Origin: Pseudomonas sp. FP2335
GTDB taxonomy: Bacteria > Pseudomonadota > Gammaproteobacteria > Pseudomonadales > Pseudomonadaceae
DNA length: 64,000 bases
Direction of reading: 5' to 3'
NCBI RefSeq assembly: GCF_030687535.1
Contig: NZ_CP117437.1
Location: 5,825,501 to 5,889,500 of the forward strand
In this document: in pieces, positions 1-64,000 of the stretch
How positions within the stretch are numbered: the stretch's first letter is position 1
How the letters are laid out: each line of letters opens with the position of its first letter
The notes under the pieces: model-generated
Database searches by the model: none
What the model saw: the letters and a program-made list of their open reading frames with translations, nothing else
Told to the model about the DNA's origin: nothing
Translations under genes and position numbers: made by a program

Positions 1-44
1 TCGCCGAACTGGAAGCACGATTGACGCCGCCATCTGCTGAATAA
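1..44 (+). CDS. C-terminal end of a small coiled-coil protein, probably UbiK/YqiC (partial)
   Basis: Only the last 14 codons are inside the window. They read AELEARLTPPSAE and end in TAA at 42-44. The LAELEARL heptad-like character and the position just upstream of comM fit the C-terminal coiled coil of a UbiK (YqiC) family ubiquinone-biosynthesis accessory factor, which often sits next to comM in Pseudomonas. Too little is present to prove the assignment. Confidence 0.5.
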   Translation, partial: AELEARLTPPSAE

Positions 45-55
45 ACGCGGCCCAT

Positions 56-145
56 TGTGGGAGCGGGCTTGCTCGCGAAGGCGGGGTGTCAGTCTCCGAG
101 TTTATTGACTGACCCACCGCCTTCGCGAGCAAGCCCGCTCCCACA
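56..145. repeat. REPIN (paired REP palindrome), type GTGGGAGCGGGCTTGCTCGC
   Basis: Two inverted copies of the REP unit TGTGGGAGCGGGCTTGCTCG flank a short variable centre. The whole element can fold into one long hairpin. It lies between the upstream partial gene and comM. It is one of seven such elements of almost identical length in this window. Confidence 0.9.
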
Positions 146-260
146 TTTGGCCCCGTCGCTCTCTGGATACGTTCTGTAAAACCTCCCGCCATCGATAGTT
201 TCACTCCTCGTCTACCCTTGAAAAGCCCGCAGGATGCGGCCCCCATTTCAAGGAACGAGC

Positions 261-1772
261 ATGTCCCTCGCCATCGTCCACAGTCGCGCCCAGGTCGGCG
301 TCGAAGCCCCTTCCGTCACCGTTGAAGTGCACATGGCCAATGGTCTGCCGTCCCTCACCCTGGTGGGCTTGCCCGAAACCGCGGTCAAGGAAAGCAAGGA
401 CCGCGTACGCAGTGCCATCCTCAACAGCGCGCTGCAATACCCGGCCCGGCGCATCACCCTCAACCTCGCGCCCGCCGACCTGCCCAAGGACGGCGGGCGG
501 TTTGACCTGGCGATTGCCCTGGGAATCCTCGCGGCCAGCGTGCAGGTGCCGGCGTTGATGCTCGATGAGGTCGAATGCCTGGGTGAACTGGCCTTGTCGG
601 GCGCCGTGCGGGCGGTCAAGGGCGTGTTGCCGGCGGCATTGGCCGCGCGCAAGGCTGGACGCACCGTGATAGTGCCGCGGGCCAATGCCGAGGAAGCCTG
701 CCTGGCGTCGGGGCTGAAGGTGATTGCAGTGGATCATTTGCTGCAAGTGGTGGCCCATCTGAACGGGCACCAGCCCATTGAGCCCTACAAGTCCGATGGT
801 TTGTTGTACCTGAACCGACCTTACCCGGACCTGAGCGAGGTACAGGGCCAACTCGCCGCCAAGCGCGCCTTGCTGATCGCCGCCGCCGGCGCGCACAACC
901 TGTTGTTCAGCGGCCCGCCGGGCACCGGCAAGACCCTGCTTGCCAGCCGCTTGCCGGGCCTGTTGCCGCCGCTGAGTGAGCAGGAAGCCCTGGAGGTCGC
1001 CGCGATTCAATCGGTGGTCAGCCTGGAGCCGTTGAACCATTGGCCCCACCGGCCGTTCCGCCAGCCGCACCATTCGGCATCAGGGCCGGCGTTGGTCGGC
1101 GGCGGGTCGAAACCGCAGCCAGGGGAAATCACCCTGGCGCACCACGGCGTGTTGTTCCTGGATGAATTGCCGGAGTTCGACCGCAAGGTCCTGGAGGTAC
1201 TGCGCGAGCCCCTGGAGTCAGGGCATATCGTCATCTCCCGCGCCCGCGACCGGGTGAGTTTCCCGGCGCGCTTTCAACTGGTGGCCGCGATGAACCCCTG
1301 CCCCTGCGGCTACCTGGGCGATGCCAGCGGACGCTGTCGCTGCACGCCGGAACAGATCCAGCGCTATCGCAACAAACTCTCCGGCCCGCTGCTGGACCGC
1401 ATCGACCTGCACCTGACCGTTGCCCGGGAAGCCACCGCATTGAACCCCACGCCGCAAAGTGGCGACAACACGGCCACCGCCTCGGCGCAGGTTGCCCAGG
1501 CGCGGGAGCGCCAACACAACCGCCAGCGCTGCGCCAACGCCTTCCTGGATTTGCCCGGGCTGCGCCGGCACTGCGCGCTGTCCAAGCCGGATGAAGCGTG
1601 GCTGGAAAGCGCGTGCGAGCGTTTGACCCTATCCCTCAGGGCCGCCCATCGGCTGTTGAAAGTCGCCCGCACCCTGGCGGACCTGGAGTGTGTGGACACC
1701 ATCACCCGCCCGCACCTGGCCGAAGCGCTGCAATACCGGCCAGTCGCCTGCGGCCAGGCCGATCAACGGTAG
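261..1772 (+). CDS. comM: ComM/YifB-family Mg-chelatase-like AAA+ ATPase
   Basis: The protein has 503 aa. The start is the ATG at 261, preceded by AAGGAACG; an in-frame ATG 27 bp upstream has no such site. An N-terminal ChlI-like domain (residues about 20-150) is followed by an AAA+ module with Walker A GPPGTGKT near residue 217, the Walker B segment [10 protein letters not shown], and a cysteine-rich [10 protein letters not shown] segment. A C-terminal Mg-chelatase domain closes it. In naturally competent bacteria ComM is a helicase promoting branch migration of incoming ssDNA during homologous recombination; in Pseudomonas its role is inferred. The stop codon overlaps the 3' end of the convergent glyA gene by 10 bp. 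Confidence 0.95.
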
Positions 1773-3028
1773 ACCGGGTGACGCCGGCACAGCGCAATCA
1801 CCTGTTCGCGCACATGATGGGCGACTCTATCGCTGTCATCGCGCTCCATTGCGTCAAGTACGTCGCACAGCCAGCCGGCCAACTGCTCGCATTCGAATAC
1901 GCCGAAACCACGGGTGGTGACGGCCGGCGTGCCAATGCGCAGGCCCGAGGTCACAAACGGCGAACGTGGATCGTTGGGCACCGAGTTCTTGTTGGCGGTG
2001 ATGTAGGCGTTGCTCAAGGCCGCGTCGGCTTCCTTGCCGGTGTAAGGCCGGTCGGACAAGTCGATCAGCATCATGTGGTTATCGGTGCCGCCCGAGACGA
2101 TCTTGTACCCGCGCTGCTGCAACACCGTAGCCATGGCCCGGGCATTGGTCACCACCTGGGCCTGGTAGGTCTTGAACTCAGGCGTCAGCGCTTCCTTGAA
2201 CGCGACCGCCTTGGCCGCGATCTGGTGCATCAACGGCCCCCCCTGAACCCCCGGGAACACCGCCGAGTCGAGCTTCTTGTAAAACGCTTCGTCTTGCCCC
2301 TTGGACAGAATCAGGCCGCCCCGAGGACCGCGCAGCGTCTTGTGCGTGGTGCTGGTGACCACATGGGCATGGGGCAATGGGTCCGGGTATTCACCGGCGG
2401 CGACCAGCCCGGCGACGTGCGCCATGTCGACCCAGAAAATCGCCCCGACCTTGTCGGCAATTTCGCGCATACGCGCCCAGTCCTTGTATCGCGAGTAGGC
2501 CGAGAAACCACCGATCAACATCTTCGGCCGTGTTTCCAAGGCAATGCGCTCCATCTCGTCGTAGTCGAGCAGGCCTGTCTTTGGATCGAGGCCATACGGC
2601 ACGATCTTGTAATGACGGCCGGAAAAGTTCGACGGGTTACCGTGGGTCAGGTGACCCCCCTGGGCCAGGTTCATGCCCATCACCGTGTCGCCGGGGTTGA
2701 TCAGCGCCAAGAATACGGCGGCGTTCGCCTGGGCACCGGCATGGGGCTGCACGTTGGCGTAGTCGCAATCGAACAGCGTCTTGACCCGCTCGATGGCCAG
2801 CCGCTCGGCCACGTCGACGTATTCACAGCCGCTGTAATAACGCTTGCCCGGGTACCCCTCGGCGTACTTGTTGGTCAGCACCGTGCTCTGGATTTGCATC
2901 ACCAGGGGGCTTGCATAGTTTTCGGAAGCGATCAGCTCGACATGGTCTTCCTGGCGATGTTCTTCGTTATGAATCGCCTCGCACAGCTGAGGGTCGAAAG
3001 CTTTAAGGGTCAACGTTGAGTCGTACAT
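1763..3028 (-). CDS. glyA: Serine hydroxymethyltransferase, canonical active site
   Basis: The protein has 421 aa, the usual length for the family. It interconverts serine and glycine with tetrahydrofolate. The main catalytic landmarks are present: ELIASEN near 31, [13 protein letters not shown] (Tyr55), GGHLTHG near 125, VDMAHVAG (Asp201, His204), and [13 protein letters not shown] with the PLP Schiff-base Lys at 230. The start chosen is MYDSTLTLK, because the 19 upstream codons are not family-like. It is the last gene of the minus-strand run serC-like, benE-like, yggS-like, argD-like, glyA, lying 25 bp after the aminotransferase. Its position suggests it supplies glycine, serine or one-carbon units to the pathway rather than serving as the only housekeeping GlyA. 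Confidence 0.93.
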
Positions 3029-3053
3029 GGTGAAGAGGTCCTTGAGTGAAAAG

Positions 3054-4235
3054 TCAGGCGCTGTGGGCCAGGAGTCGAGTGACACGCTCGGCGATGTCGT
3101 CGATCTGCGCGTCGTCGCAGATCAGCGGCGGCAGCAGGCGGATAGTGGTGCCCCGCGTCACGGTGATCAGCAGGTGTTGTTCGTCACGCGCGCGTCCCAC
3201 CAGTTCGGCGCATGGGCGATTCAGTTCGATGCCGACCATCAAGCCCAGGCCGCGAATCGACACCACTTCCGGGTGATTGCCCAACGCCTCCTGCAACGTG
3301 GCCAACAGGCGCCGCCCCGAGACGGCCGCACGCAGCGGGATCTGGTCCCGCGCCATGATGTCGACCACCGTGCACCCGACCCGGCAGGCCAGCGGGTTGC
3401 CGCCAAACGTGGAGGCATGGTGGCCGGGCGAAAACAACTCGGCGGCCTTGCCCCGCGCCAGGCAGGCGCCAATGGGAAAGCCATTGCCCAGCGCCTTGGC
3501 CAGGGTGATCACATCCGGTACGACCTGCGCGTGCTGGAAGCCGAACCAGGCACCTGTGCGGCCCATGCCGGTCTGCACTTCATCGACCATCATCAGCCAG
3601 TCATGGGCATCGCATAGTTCTCGCAGGGCATGCAGGTACTCGCGGGACGCCGGGTGTACACCGCCCTCGCCCTGCACCGGCTCGACCAGCACCGCGACGA
3701 TGTCGGGATACTGCTCGGCCACTGCGCGAATGGCGTCGATGTCGTTGTAGGGCACGCGGATAAAACCTGGCATCAACGGTTCGAAGCCGCGCTGCACCGC
3801 AGGGTTGCCGGTCGCGGCCAACGTGGCGAGGGTGCGCCCGTGAAAGCTGTTTTCCATCACCACGATCTGTGGCTGCGCGACCTGCCGGGCGTTGCCGTGC
3901 AAGCGCGCCAGCTTCAGCGCGGCTTCGTTGGCTTCCGCACCGGAGTTGCAGAAAAAGGCGCGCTGCATGCCGGACAAACCGCACAAACGTTCGCCCAACC
4001 GCGCCTGCCACTCGATCTGGAACATGTTGGTGGTATGCAGCAACTGGCCGGCCTGCTCGGCAATGGCCGCGGCGATCTCCGGGTTGGCGTGACCCAGGCT
4101 GGTCACCGCGACGCCCGCAATGGCGTCCAGGTATTGGACGCCCTGGGTATCCCAAAGATAGGGTCCCTCGCCCCGGGTAAACGCGACCGGTTGGCGGGCA
4201 TAGGTGTGCATGAGGTACGCGGGTGCAGAAGACAT
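3054..4235 (-). CDS. Class-III aminotransferase of the acetylornithine (ArgD) family
   Basis: The protein has 393 aa. The start at 4235 has AAGGAA 8 nt upstream. Fold-type I PLP aminotransferase features are clear: NSGAEANE at 97-104, SFHGRT near 130, [12 protein letters not shown] with the PLP-ring Asp218, and [12 protein letters not shown] with the Schiff-base Lys247. Family members use glutamate or 2-oxoglutarate with omega-amino substrates such as acetylornithine. The setting, between a PLP-carrier homologue and an SHMT, points to a specialised substrate rather than arginine synthesis. The true substrate cannot be read from the sequence. Confidence 0.85.
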
Positions 4236-4288
4236 CACAGGGTTTCCTTGCAAGTCACTCGATACGTAGGTTGTTCAAGGCCGGTCGA

Positions 4289-5092
4289 TCAGGCGTCCGC
4301 TGTCGGCCAGTAGTAGGCGTCCGGCATGGCGCGGGCGCCGAAAATGGCCTGGCCGACGCGCACGACGGTGGCGCCTTCTTCAATCGCAATTTCAAAGTCG
4401 CCGGACATGCCCATCGACAACTCGCCCAGGCCGATACCCGCCGGGGCGCTGTCACGCAGGCGTTCGCGCAGTTCACGCAGACGTACAAAGCACGGGCGCA
4501 CGCGGACCACATCGGCGGAAAACAGCGCCAGGGTCATCAAGCCGCGAACCCGCAGCGCGGAAAACGCCGGCAGGGCCTGTAGAAAATCCGCCACGGCATC
4601 CGGCGCCAGCCCGTACTTGCTGGCCTCGCCGGAGGTGTTGACCTGGACAAACACATCCAGCTGGCGCCCCTCGATCTGCAAGCGACGGTCCAGCGCCTCG
4701 GCCACCCGCAGGCTGTCCAGCGCCTGGAACTCACTGGCAAAGCGCGCGACCTGCTTGGCCTTGTTGGTTTGCAGATGACCGATCACCGACCATTGCAGGT
4801 CGGTCAGGTCGGCCATTGCCTCCCATTTGCGCTGCGCTTCCTGCACCTTGTTTTCCCCCAGCAACCGGCAACCGGCGGCGTAGGCCAGGCGCAGATGCGC
4901 TTCATCAAAGGTCTTGCTCACCGGCAGCAGGCGCACGCTCGCCGGATCGCGCCCGACCCGTGCACAGGCGTCGTTGATCCGCTGCTGCACCGCCGCCAGG
5001 TTGCGGCGGAAATCCTCCACGCTGGTGGCCTGCGGATAGCGGCCGTGACCTGAGTGCAGGGTGCCGAGGTCTTGCGGTTGGGCGATTGTCAC
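4289..5092 (-). CDS. YggS/PLPBP-family pyridoxal-phosphate homeostasis protein (paralogue)
   Basis: The predicted protein has 267 aa from a GTG start at 5092. That start overlaps the stop of the transporter gene (GTGA, 4-bp overlap), which implies translational coupling. The PLP-binding LLPVSKTFD (Lys60), the GENKVQEA and [13 protein letters not shown] segments and the C-terminal [13 protein letters not shown] and [10 protein letters not shown] blocks are diagnostic of the alanine-racemase-N-like YggS barrel. It is about 35 residues longer at the N-terminus than typical YggS. YggS proteins carry PLP and buffer its supply but have no known enzymatic reaction. Here the gene sits among four PLP-type genes, so it may serve the pathway. 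Confidence 0.88.
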
Positions 5093-6330
5093 TGGGTCGC
5101 CTCCTTGACGGTCACGTCGGTCTCGGCCACTTGTGCCTTGCGCCGTGGCAGGCGGCCGTTGAGCACGGCGTACGCGGTCAGCCCGATCAATAGCCCCCAG
5201 AACGCGCCACCGATGCCCAGCAGGGTGATGTTGGCGGCGCACGCCAGGAAGGTAATCAACGAGGCCTCGCGGGATTTGACGTCCGCCATGGCGCTGGCCA
5301 GGCTCCCGCCGATGGTGCCGAGCAGCGCCAAGCCGGCCAGCGTCGTGATGAAGGTGGCCGGGAACGCCATGAACACAGCGGCCAGCGTCACCCCAAACAC
5401 ACCGATGAGGATGTAGAACACGCCCGCCGCTACCCCGGCGACCCAACGCTTGGACGGGTCTTCCGACGCTTCCTTGCCGGTGCAGATCGCTGCAGTGATC
5501 GCCGCCACGTTGAACGCATGGGAGCCAAACGGAGCCATGAGCAGCGAGCCCAGCCCGGTCACGGTCAGGATCGGGTTGGCGCTGGTCTTGAAGCCATCGT
5601 TGCGCAGCACCAGCATGCCCGGCATGTACTGGCCCGTCAGCGTGATCAGAAACAGCGGCAGCGCCACGCTGAGCAGCGCATTCAGCGAAAACTCGGGCGC
5701 GGTGAACACCGGCGCGGCCAATTGCAGCGACAACCCGGACAGGTCCACGCGGTTCTGCGTCAACAGAAACACCAACCCCAGCACCAGGATGCCGACTACG
5801 GCGTAACGGGCGGTAAAGCGTTTGAGCACGATGTAGGCGACGATCAGCAACCCCACCAGCACCGGGTCCAGGCTCATGCCACCAAACGCACCGATACCGA
5901 ATTGCAGCAGGATCCCGGCGAGCAACGCCGCGGCAACGCCTGGCGGAATCAGCCGGATGACTTTTTCAAAGCAGCCCGACAACCCCAGCAATACGAAGGC
6001 GACCGCGGAAATAATGTATGCGCCGACCGCCTCCGCGTAGGGCGTGGTAGACAACGCCACCACCAGGAACGCCGCGGCGGGCGTCGACCAGGCGGTGATG
6101 ATTGGCTCGCGGCTGACCCAACTGAGAAACAGCCCGGTCACGCCGACGCCAATCGACACCGACCACACCCACGATGCCGTCAGCTCCGGACTGAGCCCGG
6201 CGACCCTGGCCGCCTGGAACACCAGGATAAAGGTCCCGCCATAGTTGACGATCACCGAGATTAGTCCGGCGATCACGGGATGAAACAGGTCGCGCAAGCG
6301 CAGCGATGACGGTGATCTCAGAGAAGACAT
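5089..6330 (-). CDS. BenE-family benzoate/H+ symporter-like membrane transporter
   Basis: The protein has 413 aa and is almost entirely hydrophobic, with about 11-12 predicted membrane segments. Typical BenE stretches are visible: VNYGGTFILVFQAA, EPIITAWSTPAAAFL and GSHAFNVAAITAAICTG. Start at 6330, with AGGA upstream. Characterised members import benzoate with protons, but there are no benzoate-degradation genes nearby. It lies between the SerC-like and YggS-like genes on the minus strand. I infer it moves a pathway substrate or product, probably a small carboxylate; specificity is unknown. Confidence 0.85.
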   Translation of the reverse strand: MSSLRSPSSLRLRDLFHPVIAGLISVIVNYGGTFILVFQAARVAGLSPELTASWVWSVSIGVGVTGLFLSWVSREPIITAWSTPAAAFLVVALSTTPYAEAVGAYIISAVAFVLLGLSGCFEKVIRLIPPGVAAALLAGILLQFGIGAFGGMSLDPVLVGLLIVAYIVLKRFTARYAVVGILVLGLVFLLTQNRVDLSGLSLQLAAPVFTAPEFSLNALLSVALPLFLITLTGQYMPGMLVLRNDGFKTSANPILTVTGLGSLLMAPFGSHAFNVAAITAAICTGKEASEDPSKRWVAGVAAGVFYILIGVFGVTLAAVFMAFPATFITTLAGLALLGTIGGSLASAMADVKSREASLITFLACAANITLLGIGGAFWGLLIGLTAYAVLNGRLPRRKAQVAETDVTVKEATQ

Positions 6331-6430
6331 GACGGATTTGCTCCTGACAGAACGAGGTTTCGGGCCCCGCGAGGTGGATAATTTTTAACCCTGAAATGGC
6401 TGGTTTTGCCCCGACACTTGCGCCAGGTTG

Positions 6431-6450
6431 ACCAGACCACTTGGCAGACC
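6431..6450. promoter_or_regulatory. Candidate MocR-operator-like motif downstream of the serC-like gene
   Basis: The sequence ACCAGACCACTTGGCAGACC contains AGACCACTT followed by a second CAGACC. AGACCACTT also occurs in the glyA-like/MFS intergenic region, and AGACCA overlaps the MocR gene start. It lies 9 bp past the serC-like stop, in the 128-bp gap before the transporter gene. It could serve an internal promoter. No experiment supports it. Confidence 0.35.
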
Positions 6451-6458
6451 GCCCGGGT

Positions 6459-7541
6459 TCAGCCGTGCACGCGGGCAAAACCCTGCATGAAGTCGCCCAG
6501 CGCCGCGACGGAATCGAGCGTGACCGCGTTGTAGAGGCTGGCGCGCAATCCGCCGACCGAGGCGTGCCCCTTGAGCCCGTAGAGGCCGGCCTGTTCGGCG
6601 CGCTGCACAAAGGTCTTTTCCAGCGCGGTATCGGCCAGCCGGAACGGCACGTTGTTGATCGAACGAAACGGCACTTGCACGCTGTTGCGATAAAACCCGT
6701 CGCTGTTATCGAGCACGCCATAGAGCAGCTCGGCCTTGGCCTGGTTGAGCCGGTGCAGGGCCTCGACGCCGCCGCTGCGCTTGATCCATTGGAGCGTCAG
6801 GTGGGTGAGATACCAGGGGAAGGTCGCCGGCGTGTTGAGCATCGACTGCGCGTCGGCGATGCGCGCATAGCTGAGAATGTCGGGGGTGAACGCCTGGGCG
6901 GCATCCAGCAGCGCCGGGTCGACAATCACCACCGTCAGCCCGGCAATGCCCATGTTTTTTTGCGCGGCGGCATAGATCAAGCCGTGCCGGGCCACGTCGA
7001 TCGGCTTGGAAAGCAGGCTTGAGCAGGCGTCGCATACCAGCGGCACAGTGCTGTCGGGCACATCGGCAAATTGCACGCCGTGCACGGTTTCGTTCTCGGT
7101 GTAGTGCAGGTAGGCGGCGTCCGGGTTGAGGTTCCAGCCCGCCACGGCGGGGACGCGATCAAACCCGTCGGCCTTGGCGCTGGCGGCGATACGCACGTCG
7201 CAGTAACGCTGGGCAGCCTCGATGGCCTTGCCCGACCAGAGACCGGTATGCAGGTAGTCCGCGCTGCGTTTGTCGCCCAACAGGTTCATCGGCACCTGGG
7301 CAAATTGCAGCGAAGCACCGCCTTGCAGGAACAGCACCTTGTACGCGGCGGGCACCTGCAACAGCTCCCGCAGGTCCTGTTCGGCCTGGTGGGCGACTTC
7401 CATGAAGATCCCGCTGCGGTGGCTGATTTCCATCACCGACATGCCCGTGCCCGCAAAGTCGAAAAATTCCTCATGGGCTTGGCGCAGCACTTCCATGGGC
7501 AATGCCGCAGGGCCCGCGCTGAAATTGTGTGACCTGGCCAT
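6459..7541 (-). CDS. SerC-family aminotransferase paralogue with altered phosphate pocket
   Basis: The protein has 360 aa. The ATG at 7541 has AGGGAG upstream. It is homologous to phosphoserine aminotransferase along its full length: FSAGPAALP at the N-terminus, EISHRS with His41-Arg42, the Schiff-base lysine in AAAQKNMG (Lys195), and LRASLYNA with the carboxylate Arg333. The C-terminal phosphate-binding pair, His-Arg in housekeeping SerC (GHRSVGG), is His326-Ala327 here (GHASVGG). Losing that arginine suggests a substrate other than phosphoserine. It is first in the minus-strand operon and divergent from the MocR regulator. Confidence 0.88.
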   Translation of the reverse strand: MARSHNFSAGPAALPMEVLRQAHEEFFDFAGTGMSVMEISHRSGIFMEVAHQAEQDLRELLQVPAAYKVLFLQGGASLQFAQVPMNLLGDKRSADYLHTGLWSGKAIEAAQRYCDVRIAASAKADGFDRVPAVAGWNLNPDAAYLHYTENETVHGVQFADVPDSTVPLVCDACSSLLSKPIDVARHGLIYAAAQKNMGIAGLTVVIVDPALLDAAQAFTPDILSYARIADAQSMLNTPATFPWYLTHLTLQWIKRSGGVEALHRLNQAKAELLYGVLDNSDGFYRNSVQVPFRSINNVPFRLADTALEKTFVQRAEQAGLYGLKGHASVGGLRASLYNAVTLDSVAALGDFMQGFARVHG

Positions 7542-7615
7542 AATTGACGACTCCCTGTCGAAGCATGCACGCAGCATCTGGATTGGCCGCCGATGAAGGC
7601 GGTGGCAGGGTTTGA

Positions 7616-7650
7616 AGTCTACGGATAGACTGGCCTGCCGCTACAGGCCA
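7616..7650. promoter_or_regulatory. Two adjacent palindromes between serC-like and mocR (candidate operator)
   Basis: In the 133-bp divergent intergenic region, AGTCTA-CGGA-TAGACT (7616-7631) is a perfect 6-bp-arm inverted repeat. It is followed immediately by TGGCCTG-CCGCTA-CAGGCCA (7631-7650) with 7-bp arms. A further AGACCA overlaps the MocR start at 7668-7673. MocR-type regulators commonly bind repeats between their own gene and a divergent target, so this is the best operator candidate for the operon. Confidence 0.5.
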
Positions 7651-7674
7651 ATTCACGGAAGTTAGGCAGACCAC

Positions 7675-9174
7675 ATGGCAAAAACGTTCGAGTTGGAGAC
7701 GCTGCAGATGCGGCTCAAGGATGCTGAATTCCAACTGCTGGACCTGCACCAGCGCATTCAACGCGCCTTGCGCGCCCTGATCCTGGAAGGCGCACTCGCC
7801 CCCGGCCTCAAGCTGCCGGCGACGCGGGTGTTGGCCAAGTCATTGGGGATCGCCCGCGACACCGTGGAAAACGCCTACGTGCAGTTGCACCGCGACGGTT
7901 TCATCGTGCGCCGCGAAGGTTCCGGCAGCTATGTGTGCGACGCCATCGGCACCGACTTGCGCGGCGCCTCGCGCCGACGCATCAAGGCTCAGGAAGTCAA
8001 AAGCAACCAGGCCACACCCGGCGCCGGCTTGAGCCAGCGCGGGCGGATGATCCTCGACAGCGGCGGCGTCACCGATCAACAGGTGATCAAGGCGTTCGCC
8101 ACCGGCCTGCCGGAAACCCGCACCTTCCCCACCGACGTGTGGGAGCGCCTGCAACGCCAGGTGATGAAGGACTATCGCAGCCATGTGCTGTTGCACGGCG
8201 ACCCCCAAGGCGCCGAGCCGCTGCGCAAGGCCATCGCCACCTACCTGAACCTCGAACGTGGCGCCAAATGCTCGCCGGACCAGGTGCTGGTGCTGAGCAG
8301 TACCCGCCAGGCGCTGTTCCTGTGCGCCCAGTTGCTGGCAGACGTGGGCAAACCGATCCTGCTGGAAAATCCGGGCTACTACGGCGCCAAGAAGGCCTTT
8401 GAAACCGCCGAGACCAAGGTGCTGCCCATCGATGTCGATGAGCATGGCATTCGCACCGACCTGCTGTACGCCGACCGCAGCGGCGCCCACTGCGTGTACG
8501 TCACGCCTTCGCACCAATACCCGACCGGCGCCACGCTGACCCTGGAACGCCGCCTCGAACTGATCAACTGGGCCGCGGAAAAAGGCAAATGGCTGATCGA
8601 AGATGACTACGACAGCGAGTTTCACTACGACGGCAAACCCACCGCCTGCGTGCAGGGCCTGGACAAGTACCAGCGCACGCTTTACATCGGCACCTTCAGC
8701 AAGACCCTCTACCCCGGCCTGCGCATGGGCTACATGGTGCTGCCGCGCGAGCTGGTCAAGGCCTTCACCTACGCCCGCAGCATGATGGACGGCCACACGC
8801 CGCAGATCCTGCAACTGACCCTGGCGCGCTTTATGGAAGACGGTCACTACAACGCCCACGTGCGCGCCATGCGCAAGCTCTACGCCGGGCGCCAGTCGAT
8901 CATGCTGGACGCGATCGGCAAGCACTTGGCCGGGGTGGTAACGGCCTGGCGCCCGCAGGGTGGCTTGCAGATCCCGTGTCTGCTGCATGAAGGCTGGTCG
9001 GAAGAGAAAACCATCCGCCAGGCCGCCAGTGCCGGTGTGCAGTTGTCCGGCCTCAGCCGACTGTATGCGGGCGAGGAAAAGAAGCAGGGCTGGCTGCTCG
9101 GCTATTCGTCCCTGACCGCCTACGAGATCGAAGCCGCCATGCTGCGCCTGGCGAATGCGCTGAAAACCCGCTAG
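7675..9174 (+). CDS. MocR/PdxR-type transcriptional regulator (GntR HTH + aminotransferase domain)
   Basis: The protein has 499 aa. Residues about 22-90 form a GntR winged helix (LKLPATRVLAKSLGIARDTVENAY). After a linker, residues about 150-499 form a fold-type I aminotransferase-like sensor domain with YVTPSHQYPTG, IEDDYDSEFHY and the PLP lysine in TFSKTLYPGLR (Lys343). MocR proteins sense PLP or a PLP-amine adduct and regulate divergent genes. This one is divergent from the serC-like operon and convergent with the second SHMT gene, so it is the likely local regulator. The 3' end overlaps the small ORF on the other strand by 4 bp. Confidence 0.93.
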   Translation: MAKTFELETLQMRLKDAEFQLLDLHQRIQRALRALILEGALAPGLKLPATRVLAKSLGIARDTVENAYVQLHRDGFIVRREGSGSYVCDAIGTDLRGASRRRIKAQEVKSNQATPGAGLSQRGRMILDSGGVTDQQVIKAFATGLPETRTFPTDVWERLQRQVMKDYRSHVLLHGDPQGAEPLRKAIATYLNLERGAKCSPDQVLVLSSTRQALFLCAQLLADVGKPILLENPGYYGAKKAFETAETKVLPIDVDEHGIRTDLLYADRSGAHCVYVTPSHQYPTGATLTLERRLELINWAAEKGKWLIEDDYDSEFHYDGKPTACVQGLDKYQRTLYIGTFSKTLYPGLRMGYMVLPRELVKAFTYARSMMDGHTPQILQLTLARFMEDGHYNAHVRAMRKLYAGRQSIMLDAIGKHLAGVVTAWRPQGGLQIPCLLHEGWSEEKTIRQAASAGVQLSGLSRLYAGEEKKQGWLLGYSSLTAYEIEAAMLRLANALKTR

Positions 9175-9317
9175 TGACCCAGGGCGTAGTTCATCAACAG
9201 GCGCTGCGCCTGGGCATACATCCGCGCGCGCCGCAGCTTGTTGGCGCACGCTGTCGCGGCGGTCTGCGCTGGCGTGCGCAGGGTTTTGTGACGGTAGCGA
9301 TGAGCGATGTCCGGCAT
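9171..9317 (-). CDS. Small basic hypothetical protein, 48 aa
   Basis: The reading frame runs from an ATG at 9317 with AAGGACC upstream to a TAG at 9171-9173, which overlaps the mocR stop. The product starts MPDIAHRYRHKTLRT and is rich in Arg, Lys, Ala and Gln, with no membrane segment and no cysteine pair. It starts 34 bp after the second SHMT stop on the same strand, so it is probably cotranscribed. I do not recognise the family. The ribosome-binding site, spacing and tight packing support a real gene. Confidence 0.55.
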   Translation of the reverse strand: MPDIAHRYRHKTLRTPAQTAATACANKLRRARMYAQAQRLLMNYALGH

Positions 9318-9351
9318 GGCAGGTCCTTCTTCTGGCAAATGGCGGGAGGCG

Positions 9352-10650
9352 TCAGTAGGGCAGCCTGAAGCGCTTGGTCAGGCTGGCGACGCCTTCGCGG
9401 ATGGACGTCGCGGTGCGACGGTCGAAGGTGCCGCTGCGGACCCCGCCGAGCAAGGCCAGGATCATGTCGCCGATTTCCTGGAACTCTTCGATGCCCATCC
9501 CCCGCGAGGTGCACGCCGCGCTGCCCAGGCGGATACCGGAGGTGACGTTGGGCTTGGCCTGGTCGCCCAGTACCGCATTGCGATTCAAGGTGATGCCGAT
9601 CTGTTCCAGGGCGTGTTCGGCGACGTTGCCCGCCAGGCCCCAGGGCCGCAGGTCAATCACCGCCAGGTGCGAGTCGGTGCCCTGGGACACCACCGACAAC
9701 CCGCCCTCCGCCAGCCGTCCGCACAAGGCCCGGGCGTTGGCGATGACGGCATGGGCATAGGTGCTGAAACCCGGTTGCAGGGCCTCGCCCAAGGCCACCG
9801 CCTTGGCCGCGATGATGTGCATCAGCGGCGCGCATTGCAGGCCTGGGAACACCGCCGCGTTGATTTTTTGCGCAATCACCGGGTCATTGCACAGGATGAT
9901 TCCCCCACGTGGCCCGCGCAGGGTGGTGTGCGTGGTCGCCGTGGTGACATGGGCAAACTCGATCGGCGACGGAAACGCGCCGCCCGCGACCAGCCCGGCC
10001 ACCTCGGCGATGTCGACCATCAGGTAAGCGCCCACCTCGTCGGCAATTGCGCGAAACCGCGCGTAGTCCAGCGTGCGCGAGTACGCCGAAGCGCCAGCGA
10101 TCAGCAGTTGCGGACGCTCTTGCCGGGCGATGCGCTCGACGTCCTCCATGTCTACGCGATGCGTCTCGGGGTGCACGCCATAGCTCAAGGCCTGGAACCA
10201 CCGGCCTGACAGGTTGAACCGCGCGCCATGGGACAGGTGCCCGCCAGCCTTGAGGTCCAGCCCGAGGATCTTGTCCCCCGGCACCAGCAATGCCAGCAAC
10301 ACCGCCTGGTTCGCCTGGCTGCCCGAATAGGGTTGCAGGTTGGCGTAGGCGCAATTGAACAGCCGCTTGGCGCGTTCGATGCCGAGGTTTTCCACCACGT
10401 CGACGTTGTGGCAACCGGCGTAATAACGCCGCCCGGGGTAACCCTCGGCGTGCTTGTTGGTGAGGATCGATCCCTGGGCTTCGAGCACGGCCCGGCTGAC
10501 CACGTTTTCCGTGGCCGTCAGTTCAATGGAATGGATCTGGCGCAGACGCTCGGCTTCGATCGCGCCCCAGACTTCGCGGTCCACCTGGGACAAGTGATCG
10601 GCACTGACGAATGGCAGCGCACATCCGTCCCTTCGAGCGAAATTCGGCAT
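9352..10650 (-). CDS. SHMT-like protein lacking the PLP Schiff-base lysine
   Basis: The protein has 432 aa. The ATG at 10650 has CAGGAGT upstream. It aligns with serine hydroxymethyltransferase from end to end ([37 protein letters not shown]). In the catalytic motif the family lysine is threonine: [12 protein letters not shown], Thr242, where the other SHMT in this window has [12 protein letters not shown]. Two further active-site positions differ: His67 for the E. coli Tyr55 equivalent, and Glu216 for the His203 equivalent in VDIAEVAG. Asp213, His241, His138 and the substrate arginine remain. The frame is intact, so it is not a decayed gene. It is either a non-Schiff-base enzyme, a partner subunit or a pseudoenzyme. 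Confidence 0.9.
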
Positions 10651-10744
10651 ATTGACTCCTGTCGGCGCACATCGAATAGCAAGCCACACCCGCCAGCGGG
10701 CTTATCCATGGCCGACTACCCTAACGGCCTCCCGACGCGCCAGA

Positions 10745-10879
10745 TAGACCATTGCGTGCCGGTTCTACAGACCACTTCGCAACCACGCACCTTGTATCCC
10801 TGGGCACATCGCAAGCGGCTGGCATAACCCTACAAGTGGTCTGGTTACTCCGCCCGCAATGGACTACTGCGCAAGACCA
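10745..10879. promoter_or_regulatory. Cluster of AGACCA motifs in the glyA-like/MFS divergent region
   Basis: The 324-bp region 10651-10974 separates the aberrant SHMT gene from the divergent MFS operon. It holds AGACCA at 10746-10751, 10769-10774 and 10874-10879, and its reverse complement TGGTCT at 10837-10842. The inner two are the extended inverted pair ACAGACCACTT and AAGTGGTCTGG. The first two are direct repeats 23 bp apart, close to two helical turns. This suits a MocR-family site controlling both divergent operons. Promoter boxes could not be assigned with confidence. Confidence 0.45.
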
Positions 10880-10974
10880 TAGCCTGCTTAATATCTGCGC
10901 CGATTCGAGCCGCAATGGCTTTTCCAATGCCCCGGCTCAACAAACGACTCTTCGCTCATTGAACAGGTTCAGCC

Positions 10975-12195
10975 ATGTCGATCGTTCGTATCGGACTGCT
11001 CTCACAGGTCGCCACGGCGCACTTTGTCAGCCATTTGCACATCATGGTGCTGGCGGCATTGTTTCCGGTGTTGCCGGCGTTTCTGGGCGTCAGTTATGTG
11101 GAACTGGGCGTGGCGCTGAGCCTGTTCAATATCGTCACGGCGCTGGTGCAGGCCCCCATGGGTTACGCCGTCGACCACTATGGCGCCCGGCGCCTGCTCA
11201 TCGCCGCCGTGGCCTTGGGCAGCCTGAGCTTCCTGCTGATTGCGCTGTTCCCCAACTACACCTGCCTGCTGATCGCCATGGTCCTGGCGGGGCTGGCGAA
11301 TGCGGTCTATCACCCGGCGGACTACGCACTGCTCTCCCAGGCGATCAACCCCGCCCATATCGGCAAGGCGTTTTCGGTGCACACCTTTGCCGGTTTTCTC
11401 GGCGCAGCGGTGGCCCCGGTATTGCTGCTCACGATTGCCACCGCCAGTCATCCGGGCCTGGCCTTCGTGGCGGCCGCACTGGTGGGCGTGGTGGCGCTGG
11501 GGGTGTTGCTGCTGCCCGGCTCGGGGCTGGCAGAAGTGAGCCATGTACGCCGCGTCGCCACGCCGTCCGACAGCAACGGCGGCCGACGGGCCGTGCTGCT
11601 CTCGCCGATGATCCTGAGCCTGACCTTGCTGTTTGTGGTGTTGAACCTGAGCACCAGCGCGATTGAAAAATTCTCTGTCGCGGCATTGATGCAAGGCCAG
11701 GGCGTGGCACTGACCTGGGCCAATGCGGCACTCACCGCATTCCTGTTCGCCAGCGCCTTTGGCGTGCTGGCCGGCGGTGCGCTGGCGGATCGGACCCGAC
11801 GCCACGGCCTCGTCGCCGCCCTCGCCTTTGCACTGGCCGGCGTACTGATCCTGATTGTGGCCAACGCCGAATTGGGCGACATGGCCTTGCTGATCACCCT
11901 GGGCAGCGCCGGCTTCTTGACCGGCCTGATCGCACCGTCCCGCGACATGCTCGTCCGCGCCGCCTCACCCAAGGGCGCCGAGGGCAAAACCTTTGGCATC
12001 GTCAGCACCGGCTTCAACATCGGCGGCACGCTGGGGCCGGTCGGTTTCGGCTGGCTGCTCGACAGGGGCCACCCCGACGCCATCTTCTGGGCCAGCGCCG
12101 CTTTCATGGGATTGACCGTGGCGTTGACCTTGATGCAGTCCTGGTACCTGGAGCGATCAAACCCATCAACCGCACCGCTCGTGGCCCTTAAATGA
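10975..12195 (+). CDS. MFS transporter, fosmidomycin-resistance (Fsr)-like
   Basis: The protein has 406 aa with about 12 membrane segments. The early HFVSHLHIMVLAALFPVLP stretch, the AVDHYGARRLL cytoplasmic loop and NAVYHPADYALLS resemble the Fsr branch of MFS efflux pumps. It is the first gene of the plus-strand operon that continues with the N-oxygenase. The natural inference is export of the pathway product or self-protection. The start ATG at 10975 follows an AACAGGTT stretch rather than a strong ribosome site. Confidence 0.87.
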   Translation: MSIVRIGLLSQVATAHFVSHLHIMVLAALFPVLPAFLGVSYVELGVALSLFNIVTALVQAPMGYAVDHYGARRLLIAAVALGSLSFLLIALFPNYTCLLIAMVLAGLANAVYHPADYALLSQAINPAHIGKAFSVHTFAGFLGAAVAPVLLLTIATASHPGLAFVAAALVGVVALGVLLLPGSGLAEVSHVRRVATPSDSNGGRRAVLLSPMILSLTLLFVVLNLSTSAIEKFSVAALMQGQGVALTWANAALTAFLFASAFGVLAGGALADRTRRHGLVAALAFALAGVLILIVANAELGDMALLITLGSAGFLTGLIAPSRDMLVRAASPKGAEGKTFGIVSTGFNIGGTLGPVGFGWLLDRGHPDAIFWASAAFMGLTVALTLMQSWYLERSNPSTAPLVALK

Positions 12196-12239
12196 CCCAG
12201 GACAACACCGTGCCAACCGAATTGCCGCAGACTTGAAAA

Positions 12240-12270
12240 GCGCATGCCTGTAGAAAAAAACCACATGCGC
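12240..12270. promoter_or_regulatory. Inverted repeat between the MFS and N-oxygenase genes
   Basis: GCGCATG (12240-12246) and CATGCGC (12264-12270) form perfect 7-bp arms around an A-rich loop. The element lies in the 122-bp gap inside the operon. It may be an RNA stem affecting expression ratios or an operator; there is no T tract, so a simple terminator is unlikely. Confidence 0.35.
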
Positions 12271-12317
12271 AAACCAGACACAGACAAAAAAATAGCCTGA
12301 CCAATGGGAAAGAAAAC

Positions 12318-13280
12318 ATGGACCGTTTGAACTGTGGAACCGATGACGTGGTTCAGAACATGCTGACGAAATTATCCGGCCTGTGGAAAACCCGCGCCGC
12401 CGTCAACAACCCACAACCCGACTACTGGAACCTGGCCTTCAACCCGGCCAAGCAGGATTTCAGTGCTTGCCTGCTGCCGTTCCGCGATCACCAGGCGTGG
12501 CGCGAAGCCCCGCAGGCCCTGCAATCGCAGTGCCTGTCCTACGCCTGGGGGATCTACAACCTCAAGACCATCTACATCGAATGCGATGTGGTGGTGCCTG
12601 CCTGCGAAGACATCATCAAGACCCCTCCGCCCAGCCAGAACCGCGCCTTGCTGCAAGACGTGATGTCCCAGGCGCTGCTGGACGAGGCGCTGCATACGCG
12701 CATGTCGATCATGGCCTGCAACTACATCTACGACATGCGCAAACTCAAGCCGCTGGACTTCAGCGCGTTCAACCTGGTGACCTGGCGCGAAGGGCTGTTG
12801 GCCAACTGCACCGCCGAATGGGAACGGCGCCTGACCCGCTTTGGGGTCGCGTGCGCCAGTGAGACGCTGATCACCGACTACCTCAAGACCATGGCGGAAG
12901 ACACCAGCATCCAGGCGATCTGTCATGAGGTCACCCGCACCCACGCCATGGACGAATGGAGCCATTCCAGCGTGTTCAGTTTCGTCGCGTCCGACATCGT
13001 GCACGGCCTGAGCCGCAAGGAGCGCGAGTACCTGCGCGCGGTGATTCTCAAGACCGTGCAGATGTTCGCCAACAACGAAATGGGCGCCTGGTCGACCGTG
13101 TTCGCGATGCTCGACTTCCCCCATGCCCAGGACATCCTGCATGACGTCGGCGACAACAATGAGATCAGCGTCTACACCGACTCGGTCGAAGCCCTGATCG
13201 ACCGCATCGGCCTGACCGGCAACGGCCTGGGCAACGTCGACAGCGCAATGGACGCCCTTCGCGAAAAGGCCCGCGCATGA
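12318..13280 (+). CDS. AurF-family diiron N-oxygenase
   Basis: The protein has 320 aa. A full set of seven diiron ligands can be placed with the AurF spacing: Glu88, Glu123 and His126 (DEALH), Glu182, then His209, Glu213 and His216 (HAMDEWSH). Glu88 to Glu123 is 35 residues and Glu182 to His209 is 27, matching the spacing I recall for AurF (101/136 and 196/223). AurF-type enzymes oxidise an amine stepwise to hydroxylamine, nitroso or nitro with O2 and two-electron supply. The stop overlaps the reductase start (ATGA), implying a coupled electron-transfer pair. The substrate is unknown; no p-aminobenzoate synthase is nearby. Confidence 0.88.
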   Translation: MDRLNCGTDDVVQNMLTKLSGLWKTRAAVNNPQPDYWNLAFNPAKQDFSACLLPFRDHQAWREAPQALQSQCLSYAWGIYNLKTIYIECDVVVPACEDIIKTPPPSQNRALLQDVMSQALLDEALHTRMSIMACNYIYDMRKLKPLDFSAFNLVTWREGLLANCTAEWERRLTRFGVACASETLITDYLKTMAEDTSIQAICHEVTRTHAMDEWSHSSVFSFVASDIVHGLSRKEREYLRAVILKTVQMFANNEMGAWSTVFAMLDFPHAQDILHDVGDNNEISVYTDSVEALIDRIGLTGNGLGNVDSAMDALREKARA

Positions 13281-14323
13281 ACGGCATGACACTTCAGGCG
13301 CGCTGCGAAAGCGTTACCCATGAAACCGCCGACATCAAGGTCTTCGCCCTGCGCGCCCACGGCGCCAGCGCCGAGTTCCTCGACGGCCTGCGCCCCGGCC
13401 GGCACGTGGCGGTGAGTTACCCGGACACCACCGGCACGCCCCAGCAGCGCCTGTATTCGATCACCCGCACACCGGCGGCGGACCTGTTTGAAATTGCGGT
13501 CAAACGCGAAGGCCACGGCGGCGTCTCCGACCAATTGCACGCGACCTTGTGCGCAGGCGAAACGGCACCGATGCACTTTGTCGCCGGCGACATTTGCCTG
13601 GCCTCGATTGTGGATTGCCAGCAGGTCGGCATGCTCGCCGGTGGCATTGGCATCACGCTGCCGATCGCCTTGCTGCGCGGCCTGCGCGAACGTGCACAGC
13701 GCGGCTTGGCGGTGCCCGATGTGGCGCTGGTGTTGTGCGTACCGAGCATTGCCCAGATCCCGTTCTTGCAGGAGCTGCTGGAGCTGGAACTGACCACGGC
13801 GTGGTTCGCCTTGCAGGTGTTTGTCACCCGCGAGACGGTCAAGAGCAACGGCCACTTCAAGGCCGGGCGCCCCAGCGCCGCCGACCTGAGCCTGCTGGGC
13901 GCGCCCGAGGCCGTGGTGATTTGCGGCAGCCAGGCATTTGCCCAAGGCATGCGCGAACACACAACGGCGCTGTTTCCTGACAGCACGCTGTTGATCGAAT
14001 CGTTCACGCCGGTAGCGGCCCCCGCAGCGGCGGCCGAATCGCCGTCTAGCGTGCGCTTGCAGCTCAAGGACACCGACCAGGTGGTTGAAGGCCCCGCCGG
14101 CCAAAGCCTGCTGGCCATGCTCGAAGCCGGTGATATTGCCGTGCGCAGTCTGTGCCGGGCAGGGATCTGTGGTGTCTGCCGGGTCAAGTTGTCCGACGGC
14201 GACTACACCCTGCAACCGGACTTCTGCCTCAGCGATCAGGACAAGCAGCAAGGCTATGCCCTGGCCTGCTGCACCTTCCCGCGTTCCGGGACGCTCAACG
14301 TAGACCTGAACCCGCCGGCATGA
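13277..14323 (+). CDS. Phthalate-dioxygenase-reductase-type flavin/2Fe-2S oxidoreductase
   Basis: The protein has 348 aa. An N-terminal flavin-binding barrel carries RLYSITR at 58-64. A nucleotide-binding domain follows (MLAGGIGITLPIALLRGL near 119-136, VVICGSQAF near 213-221). The C-terminal plant-type ferredoxin domain has Cys293, Cys298, Cys301 and Cys331, in the CX4CX2CX29C pattern. It resembles VanB and OphA1 reductases that pass NAD(P)H electrons to oxygenases. Translational coupling to the AurF-like gene makes it the obvious electron donor for that diiron centre. Confidence 0.92.
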   Translation: MNGMTLQARCESVTHETADIKVFALRAHGASAEFLDGLRPGRHVAVSYPDTTGTPQQRLYSITRTPAADLFEIAVKREGHGGVSDQLHATLCAGETAPMHFVAGDICLASIVDCQQVGMLAGGIGITLPIALLRGLRERAQRGLAVPDVALVLCVPSIAQIPFLQELLELELTTAWFALQVFVTRETVKSNGHFKAGRPSAADLSLLGAPEAVVICGSQAFAQGMREHTTALFPDSTLLIESFTPVAAPAAAAESPSSVRLQLKDTDQVVEGPAGQSLLAMLEAGDIAVRSLCRAGICGVCRVKLSDGDYTLQPDFCLSDQDKQQGYALACCTFPRSGTLNVDLNPPA

Positions 14324-14360
14324 ACCGGCACTTAATCGCTTTCACACACGAGTTTTTTCC

Positions 14361-15071
14361 ATGAAGACTGCAATTGCGCTGCGCCACATACATTTCGAGG
14401 ACGCCGGCACCCTGGAAGCCGTCCTGGCCGCACAGGGTTACGCACTGCACTACCTTGACCCCATGCTCGACACACTCGACAGCGCGCACGTGCAAAAGGC
14501 CGACCTGCTGATCGTGCTGGGTGGCCCGATCGGGGCCTACGACGAGCAGCTTTACCCGTTCCTGCATGACGAGCTGGCGCTGATCAACCAGCGTTTGCAG
14601 TCGGGCAAACCGATGCTGGGGATCTGCCTGGGGGCACAACTGATTGCCCGCGCCCTGGGCGCCAAGGTGTACCCGCTGGGCGTCAAGGAAATCGGTTTTT
14701 CAGCCCTGACCCTGACCACGGCCGGCCAGGATTCGGTGCTCGCGGCACTGCAAGGCACCCCCGTACTGCACTGGCACGGCGACCAATTCGACATTCCCAA
14801 GGATGCCGTGCACCTGGCCAGCACGGCGGTCGGTGCCCACCAGGCATTCGCCCTGGGTCGCAACGTGCTGGCCCTGCAATTTCACCTCGAAGCCGATGTA
14901 AACAAGCTCGAACACTGGCTGGTCGGCCATGCCTGCGAACTGTCGCAAACCGGCATCAACCCCCACGCCTTGCGCGCCGCCGCCATCGAGCTGGGCGACC
15001 GCCTGACCGTGGCCGCCCGCACCGTGATCAACGACTGGCTGGACGCACTGGAAACGCCAGCACAGCACTGA
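14361..15071 (+). CDS. Class-I glutamine amidotransferase domain protein
   Basis: The protein has 236 aa. It has the GMP-synthase-like GATase fold with nucleophile Cys89 in GICLGAQLIA, catalytic His175 and Glu177 in LQFHLEAD, and the oxyanion strand IVLGGPIGAYDE near 51-62. Stand-alone members either supply ammonia to a partner or cleave gamma-glutamyl bonds. No synthetase partner is visible in the cluster, so it might remove a gamma-glutamyl mask or feed ammonia to an unknown step. It lies 37 bp after the reductase gene, within the same operon. Confidence 0.85.
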   Translation: MKTAIALRHIHFEDAGTLEAVLAAQGYALHYLDPMLDTLDSAHVQKADLLIVLGGPIGAYDEQLYPFLHDELALINQRLQSGKPMLGICLGAQLIARALGAKVYPLGVKEIGFSALTLTTAGQDSVLAALQGTPVLHWHGDQFDIPKDAVHLASTAVGAHQAFALGRNVLALQFHLEADVNKLEHWLVGHACELSQTGINPHALRAAAIELGDRLTVAARTVINDWLDALETPAQH

Positions 15072-15140
15072 ACAGCAGGCCGTCGACCGTGACGGCCGCC
15101 TGAGCGACACCCACTAAAAACACAAGGATGAGGAATTAAC

Positions 15141-15503
15141 ATGATCGTAGTTTTGTTTGAGCTGCAAGCGCTGCCGGGCCAGGGCGAGACCTATGTCGAT
15201 CTGGTCAACAAGCTGACGCCGATGCTTGAGCCCATGGAAGGCTTCATCTCCGTGGAGTGCTTTCAAAGCACCCTGAACCCCAAGAAAGTCATGTCGGTGA
15301 CCACCTGGCGCGATGAAGAAGCCGTGGTCCAATGGCGCAACGTAACCGCGCACCTGTCGGCACAAAAAGCCGGCCGCGACAAGATCTTCGACGACTACCG
15401 CGTGCGCGTGACCTCGGTGATCCGTGACTACGGCCTGCGTGATCGGGTCCAGGCGCCGTACAACGAGGTGATCGACGCCCAGCCAGCGGGCGCGACCGTG
15501 TAA
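15141..15503 (+). CDS. Antibiotic biosynthesis monooxygenase (ABM) domain protein
   Basis: The protein has 120 aa with the ferredoxin-like ABM fold pattern: LFELQALPGQGETYVDLV, then MEGFISVECF and MSVTTWRDEEAVVQWR, with a VRDRVQAP-like C-terminal tail. RBS AAGGATGAGG precedes the ATG. ABM proteins act as cofactor-free oxygenases in quinone formation, as isomerases, or as small-molecule-binding proteins. It is the last gene of the plus-strand operon, and a strong hairpin follows. Confidence 0.82.
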   Translation: MIVVLFELQALPGQGETYVDLVNKLTPMLEPMEGFISVECFQSTLNPKKVMSVTTWRDEEAVVQWRNVTAHLSAQKAGRDKIFDDYRVRVTSVIRDYGLRDRVQAPYNEVIDAQPAGATV

Positions 15504-15523
15504 CCCTCGGCTTACGCGCTTGA

Positions 15524-15568
15524 GCAACGCCGGTGTATGGGAATCGCTATCCCGTACACCGGCGTTGC
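15524..15568. terminator. Long hairpin at the end of the biosynthetic operon
   Basis: GCAACGCCGGTGTA (15524-15537) pairs perfectly with TACACCGGCGTTGC (15555-15568), and inner bases can extend the stem. It lies between the convergent ABM and chemoreceptor genes. There is no T tract, so it may act as a bidirectional or Rho-assisted terminator or a transcript-end stabiliser. Confidence 0.6.
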
Positions 15569-15578
15569 CGTGTCTGGG

Positions 15579-17555
15579 TCAACGAAAGCGGTCAACCTCA
15601 TGGCGCAGGCCCGCCGCCAATGTCTCCAGCTCCTTGGCGGTAATCGCCAGGTTCGACACCACTTCACGCTGCTCGCTGTTGGCCAGGGCAATGCTTTGCA
15701 GGTTGCTGCTGAGCAAGGTCGCGGTGCTGCTCTGCTCCTGGGTCGCGGTGGTGATCGCGGCAAACTGCTGCCCCGCCGAACGGCTTTGCTCATCGATGCG
15801 CGCCAGGGCCGACGCGACATCGGCGTTGCGCGACAGGCCTTCCTGCATCAATACGTTGCCATGCTCCATGGTGCTGATGGCGTTGCCGGTCTCCTGCTGG
15901 ATGCTCTGGATCATCCCGGAAATCTCGTCGGTGGCCTGGCGGGTACGCGAGGCCAGGTTGCGCACTTCATCGGCCACCACGGCAAACCCACGGCCCTGCT
16001 CACCGGCGCGCGCGGCTTCGATGGCAGCGTTGAGCGCGAGCAGGTTGGTCTGGTCGGCGATGGAGGTAATCACGCCGACGATCCCACCGATTTCCTGGGA
16101 ACGCTGGCCGAGGGTGTTGATCACCGTGGCCGTGCTGTTCAAGGCGGTGGCGATGTGCTCCAGGGACGACGACGCCTCTTGCATCGAATTGCGGCCGATG
16201 CGCGTCTGCTGGGCGTTTTCCTGGGCCAGGCGTTCGGTGCTGCCCATATTGTCGGCAATGTTCAACGAGGTGGCGCTGAATTCTTCCACCGCACCGGCCA
16301 TGCTGGTGATCTCGCCGGATTGCTGCTCCATGCCTTCATAGGCACCGCCAGACAAACCGGACAACGCTTGGGCGCGGCTGTTGACCTCTTCGGCGGCCTT
16401 GCGGATATGCGAAACCATGGTCGACAGCGCTTCACCCATCTGGTTGAAGCTGCGTGCCAGTTGGCCGATTTCGTCATGGCTGGAGACGTTCAGACGGGCA
16501 CTCAAATCGCCCGCGCCGAGGGCTTCGGCCTGGCGTACCAGGTCGCTCAACGGCGCCAGCTTGCTGCGTAGCAACCACACCGTTGCGCCCACCGCCAGCA
16601 ACATCGCCAGTACGCTGCCGATGATCAGGCGAATCCCGACCGACCACGTCACGGAGCGAATCTCTGCCTTGGGCATGCTCGCCACCACCGACCACGGCCC
16701 GCCGTCGAACGGCACCGCGACGCTGTAGAAGTCTTCGTTCTTGTCGCTCCAGAAGCGCCCTTCACCCGGTTTTTTCGCCAGGTCGACGATCACTGGGGCT
16801 GCCTGGTCCAGCGCCTGCACGCCCGCGGGCGGCACCAGCCAGTGTTTCTGCTCATCGAGCAGCGCCAGGGAGCCGGTCTGGCCGATGCGGAAACGCTTGA
16901 GGTTATCGAACTGGGCGTTTTGCGCGTCGGTGTAGTCGAAACCGACAAACAGCACCGCGATGACTTTGCCCGCGCTATCGCGCACCGGCGTGTACTGGGT
17001 CATGTAGGAACGTTCGAACAACACTGCACGGCCGACGTAGCTTTGCCCGGCCAGCAGGCGTTGATAGGCCGGATGCTGGTGATCCAGCGCGGTGCCGATG
17101 GCACGGCTGCCGTCCTGTTTGGTCAGGGACGTGCTGACGCGCACAAAGTCCTCGCCCGTGCGCACAAACACGGTGGCCACGCCGCCCGAGGTGTCCTTGA
17201 ACTCATCGACTTCGGCGAAATCGTTGTTCAGCACCGCGTTGCCCAGGTACAGGCCCGGGGTCTGCACGCCGGCCACGCTCACCGGCTGGTCGGCACGCAC
17301 ACTCAAACCGGCGCCGAAGCGCTTTTCGAACAGCCCGCTCAAACGCTGGGTACTTTCGCGCAAGGTGCTGTGGAAGGTGTTGAGTTGATCGGCGAGCAGG
17401 CGCGCTTCGCTGGCCAGGTGTTCCTCGCGGGTGTCGAGGTTGGCGGAGTCGAGGGAACGCAAGGCAAACACCGTACTGCCGCTGATGACGACAGCCAAAA
17501 TCACGGCGAGCGCGAGGCCTAGCTGGGAAGCAATCCGAGCACGAGGTTGAGACAT
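15579..17555 (-). CDS. Methyl-accepting chemotaxis protein with Cache sensor (Cache3-Cache2 type)
   Basis: The protein has 658 aa. A transmembrane segment at about 8-30 is followed by a periplasmic double-Cache-like region to about 300, with the motifs [22 protein letters not shown] and [20 protein letters not shown] second membrane helix near 310-330 and a HAMP domain ([23 protein letters not shown]) come next. The signalling hairpin contains [45 protein letters not shown] conserved core. The sensor resembles the P. aeruginosa malate receptor CtpM (PA2652) class; the ligand here is a guess. It is convergent with the biosynthetic operon. Confidence 0.93.
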
Positions 17556-17731
17556 GACAGCTCCTGGCCGAGGCCAGGATCATCCTGATCTCATAGCGCG
17601 GCTCGGCAAATTATCTGGTGGGTAGCGTTGGAGTACGATGGTTCCAACACCCTACTTCGGCGGCGCCGAGCAATACTTGAGTACTGCACAGGGGTATCAC
17701 GCAAACGATTGCTATACCGAGCCATCCCCCT

Positions 17732-18652
17732 TCAATCGAGGCGCTCTACCGCCGGCAGTGCCATGGCCTGCACCTCGTTCTGGAGAAAGTCCGCCAAGCG
17801 GCGCAGGCGCTCACCGCCGGGACGGGTTTTAGGCCACACCAGATAGTAATTTTCCCCACTGGCCACGGCAGTTGGCCACGGCAGGCTCAATCGCCCCTGG
17901 GCGACGTCTTCGGCCACCATCAGCAAGTCCCCCATGGACACGCCGTAACCCCGCGCAGCGGCGATCATGCCCAGTTCAAGGGTATCGAACACCTGCCCGC
18001 CCTTGAGCGAGACCTGCGACGACAAGCCCATGCGTTGCAGCCAGTTGCGCCAGTCACGGCGGTCGGGCGTGGGATGCAGCAACTCGGCAGTGGCCAGGCG
18101 CGTAGCGTCCCACGGGCCGTCGTCCAGCAGGTTCGGCGCGCCCACCGGGATCAACAACTCGGGGAACAGGTAGCAGGCTTCCCAGTCCGCCGGAAAATGC
18201 CCGTCGCTCAACAGCACCGCGCAGTCGAACGGCTCCTGGTTGAAGTCCACCTCGTCCACGCTCATCCACGCGCTGGTCAATTGCACCTCATTGCCCGGCT
18301 GCAACGCGCGGAACCGGCTGAGCCGCGCCAGCAGCCAGCGCATGGTCAGGGTGGACGGCGCCTTCATGCGCAGGATGTCATCTTCGGCGTTCAAGGTATG
18401 GCAGGCCCGCTCAAGGGCGGCGAAGCCTTCACGCACGCCCGGTAGCAGCAGGCGGGCCGCTTCGGTGAGCTGCAACGTGCGGCCACTGCGCTGGAACAGG
18501 CGGCAGGCGAAATGTTCCTCCAGGGTGCGGATGTGCCGGCTCACCGCGCTTTGGGTGATGGACAACTCCTCTGCCGCGCGGGTGAAGGAGTGGTGTCGGG
18601 ACGCGGCTTCAAATGCGCGCAACGCGTAAAGCGGAGGAAGACGACGAGACAT
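17732..18652 (-). CDS. LysR-family transcriptional regulator, GcvA-like
   Basis: The protein has 306 aa from MSRRLPPLYALRAFEA; the 15 upstream codons are not LysR-like. The N-terminal HTH (HHSFTRAAEELSITQSAVSRHIRTLEEHF) and the VSLKGGQVFDTLELGMIAAARGYGVSMG effector-domain segment fit the GcvA/AmpR subgroup, whose members often control a divergent gene. The divergent neighbour is the MATE pump, 158 bp away. The effector is unknown. Confidence 0.9.
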   Translation of the reverse strand: MSRRLPPLYALRAFEAASRHHSFTRAAEELSITQSAVSRHIRTLEEHFACRLFQRSGRTLQLTEAARLLLPGVREGFAALERACHTLNAEDDILRMKAPSTLTMRWLLARLSRFRALQPGNEVQLTSAWMSVDEVDFNQEPFDCAVLLSDGHFPADWEACYLFPELLIPVGAPNLLDDGPWDATRLATAELLHPTPDRRDWRNWLQRMGLSSQVSLKGGQVFDTLELGMIAAARGYGVSMGDLLMVAEDVAQGRLSLPWPTAVASGENYYLVWPKTRPGGERLRRLADFLQNEVQAMALPAVERLD

Positions 18653-18810
18653 AGGGAAGGCTCCGACAGCAGGATGCCGAAACCCTACCAGAATCATTCA
18701 GGCATGAGTTTTAATCATGCAAGTGATCGCTTTTATCCCTTTGTGCAATAGGCCCAGAGCGCCGAGAATCAACCCTTCCACAACCCTATGACTTTTTGAG
18801 CGTGATGATC

Positions 18811-20208
18811 ATGCAGCATCCGGCACGTACCGAACTCTGGGCCATTCTGCGGCTGTCAGGGCCGTTGATTGCCTCACAGTTGGCGCACATGTTGATGGTG
18901 CTGACCGACACGCTGATGATGGCCCGCCTGAGCCCCGAAGCCTTGGCCGGTGGTGGCCTGGGCGCGGCCAGCTATTCGTTCGTGTCGATTTTCTGCATCG
19001 GCGTGATTGCGGCGGTGGGCACCCTGGTAGCGATCCGGCATGGAGCGGGCGACATCGACGGTGCAACACGCCTGACCCAGGCCGGGCTGTGGCTGGCCTG
19101 GCTGATGGCGCTGGCCGCCGCGCTGCTGCTGTGGAACCTCAAGCCGGTGCTGCTGATGTTCGGCCAGACCGAAACCAACGTGCACGCCGCCGGGCAATTC
19201 CTCACGATCCTGCCCTTCGCCCTGCCCGGCTACCTGAGCTTCATGGCCTTGCGCGGTTTCACCAGCGCCATCGGCAAGGCCACCCCGGTGATGGTGATCA
19301 GCCTGTGTGGCACGGTGCTCAACTACCTGCTCAACCACGCCCTGATCGAAGGCATGTTCGGCTTGCCGAAACTGGGTTTGATGGGCATCGGCCTGGTGAC
19401 CGCGATTGTGGCCAACGGCATGGCATTGGCGTTGATGTGGTACATCCGCAGCAACCGCGCCTATGCTGCCTACCCGCTGGGCACCGGCCTCCTACGCCTG
19501 AACACGCACTATCTGCGCGAACTGTGGCGCCTGGGCCTGCCGATTGGCGGCACCTATGCGGTCGAGGTCGGACTGTTTGCCTTCGCCGCGCTGTGCATGG
19601 GCACCATGGGCAGCACGCAGCTGGCGGCGCATCAGATCGCCCTGCAAATCGTCTCGGTGGCCTTCATGGTGCCGGCGGGAATGTCCTACGCGGTGACCAT
19701 GCGTATCGGCCAGCATTACGGTGCCGGGCAACTGCTGCAGGCACGTTTGGCCGGCCGGGTCGGCATCGGCTTTGGCGCCGCGGTGATGTTGGGATTTGCG
19801 GCGGTGCTGTGGCTGTTTTCCGACCCATTGATAGGACTGTTCCTCGACCACAACGACCCGGCATTCCACGACGTGATCGTCCTGGCCGTCAGCTTGCTGG
19901 CCGTGGCGGCGTGGTTCGAGTTGTTCGACGGGGTGCAGACCATTGCCATGGGCTGCATTCGCGGGCTGAAGGACGCCAAGACCACTTTCCTGGTGGGCCT
20001 GGGTTGCTATTGGCTGATCGGTGCACCGTCGGCGTGGCTGATGGCGTTCACCCTCGGTTGGGGGCCGACAGGCGTGTGGTGGGGTTTGGCGCTGGGGCTG
20101 GCGTGCGCGGCGGTGAGCCTGACATGGGCGTTTGAGGCGAAGATGAAGCGGATGATCCGCCACGAGCCGCAGGTTCAAGCCACATTTCAGGCGGCACAAG
20201 CGGAGTAA
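18811..20208 (+). CDS. MATE-family (NorM-like) multidrug/Na+ efflux transporter
   Basis: The protein has 465 aa with 12 predicted membrane segments. LSGPLIASQLAHMLMVLTDTLM at the N-terminus, the repeat in the second half (LGLPIGGTYAVEVGLFAFAA) and MQHPARTELWAI are typical of Pseudomonas NorM. The ATG at 18811 is taken as the start; TTG 18796, GTG 18802 and ATG 18805 are in-frame alternatives, and no site has a strong Shine-Dalgarno. It corresponds in position to PA5294 of P. aeruginosa, next to the EAL protein. Confidence 0.9.
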   Translation: MQHPARTELWAILRLSGPLIASQLAHMLMVLTDTLMMARLSPEALAGGGLGAASYSFVSIFCIGVIAAVGTLVAIRHGAGDIDGATRLTQAGLWLAWLMALAAALLLWNLKPVLLMFGQTETNVHAAGQFLTILPFALPGYLSFMALRGFTSAIGKATPVMVISLCGTVLNYLLNHALIEGMFGLPKLGLMGIGLVTAIVANGMALALMWYIRSNRAYAAYPLGTGLLRLNTHYLRELWRLGLPIGGTYAVEVGLFAFAALCMGTMGSTQLAAHQIALQIVSVAFMVPAGMSYAVTMRIGQHYGAGQLLQARLAGRVGIGFGAAVMLGFAAVLWLFSDPLIGLFLDHNDPAFHDVIVLAVSLLAVAAWFELFDGVQTIAMGCIRGLKDAKTTFLVGLGCYWLIGAPSAWLMAFTLGWGPTGVWWGLALGLACAAVSLTWAFEAKMKRMIRHEPQVQATFQAAQAE

Positions 20209-20229
20209 CGACCTAACCAGGTCAACAAC

Positions 20230-20318
20230 TGTGGGAGCGGGCTTGCTCGCGAATGCGCTGGGTCAGCCAAATAGTCAGTGACTGATACACCGCATTCGCG
20301 AGCAAGCCCGCTCCCACA
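20230..20318. repeat. REPIN, type GTGGGAGCGGGCTTGCTCGC
   Basis: A complete inverted REP pair between the convergent MATE and EAL-protein genes. A degenerate third half unit, AAGCCCGCTCGCACAG, follows directly at 20320-20335. Confidence 0.92.
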
Positions 20319-20352
20319 CAAGCCCGCTCGCACAGTCGACCGGCGTTGCAAT

Positions 20353-22017
20353 TCAACCCAGTAAAGCCTCACGGCCTTTGCCGAAGGTCAGGTACTCGAT
20401 CAACTCCGGCAACGGCAACGGCTTGCTGATCAGATATCCCTGGGCCTGGTCGCATCCAAACAACCGCAACAACGCCAGTTGCTCAGGGGTTTCCACACCC
20501 TCGGCCACCACTTCCAGGTTGAGGTTGTGGGCCAGGTTGATCATCGCGTGCACCAGCTTGCGGTTCTCTTCGCGCTCTTCCATGCCGCCGACAAAGCTCT
20601 TGTCGATCTTGAGCAAGGCAATCGGCAGGCTGTTGAGGTGCACGAACGATGAGAAACCGGTGCCGAAGTCATCCAGGGAAAAACGCACGCCGAGGCGACC
20701 GAGGGCGTCCATGGTCTGCTTGACCAGATCGCTGCGGCGCATCACGGCGGTTTCGGTGAGTTCGAATTCCAGCCATTGCGCTTCCACGCCGCGTTCGGCG
20801 ATCAGCCGGCTGAGGGTGGAGAGCAATTGGCTGTCCTGGAACTGGCGGAACGACAGGTTGACCGCCATGTGCAACGGCGGCAGGCCACGTTCGCGCAGGT
20901 CTTGCATGTCGCGCAGGGCCCGGGAAATCACCCAGTAACCCAACGGCACGATCAGCCCGCTTTGCTCGGCCAGGGGCACGAATTCGCTGGGCGGCAACAG
21001 GCCGCGCTCGCCGTGACGCCAGCGCACCAGGGCTTCGAGGCCGACGATATGCCCGTCGTCCAGGTCCAGGCGCGGCTGGTAGTGCAACTCCAGCTCATCC
21101 CGACGCAAGGCGCGGCGCAGTTCGCTTTCCAGGTCGGCCAGGCTGCGCGCGTTACGATTGATGCGTTCGTTGAAAATATGAAAGGTGCAGCCCTGGGTGC
21201 TCTTGGCTTGCTGCATGGCGATGTGGGCGTGCCACATCAGCGGGTCGGCGCCAGCACGCGCACGCGCATGGGCCATGCCCAGGCTGCAACCGATCAACAG
21301 GCTTTCACCGTCCACCCAGTAGGGTTCGGCCATGACCTCGGTAATGCGTTCGGCCATCCACTCGGCGCGCTGGGGCGCACGGCGGGTGTCGATCAGCAGG
21401 GCGAATTCGTCGCTGCCCAGGCGCGCCAGTTGGTCGCCGGCTTCCAGCTGGCTCTTGAGCCGCGAGACCACTTGCAGGATCAACCGGTCGCCGGCCTGGT
21501 GCCCGAGGGCGTCGTTGGCGTGACGGAAATTGTCGAGGTCCAGGTGACCGAGGGCCAGGCCGCGACCTTCATTCTCGGCCAGCCGCGCCGCCAGCAAGGT
21601 CTGGAAACCCTGACGGTTGGCGATACCGGTCAGCGGGTCTTGCTCGGCGAGGCGTTGCAGGGTGTTTTCCAGCACACCGCGTTCGCGCACATGGCGTAGG
21701 CAGCGGCGCAATGTATCGGCGTCCAACACCGTGCGAACCAGCCAATCGCTGGCACCCAGCGGCGGCACCAGCGGCTCCTGCTCCAACAGCAACACACACG
21801 GCAAGCTGCAACGACCGGGAGCGGGTTGCAGGCCTGGCGTGGTCAATAGCACGGCACCGTGGTCGTCATCGAACAGACGACTTACGGAATCCCAATTTGG
21901 TGCACTGATCAGCACAGCCCCATCGCCCATCGGCGCCAGGCACTCGCGCAACAACGCTGCCCATGCCGGCTCATCGGCCAGCAGCAGCAAACGCAAGGGT
22001 TCGACAGGCGTAGACAA
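20353..22017 (-). CDS. GGDEF-EAL protein, probable c-di-GMP phosphodiesterase (ProE-like)
   Basis: The protein has 554 aa from a TTG start at 22017 with AGGGA 6 nt upstream. Residues about 8-110 look like a degenerate receiver domain. The GGDEF domain (about 120-280) has GSDEF in place of GGDEF, so cyclase activity is unlikely. The EAL domain keeps its catalytic set: EALVRWRH, ELTETAVM, DDFGTGFSS, KIDKSFV and EGVET. It should hydrolyse c-di-GMP. It matches PA5295 (ProE) of P. aeruginosa in position, between the MATE pump and rep. Confidence 0.9.
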   Translation of the reverse strand: MSTPVEPLRLLLLADEPAWAALLRECLAPMGDGAVLISAPNWDSVSRLFDDDHGAVLLTTPGLQPAPGRCSLPCVLLLEQEPLVPPLGASDWLVRTVLDADTLRRCLRHVRERGVLENTLQRLAEQDPLTGIANRQGFQTLLAARLAENEGRGLALGHLDLDNFRHANDALGHQAGDRLILQVVSRLKSQLEAGDQLARLGSDEFALLIDTRRAPQRAEWMAERITEVMAEPYWVDGESLLIGCSLGMAHARARAGADPLMWHAHIAMQQAKSTQGCTFHIFNERINRNARSLADLESELRRALRRDELELHYQPRLDLDDGHIVGLEALVRWRHGERGLLPPSEFVPLAEQSGLIVPLGYWVISRALRDMQDLRERGLPPLHMAVNLSFRQFQDSQLLSTLSRLIAERGVEAQWLEFELTETAVMRRSDLVKQTMDALGRLGVRFSLDDFGTGFSSFVHLNSLPIALLKIDKSFVGGMEEREENRKLVHAMINLAHNLNLEVVAEGVETPEQLALLRLFGCDQAQGYLISKPLPLPELIEYLTFGKGREALLG

Positions 22018-22273
22018 GCTAGCTCCCTAGACTCTGCAAGATTTCGTTGGCGACAGGCAGTATGACGTGCGGCCTGACAATCACCAATGATAGGGGTTAT
22101 CAAATACACAGACTGCACGCAGTTAGTCGCAAATGCCCTGACATCCTGCGGCAAAGTAGCAAAACCGGCAAATTTAGATCGAGTGGTACGTCACACCGTC
22201 GTTCTGAGAGAGCAGAATCCTGCCAGCCTGTTAAAATGCCCGCCCTTTTGAACAACGACTCCTGAAATTCTGT

Positions 22274-24283
22274 ATGTCCCGACTCAATCCCCGGCAGCAA
22301 GAAGCCGTGAACTACGTCGGCGGCCCTCTATTGGTGCTCGCCGGCGCAGGCTCCGGCAAGACCAGCGTGATCACCCGCAAGATCGCGCACCTGATCCAGA
22401 ACTGCGGCATCCGCGCCCAGTACATCGTCGCCATGACCTTTACCAACAAGGCGGCGCGGGAAATGAAAGAGCGCGTCGGCACCCTGCTCAAGGGTGGCGA
22501 AGGCCGTGGCCTCACCGTGTGTACCTTCCACAACCTGGGCCTGAACATCATCCGCAAGGAGCATGCACGCCTGGGCTACAAGCCGGGCTTCTCGATCTTC
22601 GACGAAACCGATGTGAAGTCGCTGATGACCGACATCATGCAGAAGGAATACGCAGGCGACGACGGCGTGGACGAGATCAAGAACATGATCGGCGCCTGGA
22701 AGAACGACCTGATCCTGCCGCCCCAGGCCCTGGAAAACGCACGTAACCCCAAGGAACAGACCGCCGCCATCGTCTACACCCACTACCAGCGCACGCTCAA
22801 GGCGTTCAACGCGGTGGACTTCGACGACCTGATCCTGCTGCCCGTGAAGTTGTTCGAGGAACACGCCGACATCCTCGAAAAATGGCAGAACAAGGTGCGC
22901 TACCTGCTGGTGGACGAATACCAGGACACCAACGCCAGCCAGTACCTGCTGGTGAAAATGCTCATCGGCAAACGCAACCAGTTCACCGTGGTAGGCGACG
23001 ATGACCAGTCGATCTACGCCTGGCGCGGCGCCCGCCCGGAAAACCTGATGCTGCTCAAGGACGACTACCCGTCCCTGAAAGTGGTGATGCTGGAGCAGAA
23101 CTACCGCTCTACCAGCCGCATCCTGCGTTGCGCCAACGTGTTGATCTCGAACAACCCCCACGAGTTTGAAAAACAACTGTGGAGTGAGATGGGCCACGGC
23201 GACGAGATCCGCGTGATCCGCTGCCGCAACGAAGACGCCGAAGCCGAGCGCGTGGCCGTGGAAATCCTCAGCCTGCACTTGCGCACTGACCGGCCCTACA
23301 GCGATTTCGCGATCCTGTATCGCGGCAACTACCAGGCCAAGCTGATCGAGCTGAAATTGCAGCACCACCAGGTGCCGTATCGCCTGTCGGGCGGCAACAG
23401 CTTTTTCGGACGTCAGGAAGTAAAAGACCTGATGGCCTACTTCCGGCTGATCGTGAACCCGGATGACGACAACGCCTTCCTGCGCGTGATCAACGTGCCG
23501 CGCCGCGAGATCGGTTCCACCACCCTGGAAAAGCTCGGCAACTACGCGACCGAACGCAAGATCTCGATGTACGCCGCCACCGACGAGATCGGCCTGGGCG
23601 AACACCTGGACACCCGTTTCACCGACCGCCTGTCGCGCTTCAAGCGCTTCATGGACAAGGTCCGCGAGCAGTGCGCCGGCGAAGACCCGATCAGCGCCCT
23701 GCGCAGCATGGTCATGGACATCGACTATGAAAACTGGCTGCGCACCAACAGCTCCAGCGACAAGGCCGCGGATTACCGCATGGGCAACGTCTGGTTCCTG
23801 ATTGAAGCGCTGAAGAACACCCTGGAAAAAGACGAAGACGGCGAGATGACCGTCGAAGACGCCATCGGCAAGCTGGTGCTGCGCGACATGCTCGAACGCC
23901 AGCAGGAAGAGGAAGACGGCGCCGAAGGTGTGCAGATGATGACCTTGCATGCATCCAAGGGCCTGGAATTCCCCTACGTGTTCATCATGGGCATGGAAGA
24001 GGAAATCCTCCCACACCGCTCCAGCATCGAAGCCGACACCATCGAGGAAGAACGCCGACTGGCCTACGTGGGCATTACCCGCGCCCGTCAGACCCTGGCC
24101 TTCACCTTTGCCGCCAAGCGCAAGCAATACGGCGAAATCATCGATTGTGCCCCCAGCCGGTTCCTGGATGAACTGCCGCCGGACGACCTGGCCTGGGAAG
24201 GCAATGACGACACCCCGACCGAGGTGAAAGCCGTTCGCGGCAACACCGCCCTGGCGGACATACGCGCGATGCTAAAGCGCTAG
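22274..24283 (+). CDS. rep: ATP-dependent DNA helicase Rep
   Basis: The protein has 669 aa, the usual Rep length. UvrD-like superfamily 1 motifs are in order: motif I AGAGSGKTS (23-31), Ia MTFTNKAAREMKERV, II VDEYQDTN, III GDDDQSIYAWRGA, IV EQNYRS, V TLHASKGLEFPYVF and VI VGITRARQTL. Rep is a 3'-5' helicase that removes proteins ahead of the replication fork and helps restart. It is divergent from the EAL gene and upstream of xpt. Confidence 0.97.
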   Translation: MSRLNPRQQEAVNYVGGPLLVLAGAGSGKTSVITRKIAHLIQNCGIRAQYIVAMTFTNKAAREMKERVGTLLKGGEGRGLTVCTFHNLGLNIIRKEHARLGYKPGFSIFDETDVKSLMTDIMQKEYAGDDGVDEIKNMIGAWKNDLILPPQALENARNPKEQTAAIVYTHYQRTLKAFNAVDFDDLILLPVKLFEEHADILEKWQNKVRYLLVDEYQDTNASQYLLVKMLIGKRNQFTVVGDDDQSIYAWRGARPENLMLLKDDYPSLKVVMLEQNYRSTSRILRCANVLISNNPHEFEKQLWSEMGHGDEIRVIRCRNEDAEAERVAVEILSLHLRTDRPYSDFAILYRGNYQAKLIELKLQHHQVPYRLSGGNSFFGRQEVKDLMAYFRLIVNPDDDNAFLRVINVPRREIGSTTLEKLGNYATERKISMYAATDEIGLGEHLDTRFTDRLSRFKRFMDKVREQCAGEDPISALRSMVMDIDYENWLRTNSSSDKAADYRMGNVWFLIEALKNTLEKDEDGEMTVEDAIGKLVLRDMLERQQEEEDGAEGVQMMTLHASKGLEFPYVFIMGMEEEILPHRSSIEADTIEEERRLAYVGITRARQTLAFTFAAKRKQYGEIIDCAPSRFLDELPPDDLAWEGNDDTPTEVKAVRGNTALADIRAMLKR

Positions 24284-24913
<630 letters not shown>

Positions 24914-24943
24914 GCACTACTCCTGAACGCGCACGGTTAAAAA

Positions 24944-25032
24944 TGTGGGAGCTGGCTTGCCTGCGATCGCGGTGGTACAGCGACATTGATGTCGCCTGAC
25001 ACTCCGCTATCGCAGGCAAGCCAGCTCCCACA
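24944..25032. repeat. REPIN, variant type GTGGGAGCTGGCTTGCCTGC
   Basis: An inverted REP pair of a second sequence class (GAGCTGGCTTGCCTGCGAT instead of GAGCGGGCTTGCTCGCGAA), with the same overall length as the others. It sits between convergent xpt and the CoA-hydrolase gene. Confidence 0.92.
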
Positions 25033-25051
25033 GTTGGTTTTGTGTGGGTTG

Positions 25052-26974
25052 TTAGTGCGCGGTGGCCTGTAGGCCGGCGAGCAGCAGGCGCTGGTACAAG
25101 TCCTCTTTCAGCCCTTCCGGCTGATCCAACCCCATCCGTTTCAAGTGCTCTGGAAACATCTCCGGCTCCGGCGCATCCAACGCCGCCTTGCCCAACTCCA
25201 GTATCTCCGTCAGCTTGAATTTGCTCTTGAGCCAGTTCAACGCGCGCAACAGATCCCGCTCCTCATCGGTAAAGTCGCTGCCCAGCGGGTACTCCGTAAA
25301 CAACCGTCGATGCCGGGCCTGGATACCTGTGAGCCGCTGCGGCGTGTTGTCGGCAAAGCGCGGATCGAGCTGAAAATCCTTGGGCAACTTGCCGGCCTTC
25401 TGTGCCTGTTCGATCAAGTCGTGCTGGAAGCGTGAGTCGGTGATATTGAGCAACGCCTCAATCACCTTGGCATCCGTCTGACCGCGCAAGTCGGCAATTC
25501 CGTACTCGGTGATGACAATGTCCCGCAAGTGTCGGGGAATGGTGCAGTGGCCGTAGTCCCAGACGATATTGGAGCTGACCTCCCCCGCCGCCTCGCGCCA
25601 GCTGCGCAGGATCAGGATCGAGCGCGCGCCCTCCAGCGCATGGCCCTGGGCAACGAAGTTGTACTGCCCGCCCACACCGCTGAGTACCCGGCCATCTTCC
25701 AACTGGTCGGCCACCCCCGCACCGAGCAAGGTGACCATGATGGCGCTGTTGATAAACCGCGCATCCAGGCGTTGCAGGCGCTTGAGTTCTTCCTGGCCGT
25801 ACAGTTCGTTGATGTAGCTGATGCGGGTCATGTTGAATTCAAGGCGTTTGCCGTGGGTCATCTCCTGTAGGCGCTGGTAAAAACTCCGCGGCCCGACAAA
25901 AAAACCGCCGTGGATCGAAACCCCATCCGATTGCGCGGCGTCGTCCAGGGTGCCGGCGTTGGCCTGTTCCTGGGTCGGCACATCCGGGTAGACCTTGCGC
26001 CGCACAATCCCGGCATCGGCCAGTACCAGCAGACCGTTGACGAACATTTCGCTGCAACCGTAAAGGCCGCGGGCGAAGGGTTCGACGCCGCCTTCATGGC
26101 TGATCAGCGGCGCCCACTGGTACACGTCGAGGTCGGTCAGCAACGAGCGGTAGGCTTCGTTGTCGGCCTGGCGCGCCAGCAGCGCGGCGGTCAGCGCATC
26201 GCCCATGGAGCCGATGCCGATCTGCAAGGTGCCGCCATCGCGCACCAGGGTGCTGGCGTGCAGGCCGATAAAGTGGTCCTGAAACCCCACCGGCATGTTT
26301 GGCGTGGAGAACAGCGTGGTGCTGTCCTTTTCGTCGATCAGGTAATCAAAGGCGTCCATGCCCAGTTCGGAATCACCGGGCATGTAGGGCAACTCGGTGT
26401 GGACCTGGCCGACGATCAGGACGGTTTCCCCGGCGGCGCGGCGCTTGGCGATCATCGGTAGCAGGTCGAGGGTGATGTCAGGGTTGCAGCTCAGGCTCAG
26501 GCGATCAGGATGCTCGGCGCTGCTGGCCACCAGTTGCGCCACCAGGTTCAGGCCGGCGGCGTTGATGTCCCGGGCGGCGTGGCTGTAGTTACTGCTGACG
26601 TAATCCTGCTGGGCCGAAGTGCTGTGCAGCAGGCTGCCGGGCTGCATGAAGAACTGCTGCACGCGGATGTTGTGTGGAAGGCTGTCTTTGCGCAGGTCGG
26701 CGAGAAAATCCAACTCGGGATAATCGCCAAACACCCTTTCAATAAAAGGTTCGAGAAAGCGTTTCTGCAAGCCGTCGCCCAGGGTTGGACGGCCCAGGCT
26801 CAGCGCGGTGTAGATCGTCAGCGCCCGCTCCGGCAGTTTGGCAATGCGCCGGTACAACGCGTTGACGAACAGGTTGGGCTTGCCCAGACCCAACGGCATA
26901 CCCAAATGAATATGCGCCGGCAAACGCGCGAGTACGTCGTCAACTGCTTGCTCGATTGAACACAACTGCACCAT
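25052..26974 (-). CDS. Acetyl-CoA hydrolase/transferase family protein
   Basis: The protein has 640 aa with AGGAGGG before the ATG. N-terminal AcH-type motifs (GMPLGLGKPNLFVNALY, LSLGRPTL) and the C-terminal acetyl-CoA hydrolase domain with LSGVGGQYNFVAQGHAL and ITEYGIADLRGQT are clear. Family members move CoA between acyl groups or hydrolyse acyl-CoA. The catalytic Glu is probably in the ITEYGIADL or IGSMGDAL neighbourhood, but I cannot fix it. The substrate is unknown. Confidence 0.85.
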   Translation of the reverse strand: MVQLCSIEQAVDDVLARLPAHIHLGMPLGLGKPNLFVNALYRRIAKLPERALTIYTALSLGRPTLGDGLQKRFLEPFIERVFGDYPELDFLADLRKDSLPHNIRVQQFFMQPGSLLHSTSAQQDYVSSNYSHAARDINAAGLNLVAQLVASSAEHPDRLSLSCNPDITLDLLPMIAKRRAAGETVLIVGQVHTELPYMPGDSELGMDAFDYLIDEKDSTTLFSTPNMPVGFQDHFIGLHASTLVRDGGTLQIGIGSMGDALTAALLARQADNEAYRSLLTDLDVYQWAPLISHEGGVEPFARGLYGCSEMFVNGLLVLADAGIVRRKVYPDVPTQEQANAGTLDDAAQSDGVSIHGGFFVGPRSFYQRLQEMTHGKRLEFNMTRISYINELYGQEELKRLQRLDARFINSAIMVTLLGAGVADQLEDGRVLSGVGGQYNFVAQGHALEGARSILILRSWREAAGEVSSNIVWDYGHCTIPRHLRDIVITEYGIADLRGQTDAKVIEALLNITDSRFQHDLIEQAQKAGKLPKDFQLDPRFADNTPQRLTGIQARHRRLFTEYPLGSDFTDEERDLLRALNWLKSKFKLTEILELGKAALDAPEPEMFPEHLKRMGLDQPEGLKEDLYQRLLLAGLQATAH

Positions 26975-27066
26975 CCGACCCTCCTGAACATTCCGTGATT
27001 AGGGGTTGGACAGAGAGTGGCCGGTGTTTGCTGCAATGAACAGCCCTCAGCACACATAACGGGCAC

Positions 27067-27094
27067 AAAAAAGCCGCTCGTAAGCGGCTTTTTT
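27067..27094 (-). terminator. Rho-independent terminator of the cytochrome c5 gene
   Basis: A perfect stem, AAAAAAGCCGCT with AGCGGCTTTTTT, around a CGTA loop, directly downstream of the cytochrome gene on the minus strand. T tracts flank both sides, so it could work in both directions. Confidence 0.9.
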
Positions 27095-27110
27095 GGCGAA
27101 GATCGGCGGA

Positions 27111-27533
27111 TTAGAGCCCGGACATCTTCTTGATGGCGCCCTTGAGGTCGTCATCCGAGCAATCAGCGCAGGTGCCTTTTGGCGGCATGGCGTTGATACC
27201 GGTGATCGCCTTGGCCAGGATGCCGTCGAGGCCGCCCTGGTGGTCGGCGCGCTCTTTCCAGGCGGCGGTGTCGCCGATTTTCGGCGCGCCCAACAGGCCG
27301 GTACCGTGGCAGGCGTTGCAGTGCTTGGCAATGATGTCGTCCGGGGTTTTCGCCCCGCCTCCACCAGCGGCGACCGCGACTTCCATCCCCTTGCATTCCT
27401 GGCCCTGGACGCAGACTTGGCCGACCGGCTCCAGGCGTTTGGCAATGTCATCATTGGTCGCAGCTTGAGCGCTGACAGCCCATAGGGCCAGTACGGTTGC
27501 TGGTGCAGCCAGCATTTTCATAATTAGGTTCAC
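27111..27533 (-). CDS. cycB: Cytochrome c5
   Basis: The protein has 140 aa from a GTG at 27533 with GAGGGTG 5 nt upstream; an ATG at 27521 is the alternative. A signal peptide (about 1-24, cleaving after SAQA) sends it to the periplasm. The haem site is CNACH (Cys72, Cys75, His76), Met116 is the likely sixth ligand, and the Cys122/Cys125 pair matches the c5 disulfide. It is an electron carrier for respiratory chains. It lies next to pauR as in PAO1 (PA5300). Confidence 0.93.
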   Translation of the reverse strand: MNLIMKMLAAPATVLALWAVSAQAATNDDIAKRLEPVGQVCVQGQECKGMEVAVAAGGGGAKTPDDIIAKHCNACHGTGLLGAPKIGDTAAWKERADHQGGLDGILAKAITGINAMPPKGTCADCSDDDLKGAIKKMSGL

Positions 27534-27702
27534 GCGTTCACCCTCAATGGTGGCTATTCACGCCTGCGGCCACGGTTTCGCAGGCGGCGAAAGTATAACG
27601 GTTAGCCCGCCGGGCCGAAACAACCCTATTAAATAAAGGGGGATTCGGCCCTGCGGATACGGCTGCGGGAACCTCTGCAACGCTGGCAGGGCGCCTCTTT
27701 TG

Positions 27703-28251
27703 TTAAAAGTTCGCGGGTGTGGCTGCGCTGATTAGTCGCGCCGGCACATCGAACGGATTGCGAAAACGATGGGGCTTGGTGCTTTCAAAGTAGTAGCTAT
27801 CGCCGGCTTCGAGCACAAAAGTTTCAAGACCGACCACCAATTCCAGACGACCTTCCACCAGAATCCCGGTTTCTTCGCCTTCATGGGTGAGCATTTCTTC
27901 GCCAGTGTCGGCGCCCGGCGGGTAGATCTCGTTGAGAAACGCAATCGCCCGGCTGGGGTGCGCCCGGCCTACCAGTTTCATGGTGACGGCGCCGTCAGAG
28001 ATGTCGATCAGCTCATTGGCTTTATAGACGATCTGCGTCGGTATTTCCTGGAGGATCTCCTCGGAAAAGAACTCGACCATGGACATGGGGATACCGCCCA
28101 GCACCTTGCGCAAGGAGCTGATCGAGGGGCTGACGCTGTTTTTTTCGATCATCGAAATGGTGCTGTTGGTGACACCCGCACGCTTGGCGAGCTCGCGCTG
28201 GGAAAGACCCTTCAGTTTACGGATGGATTGCAGTCGTTCGCCGACGTCCAA
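27703..28251 (-). CDS. pauR: Cupin-domain HTH regulator, PauR/PuuR-like
   Basis: The protein has 182 aa from a TTG start at 28251, with AGGAGGC upstream. Residues 1-60 are a Cro/C1-type HTH (GLSQRELAKRAGVTNSTISMIEKN) and the C-terminal half is a cupin barrel (HEGEETGILVEG, FESTKPHRFRNP). In P. aeruginosa PauR (PA5301) represses the gamma-glutamyl polyamine pathway in the absence of putrescine or cadaverine. It lies beside dadX here, and pauB and kauB are within 12 kb. Confidence 0.92.
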   Translation of the reverse strand: MDVGERLQSIRKLKGLSQRELAKRAGVTNSTISMIEKNSVSPSISSLRKVLGGIPMSMVEFFSEEILQEIPTQIVYKANELIDISDGAVTMKLVGRAHPSRAIAFLNEIYPPGADTGEEMLTHEGEETGILVEGRLELVVGLETFVLEAGDSYYFESTKPHRFRNPFDVPARLISAATPANF

Positions 28252-28367
28252 TGCAGGAGCCTCCTAGGATTCAGGCTTTGTTGTAATTGAGCGTTATCAT
28301 GGCGACAGCGTTCAGTATTTACAACACTTGGGCCTAAATCCCGGGCAGCGGCGTTCGTAGCGGGCGG

Positions 28368-29441
28368 TCAATCGCCGGAATAGAGCCTTGGCACTCGGCG
28401 CAGGTTGCAGAAGATCTGGTAGGGAATGGTTTCGGCGGCAGTGGCGATGTCGCTGGCGAGGATGTTTTTGCCCCACAGCTCCACGGTCGAACCGAGACCC
28501 GCCTCAGGCACGTCCGTCAGGTCGACGCACAGCATGTCCATGGACACACGGCCGAGCAATTGGCTGCGCTGCCCGGCGACCAGTACCGGTGTACCTGTCG
28601 GTGCGTGGCGCGGGTAACCGTCGGCATAGCCCATCGCAACCACGCCGATGCGCATCGGTTTTGGCGTGATGAACTTGGCGCCGTAGCCCACCGGCTCGCC
28701 GGCCGGCAGTTCACGGACGCAAATGACTTTGGATTCCAGGGTCATCACCGGCTGCAAGCGCGCGGCCACGGCCTGGTCTTCGCCAAACGGCGTCGCGCCG
28801 TACAGCATGATGCCGGGGCGCACCCAGTCACTGGACACGTTGGGCCAGCCCATCACCGCCGGCGAGTTGCGCAGGCTGACCTCGGCCGCCAGGCCTTGGC
28901 GCGCCGCGTCGAAGACTGCCACTTGCTCATCGCTGCGCGCACAATCAAGCTCATCGGCGCGGGCGAAGTGGCTCATCAATACGATCTTGGCCACTTTGCC
29001 GCTGGCCAGCAGGCGCTGGTATGCCTCGTGATAATCCTTGGGATGCAGGCCGACGCGGTGCATGCCGGAGTCGAGCTTGAGCCAGATGGTCAGCGGCTTG
29101 CTCAGCCTGGCCTGCTCGATCGCCTCCAGCTGCCACAACGAATGCACCACGCACCACAAATCATGCTCGATGATCAGTGGCAGCTCGTCAGCTTCGAAAA
29201 AACCTTCCAACAGCAACACCGGCGCGCGGATACCGGCGGCGCGCAGCTCCAGCGCCTCTTCGATACACGCCACGGCAAACCCATCGGCGTCGGCCTCCAA
29301 CGCCTGGGCCACCCGCACGGCACCATGGCCATAGGCATCCGCCTTGATCACGGCAAGGGCCTTGGCCCCCGTGACTTCACGGGCCAATTGGTAGTTGTGG
29401 CGCAGGGCTTGGAGATCGATCAGGGCACGGGCAGGACGCAT
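28368..29441 (-). CDS. dadX: Catabolic alanine racemase
   Basis: The protein has 357 aa. The PLP Lys33 lies in [14 protein letters not shown], and the catalytic tyrosine region is [11 protein letters not shown]-terminal [12 protein letters not shown] matches alanine racemases. It interconverts L- and D-alanine for catabolism by DadA. It is downstream of dadA and the RidA gene, from which it is separated by a terminator-like hairpin. Confidence 0.95.
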
Positions 29442-29468
29442 GGCGGCAGGCTTCTAGGCGACAGAGTG

Positions 29469-29506
29469 AAAAAAAAACCGATGCCGCCCAATAACGTCGG
29501 CACCGG
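29469..29506 (-). terminator. Intrinsic terminator/attenuator between ridA and dadX
   Basis: On the minus strand CCGGTGCCG and CGGCATCGG form a 9-bp stem (one G-U pair) around an 11-nt loop, followed by a run of nine T residues. It falls inside the dadA-ridA-dadX transcription unit and should lower dadX expression relative to dadA. Confidence 0.8.
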
Positions 29507-29519
29507 GGGAGGATCTGGT

Positions 29520-29873
29520 TTACGGCAGCGCAGCCACGACCGACAGCTCTACCAGGATTTGCGGTTCGCACAACTTGGCTTCAACCGTGGCGCGGGCCGG
29601 GGCGACGCCCTTGGGCAGCCACTTGTCCCACACCGCATTCATGCCGGCGAAATCGGCGTCGATGTCTTTCAGGTAGATCGTCACCGACAGCAACTTGGTC
29701 TTGTCGGTACCGGCCAGGTCCAGCAAACGCTCGATGTTGGCCAGGGTTTCACGGGTCTGCTGTTCAATCCCGGCGTTCATGTCGTCGCCGACTTGCCCGG
29801 CCAGATAGACGGTGCCGCTGTGGACTACGATCTGGCTCATGCGCTCATTGGTGAGCTGGCGCTGGATTGACAT
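29520..29873 (-). CDS. RidA-family reactive imine deaminase (dad operon)
   Basis: The protein has 117 aa with CAGGAG upstream of the ATG. RidA features are AGQVGDD near 27, [10 protein letters not shown] near 62 and the C-terminal [11 protein letters not shown] with the conserved Arg and Glu. It overlaps the 3' end of dadA by 29 bp. DadA makes imino acids from D-amino acids, and RidA enzymes hydrolyse such imines, so the pairing is logical. It matches PA5303. Confidence 0.92.
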
Positions 29874-31146
29874 GTTTTGCGGACTCCTGGTGGTTGCCGT
29901 AACGGGAAATATCGAGGCCTGCGGCGCTGATCTGCGGGGTTTTCCTGGCCATCAGGTCGGCCAGCAAGCGGCCCGAGCCACACGCCATGGTCCAGCCGAG
30001 GGTGCCGTGGCCGGTGTTCAGGAACAGGTTCTTGAACGGCGTGGCACCGACGATCGGTGTGCCATCGGGTGTGGTCGGGCGCAGGCCGGTCCAGAAAGTC
30101 GCTTCGGCCAGATCGCCGCCCTGAGGATAAAGGTCGTTGACGATCATCTCCAGGGTTTCGCGCCGACGCGGGTTGAGCGACAGGTCAAAACCGGCGATTT
30201 CCGCCATGCCGCCGACGCGGATGCGGTTGTCGAAGCGGGTGATCGCGACCTTGTAGGTTTCGTCGAGAATGGTCGAAGTCGGGGCCATCGCCGGGTTGGT
30301 GATCGGCACGGTCAGCGAATACCCCTTGAGCGGGTACACCGGCGCCTTGATCCCCAGCGGCTTGAGCAATTTGGGCGAGTAACTGCCGAGGGCCAGTACG
30401 TAGCGGTCGGCGGTTTCCAGCTTGCCGTCGATCCACACGCCGTTGATGCGTTCGCCGGCGTAGTCGAGGCGCTGGATGTCCTGCTCGAAGCGAAATTCCA
30501 CGCCCAACTGCTTGCACATCTCGGCCAGGCGCGTCGTGAACATCTGGCAGTCGCCGGTCTGGTCATTCGGCAGGCGCAGGGCGCCGGCGAGGATGTCGGT
30601 GACGCTGGCCAGGGCCGGCTCCACACGGGCGATACCGGCACGGTCAAGCAGTTCGAACGGCACGCCGGACTCTTTCAGTACGGCGATGTCCTTGGCGGCG
30701 CCATCGAGTTGGGCCTGGGTGCGGAACAACTGGGTAGTCCCCAGGCTACGACCTTCGTAGGCAATGCCGGTCTCGGCGCGCAGTTCGTCGAGGCAGTCAC
30801 GGCTGTATTCGGACAAACGCACCATGCGTTCTTTGTTTACCGCATAGCGGCTGGCGGTGCAGTTGCGCAGCATCTGCGCCATCCACAGGTATTGATCGAC
30901 ATCGGCAGTGGCCTTGATCGCCAGCGGTGCGTGGCGTTGCAGCAGCCACTTGATGGCCTTGAGCGGCACACCCGGAGCCGCCCAGGGCGAGGCGTAGCCT
31001 GGGGACACCTGGCCGGCATTGGCGAAACTGGTTTCCATGGCAGCGGCGGGCTGACGGTCGACCACGACCACTTCAAAGCCGGCCCGCGCCAAATAGTAGG
31101 CACTGGTCACACCAATGACGCCGCTACCCAAGACCAGAACGCGCAT
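29845..31146 (-). CDS. dadA: D-amino acid dehydrogenase small subunit
   Basis: The protein has 433 aa with GAGGA before the ATG. An N-terminal FAD-binding [19 protein letters not shown] (4-22) and the DAO-fold C-terminus ([47 protein letters not shown]) are diagnostic. It oxidises D-alanine and other D-amino acids, feeding electrons to the membrane quinone pool. Divergent from lrp, as in P. aeruginosa. Confidence 0.96.
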
Positions 31147-31302
31147 TTTTATATCCTCATCGCGGGCGTGGCCGCTGACGTGTGTTGTTCGAGCAATGAT
31201 GAGCGCAGTTTAAAAAACAATGACCAGTGCATTTCACTATATAAATGCCTATATTTGGCGACAATTCTCGGCAAAAACCCTTTTCACAGAGGCAGATCCC
31301 CT

Positions 31303-31791
31303 ATGCGTACCAATACCCAGACCAAGCGGGAGCTGGACAAGATCGACCGCAACATCCTGCGAATCCTGCAAACCGACGGGCGGATTTCGTTCACGGAGCT
31401 GGGAGAAAAAGTCGGGCTGTCGACCACGCCGTGCACCGAGCGCGTGCGCCGGTTGGAGCGCGAAGGGATCATCATGGGCTACAACGCGCGGCTCAACCCT
31501 CAGCATTTGAAGGGGAGTTTGCTGGTATTTGTCGAGATCAGCCTCGATTACAAGTCAGGCGACACCTTTGAGGAATTCCGCCGCGCCGTACTGAAACTGC
31601 CCCATGTGCTGGAGTGCCACCTGGTGTCGGGTGACTTCGACTACCTGGTGAAGGCGCGGATTTCCGAGATGGCCTCGTACCGCAAATTGCTTGGCGACAT
31701 CCTGCTCAAGCTGCCCCATGTGCGGGAGTCCAAGAGCTATATCGTGATGGAAGAAGTGAAAGAGAGCCTGAACCTGCCGATTCCCGATTAA
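31303..31791 (+). CDS. lrp: Lrp/AsnC-family regulator of the dad operon
   Basis: The protein has 162 aa, starting MRTNTQTKRELDKIDRNIL. The winged HTH is FTELGEKVGLSTTPCTERVRRLEREGII and the C-terminal RAM domain includes ECHLVSGDFDYLVKARI and SKSYIVMEEVKE. Lrp (PA5308, DadR) activates dadA-dadX in response to alanine. The 156-bp divergent region with AT-rich sequence around 31200-31260 is the likely binding and promoter site. Confidence 0.94.
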   Translation: MRTNTQTKRELDKIDRNILRILQTDGRISFTELGEKVGLSTTPCTERVRRLEREGIIMGYNARLNPQHLKGSLLVFVEISLDYKSGDTFEEFRRAVLKLPHVLECHLVSGDFDYLVKARISEMASYRKLLGDILLKLPHVRESKSYIVMEEVKESLNLPIPD

Positions 31792-31829
31792 CTGGCACCC
31801 TGCTCCCACACTTTGACCGAGTACACCTG

Positions 31830-32183
31830 TCAGACCAATACCTGCCGGGTGCTCGCCATATAGTCGTGGATCTGCTTTTCCACCCGCGGGTGGATCAGCT
31901 CCACCGGCCGTCTCCCATTCGGGCACGGCAAGGTCTTAGTGGTGCCGAACAGCCGACAGATCAGTGGCCGCTCGTCGTACACCGTGCAACCGCTGGGGCC
32001 CAGGTGCACACAGTTCAGCTCGTCCATGGCAGCGTCCTGCTCGGCCGCAGTCTTGCGCGGCAGACGGGACATTTCTTCAGGCGAAGTGGTCACCGGCCCA
32101 CAGCAGTCGTGGCAGCCGGGGACGCACTCGAACGAAGGAATCTGTCGGCGCAGTGCGCTGATCTTTTGGTTGTTGCAACTCAT
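31830..32183 (-). CDS. YkgJ-family cysteine-cluster protein
   Basis: The protein has 117 aa. It carries FECVPGCHDCCGP near 18-30, LNCVHLGPSGCTVYDERPLICRLFG and a later LPCPNG, the Cys-rich pattern of the putative zinc/iron-chelating YkgJ family. The function is unknown. It is convergent with lrp and divergent from pauB. Confidence 0.85.
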   Translation of the reverse strand: MSCNNQKISALRRQIPSFECVPGCHDCCGPVTTSPEEMSRLPRKTAAEQDAAMDELNCVHLGPSGCTVYDERPLICRLFGTTKTLPCPNGRRPVELIHPRVEKQIHDYMASTRQVLV

Positions 32184-32297
32184 CGAAACACGTACCGAAC
32201 GGCGAATAGGCGTGGATTCTGCCGCAAAAGCCCGCGGTGAGACAGCTTCGTCCGACCGCTGTATCCTGCGTCAAATTTTCCAAACAGGGATGCTCCC

Positions 32298-33590
32298 ATG
32301 ACCGCCAGCGCCCGGCACACCGCTTCCTACTATGCCGCCACCAGCGTGCCGCAACCCGATTACCCGGTACTGACCGGCGAAATGACGGCCGACGTGTGCG
32401 TGGTCGGCGGTGGCTTTTCCGGGCTGAACACCGCCCTGGAGCTGGCCGAACGCGGCTTCAGCGTGGTGCTGCTGGAAGCCCGCAAAATCGCCTGGGGCGC
32501 CAGCGGGCGCAATGGCGGCCAATTGATTCGCGGCGTCGGCCATGGCCTCGAGCAGTTCACCCCAGTGATCGGCAGCGACGGCGTGCGCCAGATGAAGCTG
32601 ATGGGCCTGGAAGCTGTGGAGATCGTGCGCGAGCGCGTCGAACGCTTCCAGATCCCCTGCGACCTGACCTGGGGCTACTGCGACCTCGCCAACAAACCCC
32701 GCGACCTGCAAGGCCTGGCCGAAGACGCCGAAGAGTTGCGCAGCCTGGGCTATCGCCACGAAGTACGCCTACTGCAAGCCAGCCAGATGAGCAGCGTGAT
32801 CGGCTCGGACCGTTACGTAGGCGGCATGATCGACATGGGCTCCGGCCACCTGCACCCACTCAACCTCGCGTTGGGCGAAGCCGCCGCCGCGCAGCGACTG
32901 GGCGTGCAGTTGTTTGAGCAATCCGCCGTCACGCGCATCGACTACGGCCCCGAGATCAACGTGCACACCACCCAGGGCAACGTGCGCGCCAAGACCCTGG
33001 TGCTGGCCTGCAACGCCTACCTGAACGGCTTGAACCCGCAGTTGAGCGGCAAAGTGCTGCCTGCCGGCAGCTACATCATCGCCACCGAACCGTTGAGCGA
33101 AGCCCAGGCAGCCAGCCTGCTGCCACAGAACATGGCCGTATGTGACCAGCGGGTGACAGTGGACTACTTCCGCTTGTCCGCCGACCGACGCCTGCTGTTC
33201 GGTGGCGCCTGCCACTACTCCGGCCGCGATCCGCAGGACATCGGCGCCTATATGCGGCCGAAAATGCTCAAGGTGTTCCCGCAATTGGCCGACGTGAAGA
33301 TCGATTACCAGTGGGGCGGCATGATTGGCATCGGCGCCAACCGCCTGCCGCAGATCGGCCGGCTGCCCGACCAACCCAATGTGTATTACGCCCAGGCCTA
33401 CGCCGGCCATGGCCTCAACGCCACGCACCTGGCGGGCAAGCTACTGGCCGAGGCCATCAGCGGCCAGCAGCAGGGCCGCTTCGATCTGTTCGCCCAGGTG
33501 CCGCACATCACCTTCCCCGGCGGCAAGCATTTGCGCTCGCCACTGTTGGCGCTAGGGATGCTCTGGCACCGCCTCAAAGAGCTGATGTGA
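32298..33590 (+). CDS. pauB: Gamma-glutamylputrescine oxidase-like FAD oxidoreductase (PauB)
   Basis: The protein has 430 aa. The FAD motif CVVGGGFSGLNTALELAERG and the GASGRNGGQLIRG segment are characteristic of PuuB/PauB. C-terminal GGMIGIGANRLPQIGRLP and AYAGHGLNATHLAGK complete the DAO fold. PauB oxidises gamma-glutamyl-polyamines to aldehydes, which KauB-type dehydrogenases then oxidise; that gene is 5 kb downstream. It corresponds to PA5309. Confidence 0.9.
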   Translation: MTASARHTASYYAATSVPQPDYPVLTGEMTADVCVVGGGFSGLNTALELAERGFSVVLLEARKIAWGASGRNGGQLIRGVGHGLEQFTPVIGSDGVRQMKLMGLEAVEIVRERVERFQIPCDLTWGYCDLANKPRDLQGLAEDAEELRSLGYRHEVRLLQASQMSSVIGSDRYVGGMIDMGSGHLHPLNLALGEAAAAQRLGVQLFEQSAVTRIDYGPEINVHTTQGNVRAKTLVLACNAYLNGLNPQLSGKVLPAGSYIIATEPLSEAQAASLLPQNMAVCDQRVTVDYFRLSADRRLLFGGACHYSGRDPQDIGAYMRPKMLKVFPQLADVKIDYQWGGMIGIGANRLPQIGRLPDQPNVYYAQAYAGHGLNATHLAGKLLAEAISGQQQGRFDLFAQVPHITFPGGKHLRSPLLALGMLWHRLKELM

Positions 33591-33815
33591 TCACTTGCGC
33601 CAGAACGGTTTCACCCCTTCCTGGCGCGCCTGTTCTGCGCTGAGGCCGATGTCCCTGAGCTGTTCGGCGGTCATGTCCAGCAAGGCCTTGCGCGTATGGC
33701 TGCGGTGCCAGAACAGACTCCAGCGGCTGTTGGCCGGCGCCGACAGCGTGCGTCCCTGCTCCGCTTCCAGTTCCTGACTGTGTAACGCCAACCGCACATC
33801 GCTCATGCCGCTCAT
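33591..33815 (-). CDS. DUF1127-family small protein
   Basis: The protein has 74 aa from the ATG at 33815 with GAGGGG 7 nt upstream; an ATG 15 bp farther upstream is less well placed. The C-terminal half has the DUF1127 signature (LLDMTAEQLRDIGLSAEQARQE) and a basic tail ending PFWRK. Such proteins are often RNA-linked or stress-related. Its stop is directly adjacent to the pauB stop. Confidence 0.87.
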   Translation of the reverse strand: MSGMSDVRLALHSQELEAEQGRTLSAPANSRWSLFWHRSHTRKALLDMTAEQLRDIGLSAEQARQEGVKPFWRK

Positions 33816-33981
33816 TGTGTCGCCCCTCATTTACCTGTTGCCATGAGTGACTAGGATGGGCGCGCGAGCAAAACCATTACAGATCCAATCAATTTTTATT
33901 AAATCCATACAGACACTGCCTATGGGCGGCTGAATCCTGTATTTTCCCTGTATCTGTACTGGTCCCCTGGGAGCGACCACC

Positions 33982-35406
33982 ATGACCCTATACGTCAACC
34001 TCGCCGATTTGCTGGGCACGCGCATCGAACAAGGCTTCTACCGTCCCGGCGATCGCTTGCCTTCCGTACGCGCCTTGAGCGTGGAACACGGGGTCAGCTT
34101 GAGCACCGTGCAACAGGCCTATCGCTTGCTGGAAGATAATGGCCTGGCGATGCCCAAGCCCAAATCCGGCTACTTTGTGCCGGTCGGCCGCGAGTTGCCG
34201 GCCCTGCCTGAAGTCGGCCGCCCGGCCCAGCGCCCGGTGGACATTTCCCAGTGGGACCAGGTGCTGGAGCTGATTCGCGCCGTCCCGCGCAAAGACGTCA
34301 TACAGATGGGCCGCGGCATGCCGGATGTGCTGTCACCGACCCTCAAGCCCCTGCTGCGCAGCCTCGCTCGCGTGAGCCGCCGCCAGGATCTGCCGGGGCT
34401 GTATTACGACAACATCATGGGCTGTATGGAATTGCGCGAACAGATCGCTCGGCTGTCATTGGATTCCGGCTGCCAACTGAACGCCGAAGACATTGTGGTC
34501 ACCACCGGTTGCCATGAGGCGCTGTCTGCGAGCATCCGCGCCATTTGTGAACCTGGGGATATTGTCGCGGTGGATTCACCCAGCTTTCACGGTGCCATGC
34601 AGACCCTCAAGGGCCTGGGCATGAAGGCCCTGGAAATCCCCACCGACCCCATCACCGGCATCAGCCTGGAAGCCCTGGAACTGGCCCTGGAACAATGGCC
34701 GATCAAGGTCATCCAACTGACCCCCAACTGCAACAACCCGCTGGGCTACATCATGCCGGAAGCGCGCAAACGCGCCCTGCTGACCCTGGCCCAGCGCTTT
34801 GACGTGGCGATCATCGAAGACGATGTGTATGGCGAATTGGCCTACAGCTACCCGCGCCCGCGCACGATCAAATCCTTCGACGAAGACGGCCGCGTACTGC
34901 TCTGCAGTTCGTTCTCCAAAACCCTGGCGCCCGGCCTGCGCATCGGTTGGGTAGCACCGGGGCGTTACCTGGAACGGGTGCTGCACATGAAATACATCAG
35001 CACCGGCTCGACTGCGACCCAACCGCAGATTGCGATCGCAGAATTTCTGAAAAACGGCCACTTCGAACCGCATTTGCGGCGGATGCGCACTCAATACCAG
35101 CGCAATCGCGACCTGATGCTCGATTGGGTCAGCCGCTACTTTCCCGCGGGCACACGAGCCAGCCGCCCTCAGGGCAGCTTTATGCTGTGGGTCGAGTTGC
35201 CGGATGGCTTTGATACCTTGAAGCTCAACCGGATCTTGCTGGAACAAGGCGTACAGGTGGCGGTAGGCAGCATCTTCTCGGCCTCGGGCAAATACCGGAA
35301 CTGCCTGCGCATGAACTACGGCGCCAAGCCGAGCCCGCAGATCGAAGAGGCCGTGCGCAAGGTCGGTGCTGCCGCGATCAAACTGCTGAACGAGGAAATG
35401 CACTGA
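33982..35406 (+). CDS. MocR-type transcriptional regulator (GntR HTH + aminotransferase domain)
   Basis: The protein has 474 aa. The GntR HTH lies at about 12-66 (GDRLPSVRALSVEHGVSLSTVQQAY). The aminotransferase-like domain has LTPNCNNPLGYIMP, IIEDDVYGELAY and the PLP lysine in SSFSKTLAPGLRIGW. It may regulate the downstream PLD lipoprotein or nearby amine genes; nothing in the sequence settles this. It differs clearly from the MocR gene at 7.7 kb. Confidence 0.93.
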   Translation: MTLYVNLADLLGTRIEQGFYRPGDRLPSVRALSVEHGVSLSTVQQAYRLLEDNGLAMPKPKSGYFVPVGRELPALPEVGRPAQRPVDISQWDQVLELIRAVPRKDVIQMGRGMPDVLSPTLKPLLRSLARVSRRQDLPGLYYDNIMGCMELREQIARLSLDSGCQLNAEDIVVTTGCHEALSASIRAICEPGDIVAVDSPSFHGAMQTLKGLGMKALEIPTDPITGISLEALELALEQWPIKVIQLTPNCNNPLGYIMPEARKRALLTLAQRFDVAIIEDDVYGELAYSYPRPRTIKSFDEDGRVLLCSSFSKTLAPGLRIGWVAPGRYLERVLHMKYISTGSTATQPQIAIAEFLKNGHFEPHLRRMRTQYQRNRDLMLDWVSRYFPAGTRASRPQGSFMLWVELPDGFDTLKLNRILLEQGVQVAVGSIFSASGKYRNCLRMNYGAKPSPQIEEAVRKVGAAAIKLLNEEMH

Positions 35407-35468
35407 CCTTTCCCGAGAAATAGCCGTCAGATGTCGACAACCGCCCTGATCTGGAAGCGACTCCCTTG

Positions 35469-37034
35469 ATGATGCAACGGCTATTCCCGTTTTTCCTGTT
35501 GGGAGCCCTGGCCCTCGGCGGCTGTGCCACCGTGAACGCACCGCGCGTCCCCAGCGATGCGCTGCCCGCCGCCCAGTCGTCGTTCGGCCGCTCGATCCAG
35601 GCCCAGGCCGCGCCTTACCAGGGCCGCTCCGGGTTTCGCCTGCTGCCCAACAGCAGCGAGGCGTTCATGGCCCGCGCCGAACTGATCCGCAACGCCCAGA
35701 CCAGCCTCGACTTGCAGTACTACATCGTCCACGACGGTATCAGCACGCGCATGCTCGTGGACGAACTGCTCAAGGCCGCCGACCGCGGTGTGCGTGTGCG
35801 CATCCTGCTGGACGACACCACCAGCGACGGCCTCGACCAGATCATCGCCACCCTCGCCGCCCACCCCAAGATCGAAATCCGCCTGTTCAACCCGTTGCAT
35901 CTGGGCCGCAGCACCGGCGTGACGCGGGCCATGGGTCGTCTGTTCAATCTGTCTTTGCAGCACCGGCGCATGCACAACAAGTTGTGGCTGGCCGACAACA
36001 GCGCAGCCATCGTCGGCGGGCGCAATCTGGGCGATGAGTATTTCGACGCCGAGCCCAACCTGAATTTCACCGACATCGACATGCTCAGCCTGGGCCCGGT
36101 GGCCGAGCAGCTCGGCCACAGCTTCGACCAGTACTGGAACAGTGCCCTGAGCAAGCCGATTGACGACTTTGTCTCCAACACGCCATCCAAAGGCGACTTG
36201 GCGACCGCACGCGCGCGCCTGCAAGACTCGCTGGCCGAATCACGCCAGCAGCATTACGCCCTGTACAACCGGCTGCGCACCTATCAGACCCAACCGCGCA
36301 TGGACACCTGGCGCCGCGAGTTGATCTGGGCCTGGAACCAGGCGCTGTGGGATGCGCCGAGCAAGGTGCTGGCCACGGCCGAACCGGACCCGCACTTGCT
36401 GCTCACCACCCAACTCGCGCCGGAGCTGGCAGGGGTCAATCACGAGCTGATCATGATCTCGGCGTACTTCGTGCCCGGCCAGCCGGGGCTGGTGTACCTG
36501 ACCGGGCGCGCCGACGCAGGCGTGTCCGTGAGCCTGCTGACCAACGCCCTGGAGGCCACCGACGTACCGGCCGTGCACGGCGGCTACGCGCCGTATCGCA
36601 AGGCCCTGCTGGAACACGGGGTAAAACTCTACGAACTGCGCCGCCAACCGGGCGATGGCAGCGGCAGCGGCCCCCACCTGTTTCGGCGTGGCACCTTTCG
36701 CGGTTCGGACTCCAGCCTGCACAGCAAGGCGATGATCTTTGATCGGGAAAAGTCCTTCATCGGCTCGTTCAATTTCGACCCGCGTTCGGTGCTTTGGAAC
36801 ACCGAAGTCGGCGTATTGGTCGACAGTCCCGAACTGGCTGAACATGTGCGCAACCTGGCGCTGCAAGGCATGGCGCCAGCGTTGAGTTATGAACCAAAAT
36901 TGCAGGATGGGCAGTTGGTGTGGGTGACCGAGGACAACGGCCAATTGCACACCCTGAACCGCGAGCCGGGCAGTTGGTGGCGGCGCTTCAATGCATGGTT
37001 TGCCACGTCTGTGGGCCTGGAACGCATGCTTTAA
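35469..37034 (+). CDS. Phospholipase D-like lipoprotein (ClsC/YmdC class)
   Basis: The protein has about 522 aa (ATG at 35469 or 35472). The signal peptide has a lipobox LGGC (Cys at about 19), so it is probably an envelope lipoprotein. Two HKD motifs are intact: HNKLWLADNSAAIVGG near 169 and HSKAMIFDREKSFIGS near 418. The layout matches cardiolipin-synthase-C-like phosphatidyl transferases. The lipoprotein anchor is the main difference from cytosolic-membrane ClsA. Confidence 0.88.
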   Translation: MMQRLFPFFLLGALALGGCATVNAPRVPSDALPAAQSSFGRSIQAQAAPYQGRSGFRLLPNSSEAFMARAELIRNAQTSLDLQYYIVHDGISTRMLVDELLKAADRGVRVRILLDDTTSDGLDQIIATLAAHPKIEIRLFNPLHLGRSTGVTRAMGRLFNLSLQHRRMHNKLWLADNSAAIVGGRNLGDEYFDAEPNLNFTDIDMLSLGPVAEQLGHSFDQYWNSALSKPIDDFVSNTPSKGDLATARARLQDSLAESRQQHYALYNRLRTYQTQPRMDTWRRELIWAWNQALWDAPSKVLATAEPDPHLLLTTQLAPELAGVNHELIMISAYFVPGQPGLVYLTGRADAGVSVSLLTNALEATDVPAVHGGYAPYRKALLEHGVKLYELRRQPGDGSGSGPHLFRRGTFRGSDSSLHSKAMIFDREKSFIGSFNFDPRSVLWNTEVGVLVDSPELAEHVRNLALQGMAPALSYEPKLQDGQLVWVTEDNGQLHTLNREPGSWWRRFNAWFATSVGLERML

Positions 37035-37076
37035 GAACAACACCGATCAACTGTGGGAGCTGACTGCACGGTAAGG

Positions 37077-38219
37077 TCAGGCCGGTTGCGCTGCGCCGAA
37101 CGCCCCCTGGCGCAGCAGCAACACCACCAGGCCCAACGCGCCGGCCGCCATCAGGAACGGCAACGCATGCCCGCTGATCCACTGGCTCCCTGCCCCCGCC
37201 ACCAACGGCCCGATCAGGCAGCCAATCCCCCACAACTGCGCCACGTGGGCATTGGCGCGCACCAGCGCATCGTCGCGATAACGCTCGCCGATCAGAATCA
37301 ACGACAGGGTGAACAACCCTCCAGCACTGGCGCCGAACACCACCCACACCGGCCAGATCAACAACGTGTGCAAGGTCAGCGGAATCGCCAGGCTCGACGC
37401 CAGCAGCAATACCGCACAACTGAGGAACAGCGTGCGTCGCGGCAGGTAGTCAGCCAGCGCACCGATGGGCAATTGCAGCAGCGCATCACCCACCACCACG
37501 GTGCTGACCATCGCCAAGGCGATCTCGGCAGTGAAGCCCTGTTGCAGGCAATACACCGGCAGCAGCGTCAGAATCATCGCCTCGAACGCGGCGAATAAGG
37601 CCACCGCCCAGGCAATCGCCGGCAGGCTCAGGCAGAAGCGCCACAGGTCGGCGAAGGTCACGCTGAACGACTCGGCAGTGGGTGCACCGGAGCGTCCCAG
37701 CAACAACACGGGCGCCACCACCAATAAGCCGACACCCACCCAGAAGCCGTAGTCATGGTCGGTGCCGATCAGGCCCAGCAGCAAGGGCCCGGACAGTTGG
37801 CTCAAGGCATAGCTACAGCCATACAACGCGACCAACCGGCCACGCCATTGCTCCACCACCAACTGGTTGATCCAGCTTTCGCCGAGGATAAACACGATGG
37901 TCAGGATCACCCCGATCATCAGCCGCAGCACCAGCCACACCGGATAGCTCGGCAAAATCGCCAGCAAACCGATGGACAGCGCCCCGCCCCACAGGCACAA
38001 GCGCATCAAATTGGCAGTGCCCAGCCACGAGGCCAAACGACTGGAAAGCTTCGCCCCCAGCAACACACCAAAAGCTGGCATCGCCGCCATCACCCCGATG
38101 GCAAAACTGCCGTAGCCCCAGCCTTCGAGTCGCAGGGACACCAGCGGCATGCTGACCCCCAGGGCCAGGCCAACGCTGAGGACCGAGGCCAGAACGGCGA
38201 AATAAGTCGCCCAACGCAT
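37077..38219 (-). CDS. MFS transporter, YcaD-like
   Basis: The protein has 380 aa from ATG 38219 with AGGAG 8 nt upstream, with 12 predicted helices. LRLEGWGYGSFAIGVMAAMP near 30-49, FILGESWINQLVV and LPVYCLQQGFTAEIALAMVS are typical of the YcaD/sugar-porter-like MFS group. The substrate is unknown. Two convergent gene ends and a partial REP (GTGGGAGCTG at 37052) lie on its 3' side. Confidence 0.85.
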   Translation of the reverse strand: MRWATYFAVLASVLSVGLALGVSMPLVSLRLEGWGYGSFAIGVMAAMPAFGVLLGAKLSSRLASWLGTANLMRLCLWGGALSIGLLAILPSYPVWLVLRLMIGVILTIVFILGESWINQLVVEQWRGRLVALYGCSYALSQLSGPLLLGLIGTDHDYGFWVGVGLLVVAPVLLLGRSGAPTAESFSVTFADLWRFCLSLPAIAWAVALFAAFEAMILTLLPVYCLQQGFTAEIALAMVSTVVVGDALLQLPIGALADYLPRRTLFLSCAVLLLASSLAIPLTLHTLLIWPVWVVFGASAGGLFTLSLILIGERYRDDALVRANAHVAQLWGIGCLIGPLVAGAGSQWISGHALPFLMAAGALGLVVLLLRQGAFGAAQPA

Positions 38220-38261
38220 GTCCACGCTCCTGTGGATAATTCCTGAAATCACACAAAACAC

Positions 38262-38350
38262 TGTGGGAGCGGGCTTGCTCGCGAATGCGGTAGGCCAGCC
38301 AGCTCATCTGGTACTGATACACCGTATTCGCGAGCAAGCCCGCTCCCACA
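38262..38350. repeat. REPIN, type GTGGGAGCGGGCTTGCTCGC
   Basis: A complete inverted REP pair in the gap between the aldehyde dehydrogenase stop and the MFS start, both genes on the minus strand. Confidence 0.92.
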
Positions 38351-38376
38351 CGTTTACCTGCGATGAGCCCTGAAAG

Positions 38377-39870
38377 TTACAGCTTGATCCAGGTCGACTT
38401 CAGCTCGGTGTATTTGTCGAACGCGTGCAGCGACTTGTCGCGACCATTACCCGATTGCTTGAAGCCACCAAACGGCGCGGTCATGTCGCCACCATCGTAT
38501 TGGTTGACCCACACGCTACCGGCACGCAGCGCCTTGGCGGTCAGGTGCGCCTTGGAGATGTCCGACGTCCACACTGCTGCGGCCAGGCCGTAGATGGTGT
38601 CGTTGGCGATCTCGACCGCTTCTTCGGCACTGTCGAAGGTGATCACCGACAGGACTGGGCCAAAGATCTCTTCCTTGGCGATTTTCATGGCGTTGGTCAC
38701 ACCGTCGAAAATCGTCGGTTCAACATAGGTGCCACCGGTTTCTTCCAGGGTGCGCTTGCCGCCCGCCACCAGCTTGGCGCCATCGGCGTGACCGGCTTCG
38801 ATATACGACAGCACCGTGTTCATCTGCTGGGTGTCCACCAGTGCACCGACGTTGGTCGCCGGGTCCAGCGGGTTGCCGGGCTTCCAGCCCTTGAGGGCCT
38901 CGATCACCATGGGCAGGAATTTGTCCTTGATGGAGCGCTCCACGAGCAGACGCGAACCGGCGGTGCAGACTTCGCCCTGGTTGAAGGCGATGGCGCCGGC
39001 GGCGGATTCGGCAGCGGCTTGCAGGTCCGGGGCGTCGGCGAACACGATGTTCGGGCTCTTGCCGCCGGCTTCCAGCCATACACGCTTCATGTTCGACTCG
39101 CCGGAGCGGATCAACAGCTGCTTGGCGATCTTGGTCGAACCCGTGAACACCAAGGTGTCGACGTCCATGTGCAGCGCCAGCGCGTTACCTACGGTATGGC
39201 CGTAACCTGGCAACACGTTGAACACGCCTTTTGGAATACCGGCCTCAACGGCCAGGGCAGCGATGCGGATGGCAGTCAACGGAGACTTTTCGGACGGTTT
39301 GAGGATCACCGAGTTACCTGTGGACAACGCCGGGCCGAGTTTCCAGCAGGCCATCATCAGCGGGAAGTTCCACGGCACAATGGCAGCGACGACGCCCACC
39401 GGCTCGCGCGTCACCAGGCCCAATTGGTCGTGAGGGGTGGCCGCGACTTCGTCGTAGATCTTGTCGATCGCCTCGCCGCTCCAGCTCAGCGCGTTGGCTG
39501 CACCGGGCACGTCGATATTCAGGGAGTCACTGATCGGCTTGCCCATGTCCAGGGTTTCGAGCAGCGCCAACTCTTCGGCATTGGCCTTGAGCAACGCGGC
39601 GAAACGGATCATGGTGGCTTTGCGCTTGGCCGGCGCCAGGCGCGACCAGACACCGGAATTGAAGGTGGCGCGGGCGTTTTCCACGGCGCGCTGGGCGTCG
39701 GTGGCGTCACAACTGGCCACGCTGGCCAGCAGGCGGCCATCGACCGGGCTGATGCATTCGAACGTGTCGCTGGAAGCTGCGGCGGTGTATTCGCCGTTGA
39801 TGTAGGCGCGGCCTTCGATCTTCAGGTCCTTGGCGCGTTGTTCCCAATCGGCACGGGTCAGGGTGGTCAT
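38377..39870 (-). CDS. kauB: Aldehyde dehydrogenase, KauB/PauC-like
   Basis: The protein has 497 aa with AGGAGGA before the ATG. ALDH motifs are complete: VPWNFPLMM, FTGSTKIA, the catalytic Glu in LEAGGKSPN, the catalytic Cys in NQGEVCTAGSR and EEIFGPVLS. KauB (PA5312) oxidises 4-guanidinobutyraldehyde and gamma-glutamyl aminoaldehydes made by PauB from polyamines. Neighbouring pauR, pauB and cupin genes support that role. Confidence 0.92.
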   Translation of the reverse strand: MTTLTRADWEQRAKDLKIEGRAYINGEYTAAASSDTFECISPVDGRLLASVASCDATDAQRAVENARATFNSGVWSRLAPAKRKATMIRFAALLKANAEELALLETLDMGKPISDSLNIDVPGAANALSWSGEAIDKIYDEVAATPHDQLGLVTREPVGVVAAIVPWNFPLMMACWKLGPALSTGNSVILKPSEKSPLTAIRIAALAVEAGIPKGVFNVLPGYGHTVGNALALHMDVDTLVFTGSTKIAKQLLIRSGESNMKRVWLEAGGKSPNIVFADAPDLQAAAESAAGAIAFNQGEVCTAGSRLLVERSIKDKFLPMVIEALKGWKPGNPLDPATNVGALVDTQQMNTVLSYIEAGHADGAKLVAGGKRTLEETGGTYVEPTIFDGVTNAMKIAKEEIFGPVLSVITFDSAEEAVEIANDTIYGLAAAVWTSDISKAHLTAKALRAGSVWVNQYDGGDMTAPFGGFKQSGNGRDKSLHAFDKYTELKSTWIKL

Positions 39871-40100
39871 GCGAGTGTCCTCCTCTTATTGAATACAAGG
39901 GCCAGGTGATGTCCCCCGGCAGCCTCAAAGAATTCTTGCCCGGCCAGCCTGCTGTTCGGCTCAAGGCAGCTGCCACCCTAAACCAGCGGCTGGGGATGTT
40001 TCAATATATTTGACACAAGCGCGGCAAACGCCCTTGCGATGTTCATTTTAATAAACATAGACTTTGGACTCCCCCACCGCAGGCCAGACGGGACACGCAC

Positions 40101-40463
40101 ATGAGCATCCAGGACATCGTCGACTTCAGCCAAGCCAAGACCCCCGCCGACCGTTACCGCCCCGCCGCCGAGAAAGTCCTCAAGGGCGACCCCGAGCAAA
40201 CGATCTACAACCACTACAACAGCCCATGCGGCCAGATGAGTGCCGGCGTCTGGGAAGGTGAAGTCGGACAGTGGAAGGTCAATTACACCGAACATGAGTA
40301 CTGCGAGATTGTGCAGGGTGTTTCGGTGCTGCGTGATGCCGACGGCAACGCCAAGACCTTGCGTGCTGGCGATCGCTTCGTGATCCCCGCGGGTTTCAGC
40401 GGCACCTGGGAAGTACTGGAGCCGTGCCGCAAGATCTACGTGGTGTTCGAACAAAAAGCCTGA
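40101..40463 (+). CDS. Cupin-domain protein
   Basis: The protein has 120 aa. A single cupin barrel with WEGEVGQWKVNYTEHEYCEIVQG, including His and Glu metal-ligand candidates, and GDRFVIPAGFSGTWEVLEP is evident. It lies divergent from kauB, as PA5310/PA5311-region proteins do. A role in amine metabolism is likely by position only. Confidence 0.85.
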   Translation: MSIQDIVDFSQAKTPADRYRPAAEKVLKGDPEQTIYNHYNSPCGQMSAGVWEGEVGQWKVNYTEHEYCEIVQGVSVLRDADGNAKTLRAGDRFVIPAGFSGTWEVLEPCRKIYVVFEQKA

Positions 40464-40479
40464 TCAACAAATCCGGCGC

Positions 40480-40516
40480 AAAAAAAAGCCCGTATCGTGA
40501 GATACGGGCTTTTTTT
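40480..40516. terminator. Bidirectional intrinsic terminator (cupin/rpmG)
   Basis: A perfect 16-bp stem with A/T tails (AAAAAAAGCCCGTATC and GATACGGGCTTTTTTT) around a GTGA loop, between two convergent genes. It serves both the cupin gene and the L33-L28 operon. Confidence 0.95.
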
Positions 40517-40534
40517 CACAAGGAGGAAAATCAA

Positions 40535-40690
40535 TTACTTGATTTTGCCTTCTTTGTAGATCACGTGCTTGCGAACGCGCGGGTCGAACATTTTCTTTTC
40601 GAGCTTGTCCGGGGTAGTACGCTTGTTCTTGTCGGTAGTGTAGAAGTGACCAGTACCGGCGCTAGAGATCATTCGAATCAATTCACGCAT
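40535..40690 (-). CDS. rpmG: 50S ribosomal protein L33
   Basis: The protein has 51 aa: [20 protein letters not shown], then [20 protein letters not shown], ending [10 protein letters not shown]. This is the full L33, without zinc-ligand cysteines. It follows rpmB by 11 bp on the same strand. The protein sits in the 50S subunit near the E site. Confidence 0.97.
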
Positions 40691-40701
40691 GATAGAGCTC
40701 C

Positions 40702-40935
40702 TTAGATCTTGCCAGCGGCGCGGATTTCGGCGAGCACGACAGTGATGCCGCGCTTGTCGATGATACGCATGCCTTTGGCAGATACACGCAGGCGAACAAA
40801 ACGTTTCTCTTCTTCAACCCAGAAGCGGTGATGCTGCAGGTTCGGCAGGAAACGACGACGGGTTTTGTTATTTGCGTGGGAAATGTTATTCCCAGTCACC
40901 GGACCCTTACCGGTAACTTGACAGACTCTCGACAT
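40702..40935 (-). CDS. rpmB: 50S ribosomal protein L28
   Basis: The protein has 77 aa: [20 protein letters not shown] at the N-terminus and [15 protein letters not shown] at the C-terminal half, the expected L28. It is first in the rpmB-rpmG operon, which ends at the bidirectional terminator. Confidence 0.97.
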
Positions 40936-41393
40936 GCCTCAGCCCTCTAAAACCACATGCCCAACCCGGCATGGGTTGGCCGCTTAATCTCTCAGTCATT
41001 TGGCGCCAGGCGCCGCGTTTCTTTAGGGTCTTACCGGCTACACCTACAAGCGAAGGAACCGGGCCCCTAGAAAAGAGCGCTGCTTTATACCAGAAAGACC
41101 CTGGTGCAACAACAGCCCGTGTGTTTTTACCGGTGTAAATCTAGGCAAAACACACCTGAACCGTTGCCAGGAGGGGCCGCTGTCACAGCCGACCGCTCGT
41201 CGCACAGAATGATTTACAGCGCCCGCAGGCACGATGAAGTGCTCGGCGAAACGCGCTGAGGCGCCATGAAAACAGCATTTGAAGCAAAAGCACAGGCAAA
41301 AATGGACTAGTCATTTTTCAATCAGACCTCTACGGTAGGCCTTTTCCAGACTGCACTCGCAGATGGGCCTTCGATCTGCAAAGGAAACCGAAC
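40936..41393. other. 458-bp gene-free region upstream of rpmB and of the SBP gene
   Basis: Divergent promoters for rpmB (minus) and the dipeptide-binding-protein gene (plus) must lie here. Visible features are a GGCGCC-A-GGCGCC palindrome at 41002-41014 and a GCAGAT/ATCTGC inverted repeat (41359-41364, 41374-41379). The latter ends directly at the AAAGGA ribosome site of the SBP gene. No ORF or RNA gene could be supported. Confidence 0.6.
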
Positions 41394-42986
41394 ATGCGCC
41401 TCGCTGCCCTACCGCTATTGCTAGCCCCTCTATTTATCGCCCCGCTGGCCACTGCCGCCAACAACTTGAGCGTCTGCACCGAGGCCAGCCCCGAAGGGTT
41501 CGATGTGGTGCAGTACAACTCATTGACCACCACCAATGCCTCGGCCGACGTGCTGATGAACCGCCTGGTGGACTATGACGCAGCCGCCGGCAAGCTGGTG
41601 CCAAGCCTGGCGGACAGCTGGGACGTCTCGCCGGATGGCCTGACGTACACCTTCAAGCTGCACCCGGACGTGAAATTCCACCGCACCGAATACTTCACCC
41701 CGAGCCGCACCCTGACTGCCGAAGATGTGCGCTTCAGCTTCGAACGCATGCTCGACCCGGCCAACCCCTGGCACAAGATTGCCCAGAGCGGCTTCCCCCA
41801 CGCGCAATCGCTGCAACTGCCGGCGCTGGTGAAGAAGATCGACGCCCTCGACCCACTCACCGTGCGCTTCACCCTCGACCACGCCGACTCCACCTTCCTC
41901 GCCGCCCTGAGCATGGGTTTTGCCTCGATCTACCCGGCCGAATACGCCGACAAACTGCTCAAGGCCGGTACGCCGGAGAAGCTCAACAGCCAGCCCATCG
42001 GCACCGGTCCCTTCATCTTCAGCCGTTTCCAGAAAGACGCCGTGGTGCGCTACAAGGCCAACCCGGATTATTTCGCCGGCAAACCCGCTGTGGATAACTT
42101 GATCTTCGCCATCACGCCGGATGCCAACGTACGCCTGCAGAAACTGCACCGCGATGAATGCCAGATCGCCCTGTCGCCCAAGCCCCTGGACGTGGGTGAG
42201 GCCGAAAAGGACCCTGCGCTGAAGGTCGAGAAAACCCCGGCCTTCATGACCGCCTTCGTTGCCATCAACAGCCAGCACCCGCCGCTGGACAAGCCCGAAG
42301 TACGCCAGGCCATCAACCTCGCCTTCGACAAGGCCAGCTACCTCAAGGCCGTGTTTGAAGGCACCGCCGAAGCCGCCAACGGCCCTTACCCGCCCAATAC
42401 CTGGGGCTACGCCAAGGATCTGCCGGGTTATCCACAGGACCTCGCCAAAGCCAGGACCCTGCTGGAGCGCGCCGGGCTCAAGGACGGCTTCAAGACCACC
42501 ATCTGGACACGGCCCACCGGCAGCCTGCTGAACCCCAACCCGAACCTTGGTGCACAATTGCTGCAAGCCGACCTGGCTAAGGTCGGTATCCAGGCCGATA
42601 TCCGCGTGATCGAATGGGGCGAACTGATTCGCCGCGCCAAAGCCGGCGAGCACGATCTGCTGTTCATGGGCTGGGCCGGCGACAACGGCGACCCGGATAA
42701 CTTCCTGACCCCGCAGTTCTCTTGTGCCGCAGTGAAATCCGGCACCAACTTCGCCCGTTACTGCGACCCTGCCCTCGACAAACTGATAAGCGCTGGCAAG
42801 ACCACCAACGAGCAAGGGGTGCGCAGCAAGCTGTACCAGCAGGCCCAGGCGCAGATCCAGCAACAGGCGCTGTGGCTGCCACTGGCGCACCCGACCGCGT
42901 TTGCCCTGGCACGCAAGAATGTCCAGGGCTATCAAGTGAGCCCGTTCGGCCGCCAGGACTTTTCGAAAGTCCGCGTCAAGCCCTGA
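41394..42986 (+). CDS. Dipeptide/peptide ABC transporter substrate-binding protein
   Basis: The protein has 530 aa. A signal peptide ends near residue 21 (PLATAANN). The SBP_bac_5 pattern includes LSVCTEASPEGFDV, LADSWDVSPDGLTYTFKLHPDVKFH and AINLAFDKASYLKAVF. Secreted DppA-type binding proteins deliver peptides to an inner-membrane ABC permease, which is not in this window. It aligns in position with PA5317. Confidence 0.92.
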   Translation: MRLAALPLLLAPLFIAPLATAANNLSVCTEASPEGFDVVQYNSLTTTNASADVLMNRLVDYDAAAGKLVPSLADSWDVSPDGLTYTFKLHPDVKFHRTEYFTPSRTLTAEDVRFSFERMLDPANPWHKIAQSGFPHAQSLQLPALVKKIDALDPLTVRFTLDHADSTFLAALSMGFASIYPAEYADKLLKAGTPEKLNSQPIGTGPFIFSRFQKDAVVRYKANPDYFAGKPAVDNLIFAITPDANVRLQKLHRDECQIALSPKPLDVGEAEKDPALKVEKTPAFMTAFVAINSQHPPLDKPEVRQAINLAFDKASYLKAVFEGTAEAANGPYPPNTWGYAKDLPGYPQDLAKARTLLERAGLKDGFKTTIWTRPTGSLLNPNPNLGAQLLQADLAKVGIQADIRVIEWGELIRRAKAGEHDLLFMGWAGDNGDPDNFLTPQFSCAAVKSGTNFARYCDPALDKLISAGKTTNEQGVRSKLYQQAQAQIQQQALWLPLAHPTAFALARKNVQGYQVSPFGRQDFSKVRVKP

Positions 42987-43016
42987 ACACTCGCCCCGCC
43001 CCCCCATGGGGCGGGT

Positions 43017-43691
43017 CTACATCCAGCCGTATTCCGCCATCGACAAGGGGTCCCCGTCCCCCACGATGATGTGATCGAGTACCCGCACGTCCACCACTTC
43101 CAGGGCCTTTTGCAGCAACTTGGTCAATTTTCGATCAGCTGCACTGGGCTCAAGGCTGCCGGAAGGGTGGTTGTGACACAGGATCAAGGCCGCGGCGTTG
43201 TATGCCAGGGCACGCTTGACCACTTGCCGCGGATAAACCACGGCGGTGTCGATAGTGCCTTGGGACAACGCCTCGAACCCCAGCACCCGATGCTTCGAGT
43301 CGAGGAACAGGCAGCCGAAAACCTCATGGGGCTCATGCCGCAATAGCGCCTTGAGGTAATCACGTACCGCTACCGGGCTTTCCAGCACCGAGTCACTGCG
43401 CAAACGCTCTGCCAGGTGCCGCCGGGACATTTCGAGCACCGCCTGCAACTGCGCAAACTTGGCCGGCCCCAAGCCCAGATGCTGGCTGAACAAGCTCTGA
43501 CTGGCCTCCAACAGTGGGCGCAAACCGCCAAATTGCGTCAGCAAATGGCGCGCCAGGTCCACCGCACTTCTGCCGGAAACCCCCGTACGCAGGAAGATCG
43601 CCAGCAACTCGGCATCCGAAAGGCTCTTCGCCCCCCATTCCAACAGTTTCTCCCGTGGCCGCTCCGCCACAGGCCAATCGCGAATACTCAT
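43017..43691 (-). CDS. radC: RadC family JAB-domain protein
   Basis: The protein has 224 aa from the ATG at 43691; the longer frame upstream does not look like RadC. An N-terminal HhH-like region ([17 protein letters not shown]) is followed by the MPN/JAB metal motif in the HNHPSG segment with downstream Ser and Asp. RadC proteins are linked to DNA repair or recombination but have no settled biochemical role. It is divergent from coaBC, as in other pseudomonads. Confidence 0.93.
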
Positions 43692-43848
43692 CCCACCTCC
43701 CTCTTCGTAAGCGCCATGGCATGCACGCCGCTGTTGCCTGGCGGACGCTGTGTTATCGTAAGCCCTCTTTTTTGCATGTGATTTCCCCTGGGGAGGGGGT
43801 ATCGCAGGCGTCACTGAACTGGCATCACTGAACTGGAAAGGCAAACCA

Positions 43849-45057
43849 ATGCAGCGTCTGTATCGGAAACGCATCGTTCTCGGCGTCGGCGGCGGCATTG
43901 CCGCCTACAAGAGCGCAGAACTGGTTCGCAGGCTCCTGGACCAGGGCGCCGAAGTGCGCGTGGTCATGACCCGCGGTGGCAGTGAGTTCATTACCCCTCT
44001 GACCATGCAGGCGCTGTCCGGCCACCCGGTTCACCTGGACCTGCTGGACCCGGCCGCCGAAGCCGCCATGGGCCACATCGAGCTGGCCAAATGGGCCGAC
44101 CTGGTACTGATCGCCCCGGCCACCGCCGACCTGATCGCCCGCCTGGCCCAAGGCATCGCCGATGACCTGCTGACCACCCTGGTACTGGCCACCGACGCCA
44201 CCGTCGCCATCGCCCCAGCCATGAACCAGGCCATGTGGCGCGACCCGGCCACCCAGGCCAACACCCAACTCCTGCAAAGCCGTGGCCTCAAGGTGTTCGG
44301 CCCGGCCTCCGGCAGCCAGGCCTGCGGTGACGTCGGCATGGGTCGCATGCTTGAAGCCACCGACCTGGCGTTGTGCGCCGCGGAGTGCTTCCAACACCTG
44401 GCCCTGACCGGCAAGCACGTGCTGATCACCGCCGGGCCGACCCAGGAAAACATCGACCCGGTGCGCTACATCACCAACCATAGCTCAGGAAAAATGGGCT
44501 TTGCCTTGGCGGAAGCGGCGGTCGAGGCAGGCGCACGCGTCACCCTGATCACCGGCCCGGTGCATTTGCCGACCCCCGATCGCGTCACGCGAATCGACGT
44601 CGTCAGCGCACGGGACATGCTTGCGGCCTGTGAAGCGGCGATTCCGTGCGACCTGTTTATCGCCTCGGCAGCGGTTGCGGATTACCGCCCGGAAGTCGTC
44701 GCCCCGCAAAAGCTCAAGAAAGACCCTACGAGCGGTGACGGCCTGCTCCTGCAAATGGTGCGCAACCCAGACATCCTGGCCACCATTGCCACCCGTCCTG
44801 ACCGTCCGTTCAGCGTCGGTTTCGCCGCCGAGACCGAGCACCTGCTGGACTATGCTTCGCGCAAATTGAAAGACAAAAACCTCGACCTGATCGTTGCCAA
44901 CGATGTCGCCAACCCGAGCATCGGCTTCAACAGTGAGGAAAACGCCTGCAGCGTGATCGACCGCGAGCTGCACGCCACCCTTTTCGCCCAGACCAGCAAA
45001 GGCAAGATTGCCCGCCAACTGATCTCATTTATCGCCCAACGGCTGAACCAGGTTTAA
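43849..45057 (+). CDS. coaBC: Bifunctional phosphopantothenoylcysteine decarboxylase/synthetase
   Basis: The protein has 402 aa. The N-terminal flavoprotein CoaC domain has the [16 protein letters not shown] motif and the conserved MNQAMW and [10 protein letters not shown] segments with catalytic His and Cys. The C-terminal CoaB domain has [22 protein letters not shown] and AAVADYRP. It makes 4'-phosphopantetheine for CoA. dut follows 5 bp after its stop, so the two are one operon. Confidence 0.97.
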
Positions 45058-45062
45058 TTTCC

Positions 45063-45518
45063 ATGCACGCTTTGCAAGCCAAGATCCTCGACCCCCGCAT
45101 CGGCACCGACTTCCCACTGCCGGCCTACGCCACCGAAGGCTCCGCCGGCCTGGACCTGCGCGCCATGCTCAAGGAAGACACCGTCCTTGAACCGGGCCAG
45201 ACCGTCCTGATTCCCACCGGCCTGTCGATCTACATCGGCGATCCGGGCCTGGCCGCGCTGGTTCTGCCGCGCTCGGGCCTGGGCCATAAACACGGGATCG
45301 TGCTGGGCAACCTGGTCGGCCTGATCGACTCGGACTACCAGGGCGAGTTGATGGTGTCGTGCTGGAACCGTGGCCAGACCGCGTTCAACATCGCCGTCGG
45401 CGAGCGCATCGCGCAGCTGGTGCTGGTGCCGGTGGTGCAGGCGCACTTCGAACTGGTTACGGAATTTGCTGAAACACAACGTGGCGCAGGCGGCTTTGGC
45501 CATTCTGGCAGCCACTGA
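45063..45518 (+). CDS. dut: dUTP diphosphatase
   Basis: The protein has 151 aa. All five trimeric dUTPase motifs are seen: [27 protein letters not shown] with the catalytic Asp, RIAQLVLVP and the C-terminal [10 protein letters not shown]. It removes dUTP and provides dUMP. Confidence 0.97.
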
Positions 45519-45782
45519 CTACGCTGAATCAAACCGGGCAGCCCAGCCCGGTTCGATGCCACCGCATGGCTTTTCGGGATGAAGAATGCGCGGACCTAAT
45601 CAGCGAGATTTCACGAGCTAAATCAACAGATTACGCACGATGAAGCACGGAGCGACTGCTCCGATGGCACTTTTGCACCACGAACTCTCTGCCGAAAAAG
45701 CCGTCATACCCTTCAGTTTGAGCCTGCCGGTCAGCCGCTTTACGGCCAGCCTTGCCCCTTTCAGATGGAGTTTCCCCCCGCG

Positions 45783-47180
45783 ATGAGTACCGCAGCCCGA
45801 GTAGCCCCGACATTCCCCGACAGCATCTTTCGCGCCTACGACATTCGTGGCGTAGTGCCCAAGACCCTGACCGCCGAAACCGCCTACTGGATCGGCCGCG
45901 CCATTGGCGCCCAAAGCCTGGCGCAGGATGAGCCCAATGTCTCGGTTGGCCGTGACGGCCGCCTGTCTGGCCCGGAGTTGGTGGAGCAACTGATCCAGGG
46001 GCTGGCCGACAGTGGTTGCCACGTCAGCGACGTCGGCCTGGTGCCAACACCGGCGCTGTACTACGCCGCCAACGTCCTGGCCGGCAAGTCCGGGGTGATG
46101 CTCACCGGCAGCCATAACCCGTCGGACTACAACGGCTTCAAGATTGTCATCGCTGGCGACACCCTGGCCAACGAACAGATCCAGGCCCTGCACACACGCC
46201 TGAAGACCAACGACCTGAGCAGCGGCAAAGGCAGCATCACCAAGGTCGACATCCTGCCGCGCTACGCCGATGAAATTACCCGCGACGTCAAGCTCGCCCG
46301 CCGCCTCAAAGTGGTCGTGGACTGCGGCAACGGCGCGGCCGGCGTGATCGCACCGCAACTGCTCGAAGCGCTGAACTGTGAAGTGATCCCGCTGTTCTGC
46401 GAAGTCGACGGCCACTTCCCCAACCACCACCCGGACCCGGGCAAGCCCGAAAACCTGGTGGACCTGATCGCCAAGGTCAAGGAAACCGGGGCTGATGTCG
46501 GCCTGGCCTTCGACGGCGACGGTGACCGCGTCGGCGTAGTGACCGAAACCGGCGAGATCGTGTTCCCAGACCGCTTGCTGATGCTGTTCGCCCGTGACGT
46601 GGTGGCGCGCAACCCCAACGCCGAGATCATCTTCGACGTCAAGTGCACCCGCCGCCTCACCCCGCTGATCAAGGAATATGGCGGCCGCCCGCTAATGTGG
46701 AAGACCGGCCACTCGTTGATCAAAAAGAAAATGAAAGAAACCGGCGCCCTGTTGGCCGGCGAAATGAGCGGTCACGTGTTCTTCAAGGAACGCTGGTTCG
46801 GTTTTGACGACGGCATTTACAGCGCCGCTCGTCTGCTGGAGATCCTCAGCAAGGAAAAATCCACGGCCCAAGAGCTGTTTGAGACCTTCCCGAATGATAT
46901 TTCTACGCCAGAGATCAATATCCATGTGACCGAGGAGAGCAAATTCAGCATCATTGACGCACTGCACGATGCGCAATGGGGCGAAGGCGCCAACCTGACC
47001 ACCATTGATGGTGTGCGAGTCGATTACGCCAAAGGCTGGGGCCTGGTTCGCGCGTCCAACACCACACCGGTGCTGGTCCTGCGTTTCGAGGCGGATACCG
47101 AGGCTGAGTTGCAGCGCATCAAGGACGTGTTCCACGCCCAGTTGAAACGTGTTGCCCCTGATCTCCAATTACCGTTCTGA
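45783..47180 (+). CDS. algC: Phosphomannomutase/phosphoglucomutase AlgC
   Basis: The protein has 465 aa; MSTAARVAPTFPDSIFRAYDI matches the family start. The phosphoserine loop is GVMLTGSHNPSDYNG (Ser), the metal site is DGDGDRVG, and the sugar and phosphate loops are GEMSGHVFF and RASNTTPVL. It converts mannose-6-P and glucose-6-P to the 1-phosphates for alginate, LPS and rhamnolipid. An in-frame ATG at 45765 lacks homology support. The 264-bp region upstream likely carries its control sites but I could not identify any with confidence. Confidence 0.97.
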   Translation: MSTAARVAPTFPDSIFRAYDIRGVVPKTLTAETAYWIGRAIGAQSLAQDEPNVSVGRDGRLSGPELVEQLIQGLADSGCHVSDVGLVPTPALYYAANVLAGKSGVMLTGSHNPSDYNGFKIVIAGDTLANEQIQALHTRLKTNDLSSGKGSITKVDILPRYADEITRDVKLARRLKVVVDCGNGAAGVIAPQLLEALNCEVIPLFCEVDGHFPNHHPDPGKPENLVDLIAKVKETGADVGLAFDGDGDRVGVVTETGEIVFPDRLLMLFARDVVARNPNAEIIFDVKCTRRLTPLIKEYGGRPLMWKTGHSLIKKKMKETGALLAGEMSGHVFFKERWFGFDDGIYSAARLLEILSKEKSTAQELFETFPNDISTPEINIHVTEESKFSIIDALHDAQWGEGANLTTIDGVRVDYAKGWGLVRASNTTPVLVLRFEADTEAELQRIKDVFHAQLKRVAPDLQLPF

Positions 47181-47201
47181 TTTTTTGCACCGGAGCCCTG
47201 A

Positions 47202-48107
<906 letters not shown>

Positions 48108-48118
48108 ACGCTACAAAC

Positions 48119-48157
48119 AAAAGGCCCCGCTCAATCTGATTGAGCGGGGCCTTTTTT
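48119..48157 (+). terminator. Intrinsic terminator of argB
   Basis: A perfect 15-bp stem, AAGGCCCCGCTCAAT with ATTGAGCGGGGCCTT, loop CTG, followed by T residues. It lies 11 bp after the argB stop. Confidence 0.95.
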
Positions 48158-48194
48158 ATGTGCGCTGAACCTGCAGACCAATGGAGATCCCCTT

Positions 48195-48282
48195 TTGGGA
48201 GCGGGCTTGCTCGCGAAAGCGGAGTGTCAGTCAGCAGATATGTTTCTGAAACACCGTATTCGCGAGCAAGCTCGCTCCCACA
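48195..48282. repeat. REPIN, slightly decayed copy
   Basis: An inverted REP pair between convergent argB and pyrE. The left arm starts TTTGGGAGCGGG instead of TGTGGGAGCGGG, and the right arm has AAGCTCGCTC instead of AAGCCCGCTC, so the copy has begun to drift. Confidence 0.88.
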
Positions 48283-48309
48283 CAAGCCCACCCCACAGGA
48301 CTTACTGCG

Positions 48310-48954
48310 TCAGACGCCAAACTGCTCGCGGTACGCACGAACAGCCGGCAAATGCTGCTTGAGCTGCGGATCATCTTCCAGGAACTGCAGCACCTGGTTC
48401 AGCGACACGATGCTCACCACCGGAATGCCGAAATCGCGCTCCACTTCCTGGATCGCCGACAATTCACCGTTGCCACGCTCCTGGCGGTTCAGCGCGATCA
48501 GCACGCCAGCGGCCTTGGCGCCGTCCTGGGAAGCGATGATCTGCATCACTTCGCGGATGGCGGTGCCAGCGGTGATCACGTCGTCGATGATCAGCACGTC
48601 ACCCTTGAGCGGCGCCCCGACCAGGCTGCCGCCTTCGCCGTGGGCCTTGGCCTCTTTACGGTTGAAGCACCAAGGCAGATCCTGCCCATGATGCTCCGCC
48701 AACGCCACGGCCGTAGCGGCCGCCAAAGGAATGCCCTTGTAGGCTGGGCCAAACAGCACATCAAAGGAAATACCGCTTTCAACGATGGCCGCTGCGTAGA
48801 AACGACCCAGTTGCGCCAGGGCCGAGCCCGAGTTGAACAAGCCTGCATTGAAGAAGTACGGGCTGGTGCGCCCGGACTTCAAAGTGAACTCACCGAAGCG
48901 CAAAACGCCGCGATCGATGGCAAAACGAATGAAATCGCGTTGATACGCCTGCAT
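48310..48954 (-). CDS. pyrE: Orotate phosphoribosyltransferase
   Basis: The protein has 214 aa; [13 protein letters not shown] is the family start, and a 7-codon upstream extension is unlikely. The PRPP loop is [17 protein letters not shown], and [19 protein letters not shown] is typical. It makes OMP from orotate in pyrimidine synthesis. Confidence 0.97.
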
Positions 48955-49036
48955 GAAAAAAGCCTCAGATACCACGGATTTAGCTAATTAGGTAGACGGC
49001 GTGTATCATACACGCACGCGATTTTTGGGGCCATTT

Positions 49037-49816
49037 ATGCGGATCATCAGTGTGAACGTTAATGGTATTCAGGCTGCAGTCGAGCGTGGTTTGCTCAGTT
49101 GGCTGCAAGCCCAGAATGCCGACGTCATCTGCCTGCAGGACACCCGCGCCTCCGCCTTTGAACTGGACGACCCAGCCTTCCAACTGGATGGCTACTTCCT
49201 TTATGCCTGCGATGCCGAAGTGCCCACCCAAGGTGGCGTGGCTTTGTACTCGCGGTTGCAACCCAAGGCGGTCATCAGCGGCCTCGGCTTCGAGACAGCC
49301 GACCGCTACGGGCGCTACCTGCAAGCCGATTTCGACAAGGTCAGCATCGCGACCTTGCTGCTTCCTTCGGGGCAGAACGGCGATGAAGACTTGAACCAGA
49401 AGTTCAAGCTAATGGACGATTTCGCCCGTTACCTTGATAAACAGCGACGCAAGCGTCGCGAGTACATTTATTGTGGCTCGCTGTACGTGGCGCAACAGAA
49501 GCTGGATATCAAGAACTGGCGTGACAGCCAGCAATCCCCGGGCTTCCTGGCGCCGGAACGGGCCTGGATGGACGAGATTGTCGGCAACATGGGTTATGTC
49601 GATGCCCTGCGCGAAGTCAGCCGCGAAGGCGACCAGTACAGCTGGTGGCCAGACAACGAACAGGCCGAGATGCTCAACCTGGGCTGGCGTTTCGACTACC
49701 AGTTGCTGACCCCTGGCCTGCGCCGGTTTGTTCGCAGCGCACGCTTGCCGCGCCAGCCGCGCTTCTCGCAGCACGCGCCGCTGATCGTGGACTACGACTG
49801 GACACTGACCATCTAA
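49037..49816 (+). CDS. crc: Catabolite repression control protein Crc
   Basis: The protein has 259 aa, starting MRIISVNVNGIQAAVERG. It has the exonuclease III-like fold with altered catalytic positions. In Pseudomonas Crc is not a nuclease but joins Hfq on A-rich mRNA motifs to block translation of catabolic genes. Divergent from pyrE, as in all pseudomonads. Confidence 0.97.
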   Translation: MRIISVNVNGIQAAVERGLLSWLQAQNADVICLQDTRASAFELDDPAFQLDGYFLYACDAEVPTQGGVALYSRLQPKAVISGLGFETADRYGRYLQADFDKVSIATLLLPSGQNGDEDLNQKFKLMDDFARYLDKQRRKRREYIYCGSLYVAQQKLDIKNWRDSQQSPGFLAPERAWMDEIVGNMGYVDALREVSREGDQYSWWPDNEQAEMLNLGWRFDYQLLTPGLRRFVRSARLPRQPRFSQHAPLIVDYDWTLTI

Positions 49817-49833
49817 GGTCTTTTTCCAGGCAC

Positions 49834-49863
49834 AAAAAAACCGACATCGCTGTCGGTTTTTTT
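49834..49863. terminator. Bidirectional intrinsic terminator (crc / DUF4870)
   Basis: AAAAAAACCGACA and TGTCGGTTTTTTT form a perfect stem around TCGC between convergent genes. Confidence 0.95.
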
Positions 49864-49874
49864 GTGAGCGTTCA

Positions 49875-50243
49875 TTATTTGATCAGGCGCCAGGTCAAGG
49901 GATAGCGGTAGGCGATGCCCTTGTTGGCCTTGATCGCGCCGATGATCGTCAGCGCCACACCGGCGATGGCCAGCGCCGTCATCAGGAAAAACCCGATGAC
50001 CGCAAAAGCCAACACGATGCAAACAATCCAGGCGATGGCCACGGTGATCTGGAAATTCAGCGCCTCCTTGCCCTGATCATCAATGAACGGGTCCAATTCC
50101 TTCTTCATCTGCCACAGGATCAGCGGCCCCACGACGCTGCCGAAGGGGAATATAAACCCCAGAAACGCCGCGAGATGGCACAACATCGCGCCCTGGCGCA
50201 CTTCGTAGGAAGGCGTAGGTACCGGCACTTGGTTGTCATTCAT
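49875..50243 (-). CDS. DUF4870-family membrane protein (Tic20-like)
   Basis: The protein has 122 aa with three predicted membrane segments. GAMLCHLAAFLGFIFPFG, VGPLILWQMKKELDPF and DDQGKEALNFQITVAI are the DUF4870 hallmark. The function is unknown. It stands between crc and rph as PA5333 does. Confidence 0.92.
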   Translation of the reverse strand: MNDNQVPVPTPSYEVRQGAMLCHLAAFLGFIFPFGSVVGPLILWQMKKELDPFIDDQGKEALNFQITVAIAWIVCIVLAFAVIGFFLMTALAIAGVALTIIGAIKANKGIAYRYPLTWRLIK

Positions 50244-50265
50244 GGCGCTTCTCCTTGAGACGGGT

Positions 50266-50988
50266 TCAGTCAGCCAGTGCGGCGTTCTGCAGTTCGAAGA
50301 TCTCGGTCATGCCCTTCTGGGCCAGGGCGAGCATGGCGTTCAGCTCGGCCGGCTGGAATGGCGCGCCTTCGGCGGTGCCCTGCACTTCGATGAAACCACC
50401 GGTGCTGGTCATCACCACGTTCAGGTCGGTCTCGGCAGCCGAGTCTTCCAGGTAGTCCAGGTCCAGTACAGGCTCGCCCTGGTACATGCCCACCGATACG
50501 GCGGCGATCATTTGCTTGAGCGGGTCGCCACCTTTCAGGCCGCCACGCTTCTTGATCACTTTGAGTGCATCAACCAGGGCCACCATGGCGCCGGTGATGG
50601 ATGCCGTGCGGGTGCCGCCGTCAGCCTGGATCACGTCGCAGTCGACGTACAGGGTCACATCGCCCAGCTTGGACATGTCCAGCGCCGCGCGCAGGGAACG
50701 GCCGATCAGGCGCTGGATCTCCAGGGTGCGCCCGCCTTGCTTGCCACGACTGGCTTCACGCTGGTTACGCTCGCCGGTGGCGCGCGGCAGCATGCCGTAC
50801 TCGGCAGTCAACCAACCCTGGCCCTGGCCTTTGAGGAAACGTGGCACGCCGTTTTCGACGCTGACGGTGCAGATCACCTTGGTATCGCCAAACTCGACCA
50901 GTACAGAACCCTCGGCGTGTTTGGTGTAGTTGCGGGTGATGCGGATCGAGCGGAGCTGATCGGCAACGCGACCACTTGGACGTTTCAT
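50266..50988 (-). CDS. rph: Ribonuclease PH
   Basis: The protein has 240 aa starting [32 protein letters not shown] and GPRFLKGQ-type segments, [15 protein letters not shown] and [19 protein letters not shown] are the expected RNase PH motifs. It trims tRNA 3' ends phosphorolytically. Divergent from yicC. Confidence 0.97.
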
Positions 50989-51185
50989 AGGGGATACCTG
51001 TACAGAGGACGAAAAACTGCCGGACATTATAGAGCCGCGAACCGATTCGGGGCACGCCTAAAAAATTCGCTTACGAATGCTCGGGCCGTCGCCCATTGTT
51101 TGGGCGCGCTCGCCCCACTGCGCTACAATCCTGCGCCTTCTTAACCATCAGCCCGTGTACACGGGCTGCAACGCGAGGTACCTCC

Positions 51186-52680
<1,495 letters not shown>

Positions 52681-52693
52681 TTGGCTCTTCCCA

Positions 52694-52783
52694 AAACCGC
52701 TGCAAGGGCTTTACATTGGCACTTGCGGCGGTTTACGAAGGCTCGCGAAAAATCAGCGCTTCCCTAAACGCTGGTGATTTTTT
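52694..52783 (+). terminator. Tandem hairpins after gmk
   Basis: AAACCGCTGCAAG (52694-52706) pairs with CTTGCGGCGGTTT (52722-52734) with one mismatch. It is followed by an imperfect stem, AAAAATCAGCG (52748-52758) with CGCTGGTGATTTTTT (52769-52783), ending in T residues. The second looks like an intrinsic terminator for gmk. Confidence 0.65.
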
Positions 52784-52846
52784 AAACTGCTCAGTCCGCT
52801 CGCCCAACCGGGCAGCGCGCATCTTGCATTCGCTCCGAGGAATACC

Positions 52847-53110
52847 ATGGCCCGCGTAACCGTTGAAGACTGCCTAGAACACGTGGATAACCGCTTTGAG
52901 CTGGTCATGCTCTCTACCAAGCGTGCCCGTCAACTGGCCACTGGCGGCAAAGAGCCACTGGTCCAGTGGGAAAACGACAAGCCTACCGTTGTAGCCCTGC
53001 GTGAAATCGCTGAAGGCCTGATGAGCTACGAGTTCATCGCCAACGCTGAAATCGTTGAAGACGAACCGCTGTTTGCAGCGTTCGAGGACGAGTCCAACGA
53101 GGCCGTCTAA
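52847..53110 (+). CDS. rpoZ: RNA polymerase omega subunit
   Basis: The protein has 87 aa: [20 protein letters not shown] and [13 protein letters not shown] are the omega signature. It aids assembly of RNA polymerase and ppGpp binding. It is immediately upstream of spoT, a fitting pair. Confidence 0.97.
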
Positions 53111-53170
53111 GCCTATGCCTGGTCGACGTAGCACGGCGCGGGGTCACAGCCATCGGCAGGAGTTAACACT

Positions 53171-55276
53171 TTGCCGAGCATAGACGCCCTCGCCGATCGC
53201 TTATCGGCCTACCTCGGCCCAGACCAGGTCAACCTGGTCCGCCGAGCGTATTTCTACGCCGAACAAGCCCATGACGGCCAACGCCGCCGCAGTGGCGAGG
53301 CGTATGTCACCCATCCTCTTGCGGTGGCAAACATTCTTGCCGACATGCACATGGACCATCAGAGCCTGATGGCCGCGATGCTGCATGACGTGATCGAAGA
53401 CACCGGCATCGCCAAGGAAGCGCTCAGCGCACAATTTGGCGAAACCGTGGCCGAACTGGTCGACGGGGTCAGCAAACTGACCCAGATGAACTTCGAGACC
53501 AAGGCCGAAGCCCAGGCGGAAAACTTCCAGAAGATGGCCATGGCCATGGCCCGCGACATCCGGGTGATCCTGGTCAAGCTGGCCGACCGGCTGCACAACA
53601 TGCGCACGCTGGAAGTGCTGTCCGGCGAAAAACGCCGGCGCATCGCCAAGGAAACCCTGGAAATCTACGCGCCCATCGCCAACCGGCTGGGCATGCACGC
53701 CATTCGTATCGAATTCGAAGACCTCGGCTTCAAGGCCATGCACCCGATGCGTTCGGCGCGCATCTACCAGGCGGTCAAGCGCGCCCGGGGCAACCGCAAG
53801 GAAATCGTCAACAAGATCGAAGAGTCCCTGAGCCATTGCCTGGCGATCGACGAGATCGAGGGCGAAGTCAGCGGCCGGCAGAAACACATCTACGGCATCT
53901 ACAAGAAGATGCGCGGCAAGCGCCGGGCCTTCAACGAGATCATGGACGTGTATGCGTTCCGGATCATCGTCGACAAGGTCGACACCTGCTACCGCGTGCT
54001 GGGCGCTGTACATAATTTGTACAAGCCCCTGCCGGGCCGCTTCAAGGACTACATCGCGATTCCCAAGGCCAACGGCTATCAGTCGCTGCATACCACGCTG
54101 TTCGGTATGCATGGCGTGCCGATCGAGATCCAGATCCGCACCCGCGAAATGGAAGAGATGGCCAACAACGGCATTGCCGCCCACTGGCTGTACAAGTCCA
54201 GCGGCGACGAGCAGCCGAAGGGCACCCATGCCCGCGCGCGCCAGTGGGTCAAAGGCGTGCTGGAAATGCAGCAACGTGCCGGCAACTCCCTCGAGTTCAT
54301 CGAAAGCGTGAAGATCGACCTGTTCCCGGACGAGGTCTACGTGTTCACGCCCAAAGGCCGGATCATGGAGCTGCCCAAGGGCTCCACGGCGGTCGACTTT
54401 GCCTACGCCGTGCACACCGACGTGGGCAACAGCTGCATTGCCTGTCGGATCAATCGTCGTCTCGCACCGCTGTCCGAGCCACTGCAAAGCGGCTCCACGG
54501 TCGAGATCGTCAGCGCACCGGGCGCCCGCCCGAACCCGGCCTGGCTCAACTTCGTGGTCACCGGCAAGGCGCGCACCCACATCCGACACGCCCTCAAGCT
54601 GCAACGTCGCTCCGAGTCCATCAGCCTCGGCGAGCGCCTGCTGAACAAGGTGCTCAACGGTTTCGACAGCGCCCTCGACAAGATCCCGGCCGAACGCGTG
54701 CAGGCGATGCTCCACGAGTACCGCCAGGAAACCATCGAAGACTTGCTGGAAGACATCGGCCTGGGCAACCGCATGGCCTACGTGGTCGCCCGTCGCCTGC
54801 TTGGCGAAGGCGAACAACTGCCAAGCCCCGAAGGCCCGCTGGCGATTCGCGGCACCGAAGGCCTGGTGCTCAGCTACGCCAAGTGCTGCACGCCGATCCC
54901 GGGCGACCCGATTGTCGGGCACCTGTCGGCAGGCAAAGGCATGGTGGTGCACCTGGACAACTGCCGCAACATCACCGAGATCCGCCACAACCCGGAAAAA
55001 TGCATCCAGCTGTCGTGGGCCAAGGATGTTACCGGCGAATTCAACGTCGAGCTGCGCGTCGAACTGGAACACCAGCGCGGCCTGATCGCCTTGCTGGCCA
55101 GCAGCGTCAATGCGGCCGATGGCAATATCGAGAAAATCAGCATGGACGAACGCGATGGTCGCATCAGCGTGGTCCAGCTGGTAGTCAGCGTGCACGACCG
55201 TGTGCACCTGGCCCGCGTGATCAAGAAACTGCGCGCCCTGACCGGAGTGATCCGCATCACCCGCATGCGTGCATAA
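53171..55276 (+). CDS. spoT: Bifunctional (p)ppGpp synthase/hydrolase SpoT
   Basis: The protein has 701 aa from a TTG start with AGGAG upstream. The HD hydrolase domain has EAYVTHPLAVANILADMH and MLHDVIEDT, so hydrolase activity is intact. The synthetase domain has KRRAFNEIMDVYAFRIIV. TGS (DLFPDEVYVFTPKGRIMELP), a conserved-cysteine helix (AKCCTPIPGD) and a C-terminal ACT domain follow. It controls the stringent response in the cytosol. Confidence 0.97.
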   Translation: MPSIDALADRLSAYLGPDQVNLVRRAYFYAEQAHDGQRRRSGEAYVTHPLAVANILADMHMDHQSLMAAMLHDVIEDTGIAKEALSAQFGETVAELVDGVSKLTQMNFETKAEAQAENFQKMAMAMARDIRVILVKLADRLHNMRTLEVLSGEKRRRIAKETLEIYAPIANRLGMHAIRIEFEDLGFKAMHPMRSARIYQAVKRARGNRKEIVNKIEESLSHCLAIDEIEGEVSGRQKHIYGIYKKMRGKRRAFNEIMDVYAFRIIVDKVDTCYRVLGAVHNLYKPLPGRFKDYIAIPKANGYQSLHTTLFGMHGVPIEIQIRTREMEEMANNGIAAHWLYKSSGDEQPKGTHARARQWVKGVLEMQQRAGNSLEFIESVKIDLFPDEVYVFTPKGRIMELPKGSTAVDFAYAVHTDVGNSCIACRINRRLAPLSEPLQSGSTVEIVSAPGARPNPAWLNFVVTGKARTHIRHALKLQRRSESISLGERLLNKVLNGFDSALDKIPAERVQAMLHEYRQETIEDLLEDIGLGNRMAYVVARRLLGEGEQLPSPEGPLAIRGTEGLVLSYAKCCTPIPGDPIVGHLSAGKGMVVHLDNCRNITEIRHNPEKCIQLSWAKDVTGEFNVELRVELEHQRGLIALLASSVNAADGNIEKISMDERDGRISVVQLVVSVHDRVHLARVIKKLRALTGVIRITRMRA

Positions 55277-55300
55277 CCTGTCTCTTACAAGGAGTCACTC

Positions 55301-55681
55301 ATGACCAAGACTGTTATCACCAGCGACAAGGCCCCAGCCGCCATCGGCACTTACTCCCAGGCCATCAAGGCGGGCAACACCGTCTACATGTCCGGCCAGA
55401 TCCCGCTGGACCCAAAGACCATGGAACTGGTGGAAGGCTTCGAAGCACAGACCGTGCAGGTCTTCGAAAACCTCAAGTCCGTGGCTGAAGCGGCCGGCGG
55501 TTCGTTCAAGGACATCGTCAAGCTGAACATCTTCCTCACCGACCTGAGCCACTTCGCCAAGGTCAACGAGATCATGGGCAAATACTTCGAACAACCCTAC
55601 CCAGCCCGCGCCGCCATCGGCGTAGCCGCCCTGCCAAAGGGTGCGCAGGTTGAGATGGACGCGATTCTGGTCATCGAGTAA
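55301..55681 (+). CDS. ridA: RidA-family 2-iminobutanoate/2-iminopropanoate deaminase
   Basis: The protein has 126 aa: [30 protein letters not shown], and the C-terminal [20 protein letters not shown] with the catalytic Arg and Glu. It removes reactive imines from PLP-dependent dehydratases. It is distinct from the dad-operon RidA at 29.5 kb. It lies 24 bp after spoT, as in most pseudomonads. Confidence 0.96.
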
Positions 55682-55688
55682 AACACCC

Positions 55689-55711
55689 GGCGCAGCCTCA
55701 CGGGCTGCGCC
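55689..55711. terminator. GC-rich hairpin between ridA and the lipoprotein gene
   Basis: GGCGCAGCC and GGCTGCGCC form a perfect 9-bp stem, followed by GACTTTGTTT. It could end the spoT-ridA transcript, but the T run is weak. Confidence 0.55.
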
Positions 55712-55736
55712 GACTTTGTTTCAGAAGGATTTCGTA

Positions 55737-56480
55737 ATGCGCAAAGCGCTTGTAGCCTCTTCATTGCTCACCCTGCTGCTCGGCGGCTGCGCCAGCAACC
55801 CCGCCGACCTCGATGTGAGCGGCACCTGGATCAACCAGGTCGCCATCGATGCAGCGGCCAAGGGCGGCCCTTTGCGTGAAGCCCTGCAAAGCTTTGGCCC
55901 GAACCTCGAATGGGAGGTCAACACCAAGGCTGGCCAGGCACGCTACTACAACGGTTTTGAAGTAGCCGAAGGCAAGTTGCTGGGTGAACAATCCGGCATA
56001 TGGCGCGTGGATTTCTACGGCAGCTCCGCCACCGAACTCAAGCGCAAAGGCAAGCAACTGCTGCAAGCGGCCAACGACAATGAGCCCGAGCAACTGTTCG
56101 CCCGCGCCAAAGACCCCGCCCCGGACGGTGCCCCACTGGGCGCCAACTTCGAACGGGCGCTATATGCCGCTTACCTGGGCGGCGACTGGAAGATTACCGA
56201 CGGCTTCGGCAATGGCGCCATCGTGCAGTTCCAGGCCAACGGCAAGGTGGTCGGCCTGCCGAATGCGGACCAGTACTCGCTGTGCCTGGCGGGTGATTGT
56301 GCGTCGATGAGCGGCGGTTACGACAGCATTTGGCTGCAATTGAATGGCCAGGGCAATCCCTGGATCTTTGTGCGCAAAGGCGGGCAGCTGGAAATTTTCC
56401 AGGCCGTCAACACTGCACAGGCGGATGAAGTGCCTCAGTTCACCCCAGGCCCGCGCCAATGGTTGCTTGAAAAACAATAG
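55737..56480 (+). CDS. Putative lipoprotein, unknown function
   Basis: The protein has 247 aa with AAGGA before the ATG. A lipobox LGGC places the acylated cysteine at about residue 18. The mature part contains DVSGTWINQVAIDAAAKGG, YYNGFEVAEGKLLGEQSG and a C-terminal domain with two conserved cysteines (SLCLAGDCASM). I do not recognise a characterised family; position matches a conserved Pseudomonas hypothetical (PA5340 region). Confidence 0.8.
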   Translation: MRKALVASSLLTLLLGGCASNPADLDVSGTWINQVAIDAAAKGGPLREALQSFGPNLEWEVNTKAGQARYYNGFEVAEGKLLGEQSGIWRVDFYGSSATELKRKGKQLLQAANDNEPEQLFARAKDPAPDGAPLGANFERALYAAYLGGDWKITDGFGNGAIVQFQANGKVVGLPNADQYSLCLAGDCASMSGGYDSIWLQLNGQGNPWIFVRKGGQLEIFQAVNTAQADEVPQFTPGPRQWLLEKQ

Positions 56481-56501
56481 CCAGCCTCACGCTGATATAA
56501 A

Positions 56502-56590
56502 TGTGGGAGCGGGCTTGCTCGCGAATGCGGAGTGTCAGTCACTGAATGTGCTTCTGAAACACCGCATTCGCGAGCAAGCCCGCTCCCACA
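56502..56590. repeat. REPIN, type GTGGGAGCGGGCTTGCTCGC
   Basis: A complete inverted REP pair between the convergent lipoprotein and SDR genes. Confidence 0.92.
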
Positions 56591-56604
56591 TTTTTGACCG
56601 CATT

Positions 56605-57456
56605 TCAGCCCTTGAGGATGGCCGCATAACCTTCGCGATAGCTCGGATAAGTTGGCTTCCAACCCAGAGCCCTCACCCGCGCATTGCTGCACTGCTTGCT
56701 CCCGGCACGGCGCACACTCGCATCATCCGCCCATTCCGTCACGCCCAGATACCCGCGCAACCAATCCACCACCTCGGCCAACGGCGCCGGCGCGTCATCG
56801 ACGCCGATGTACACCTTGTCCAACTGCCCGCCCTGTTCCACATGCCGCAGCAAAAACGCTAGCAAGCCTGCGGCGTCGTCCGCATGAATACGGTTGCCAT
56901 ATAAAGGCGGGTCGATTGCCACGCGATAGCCTTGGCGCACCTGGGTCAGCAACCATTCACGCCCAGGACCATAGATACCGGTCAGCCGCACGACGCTCGC
57001 CGGGATGCCGCTATTGAGCGCGACTTGCTCGGCTTCCAGCATCACCTGACCGGAATAGCCCTTGGCCTGGGTATCGGATGTTTCGTCGACCCACTCACCG
57101 TTCTGCTGCCCATACACACTGCTGCTGGATACAAACAGCAGGTGCTTCGGCGCCTGGCCGTAGTCGTCCAGCCACTCCAGCACATGCTTCAAGCCCTGCA
57201 CGTAAGCCGCGCGATACCCGGCCTCGTCGTGGTCGGTCGCGGCTGCGCAATACACCAGGTAATCCACCCCGCCAATCGGCCAGGTGTCCGGACAGTCCTT
57301 GCTGAACAGGTCGCCGGCGATGCCAATGACGCCCTCGGGCAGGCGCGAAATATCGCGACGCAGGCCATGAACCTCCCATCCCGAGGCCAGCAATTGGCTA
57401 GCCAGCCGACTACCCACATCGCCGCAACCGGCAATCACAACAGAAGGCGCAGACAT
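56605..57456 (-). CDS. NAD-dependent epimerase/dehydratase (extended SDR), YeeZ-like
   Basis: The protein has 283 aa from ATG 57456 (GTG 57459 is adjacent). The Rossmann motif is IAGCGDVGSRLASQLLASG, followed by FVSSSSVYGQQNG and RLTGIYGPGREW. The canonical Tyr-x3-Lys is not obvious, as in YeeZ-type atypical SDRs. The substrate is unknown. Divergent from exbB. Confidence 0.88.
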   Translation of the reverse strand: MSAPSVVIAGCGDVGSRLASQLLASGWEVHGLRRDISRLPEGVIGIAGDLFSKDCPDTWPIGGVDYLVYCAAATDHDEAGYRAAYVQGLKHVLEWLDDYGQAPKHLLFVSSSSVYGQQNGEWVDETSDTQAKGYSGQVMLEAEQVALNSGIPASVVRLTGIYGPGREWLLTQVRQGYRVAIDPPLYGNRIHADDAAGLLAFLLRHVEQGGQLDKVYIGVDDAPAPLAEVVDWLRGYLGVTEWADDASVRRAGSKQCSNARVRALGWKPTYPSYREGYAAILKG

Positions 57457-57645
57457 CACAAAACTCCGTACTGAAAGGTCTAGATTAGCCCTCGCAGCAG
57501 ACCGGCGGCCAGAAAAAGCACAAATAAAGTTACTGTATTACTTCTGTTAACAAGAATTACTTGCAATAATAACCGCCCATTTGTCCTCGGCCCCCCCGGG
57601 TCTGGAAGGACGATCACCCACTTTTTCTTCTCAGGTCCGGCCAGC

Positions 57646-58611
57646 ATGACACGTAATACAAACCCCGCTTCGCCAACCACGTCCCGCGCCTGGCGCGCGA
57701 TTGCCGCGCTGATGCTCAGCGTCCTGCTGGCACCGACCGTAGCATTCGCCGATGCCACCGCGCCGGCCGCTCCAGCTGCTGCCGAGCACAGCACTGCGAC
57801 GCCTGCCGCCGCGCCGGCCGCCACCGATCCAGCCCTGGCTGCAGCACCTGCACCTGCACCCGCCGACGAAACCGGCGTGGTCCTGGAAGAAGACAACACC
57901 CTGGGCATGGCCCACGACCTGTCCCCATGGGGCATGTACCAGAACGCTGACGTAGTGGTGAAAGCCGTGATGATCGGCCTGGCCATCGCCTCGATCATCA
58001 CCTGGACCATCTGGATCGCCAAAGGCTTCGAGCTGCTGGGCGCCAAGCGTCGTCTGCGCGCTGAAATCGTCCACCTGAAAAAAGCCACCACCCTCAAGGA
58101 AGCCAGCGAAAGCGCGACCAAGAAGGGCACCCTGGCCAACACTCTGGTGCACGACGCGCTGGAAGAAATGCGCCTGTCGGCCAACACCCGCGAAAAAGAA
58201 GGCATCAAGGAACGTGTGGCTTTCCGCCTCGAGCGCCTGGTTGCGGCCTGCGGCCGTAACATGAGCAGCGGCACCGGCGTGCTGGCAACCATCGGTTCCA
58301 CCGCACCGTTCGTCGGCCTGTTCGGCACCGTGTGGGGCATCATGAACAGCTTCATCGGCATCGCCAAAACCCAGACCACCAACCTCGCCGTCGTCGCCCC
58401 GGGCATCGCCGAAGCCCTGCTGGCCACCGCCCTGGGCCTGGTTGCAGCGATTCCTGCGGTAGTGATCTACAACGTCTTCGCCCGTTCGATTGCCGGCTAC
58501 AAGGCCCAGGTATCCGACGCGTCGGCAGAAGTCCTGCTGCTGGTCAGCCGCGACCTCGATCACCTGCCTACCGAGCGCAGCTCGCAACCGCACATGGTGA
58601 AAGTGGGGTAA
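57646..58611 (+). CDS. exbB: TonB-system biopolymer transport protein ExbB
   Basis: The protein has 321 aa, with an Ala/Pro-rich N-terminal extension (signal peptide about 1-35, then a stretch to about 80) typical of pseudomonad ExbB. The MotA/TolQ-like core has three membrane segments, with TIGSTAPFVGLFGTVWGIMNSF and ALLATALGLVAAIPAVVIYN. With ExbD it uses the proton gradient to energise TonB. First of the exbB-exbD-tonB operon. Confidence 0.96.
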   Translation: MTRNTNPASPTTSRAWRAIAALMLSVLLAPTVAFADATAPAAPAAAEHSTATPAAAPAATDPALAAAPAPAPADETGVVLEEDNTLGMAHDLSPWGMYQNADVVVKAVMIGLAIASIITWTIWIAKGFELLGAKRRLRAEIVHLKKATTLKEASESATKKGTLANTLVHDALEEMRLSANTREKEGIKERVAFRLERLVAACGRNMSSGTGVLATIGSTAPFVGLFGTVWGIMNSFIGIAKTQTTNLAVVAPGIAEALLATALGLVAAIPAVVIYNVFARSIAGYKAQVSDASAEVLLLVSRDLDHLPTERSSQPHMVKVG

Positions 58612-58617
58612 TCGGCC

Positions 58618-59043
58618 ATGGGCCTGCATTTGAATCAAGGCGACGACGAACTCGTCGAGAACCACGAAATCAACGTCACGCCGTTTATCGACGTGATGCT
58701 GGTGCTGCTGATCATCTTCATGGTGGCGGCACCGTTGGCAACTGTGGACATCAAGGTCGACCTGCCCGCCTCCAGCGCCAAACCGGCGCCACGGCCAGAG
58801 AAACCGGTGTTCCTCAGCGTCAAGGCGGACCAGCGTCTGTTCCTGGGCGAAGAAGAAGTCAAATCCGAAACCCTCGGCCAGGTGCTCGACGCCAAGACCC
58901 AGGGCAAGAAAGACACGACGATCTTCTTCCAGGCCGACAAGGGCGTGGACTACGGCGACCTGATGAGCGTGATGGATGCCCTGCGGGCAGCCGGCTACCT
59001 CAAGGTAGGCCTGGTCGGACTTGAGACGGCAGCCAAGAAATGA
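58618..59043 (+). CDS. exbD: TonB-system biopolymer transport protein ExbD
   Basis: The protein has 141 aa. One N-terminal membrane segment carries the essential aspartate (NVTPFIDVMLVLLIIFMVAAP). The periplasmic domain follows. It starts 6 bp after exbB and its stop overlaps the tonB start by 4 bp (ATGA). Confidence 0.97.
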   Translation: MGLHLNQGDDELVENHEINVTPFIDVMLVLLIIFMVAAPLATVDIKVDLPASSAKPAPRPEKPVFLSVKADQRLFLGEEEVKSETLGQVLDAKTQGKKDTTIFFQADKGVDYGDLMSVMDALRAAGYLKVGLVGLETAAKK

Positions 59044-59786
59044 TCACGACGCGCCACAAACTGACGCGGTATGGCACAAGCCTCGCTGTCGTGCTGGGCG
59101 TGCATGCCGTCGCGATCATCATCGCGCTTCAATGGTCCGCGCCGCATACGGTCCAGTTGCCGCCGGCTGCCATGGTCATCGACCTGGCGCCGATGCCCGC
59201 GCCGCCACCGCCGGCTCCGCCGAAGGTGATCACGCCGCCGCAACCACCAGCGCCGGTGGAAGAGCTGCCATTGCCGAAACTGGCCGAGGCACCCAAGCCG
59301 ACAATCCAGGTGCCCAAGCCGGCCAAGCCCAAACCGAAACCGCAGCCGCCCAAGCCGGTGGAGAAAAAGGTCGAGCCGGTCAAGGAGAAGCCTTCCGAAG
59401 AGCCGCCGAGCGACGCTCCACCGACCCAGGCACCGGCTGAAAAATCGGCCCAGCCCGTGCCCGGCCCATCGCCACAACAGATTGCCGCCAAGGCATCCTG
59501 GGAAGGCACCCTGCTGGCGCACCTGCAGAAATACAAGAAGTACCCGCCCGGCGCCCAGGCCCGTGGCAAGGAAGGCCTGAACCGCCTGAAGTTCGTGGTG
59601 GATGCAGACGGCAACGTGCTGTCCTATGAGTTGGTGGGCCGCTCCGGCAACGCCGACCTGGACCGTGCGACCCTGGACATGATCCGTCGTGCCCAACCGC
59701 TGCCCAAGCCGCCAAGCGACATGCTCAAAGGTGGCACCATCGAGATCGTTGCACCGTTCGTGTACAACATCGAGAAGCGCCGCTAA
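59040..59786 (+). CDS. tonB: Energy transducer TonB
   Basis: The protein has 248 aa: an N-terminal anchor helix (LAVVLGVHAVAIIIALQW), a Pro/Lys-rich span (about 45-145), and the C-terminal TonB domain with YPPGAQARGKEGLNRLKFVVDADGNVLSYEL and VGRSGNADLDRAT. It passes energy to outer-membrane siderophore receptors. It is third in the exbB-exbD-tonB operon. Confidence 0.95.
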   Translation: MITTRHKLTRYGTSLAVVLGVHAVAIIIALQWSAPHTVQLPPAAMVIDLAPMPAPPPPAPPKVITPPQPPAPVEELPLPKLAEAPKPTIQVPKPAKPKPKPQPPKPVEKKVEPVKEKPSEEPPSDAPPTQAPAEKSAQPVPGPSPQQIAAKASWEGTLLAHLQKYKKYPPGAQARGKEGLNRLKFVVDADGNVLSYELVGRSGNADLDRATLDMIRRAQPLPKPPSDMLKGGTIEIVAPFVYNIEKRR

Positions 59787-59811
59787 ATACCGCGCGCAAG
59801 CGCGGCCTATA

Positions 59812-59900
59812 TGTGGGAGCGGGCTTGCTCGCGAAAGCGGAGTGTCAGTTGATACATTCATCACTGACACACCGTTTTCGCGAGCAAGCCCGCTCCCACA
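59812..59900. repeat. REPIN, type GTGGGAGCGGGCTTGCTCGC
   Basis: A complete inverted REP pair between tonB and oxyR (same strand). A small CCGCG/CGCGG stem at 59790-59805 just upstream may help end the exb-tonB transcript. Confidence 0.92.
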
Positions 59901-60038
59901 TTTGATTTCATCGCTGCATAAAGTCTCTTTCCCACAAAATCCCCGGCATTCCCCGCTCAATCCCCAGCAAACTTCTGATAACGTGTGTCTATCGATTGCA
60001 GCCGGTATGCTTGGCCCGCAACCTCATGGACGCCCGCT

Positions 60039-60959
60039 ATGACTCTTACAGAATTACGCTACATCGTGACCCTCGCCCAAGAGCAGCACTTTGGCCATGC
60101 GGCCGAGCGTTGCCATGTCAGCCAGCCGACGCTGTCGGTGGGCGTGAAAAAGCTTGAAGACGAACTCGGTGTGCTGATTTTCGAGCGCAGCAAAAGCGCC
60201 GTGCGCCTCACACCCGTGGGCGAAGGCATCGTGGCCCAGGCGCAAAAAGTCCTGGAGCAGGCGCAAAGCATCCGCGAGCTGGCCCAAGCCGGTAAAAACC
60301 AGCTGACCGCCCCGCTCAAAGTCGGCGCCATCTACACCGTCGGCCCGTATCTGTTCCCGCACCTGATCCCGCAACTGCACCGCGTCGCGCCGCAGATGCC
60401 GCTGTATATCGAAGAAAATTTCACCCACGTGCTGCGCGACAAACTGCGCAACGGCGAGCTGGACGCGATCATCATCGCCCTGCCATTCAACGAGGCCGAC
60501 GTGCTGACCCTGCCGCTCTACGACGAGCCATTCCAGGTGTTGATGCCCGCCGACCACCCGTGGACCAAAAAAGACACCATCGACGCCGCCCTGCTCAACG
60601 ACAAGAGCCTGCTGCTGCTTGGTGAAGGCCACTGTTTCCGCGATCAAGTATTGGAAGCCTGCCCGACCCTGACCAAGGGCAACGACGGCGCCAAACACAC
60701 CACCGTGGAATCCAGCTCCCTGGAAACCATCCGCCACATGGTCGCCTCCGGCCTGGGCATCTCGATCCTGCCGCTGTCGGCAGTCGACAGCCATCACTAT
60801 GCCCCCGGCGTGATCGAAGTGCGCCCACTGACACCGCCGGTGCCATTTCGCACCGTAGCGATTGCCTGGCGCGCCAGCTTCCCACGGCCAAAGGCCATTG
60901 AGATCCTCGCCGACTCGATCCGCCTGTGTTCGGTGGCCAAGCCGCCTGTTGCGAGCTAA
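60039..60959 (+). CDS. oxyR: LysR-type peroxide sensor OxyR
   Basis: The protein has 306 aa starting MTLTELRYIVTLAQEQHFGH. The HTH includes CHVSQPTLSVGVKKLEDEL. The redox pair is Cys199 and Cys208 in GEGHCFRDQVLEAC, the spacing of E. coli OxyR. It activates peroxide-defence genes. recG starts 8 bp downstream. Confidence 0.97.
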   Translation: MTLTELRYIVTLAQEQHFGHAAERCHVSQPTLSVGVKKLEDELGVLIFERSKSAVRLTPVGEGIVAQAQKVLEQAQSIRELAQAGKNQLTAPLKVGAIYTVGPYLFPHLIPQLHRVAPQMPLYIEENFTHVLRDKLRNGELDAIIIALPFNEADVLTLPLYDEPFQVLMPADHPWTKKDTIDAALLNDKSLLLLGEGHCFRDQVLEACPTLTKGNDGAKHTTVESSSLETIRHMVASGLGISILPLSAVDSHHYAPGVIEVRPLTPPVPFRTVAIAWRASFPRPKAIEILADSIRLCSVAKPPVAS

Positions 60960-60967
60960 GTAACCGT

Positions 60968-63043
60968 ATGACTGAGCTGTCGCAGGTATCGGTGACGGCA
61001 CTCAAGGGTGTCGGTGAAGCCATGGCCGAAAAACTGGCCAAGGTCGGCCTGGAGAATCTCCAGGACGTGCTCTTCCACCTGCCCCTGCGCTACCAGGACC
61101 GCACCCGCGTGGTGCCCATCGGCCATTTGCGCCCAGGGCAGGACGCGGTGGTCGAAGGCACCGTCAGCGGCGCCGACGTGGTGATGGGCAAGCGACGCAG
61201 CCTGGTGGTGCGCTTGCAGGATGGCACCGGCGGCCTGAGCCTGCGCTTCTATCATTTCAGCAATGCGCAGAAGGAAGGTCTCAAGCGCGGCACCCGCGTG
61301 CGCTGCTACGGCGAAGCGCGGCCCGGTGCATCCGGCCTGGAGATCTACCACCCGGAGTACCGGGCCATCACCGGCGACGAGCCGCCTCCGGTGGACACCA
61401 CCCTCACCCCGATCTACCCGCTCACCGAAGGCCTGACCCAACAGCGCCTGCGCCAGTTGTGCACGCAGACCCTGACCCTGCTCGGCCCGAAAAGCCTGCC
61501 CGACTGGCTGCCGCTGGAGCTGGCCCGCGACTATCAACTGGCGCCGCTGGACGATGCGATCCGCTATCTGCATCACCCGCCCGCCGACGCCGATGTCGAT
61601 GAGCTGGCCCTTGGTCACCACTGGGCCCAGCACCGCCTGGCCTTCGAAGAACTGCTGACACACCAGCTGTCCCAGCAACGCCTGCGCGAAAGCATGCGCT
61701 CACTGCGCGCACCGGCGATGCCCAAGGCCACCAGGTTGCCTGCACAATACCTGGCCAACCTCGGCTTCACCCCGACCGGGGCCCAGCAGCGCGTCGGCAA
61801 TGAAATCGCCTACGACCTCAGCCAGCAAGAACCGATGCTGCGCCTGATCCAGGGCGACGTCGGCGCGGGCAAGACCGTGGTCGCCGCCCTCGCGGCCTTG
61901 CAGGCGCTGGAAGCCGGCTACCAGGTCGCGTTGATGGCCCCTACCGAGATCCTCGCCGAGCAGCACTTCATCACGTTCAAGCGCTGGCTTGAACCCCTGG
62001 GCCTGGAAGTGGCATGGCTGGCCGGCAAGCTCAAGGGCAAGAACCGCGCCGCGGCGCTGGAGCAGATCGCCGGCGGCGCACCGATGGTGGTCGGCACTCA
62101 CGCGCTGTTCCAGGACGAAGTGCAGTTCAAGAACCTCGCCCTGGTGATCATCGACGAACAGCACCGCTTCGGCGTGCAACAACGCCTGGCCCTGCGCCAG
62201 AAAGGCGTGGGCGGGCGCATGAATCCGCACCAGCTGATCATGACCGCCACGCCGATCCCACGCACCCTGGCGATGAGCGCCTACGCCGACCTCGACACCT
62301 CGATCCTCGACGAACTGCCCCCCGGCCGTACCCCGGTCAACACCGTGCTGGTCACCGACACCCGCCGCGTCGAAGTGATCGAGCGCGTGCGCGGCGCCTG
62401 CGCCGAAGGCCGCCAGGCGTACTGGGTTTGCACACTGATCGAAGAGTCCGAAGAGCTGACCTGCCAGGCCGCCGAAACCACCTATGAAGACCTCACCAGC
62501 GCCCTCGGCGAGCTCAAGGTCGGGCTGATCCATGGCCGCATGAAACCTGCGGAAAAAGCCGCGGTGATGGCCGAGTTCAAGGCCGGCAACCTGCAACTGC
62601 TGGTCGCCACCACGGTGATCGAAGTCGGGGTGGACGTGCCCAACGCCAGCCTGATGATCATCGAAAACCCCGAGCGCCTGGGCCTGGCCCAACTGCACCA
62701 ACTGCGCGGCCGCGTCGGCCGGGGCAGCGCCGCCAGCCATTGCGTATTGCTGTACCACCCACCGCTGTCACAGATCGGCCGCCAGCGCCTGGGCATCATG
62801 CGCGAGACCAACGACGGTTTTGTCATCGCCGAAAAAGACCTCGAACTGCGTGGCCCCGGGGAAATGCTCGGCACGCGCCAGACCGGCCTGCTGCAATTCA
62901 AGGTCGCCGACCTGATGCGCGACGCCGACCTGCTACCCGCCGTGCGTGATGCGGCGCAAGCCTTGCTGGAGCGTTGGCCGGAACATGTCAGTCCGTTGCT
63001 GGACCGCTGGCTCCGACATGGGCAGCAATACGGCCAAGTGTGA
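60968..63043 (+). CDS. recG: ATP-dependent DNA helicase RecG
   Basis: The protein has 691 aa; [20 protein letters not shown] is the usual start. The N-terminal wedge domain (to about 350) precedes the helicase motifs, Walker [54 protein letters not shown] and QLRGRVGRG. It remodels stalled replication forks and Holliday junctions. It is cotranscribed with oxyR, as in PAO1 (PA5344-PA5345). Confidence 0.97.
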
Positions 63044-63120
63044 CGCTGCGCGCACTTATACGACCCCCATGTGTATCAAGCTGGTTATACTCCAACGACT
63101 GTAAGAAATTGGATCAGGCC

Positions 63121-64000
63121 ATGTCAGAAGTTGCCCACGCCACAGCCCCACTGACCACTCCGCCGGTCATTCAGGCGCTGCTCGCCAAACTCGCCATCCC
63201 CTACACGGAAGTCACCGAACACCTTGGCTTGAACCCTGCGCGCAAGGTCCAGGCGGTGTTGTTGGAAGATGCCGTGGGCGCTCTGATGGTGCTGTTCCCG
63301 CAGAACCAACTGCTCGACCTCAACCGCCTCGCCGAACTCACCGGCCGCCGCCTCACGGCCGTGGCGCCGGATCGCGTCGCGCGCATGCTCGGCAAGCACG
63401 ACCTAAGCCTGTTGCCCGGCCTGCCGGCACTGACCAGCTCGCCGTGCCTGTACGAAGGCAGCCTGCTCAACGAGCCGAACCTGCTGGTGCATTCGGGTGA
63501 AGCCGGGTTGCTGCTGGAGATCGCCAGCGAACACTTCAAGAGCATGCTCACCAAGGCCAGCGCCGCGCAGTTCGGCGAGCCCCTGAGCAACATCCGGCCG
63601 AACCTCGACCGCCCCAATGATGACCGTGAGGAAATCACCCAGGCGATGCAGGCGTTCACCGCCCGCCGTATCCAGCAGCGCCTGGAAGCGACCCTTGAGA
63701 TCCCGCCGCTGGCCGACACCGCGCAAAAGATCATCAAGCTGCGCGTCGACCCCAACGCCACCATCGATGACATCACGGGCGTAGTGGAAACCGACCCGGC
63801 CCTGGCCGCCCAGGTGGTGAGCTGGGCCGCGTCGCCGTACTACGCTTCGCCGGGCAAGATCCGCTCGGTGGAAGACGCCATCGTGCGCGTGCTGGGCTTC
63901 GACCTGGTGATCAATCTGGCACTGGGCCTGGCCCTGGGCAAGACCCTGAGCCTGCCCAAGGACCACCCGCACCAGGCCACGCCGTACTGGCACCAGTCGA
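63121..64000 (+). CDS. YbaK/EbsC-like domain fused to HDOD domain (3' end cut by window)
   Basis: The visible 293 codons begin MSEVAHATAPLTTPPVIQAL. Residues about 10-155 resemble the YbaK aminoacyl-tRNA deacylase-type domain (ARKVQAVLLEDAVGALMVLFP, LTGRRL). After residue about 190 comes an HDOD domain (LEIPPLADTAQKIIKLRVD, VVETDPALAAQVVSWA, SVEDAIVRVLGFDLVINLALG). The gene runs past base 64000. A combined tRNA-editing-like and signalling output module is known in pseudomonads but its function is not established. It is placed as PA5346. Confidence 0.85.
   Translation, partial: MSEVAHATAPLTTPPVIQALLAKLAIPYTEVTEHLGLNPARKVQAVLLEDAVGALMVLFPQNQLLDLNRLAELTGRRLTAVAPDRVARMLGKHDLSLLPGLPALTSSPCLYEGSLLNEPNLLVHSGEAGLLLEIASEHFKSMLTKASAAQFGEPLSNIRPNLDRPNDDREEITQAMQAFTARRIQQRLEATLEIPPLADTAQKIIKLRVDPNATIDDITGVVETDPALAAQVVSWAASPYYASPGKIRSVEDAIVRVLGFDLVINLALGLALGKTLSLPKDHPHQATPYWHQS

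Follow-up and report, generated by a model that had tools for sequence, protein, structure and literature searches.

A serine hydroxymethyltransferase-family protein without its PLP lysine, conserved in a dnf-type gene block of Pseudomonas

The window, a stretch of 64,000 nucleotides from the genome of Pseudomonas sp. FP2335 (6.06 Mb, single contig), carries at 9352 to 10650 on the minus strand a gene for a 432-residue protein of the serine hydroxymethyltransferase (SHMT) family in which the PLP lysine is absent. The frame runs uninterrupted from an ATG at 10650, with an AGGAG ribosome site 5 bases upstream, as a first-pass annotation of this DNA had reported, and its start methionine is the one from which the orthologues align. 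An SHMT domain extends over the whole length of the protein, as judged from PF00464 (493 bits), NF000586 (549 bits against a cut-off of 335) and structure matches. The host genome contains three further SHMT genes, 49 to 51% identical to the window protein, and SHMT_A, described below, is one of the three.

Several genes of the block lie on the same strand. These encode SHMT_A (1763 to 3085, start probably the ATG at 3028), an SHMT recognized by profile matches and its lysine motif TTHKT, which confirms the normal SHMT placed at 1.8 to 3.0 kb by the first-pass annotation; an ArgD-like class III PLP aminotransferase (3054 to 4253; TIGR00707, 469 bits); a second copy of the YggS family of PLP-binding proteins (4289 to 5092), 40% identical to the other copy in the genome; a BenE-family transporter (5089 to 6330); and a dnfT1-like SerC paralogue (6459 to 7577), 51% identical to the genome's other SerC. 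The ArgD-like protein and the SerC paralogue keep their lysine motifs. On the plus strand, family profiles identify a dnfR-like MocR/PdxR-type regulator (7675 to 9174), an MFS transporter (10975 to 12195), a dnfA-like AurF-family diiron N-oxygenase (12318 to 13280), a dnfB-like FAD/2Fe-2S reductase (13277 to 14323), a dnfC-like class I glutamine amidotransferase (14361 to 15071) and an ABM-domain protein that closes the block (15141 to 15503). Locus comparison found no match to the MFS gene in L039, L067, L079 and L097. The B6 proteins of the block are SHMT_A, SerC, the ArgD-like protein, YggS and the PdxR-type MocR regulator. SHMT_A belongs to the block in all 12 Pseudomonas records that reach far enough (the window, L037 to L045, L076 and L079), and for 9 of them its motif was read, as TTHKT. 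The ABM-domain gene occupies the place that dnfD has in Alcaligenes.

The window order SerC-MocR-SHMT-[MFS]-AurF-FNR-GATase corresponds to dnfT1-R-T2-A-B-C with the MFS gene inserted, the SHMT gene lying between MocR and dnfABC with SerC adjoining. By position and homology, we therefore read the window gene as the dnfT2 of a dnf-type (dirammox) cluster; the first-pass annotation had seen the normal SHMT nearby but had missed the cluster type and with it this identity. In the Alcaligenes cluster dnfT1RT2ABCD, dnfT2 is annotated as a serine hydroxymethyltransferase, and it is from this annotation and the gene order that we take the name (PMC9136411). Alcaligenes DnfT2 has its cluster partners and gene order in common with the window gene, a comparison made by published annotation; by sequence, orthology outside the genus was established with a protein of another order (L097). 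The Pseudomonas block differs from the Alcaligenes cluster in additionally holding SHMT_A, the ArgD-like protein, YggS, BenE and the ABM protein, and the Alcaligenes block also has a protein annotated as pyridoxal kinase. Hydroxylamine production is reported for Alcaligenes dnfABC (PMC9136411, PMC11440038), and in E. coli dnfABC alone produced hydroxylamine (PMC9136411). By homology, the window cluster may produce it as well. PMC11440038 also names dnfABC homologues in P. cedrina and Delftia, and we found the block in a second P. cedrina strain (L067), in a form with alanine at the lysine site. Outside Pseudomonas, L097 was the sole close dnfA match among the sampled genomes, with two others near E 1e-48. 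That dnfT2 encodes an SHMT is already published; searches of open-licence PMC papers turned up neither a family of lysine-less SHMTs in dnf clusters nor biochemistry of the window protein.

Mapped on E. coli GlyA, whose numbering is used here for comparisons, the PLP lysine (Lys229) is replaced by Thr242, encoded by ACC (9925 to 9927, minus strand), so that the protein fails in the residue required of an active SHMT. This replacement had been claimed in the first-pass annotation, together with Glu216 for the family histidine, His67 for the family tyrosine and the retention of Asp213, His138, His241 and the substrate arginine, and the alignment bears out all of these. Glu216 (10003 to 10005, minus strand) stands for His203 and His67 (10450 to 10452, minus strand) for Tyr55; the residues kept are Asp200 (D213), His126 (H138), His228 (H241), Arg363 (R374) and Arg235. 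Two substitutions had escaped notice: Thr47 for Ser35 (10510 to 10512, minus strand) and Ala274 for Gly263 (9829 to 9831, minus strand). The roles of the compared residues are those described for SHMTs in general.

Lysine-less forms were sought in several collections. Among 398 genomes of the genus, 10 (window included) have dnfA at 80% identity or more, and 10 have threonine or alanine at the lysine site of the motif. The latter are 9 of the 10 dnfA genomes plus one of P. parafulva (G117), which is without a dnfA match in its block; the tenth dnfA genome (G145, locus L043) retains the lysine. A chance motif is ruled out, as the reversed control pattern matched 0 of the 398 genomes. In the 84,980-genome GTDB r220 collection, a scan for T, A, S or P in an otherwise intact motif, which other replacements or altered motifs would escape, gave 13 stretches, of which 11 are from Pseudomonas and lie without exception in this block. 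The other two are a Streptomyces stretch without an SHMT match and an SHMT from an Actinomycetota metagenome (L073). Five records are common to the genus and GTDB sets, which leaves 16 distinct lysine-less Pseudomonas records, all with Thr or Ala. As a control, we used SHMTs from viral contigs, drawn by patterns elsewhere in the protein rather than by the lysine motif and counted on the alignment: Lys, Ser35 and Gly263 were present in 80 of 80 (the best 80 of 490). Pseudomonas sp. PDM05 (L076), a nearly identical strain, carries the threonine too, so a sequencing error does not explain the window sequence. The metagenome protein (4838 to 5989 of its contig) has Thr at the site, lies outside the lysine-less family and keeps Ser35 and Gly263; an error is possible there, because it is a single record near a contig end.

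The history of the loss was followed in an SHMT tree of 28 sequences, with 14 lysine-less and 13 lysine-bearing rows in the column comparison; the partial records L070 and L076 were omitted, as were L068, L071, L072, L075 and L078, whose contigs were already represented. SHMT_A and the window DnfT2, 49% identical, fall in separate clades. The 14 lysine-less rows form one clade (support 100/98), below which L097 and then L043 branch, and the clade persists (94/89) when 13 signature columns and the metagenome row are removed. By parsimony there was a single loss of the lysine, and two changes suffice to account for Lys, Thr and Ala; the alanine forms are one clade (100/97), and on the tree Lys is ancestral, followed by Thr and then Ala. 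The first-pass annotation had held that lysine-bearing orthologues would point to an error or a recent mutation. Such orthologues exist beside the 16 records with Thr or Ala, but L043 and L097 lie outside the lysine-less clade, so that the lysine is ancestral and the window sequence is neither an error nor a recent mutant. L097 comes from a genome (G1333) of another order in the same class, presumably of the Burkholderiaceae, to judge from a 23S signature present in the family member G788. Its block has no SerC or MFS match and its DnfT2 has Lys, unlike Pseudomonas DnfT2; a dnfA match occurs in 1 of 289 genomes of its family. Both L043 and L097 lie in similarly B6-rich blocks (L097 without SerC) with SHMT_A adjoining, and loss of the lysine is therefore not needed for the block to work. 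For the same reason the idea that Lys is retained only where SHMT_A is absent proved wrong.

The columns that separate all 14 lysine-less from all 13 lysine-bearing rows are Ser35 (Ala; Thr in the window, Ala in the other 13), Lys229 (Ala in 10, Thr in 4), Gly263 (Ala in 14 of 14), Thr128 (Ser), position 289 (His) and three more. The new histidine, His300 in the window protein (9751 to 9753, minus strand), is present in 14/14 lysine-less and 0/13 lysine-bearing rows. The threonine forms are the window, L074, L037 and L038; threonine pairs with His55 in 4 of 4 and alanine with Tyr55 in 10 of 10 lysine-less rows. Glu216 is private to the window protein (1 of 14 lysine-less rows), and His67 occurs in 4 of 14, the four threonine forms. 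Glu57, Tyr65, His126, Asp200, His228, Arg235 and Arg363 are kept in all 14. A Lys or Arg at position 414 is also new in the lysine-less clade (14/14) and, like His289, lies outside our list of pocket positions.

The gene is under purifying selection. Median dN/dS of dnfT2 is 0.103 (104 usable of 105 pairs from 15 orthologues) and 0.101 over the 91 of 91 lysine-less pairs, within the range of 0.04 to 0.28 of the other genes of the block (YggS left out; SHMT_A and the ArgD-like gene with 3 rows only), among which the ABM-domain gene has the lowest median, 0.04. None of the 14 lysine-less rows contains a stop codon. The window and L076 differ by 2 non-synonymous and 10 synonymous changes in 321 codons, and the alanine codons at the lysine site vary synonymously (GCC, GCG). 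In P. parafulva (L079) the gene is retained, with dN/dS of 0.108 against L044, though its block lacks dnfA and roughly half of dnfB; this strain is a natural candidate for a non-producer that has kept the accessory genes. In that record the interval from the lysine-less SHMT to the retained second half of dnfB (10826 to 11624) yields no match to the MFS transporter, to dnfA or to the first half of dnfB; the B6 genes are still present, as are dnfC and the ABM gene.

With our list of pocket positions, 11 of 16 pocket positions are conserved in the lysine-less clade, against 225 of 300 positions overall (P = 0.82). Of the 135 positions invariant in the lysine-bearing rows, changes occurred at 8 of 19 in the pocket and at 18 of 116 elsewhere (P = 0.012); the pocket count is 7 of 18 without the lysine itself (P = 0.044) and 5 of 16 without positions 35, 229 and 263 (P = 0.16). 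The protein as a whole thus looks constrained and its active site relaxed. Since the protein is full length and under purifying selection with an active site no better kept than the rest, we regard it as a conserved pseudo-SHMT, and its status as a pseudoenzyme, in which an essential catalytic residue is lost with fold and gene conserved, is well supported. The suggestion of a pseudoenzyme under selection in the first-pass annotation is in this way upheld, by a single old loss of the lysine, intact frames and a dN/dS of about 0.10.

An AlphaFold model of the window protein, built with 56 sequences, has a mean pLDDT of 91.5. Less sure blocks are residues 61 to 80 (76 and 69), which hold His67, and 261 to 280 (85 and 83), which hold Ala274. 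Among the Foldseek matches listed, 50 of 50 are SHMTs, the ten best PDB matches having TM scores for the query of 0.90 to 0.92. Loss of the pocket in structure models had been named as a point against the first reading; the predicted structure indicates that the SHMT fold is not lost.

Some well-studied proteins resemble the window protein in part. GlyA (PF00464, EC 2.1.2.1) has in common with it the fold, the length, about 50% identity and most of the pocket residues, but has the PLP lysine, Ser35 and Gly263, all three of which are replaced in the window protein. The K226Q and K226M variants of Bacillus stearothermophilus SHMT (1yjs, with glycine, rank 10 in Foldseek; 1yjy, with serine, rank 12) are likewise SHMTs without the PLP lysine; these are man-made single changes, in contrast to a natural loss shared by a family with further changes in its pocket. 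LCB1/SPTLC1, a non-catalytic PLP-fold subunit of serine palmitoyltransferase, resembles the window protein as a lysine-less PLP-fold paralogue kept by selection, but it belongs to a different PLP enzyme, in which it is an obligate part of the heterodimer; a partner of the window protein is hypothetical. L-threonine transaldolases are likewise SHMT-like enzymes clustered with an AurF-family oxygenase, as in the obafluorin cluster; threonine and fluorothreonine transaldolases are not known to lack the PLP lysine. A transaldolase was rejected for the window protein, which scores 135.6 bits with TIGR04506 (fluorothreonine transaldolase) against a cut-off of 650, and even this match is not specific, because SHMT_A scores 129.5. 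A natural-product cluster of the obafluorin kind was dropped, as the gene order fits dnf.

The reading that we prefer, with a probability of about 45%, is that SHMT activity has been lost and that DnfT2 is kept as a non-catalytic protein with the SHMT fold, the likeliest job of which would be self-protection against hydroxylamine or control of B6 status. Hydroxylamine attacks PLP aldimines. O-substituted hydroxylamines form stable oximes with PLP, according to PMC11557217, and Alcaligenes is described as deploying hydroxylamine against other bacteria (PMC9355588) and tolerating its own 'via some unknown mechanisms' (PMC11440038). In nitrifying A. faecalis, yggS mRNA was ten-fold higher (TPM 2028 versus 207; PMC8629993). 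Because the block is rich in B6 genes and hydroxylamine attacks PLP, we infer a guarding or sensing role. The DnfABC product hydroxylamine would attack PLP, and the extra SHMT, SerC, YggS, ArgD-like protein and PdxR-type regulator of the block may guard B6 metabolism. One-carbon work could be carried by SHMT_A, which would leave DnfT2 free for a non-catalytic role; with this lysine-bearing SHMT in the same block, DnfT2 itself has probably lost serine turnover. DnfT2, having no covalently bound lysine for hydroxylamine to displace, might hold PLP, a PLP-amino acid or a PLP-oxime, or alternatively it might report to a protein partner whether it is occupied. DnfT2 is unlikely to be essential for production, since dnfABC alone suffices in E. 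coli. The step from gene content to protection remains the conjectural part of this reading, and two results weigh on it: a pocket that is not kept better and has changed more points to a structural role rather than to tight binding of a ligand, and the window branch has 46 amino-acid changes of its own against 15 for L074 (outgroup L043; P = 9e-5), as in a gene on its way out.

A more specific version, which we consider speculative, is that the lysine-free SHMT confers immunity to, or senses, hydroxylamine made by the cell itself by holding PLP, PLP-oxime or PLP-amino acid without the Schiff-base lysine, the extra SHMT, SerC, ArgD-like protein and YggS being the protected B6 set. If this is true, DnfT2 would be part of the mechanism of dirammox self-tolerance that PMC11440038 calls unknown. 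The accessory dnf genes have so far been read as 'suggestive of a biosynthetic pathway' (PMC11160463), and redox balance is among other roles proposed for dirammox (PMC12575085); should the B6 genes of the block prove to explain the tolerance, the accessory genes would instead be a self-protection set. The context bears on the survival of bacteria that make hydroxylamine, which poisons B6 enzymes. SHMTs that lack the PLP lysine seem to be very rare, with one natural lineage in a single block and one metagenome sequence in the scan for T, A, S or P, and the loss is traceable stepwise through Lys, Thr and Ala, with the lysine-bearing sisters as natural controls.

The next best explanation, although an unlikely one, is that DnfT2 is a non-catalytic partner that modulates SHMT_A by forming hetero-oligomers with it, or modulates some other protein, for example DnfR, by binding to it. 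SHMT active sites are shared between two subunits, and SHMT_A accompanies DnfT2 in all 12 Pseudomonas records that reach it. A constrained, confidently predicted fold (mean pLDDT 91.5) with a relaxed pocket would suit such a partner, and the clade-specific His289 and Lys/Arg414 could be contact sites. Human SHMT2 is found in the BRISC complex (BRISC-SHMT2, PMC10211241). However, because the two proteins are only 49% identical and belong to separate clades, mixed dimers cannot be taken for granted, and SHMT_A also adjoins the lysine-bearing DnfT2 of L043 and L097.

Somewhat less probable is slow decay, in which SHMT_A made the activity unnecessary and the protein survives for a while as a relic. 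Pocket residues have been lost (S35, K229, G263 and partly Y55, T226 and H203), conservation of the pocket does not exceed that of other positions, and the window branch is accelerated while the window and L074 counts are near-equal for six other genes. A relic is hard to reconcile with the absence of stops in 14 of 14 rows, a dN/dS of 0.10 over 91 pairs, the predominance of synonymous differences between the window and L076 and among the GCC and GCG alanine codons, and a loss common to the whole sampled clade.

We consider altered chemistry, in which PLP is bound non-covalently or a PLP-free aldol or oxime reaction takes place on a hydroxylamine adduct, to be improbable. In its favour, seven residues, from Glu57 to Arg363, are kept in 14/14 rows, the PDB contains structures of lysine-less SHMT mutants with glycine or serine, and the clade is marked by a new invariant histidine. 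The pairing of residue 55 with the residue at the lysine site also points this way, yet it reflects few independent events (two changes on the tree). On the other hand, the key site itself varies between Thr and Ala, no new acid or base has been fixed at the pocket positions, and constraint on the pocket is relaxed rather than tightened. As the pocket is no better kept than the rest and has changed more often than other invariant positions, the altered chemistry raised in the first-pass annotation is weakened. A sequencing error or strain-private mutation is virtually ruled out by the threonine in L076 and L074 and the Thr or Ala in 16 distinct records, and nothing in its favour was found.

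In the stretches taken around the distant AurF loci L046 to L055 no SHMT match was present, and dnfA-like matches on plasmids of Pantoea have no SHMT gene in the annotated stretch. A Pantoea agglomerans plasmid (L080, 9390 to 15174) carries an AurF homologue (67%) in an AurF-FNR cluster of another kind, together with an arylamine N-acetyltransferase, an MFS transporter, a reductase and an ATP-grasp protein. In L016, L017, L019 and L020 the AurF matches contain one in-frame stop (TGA or TAG), which may be real or an effect of the alignment end. AurF homologues (64 to 66%) in L047, L048 and L049 lie near an XRE-like regulator, a TauE-like transporter and an FNR, named from the look of the sequence, and L047 and L048 also have a DapA-like aldolase, checked against NCBIfam in L048 only. 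In a more distant AurF-GATase locus (L050, 4947 to 6257), the MocR protein scores best with PtsJ, of B6 salvage, though its 303.7 bits do not reach the cut-off of 573; an ArgD-like gene (58%) is close by.
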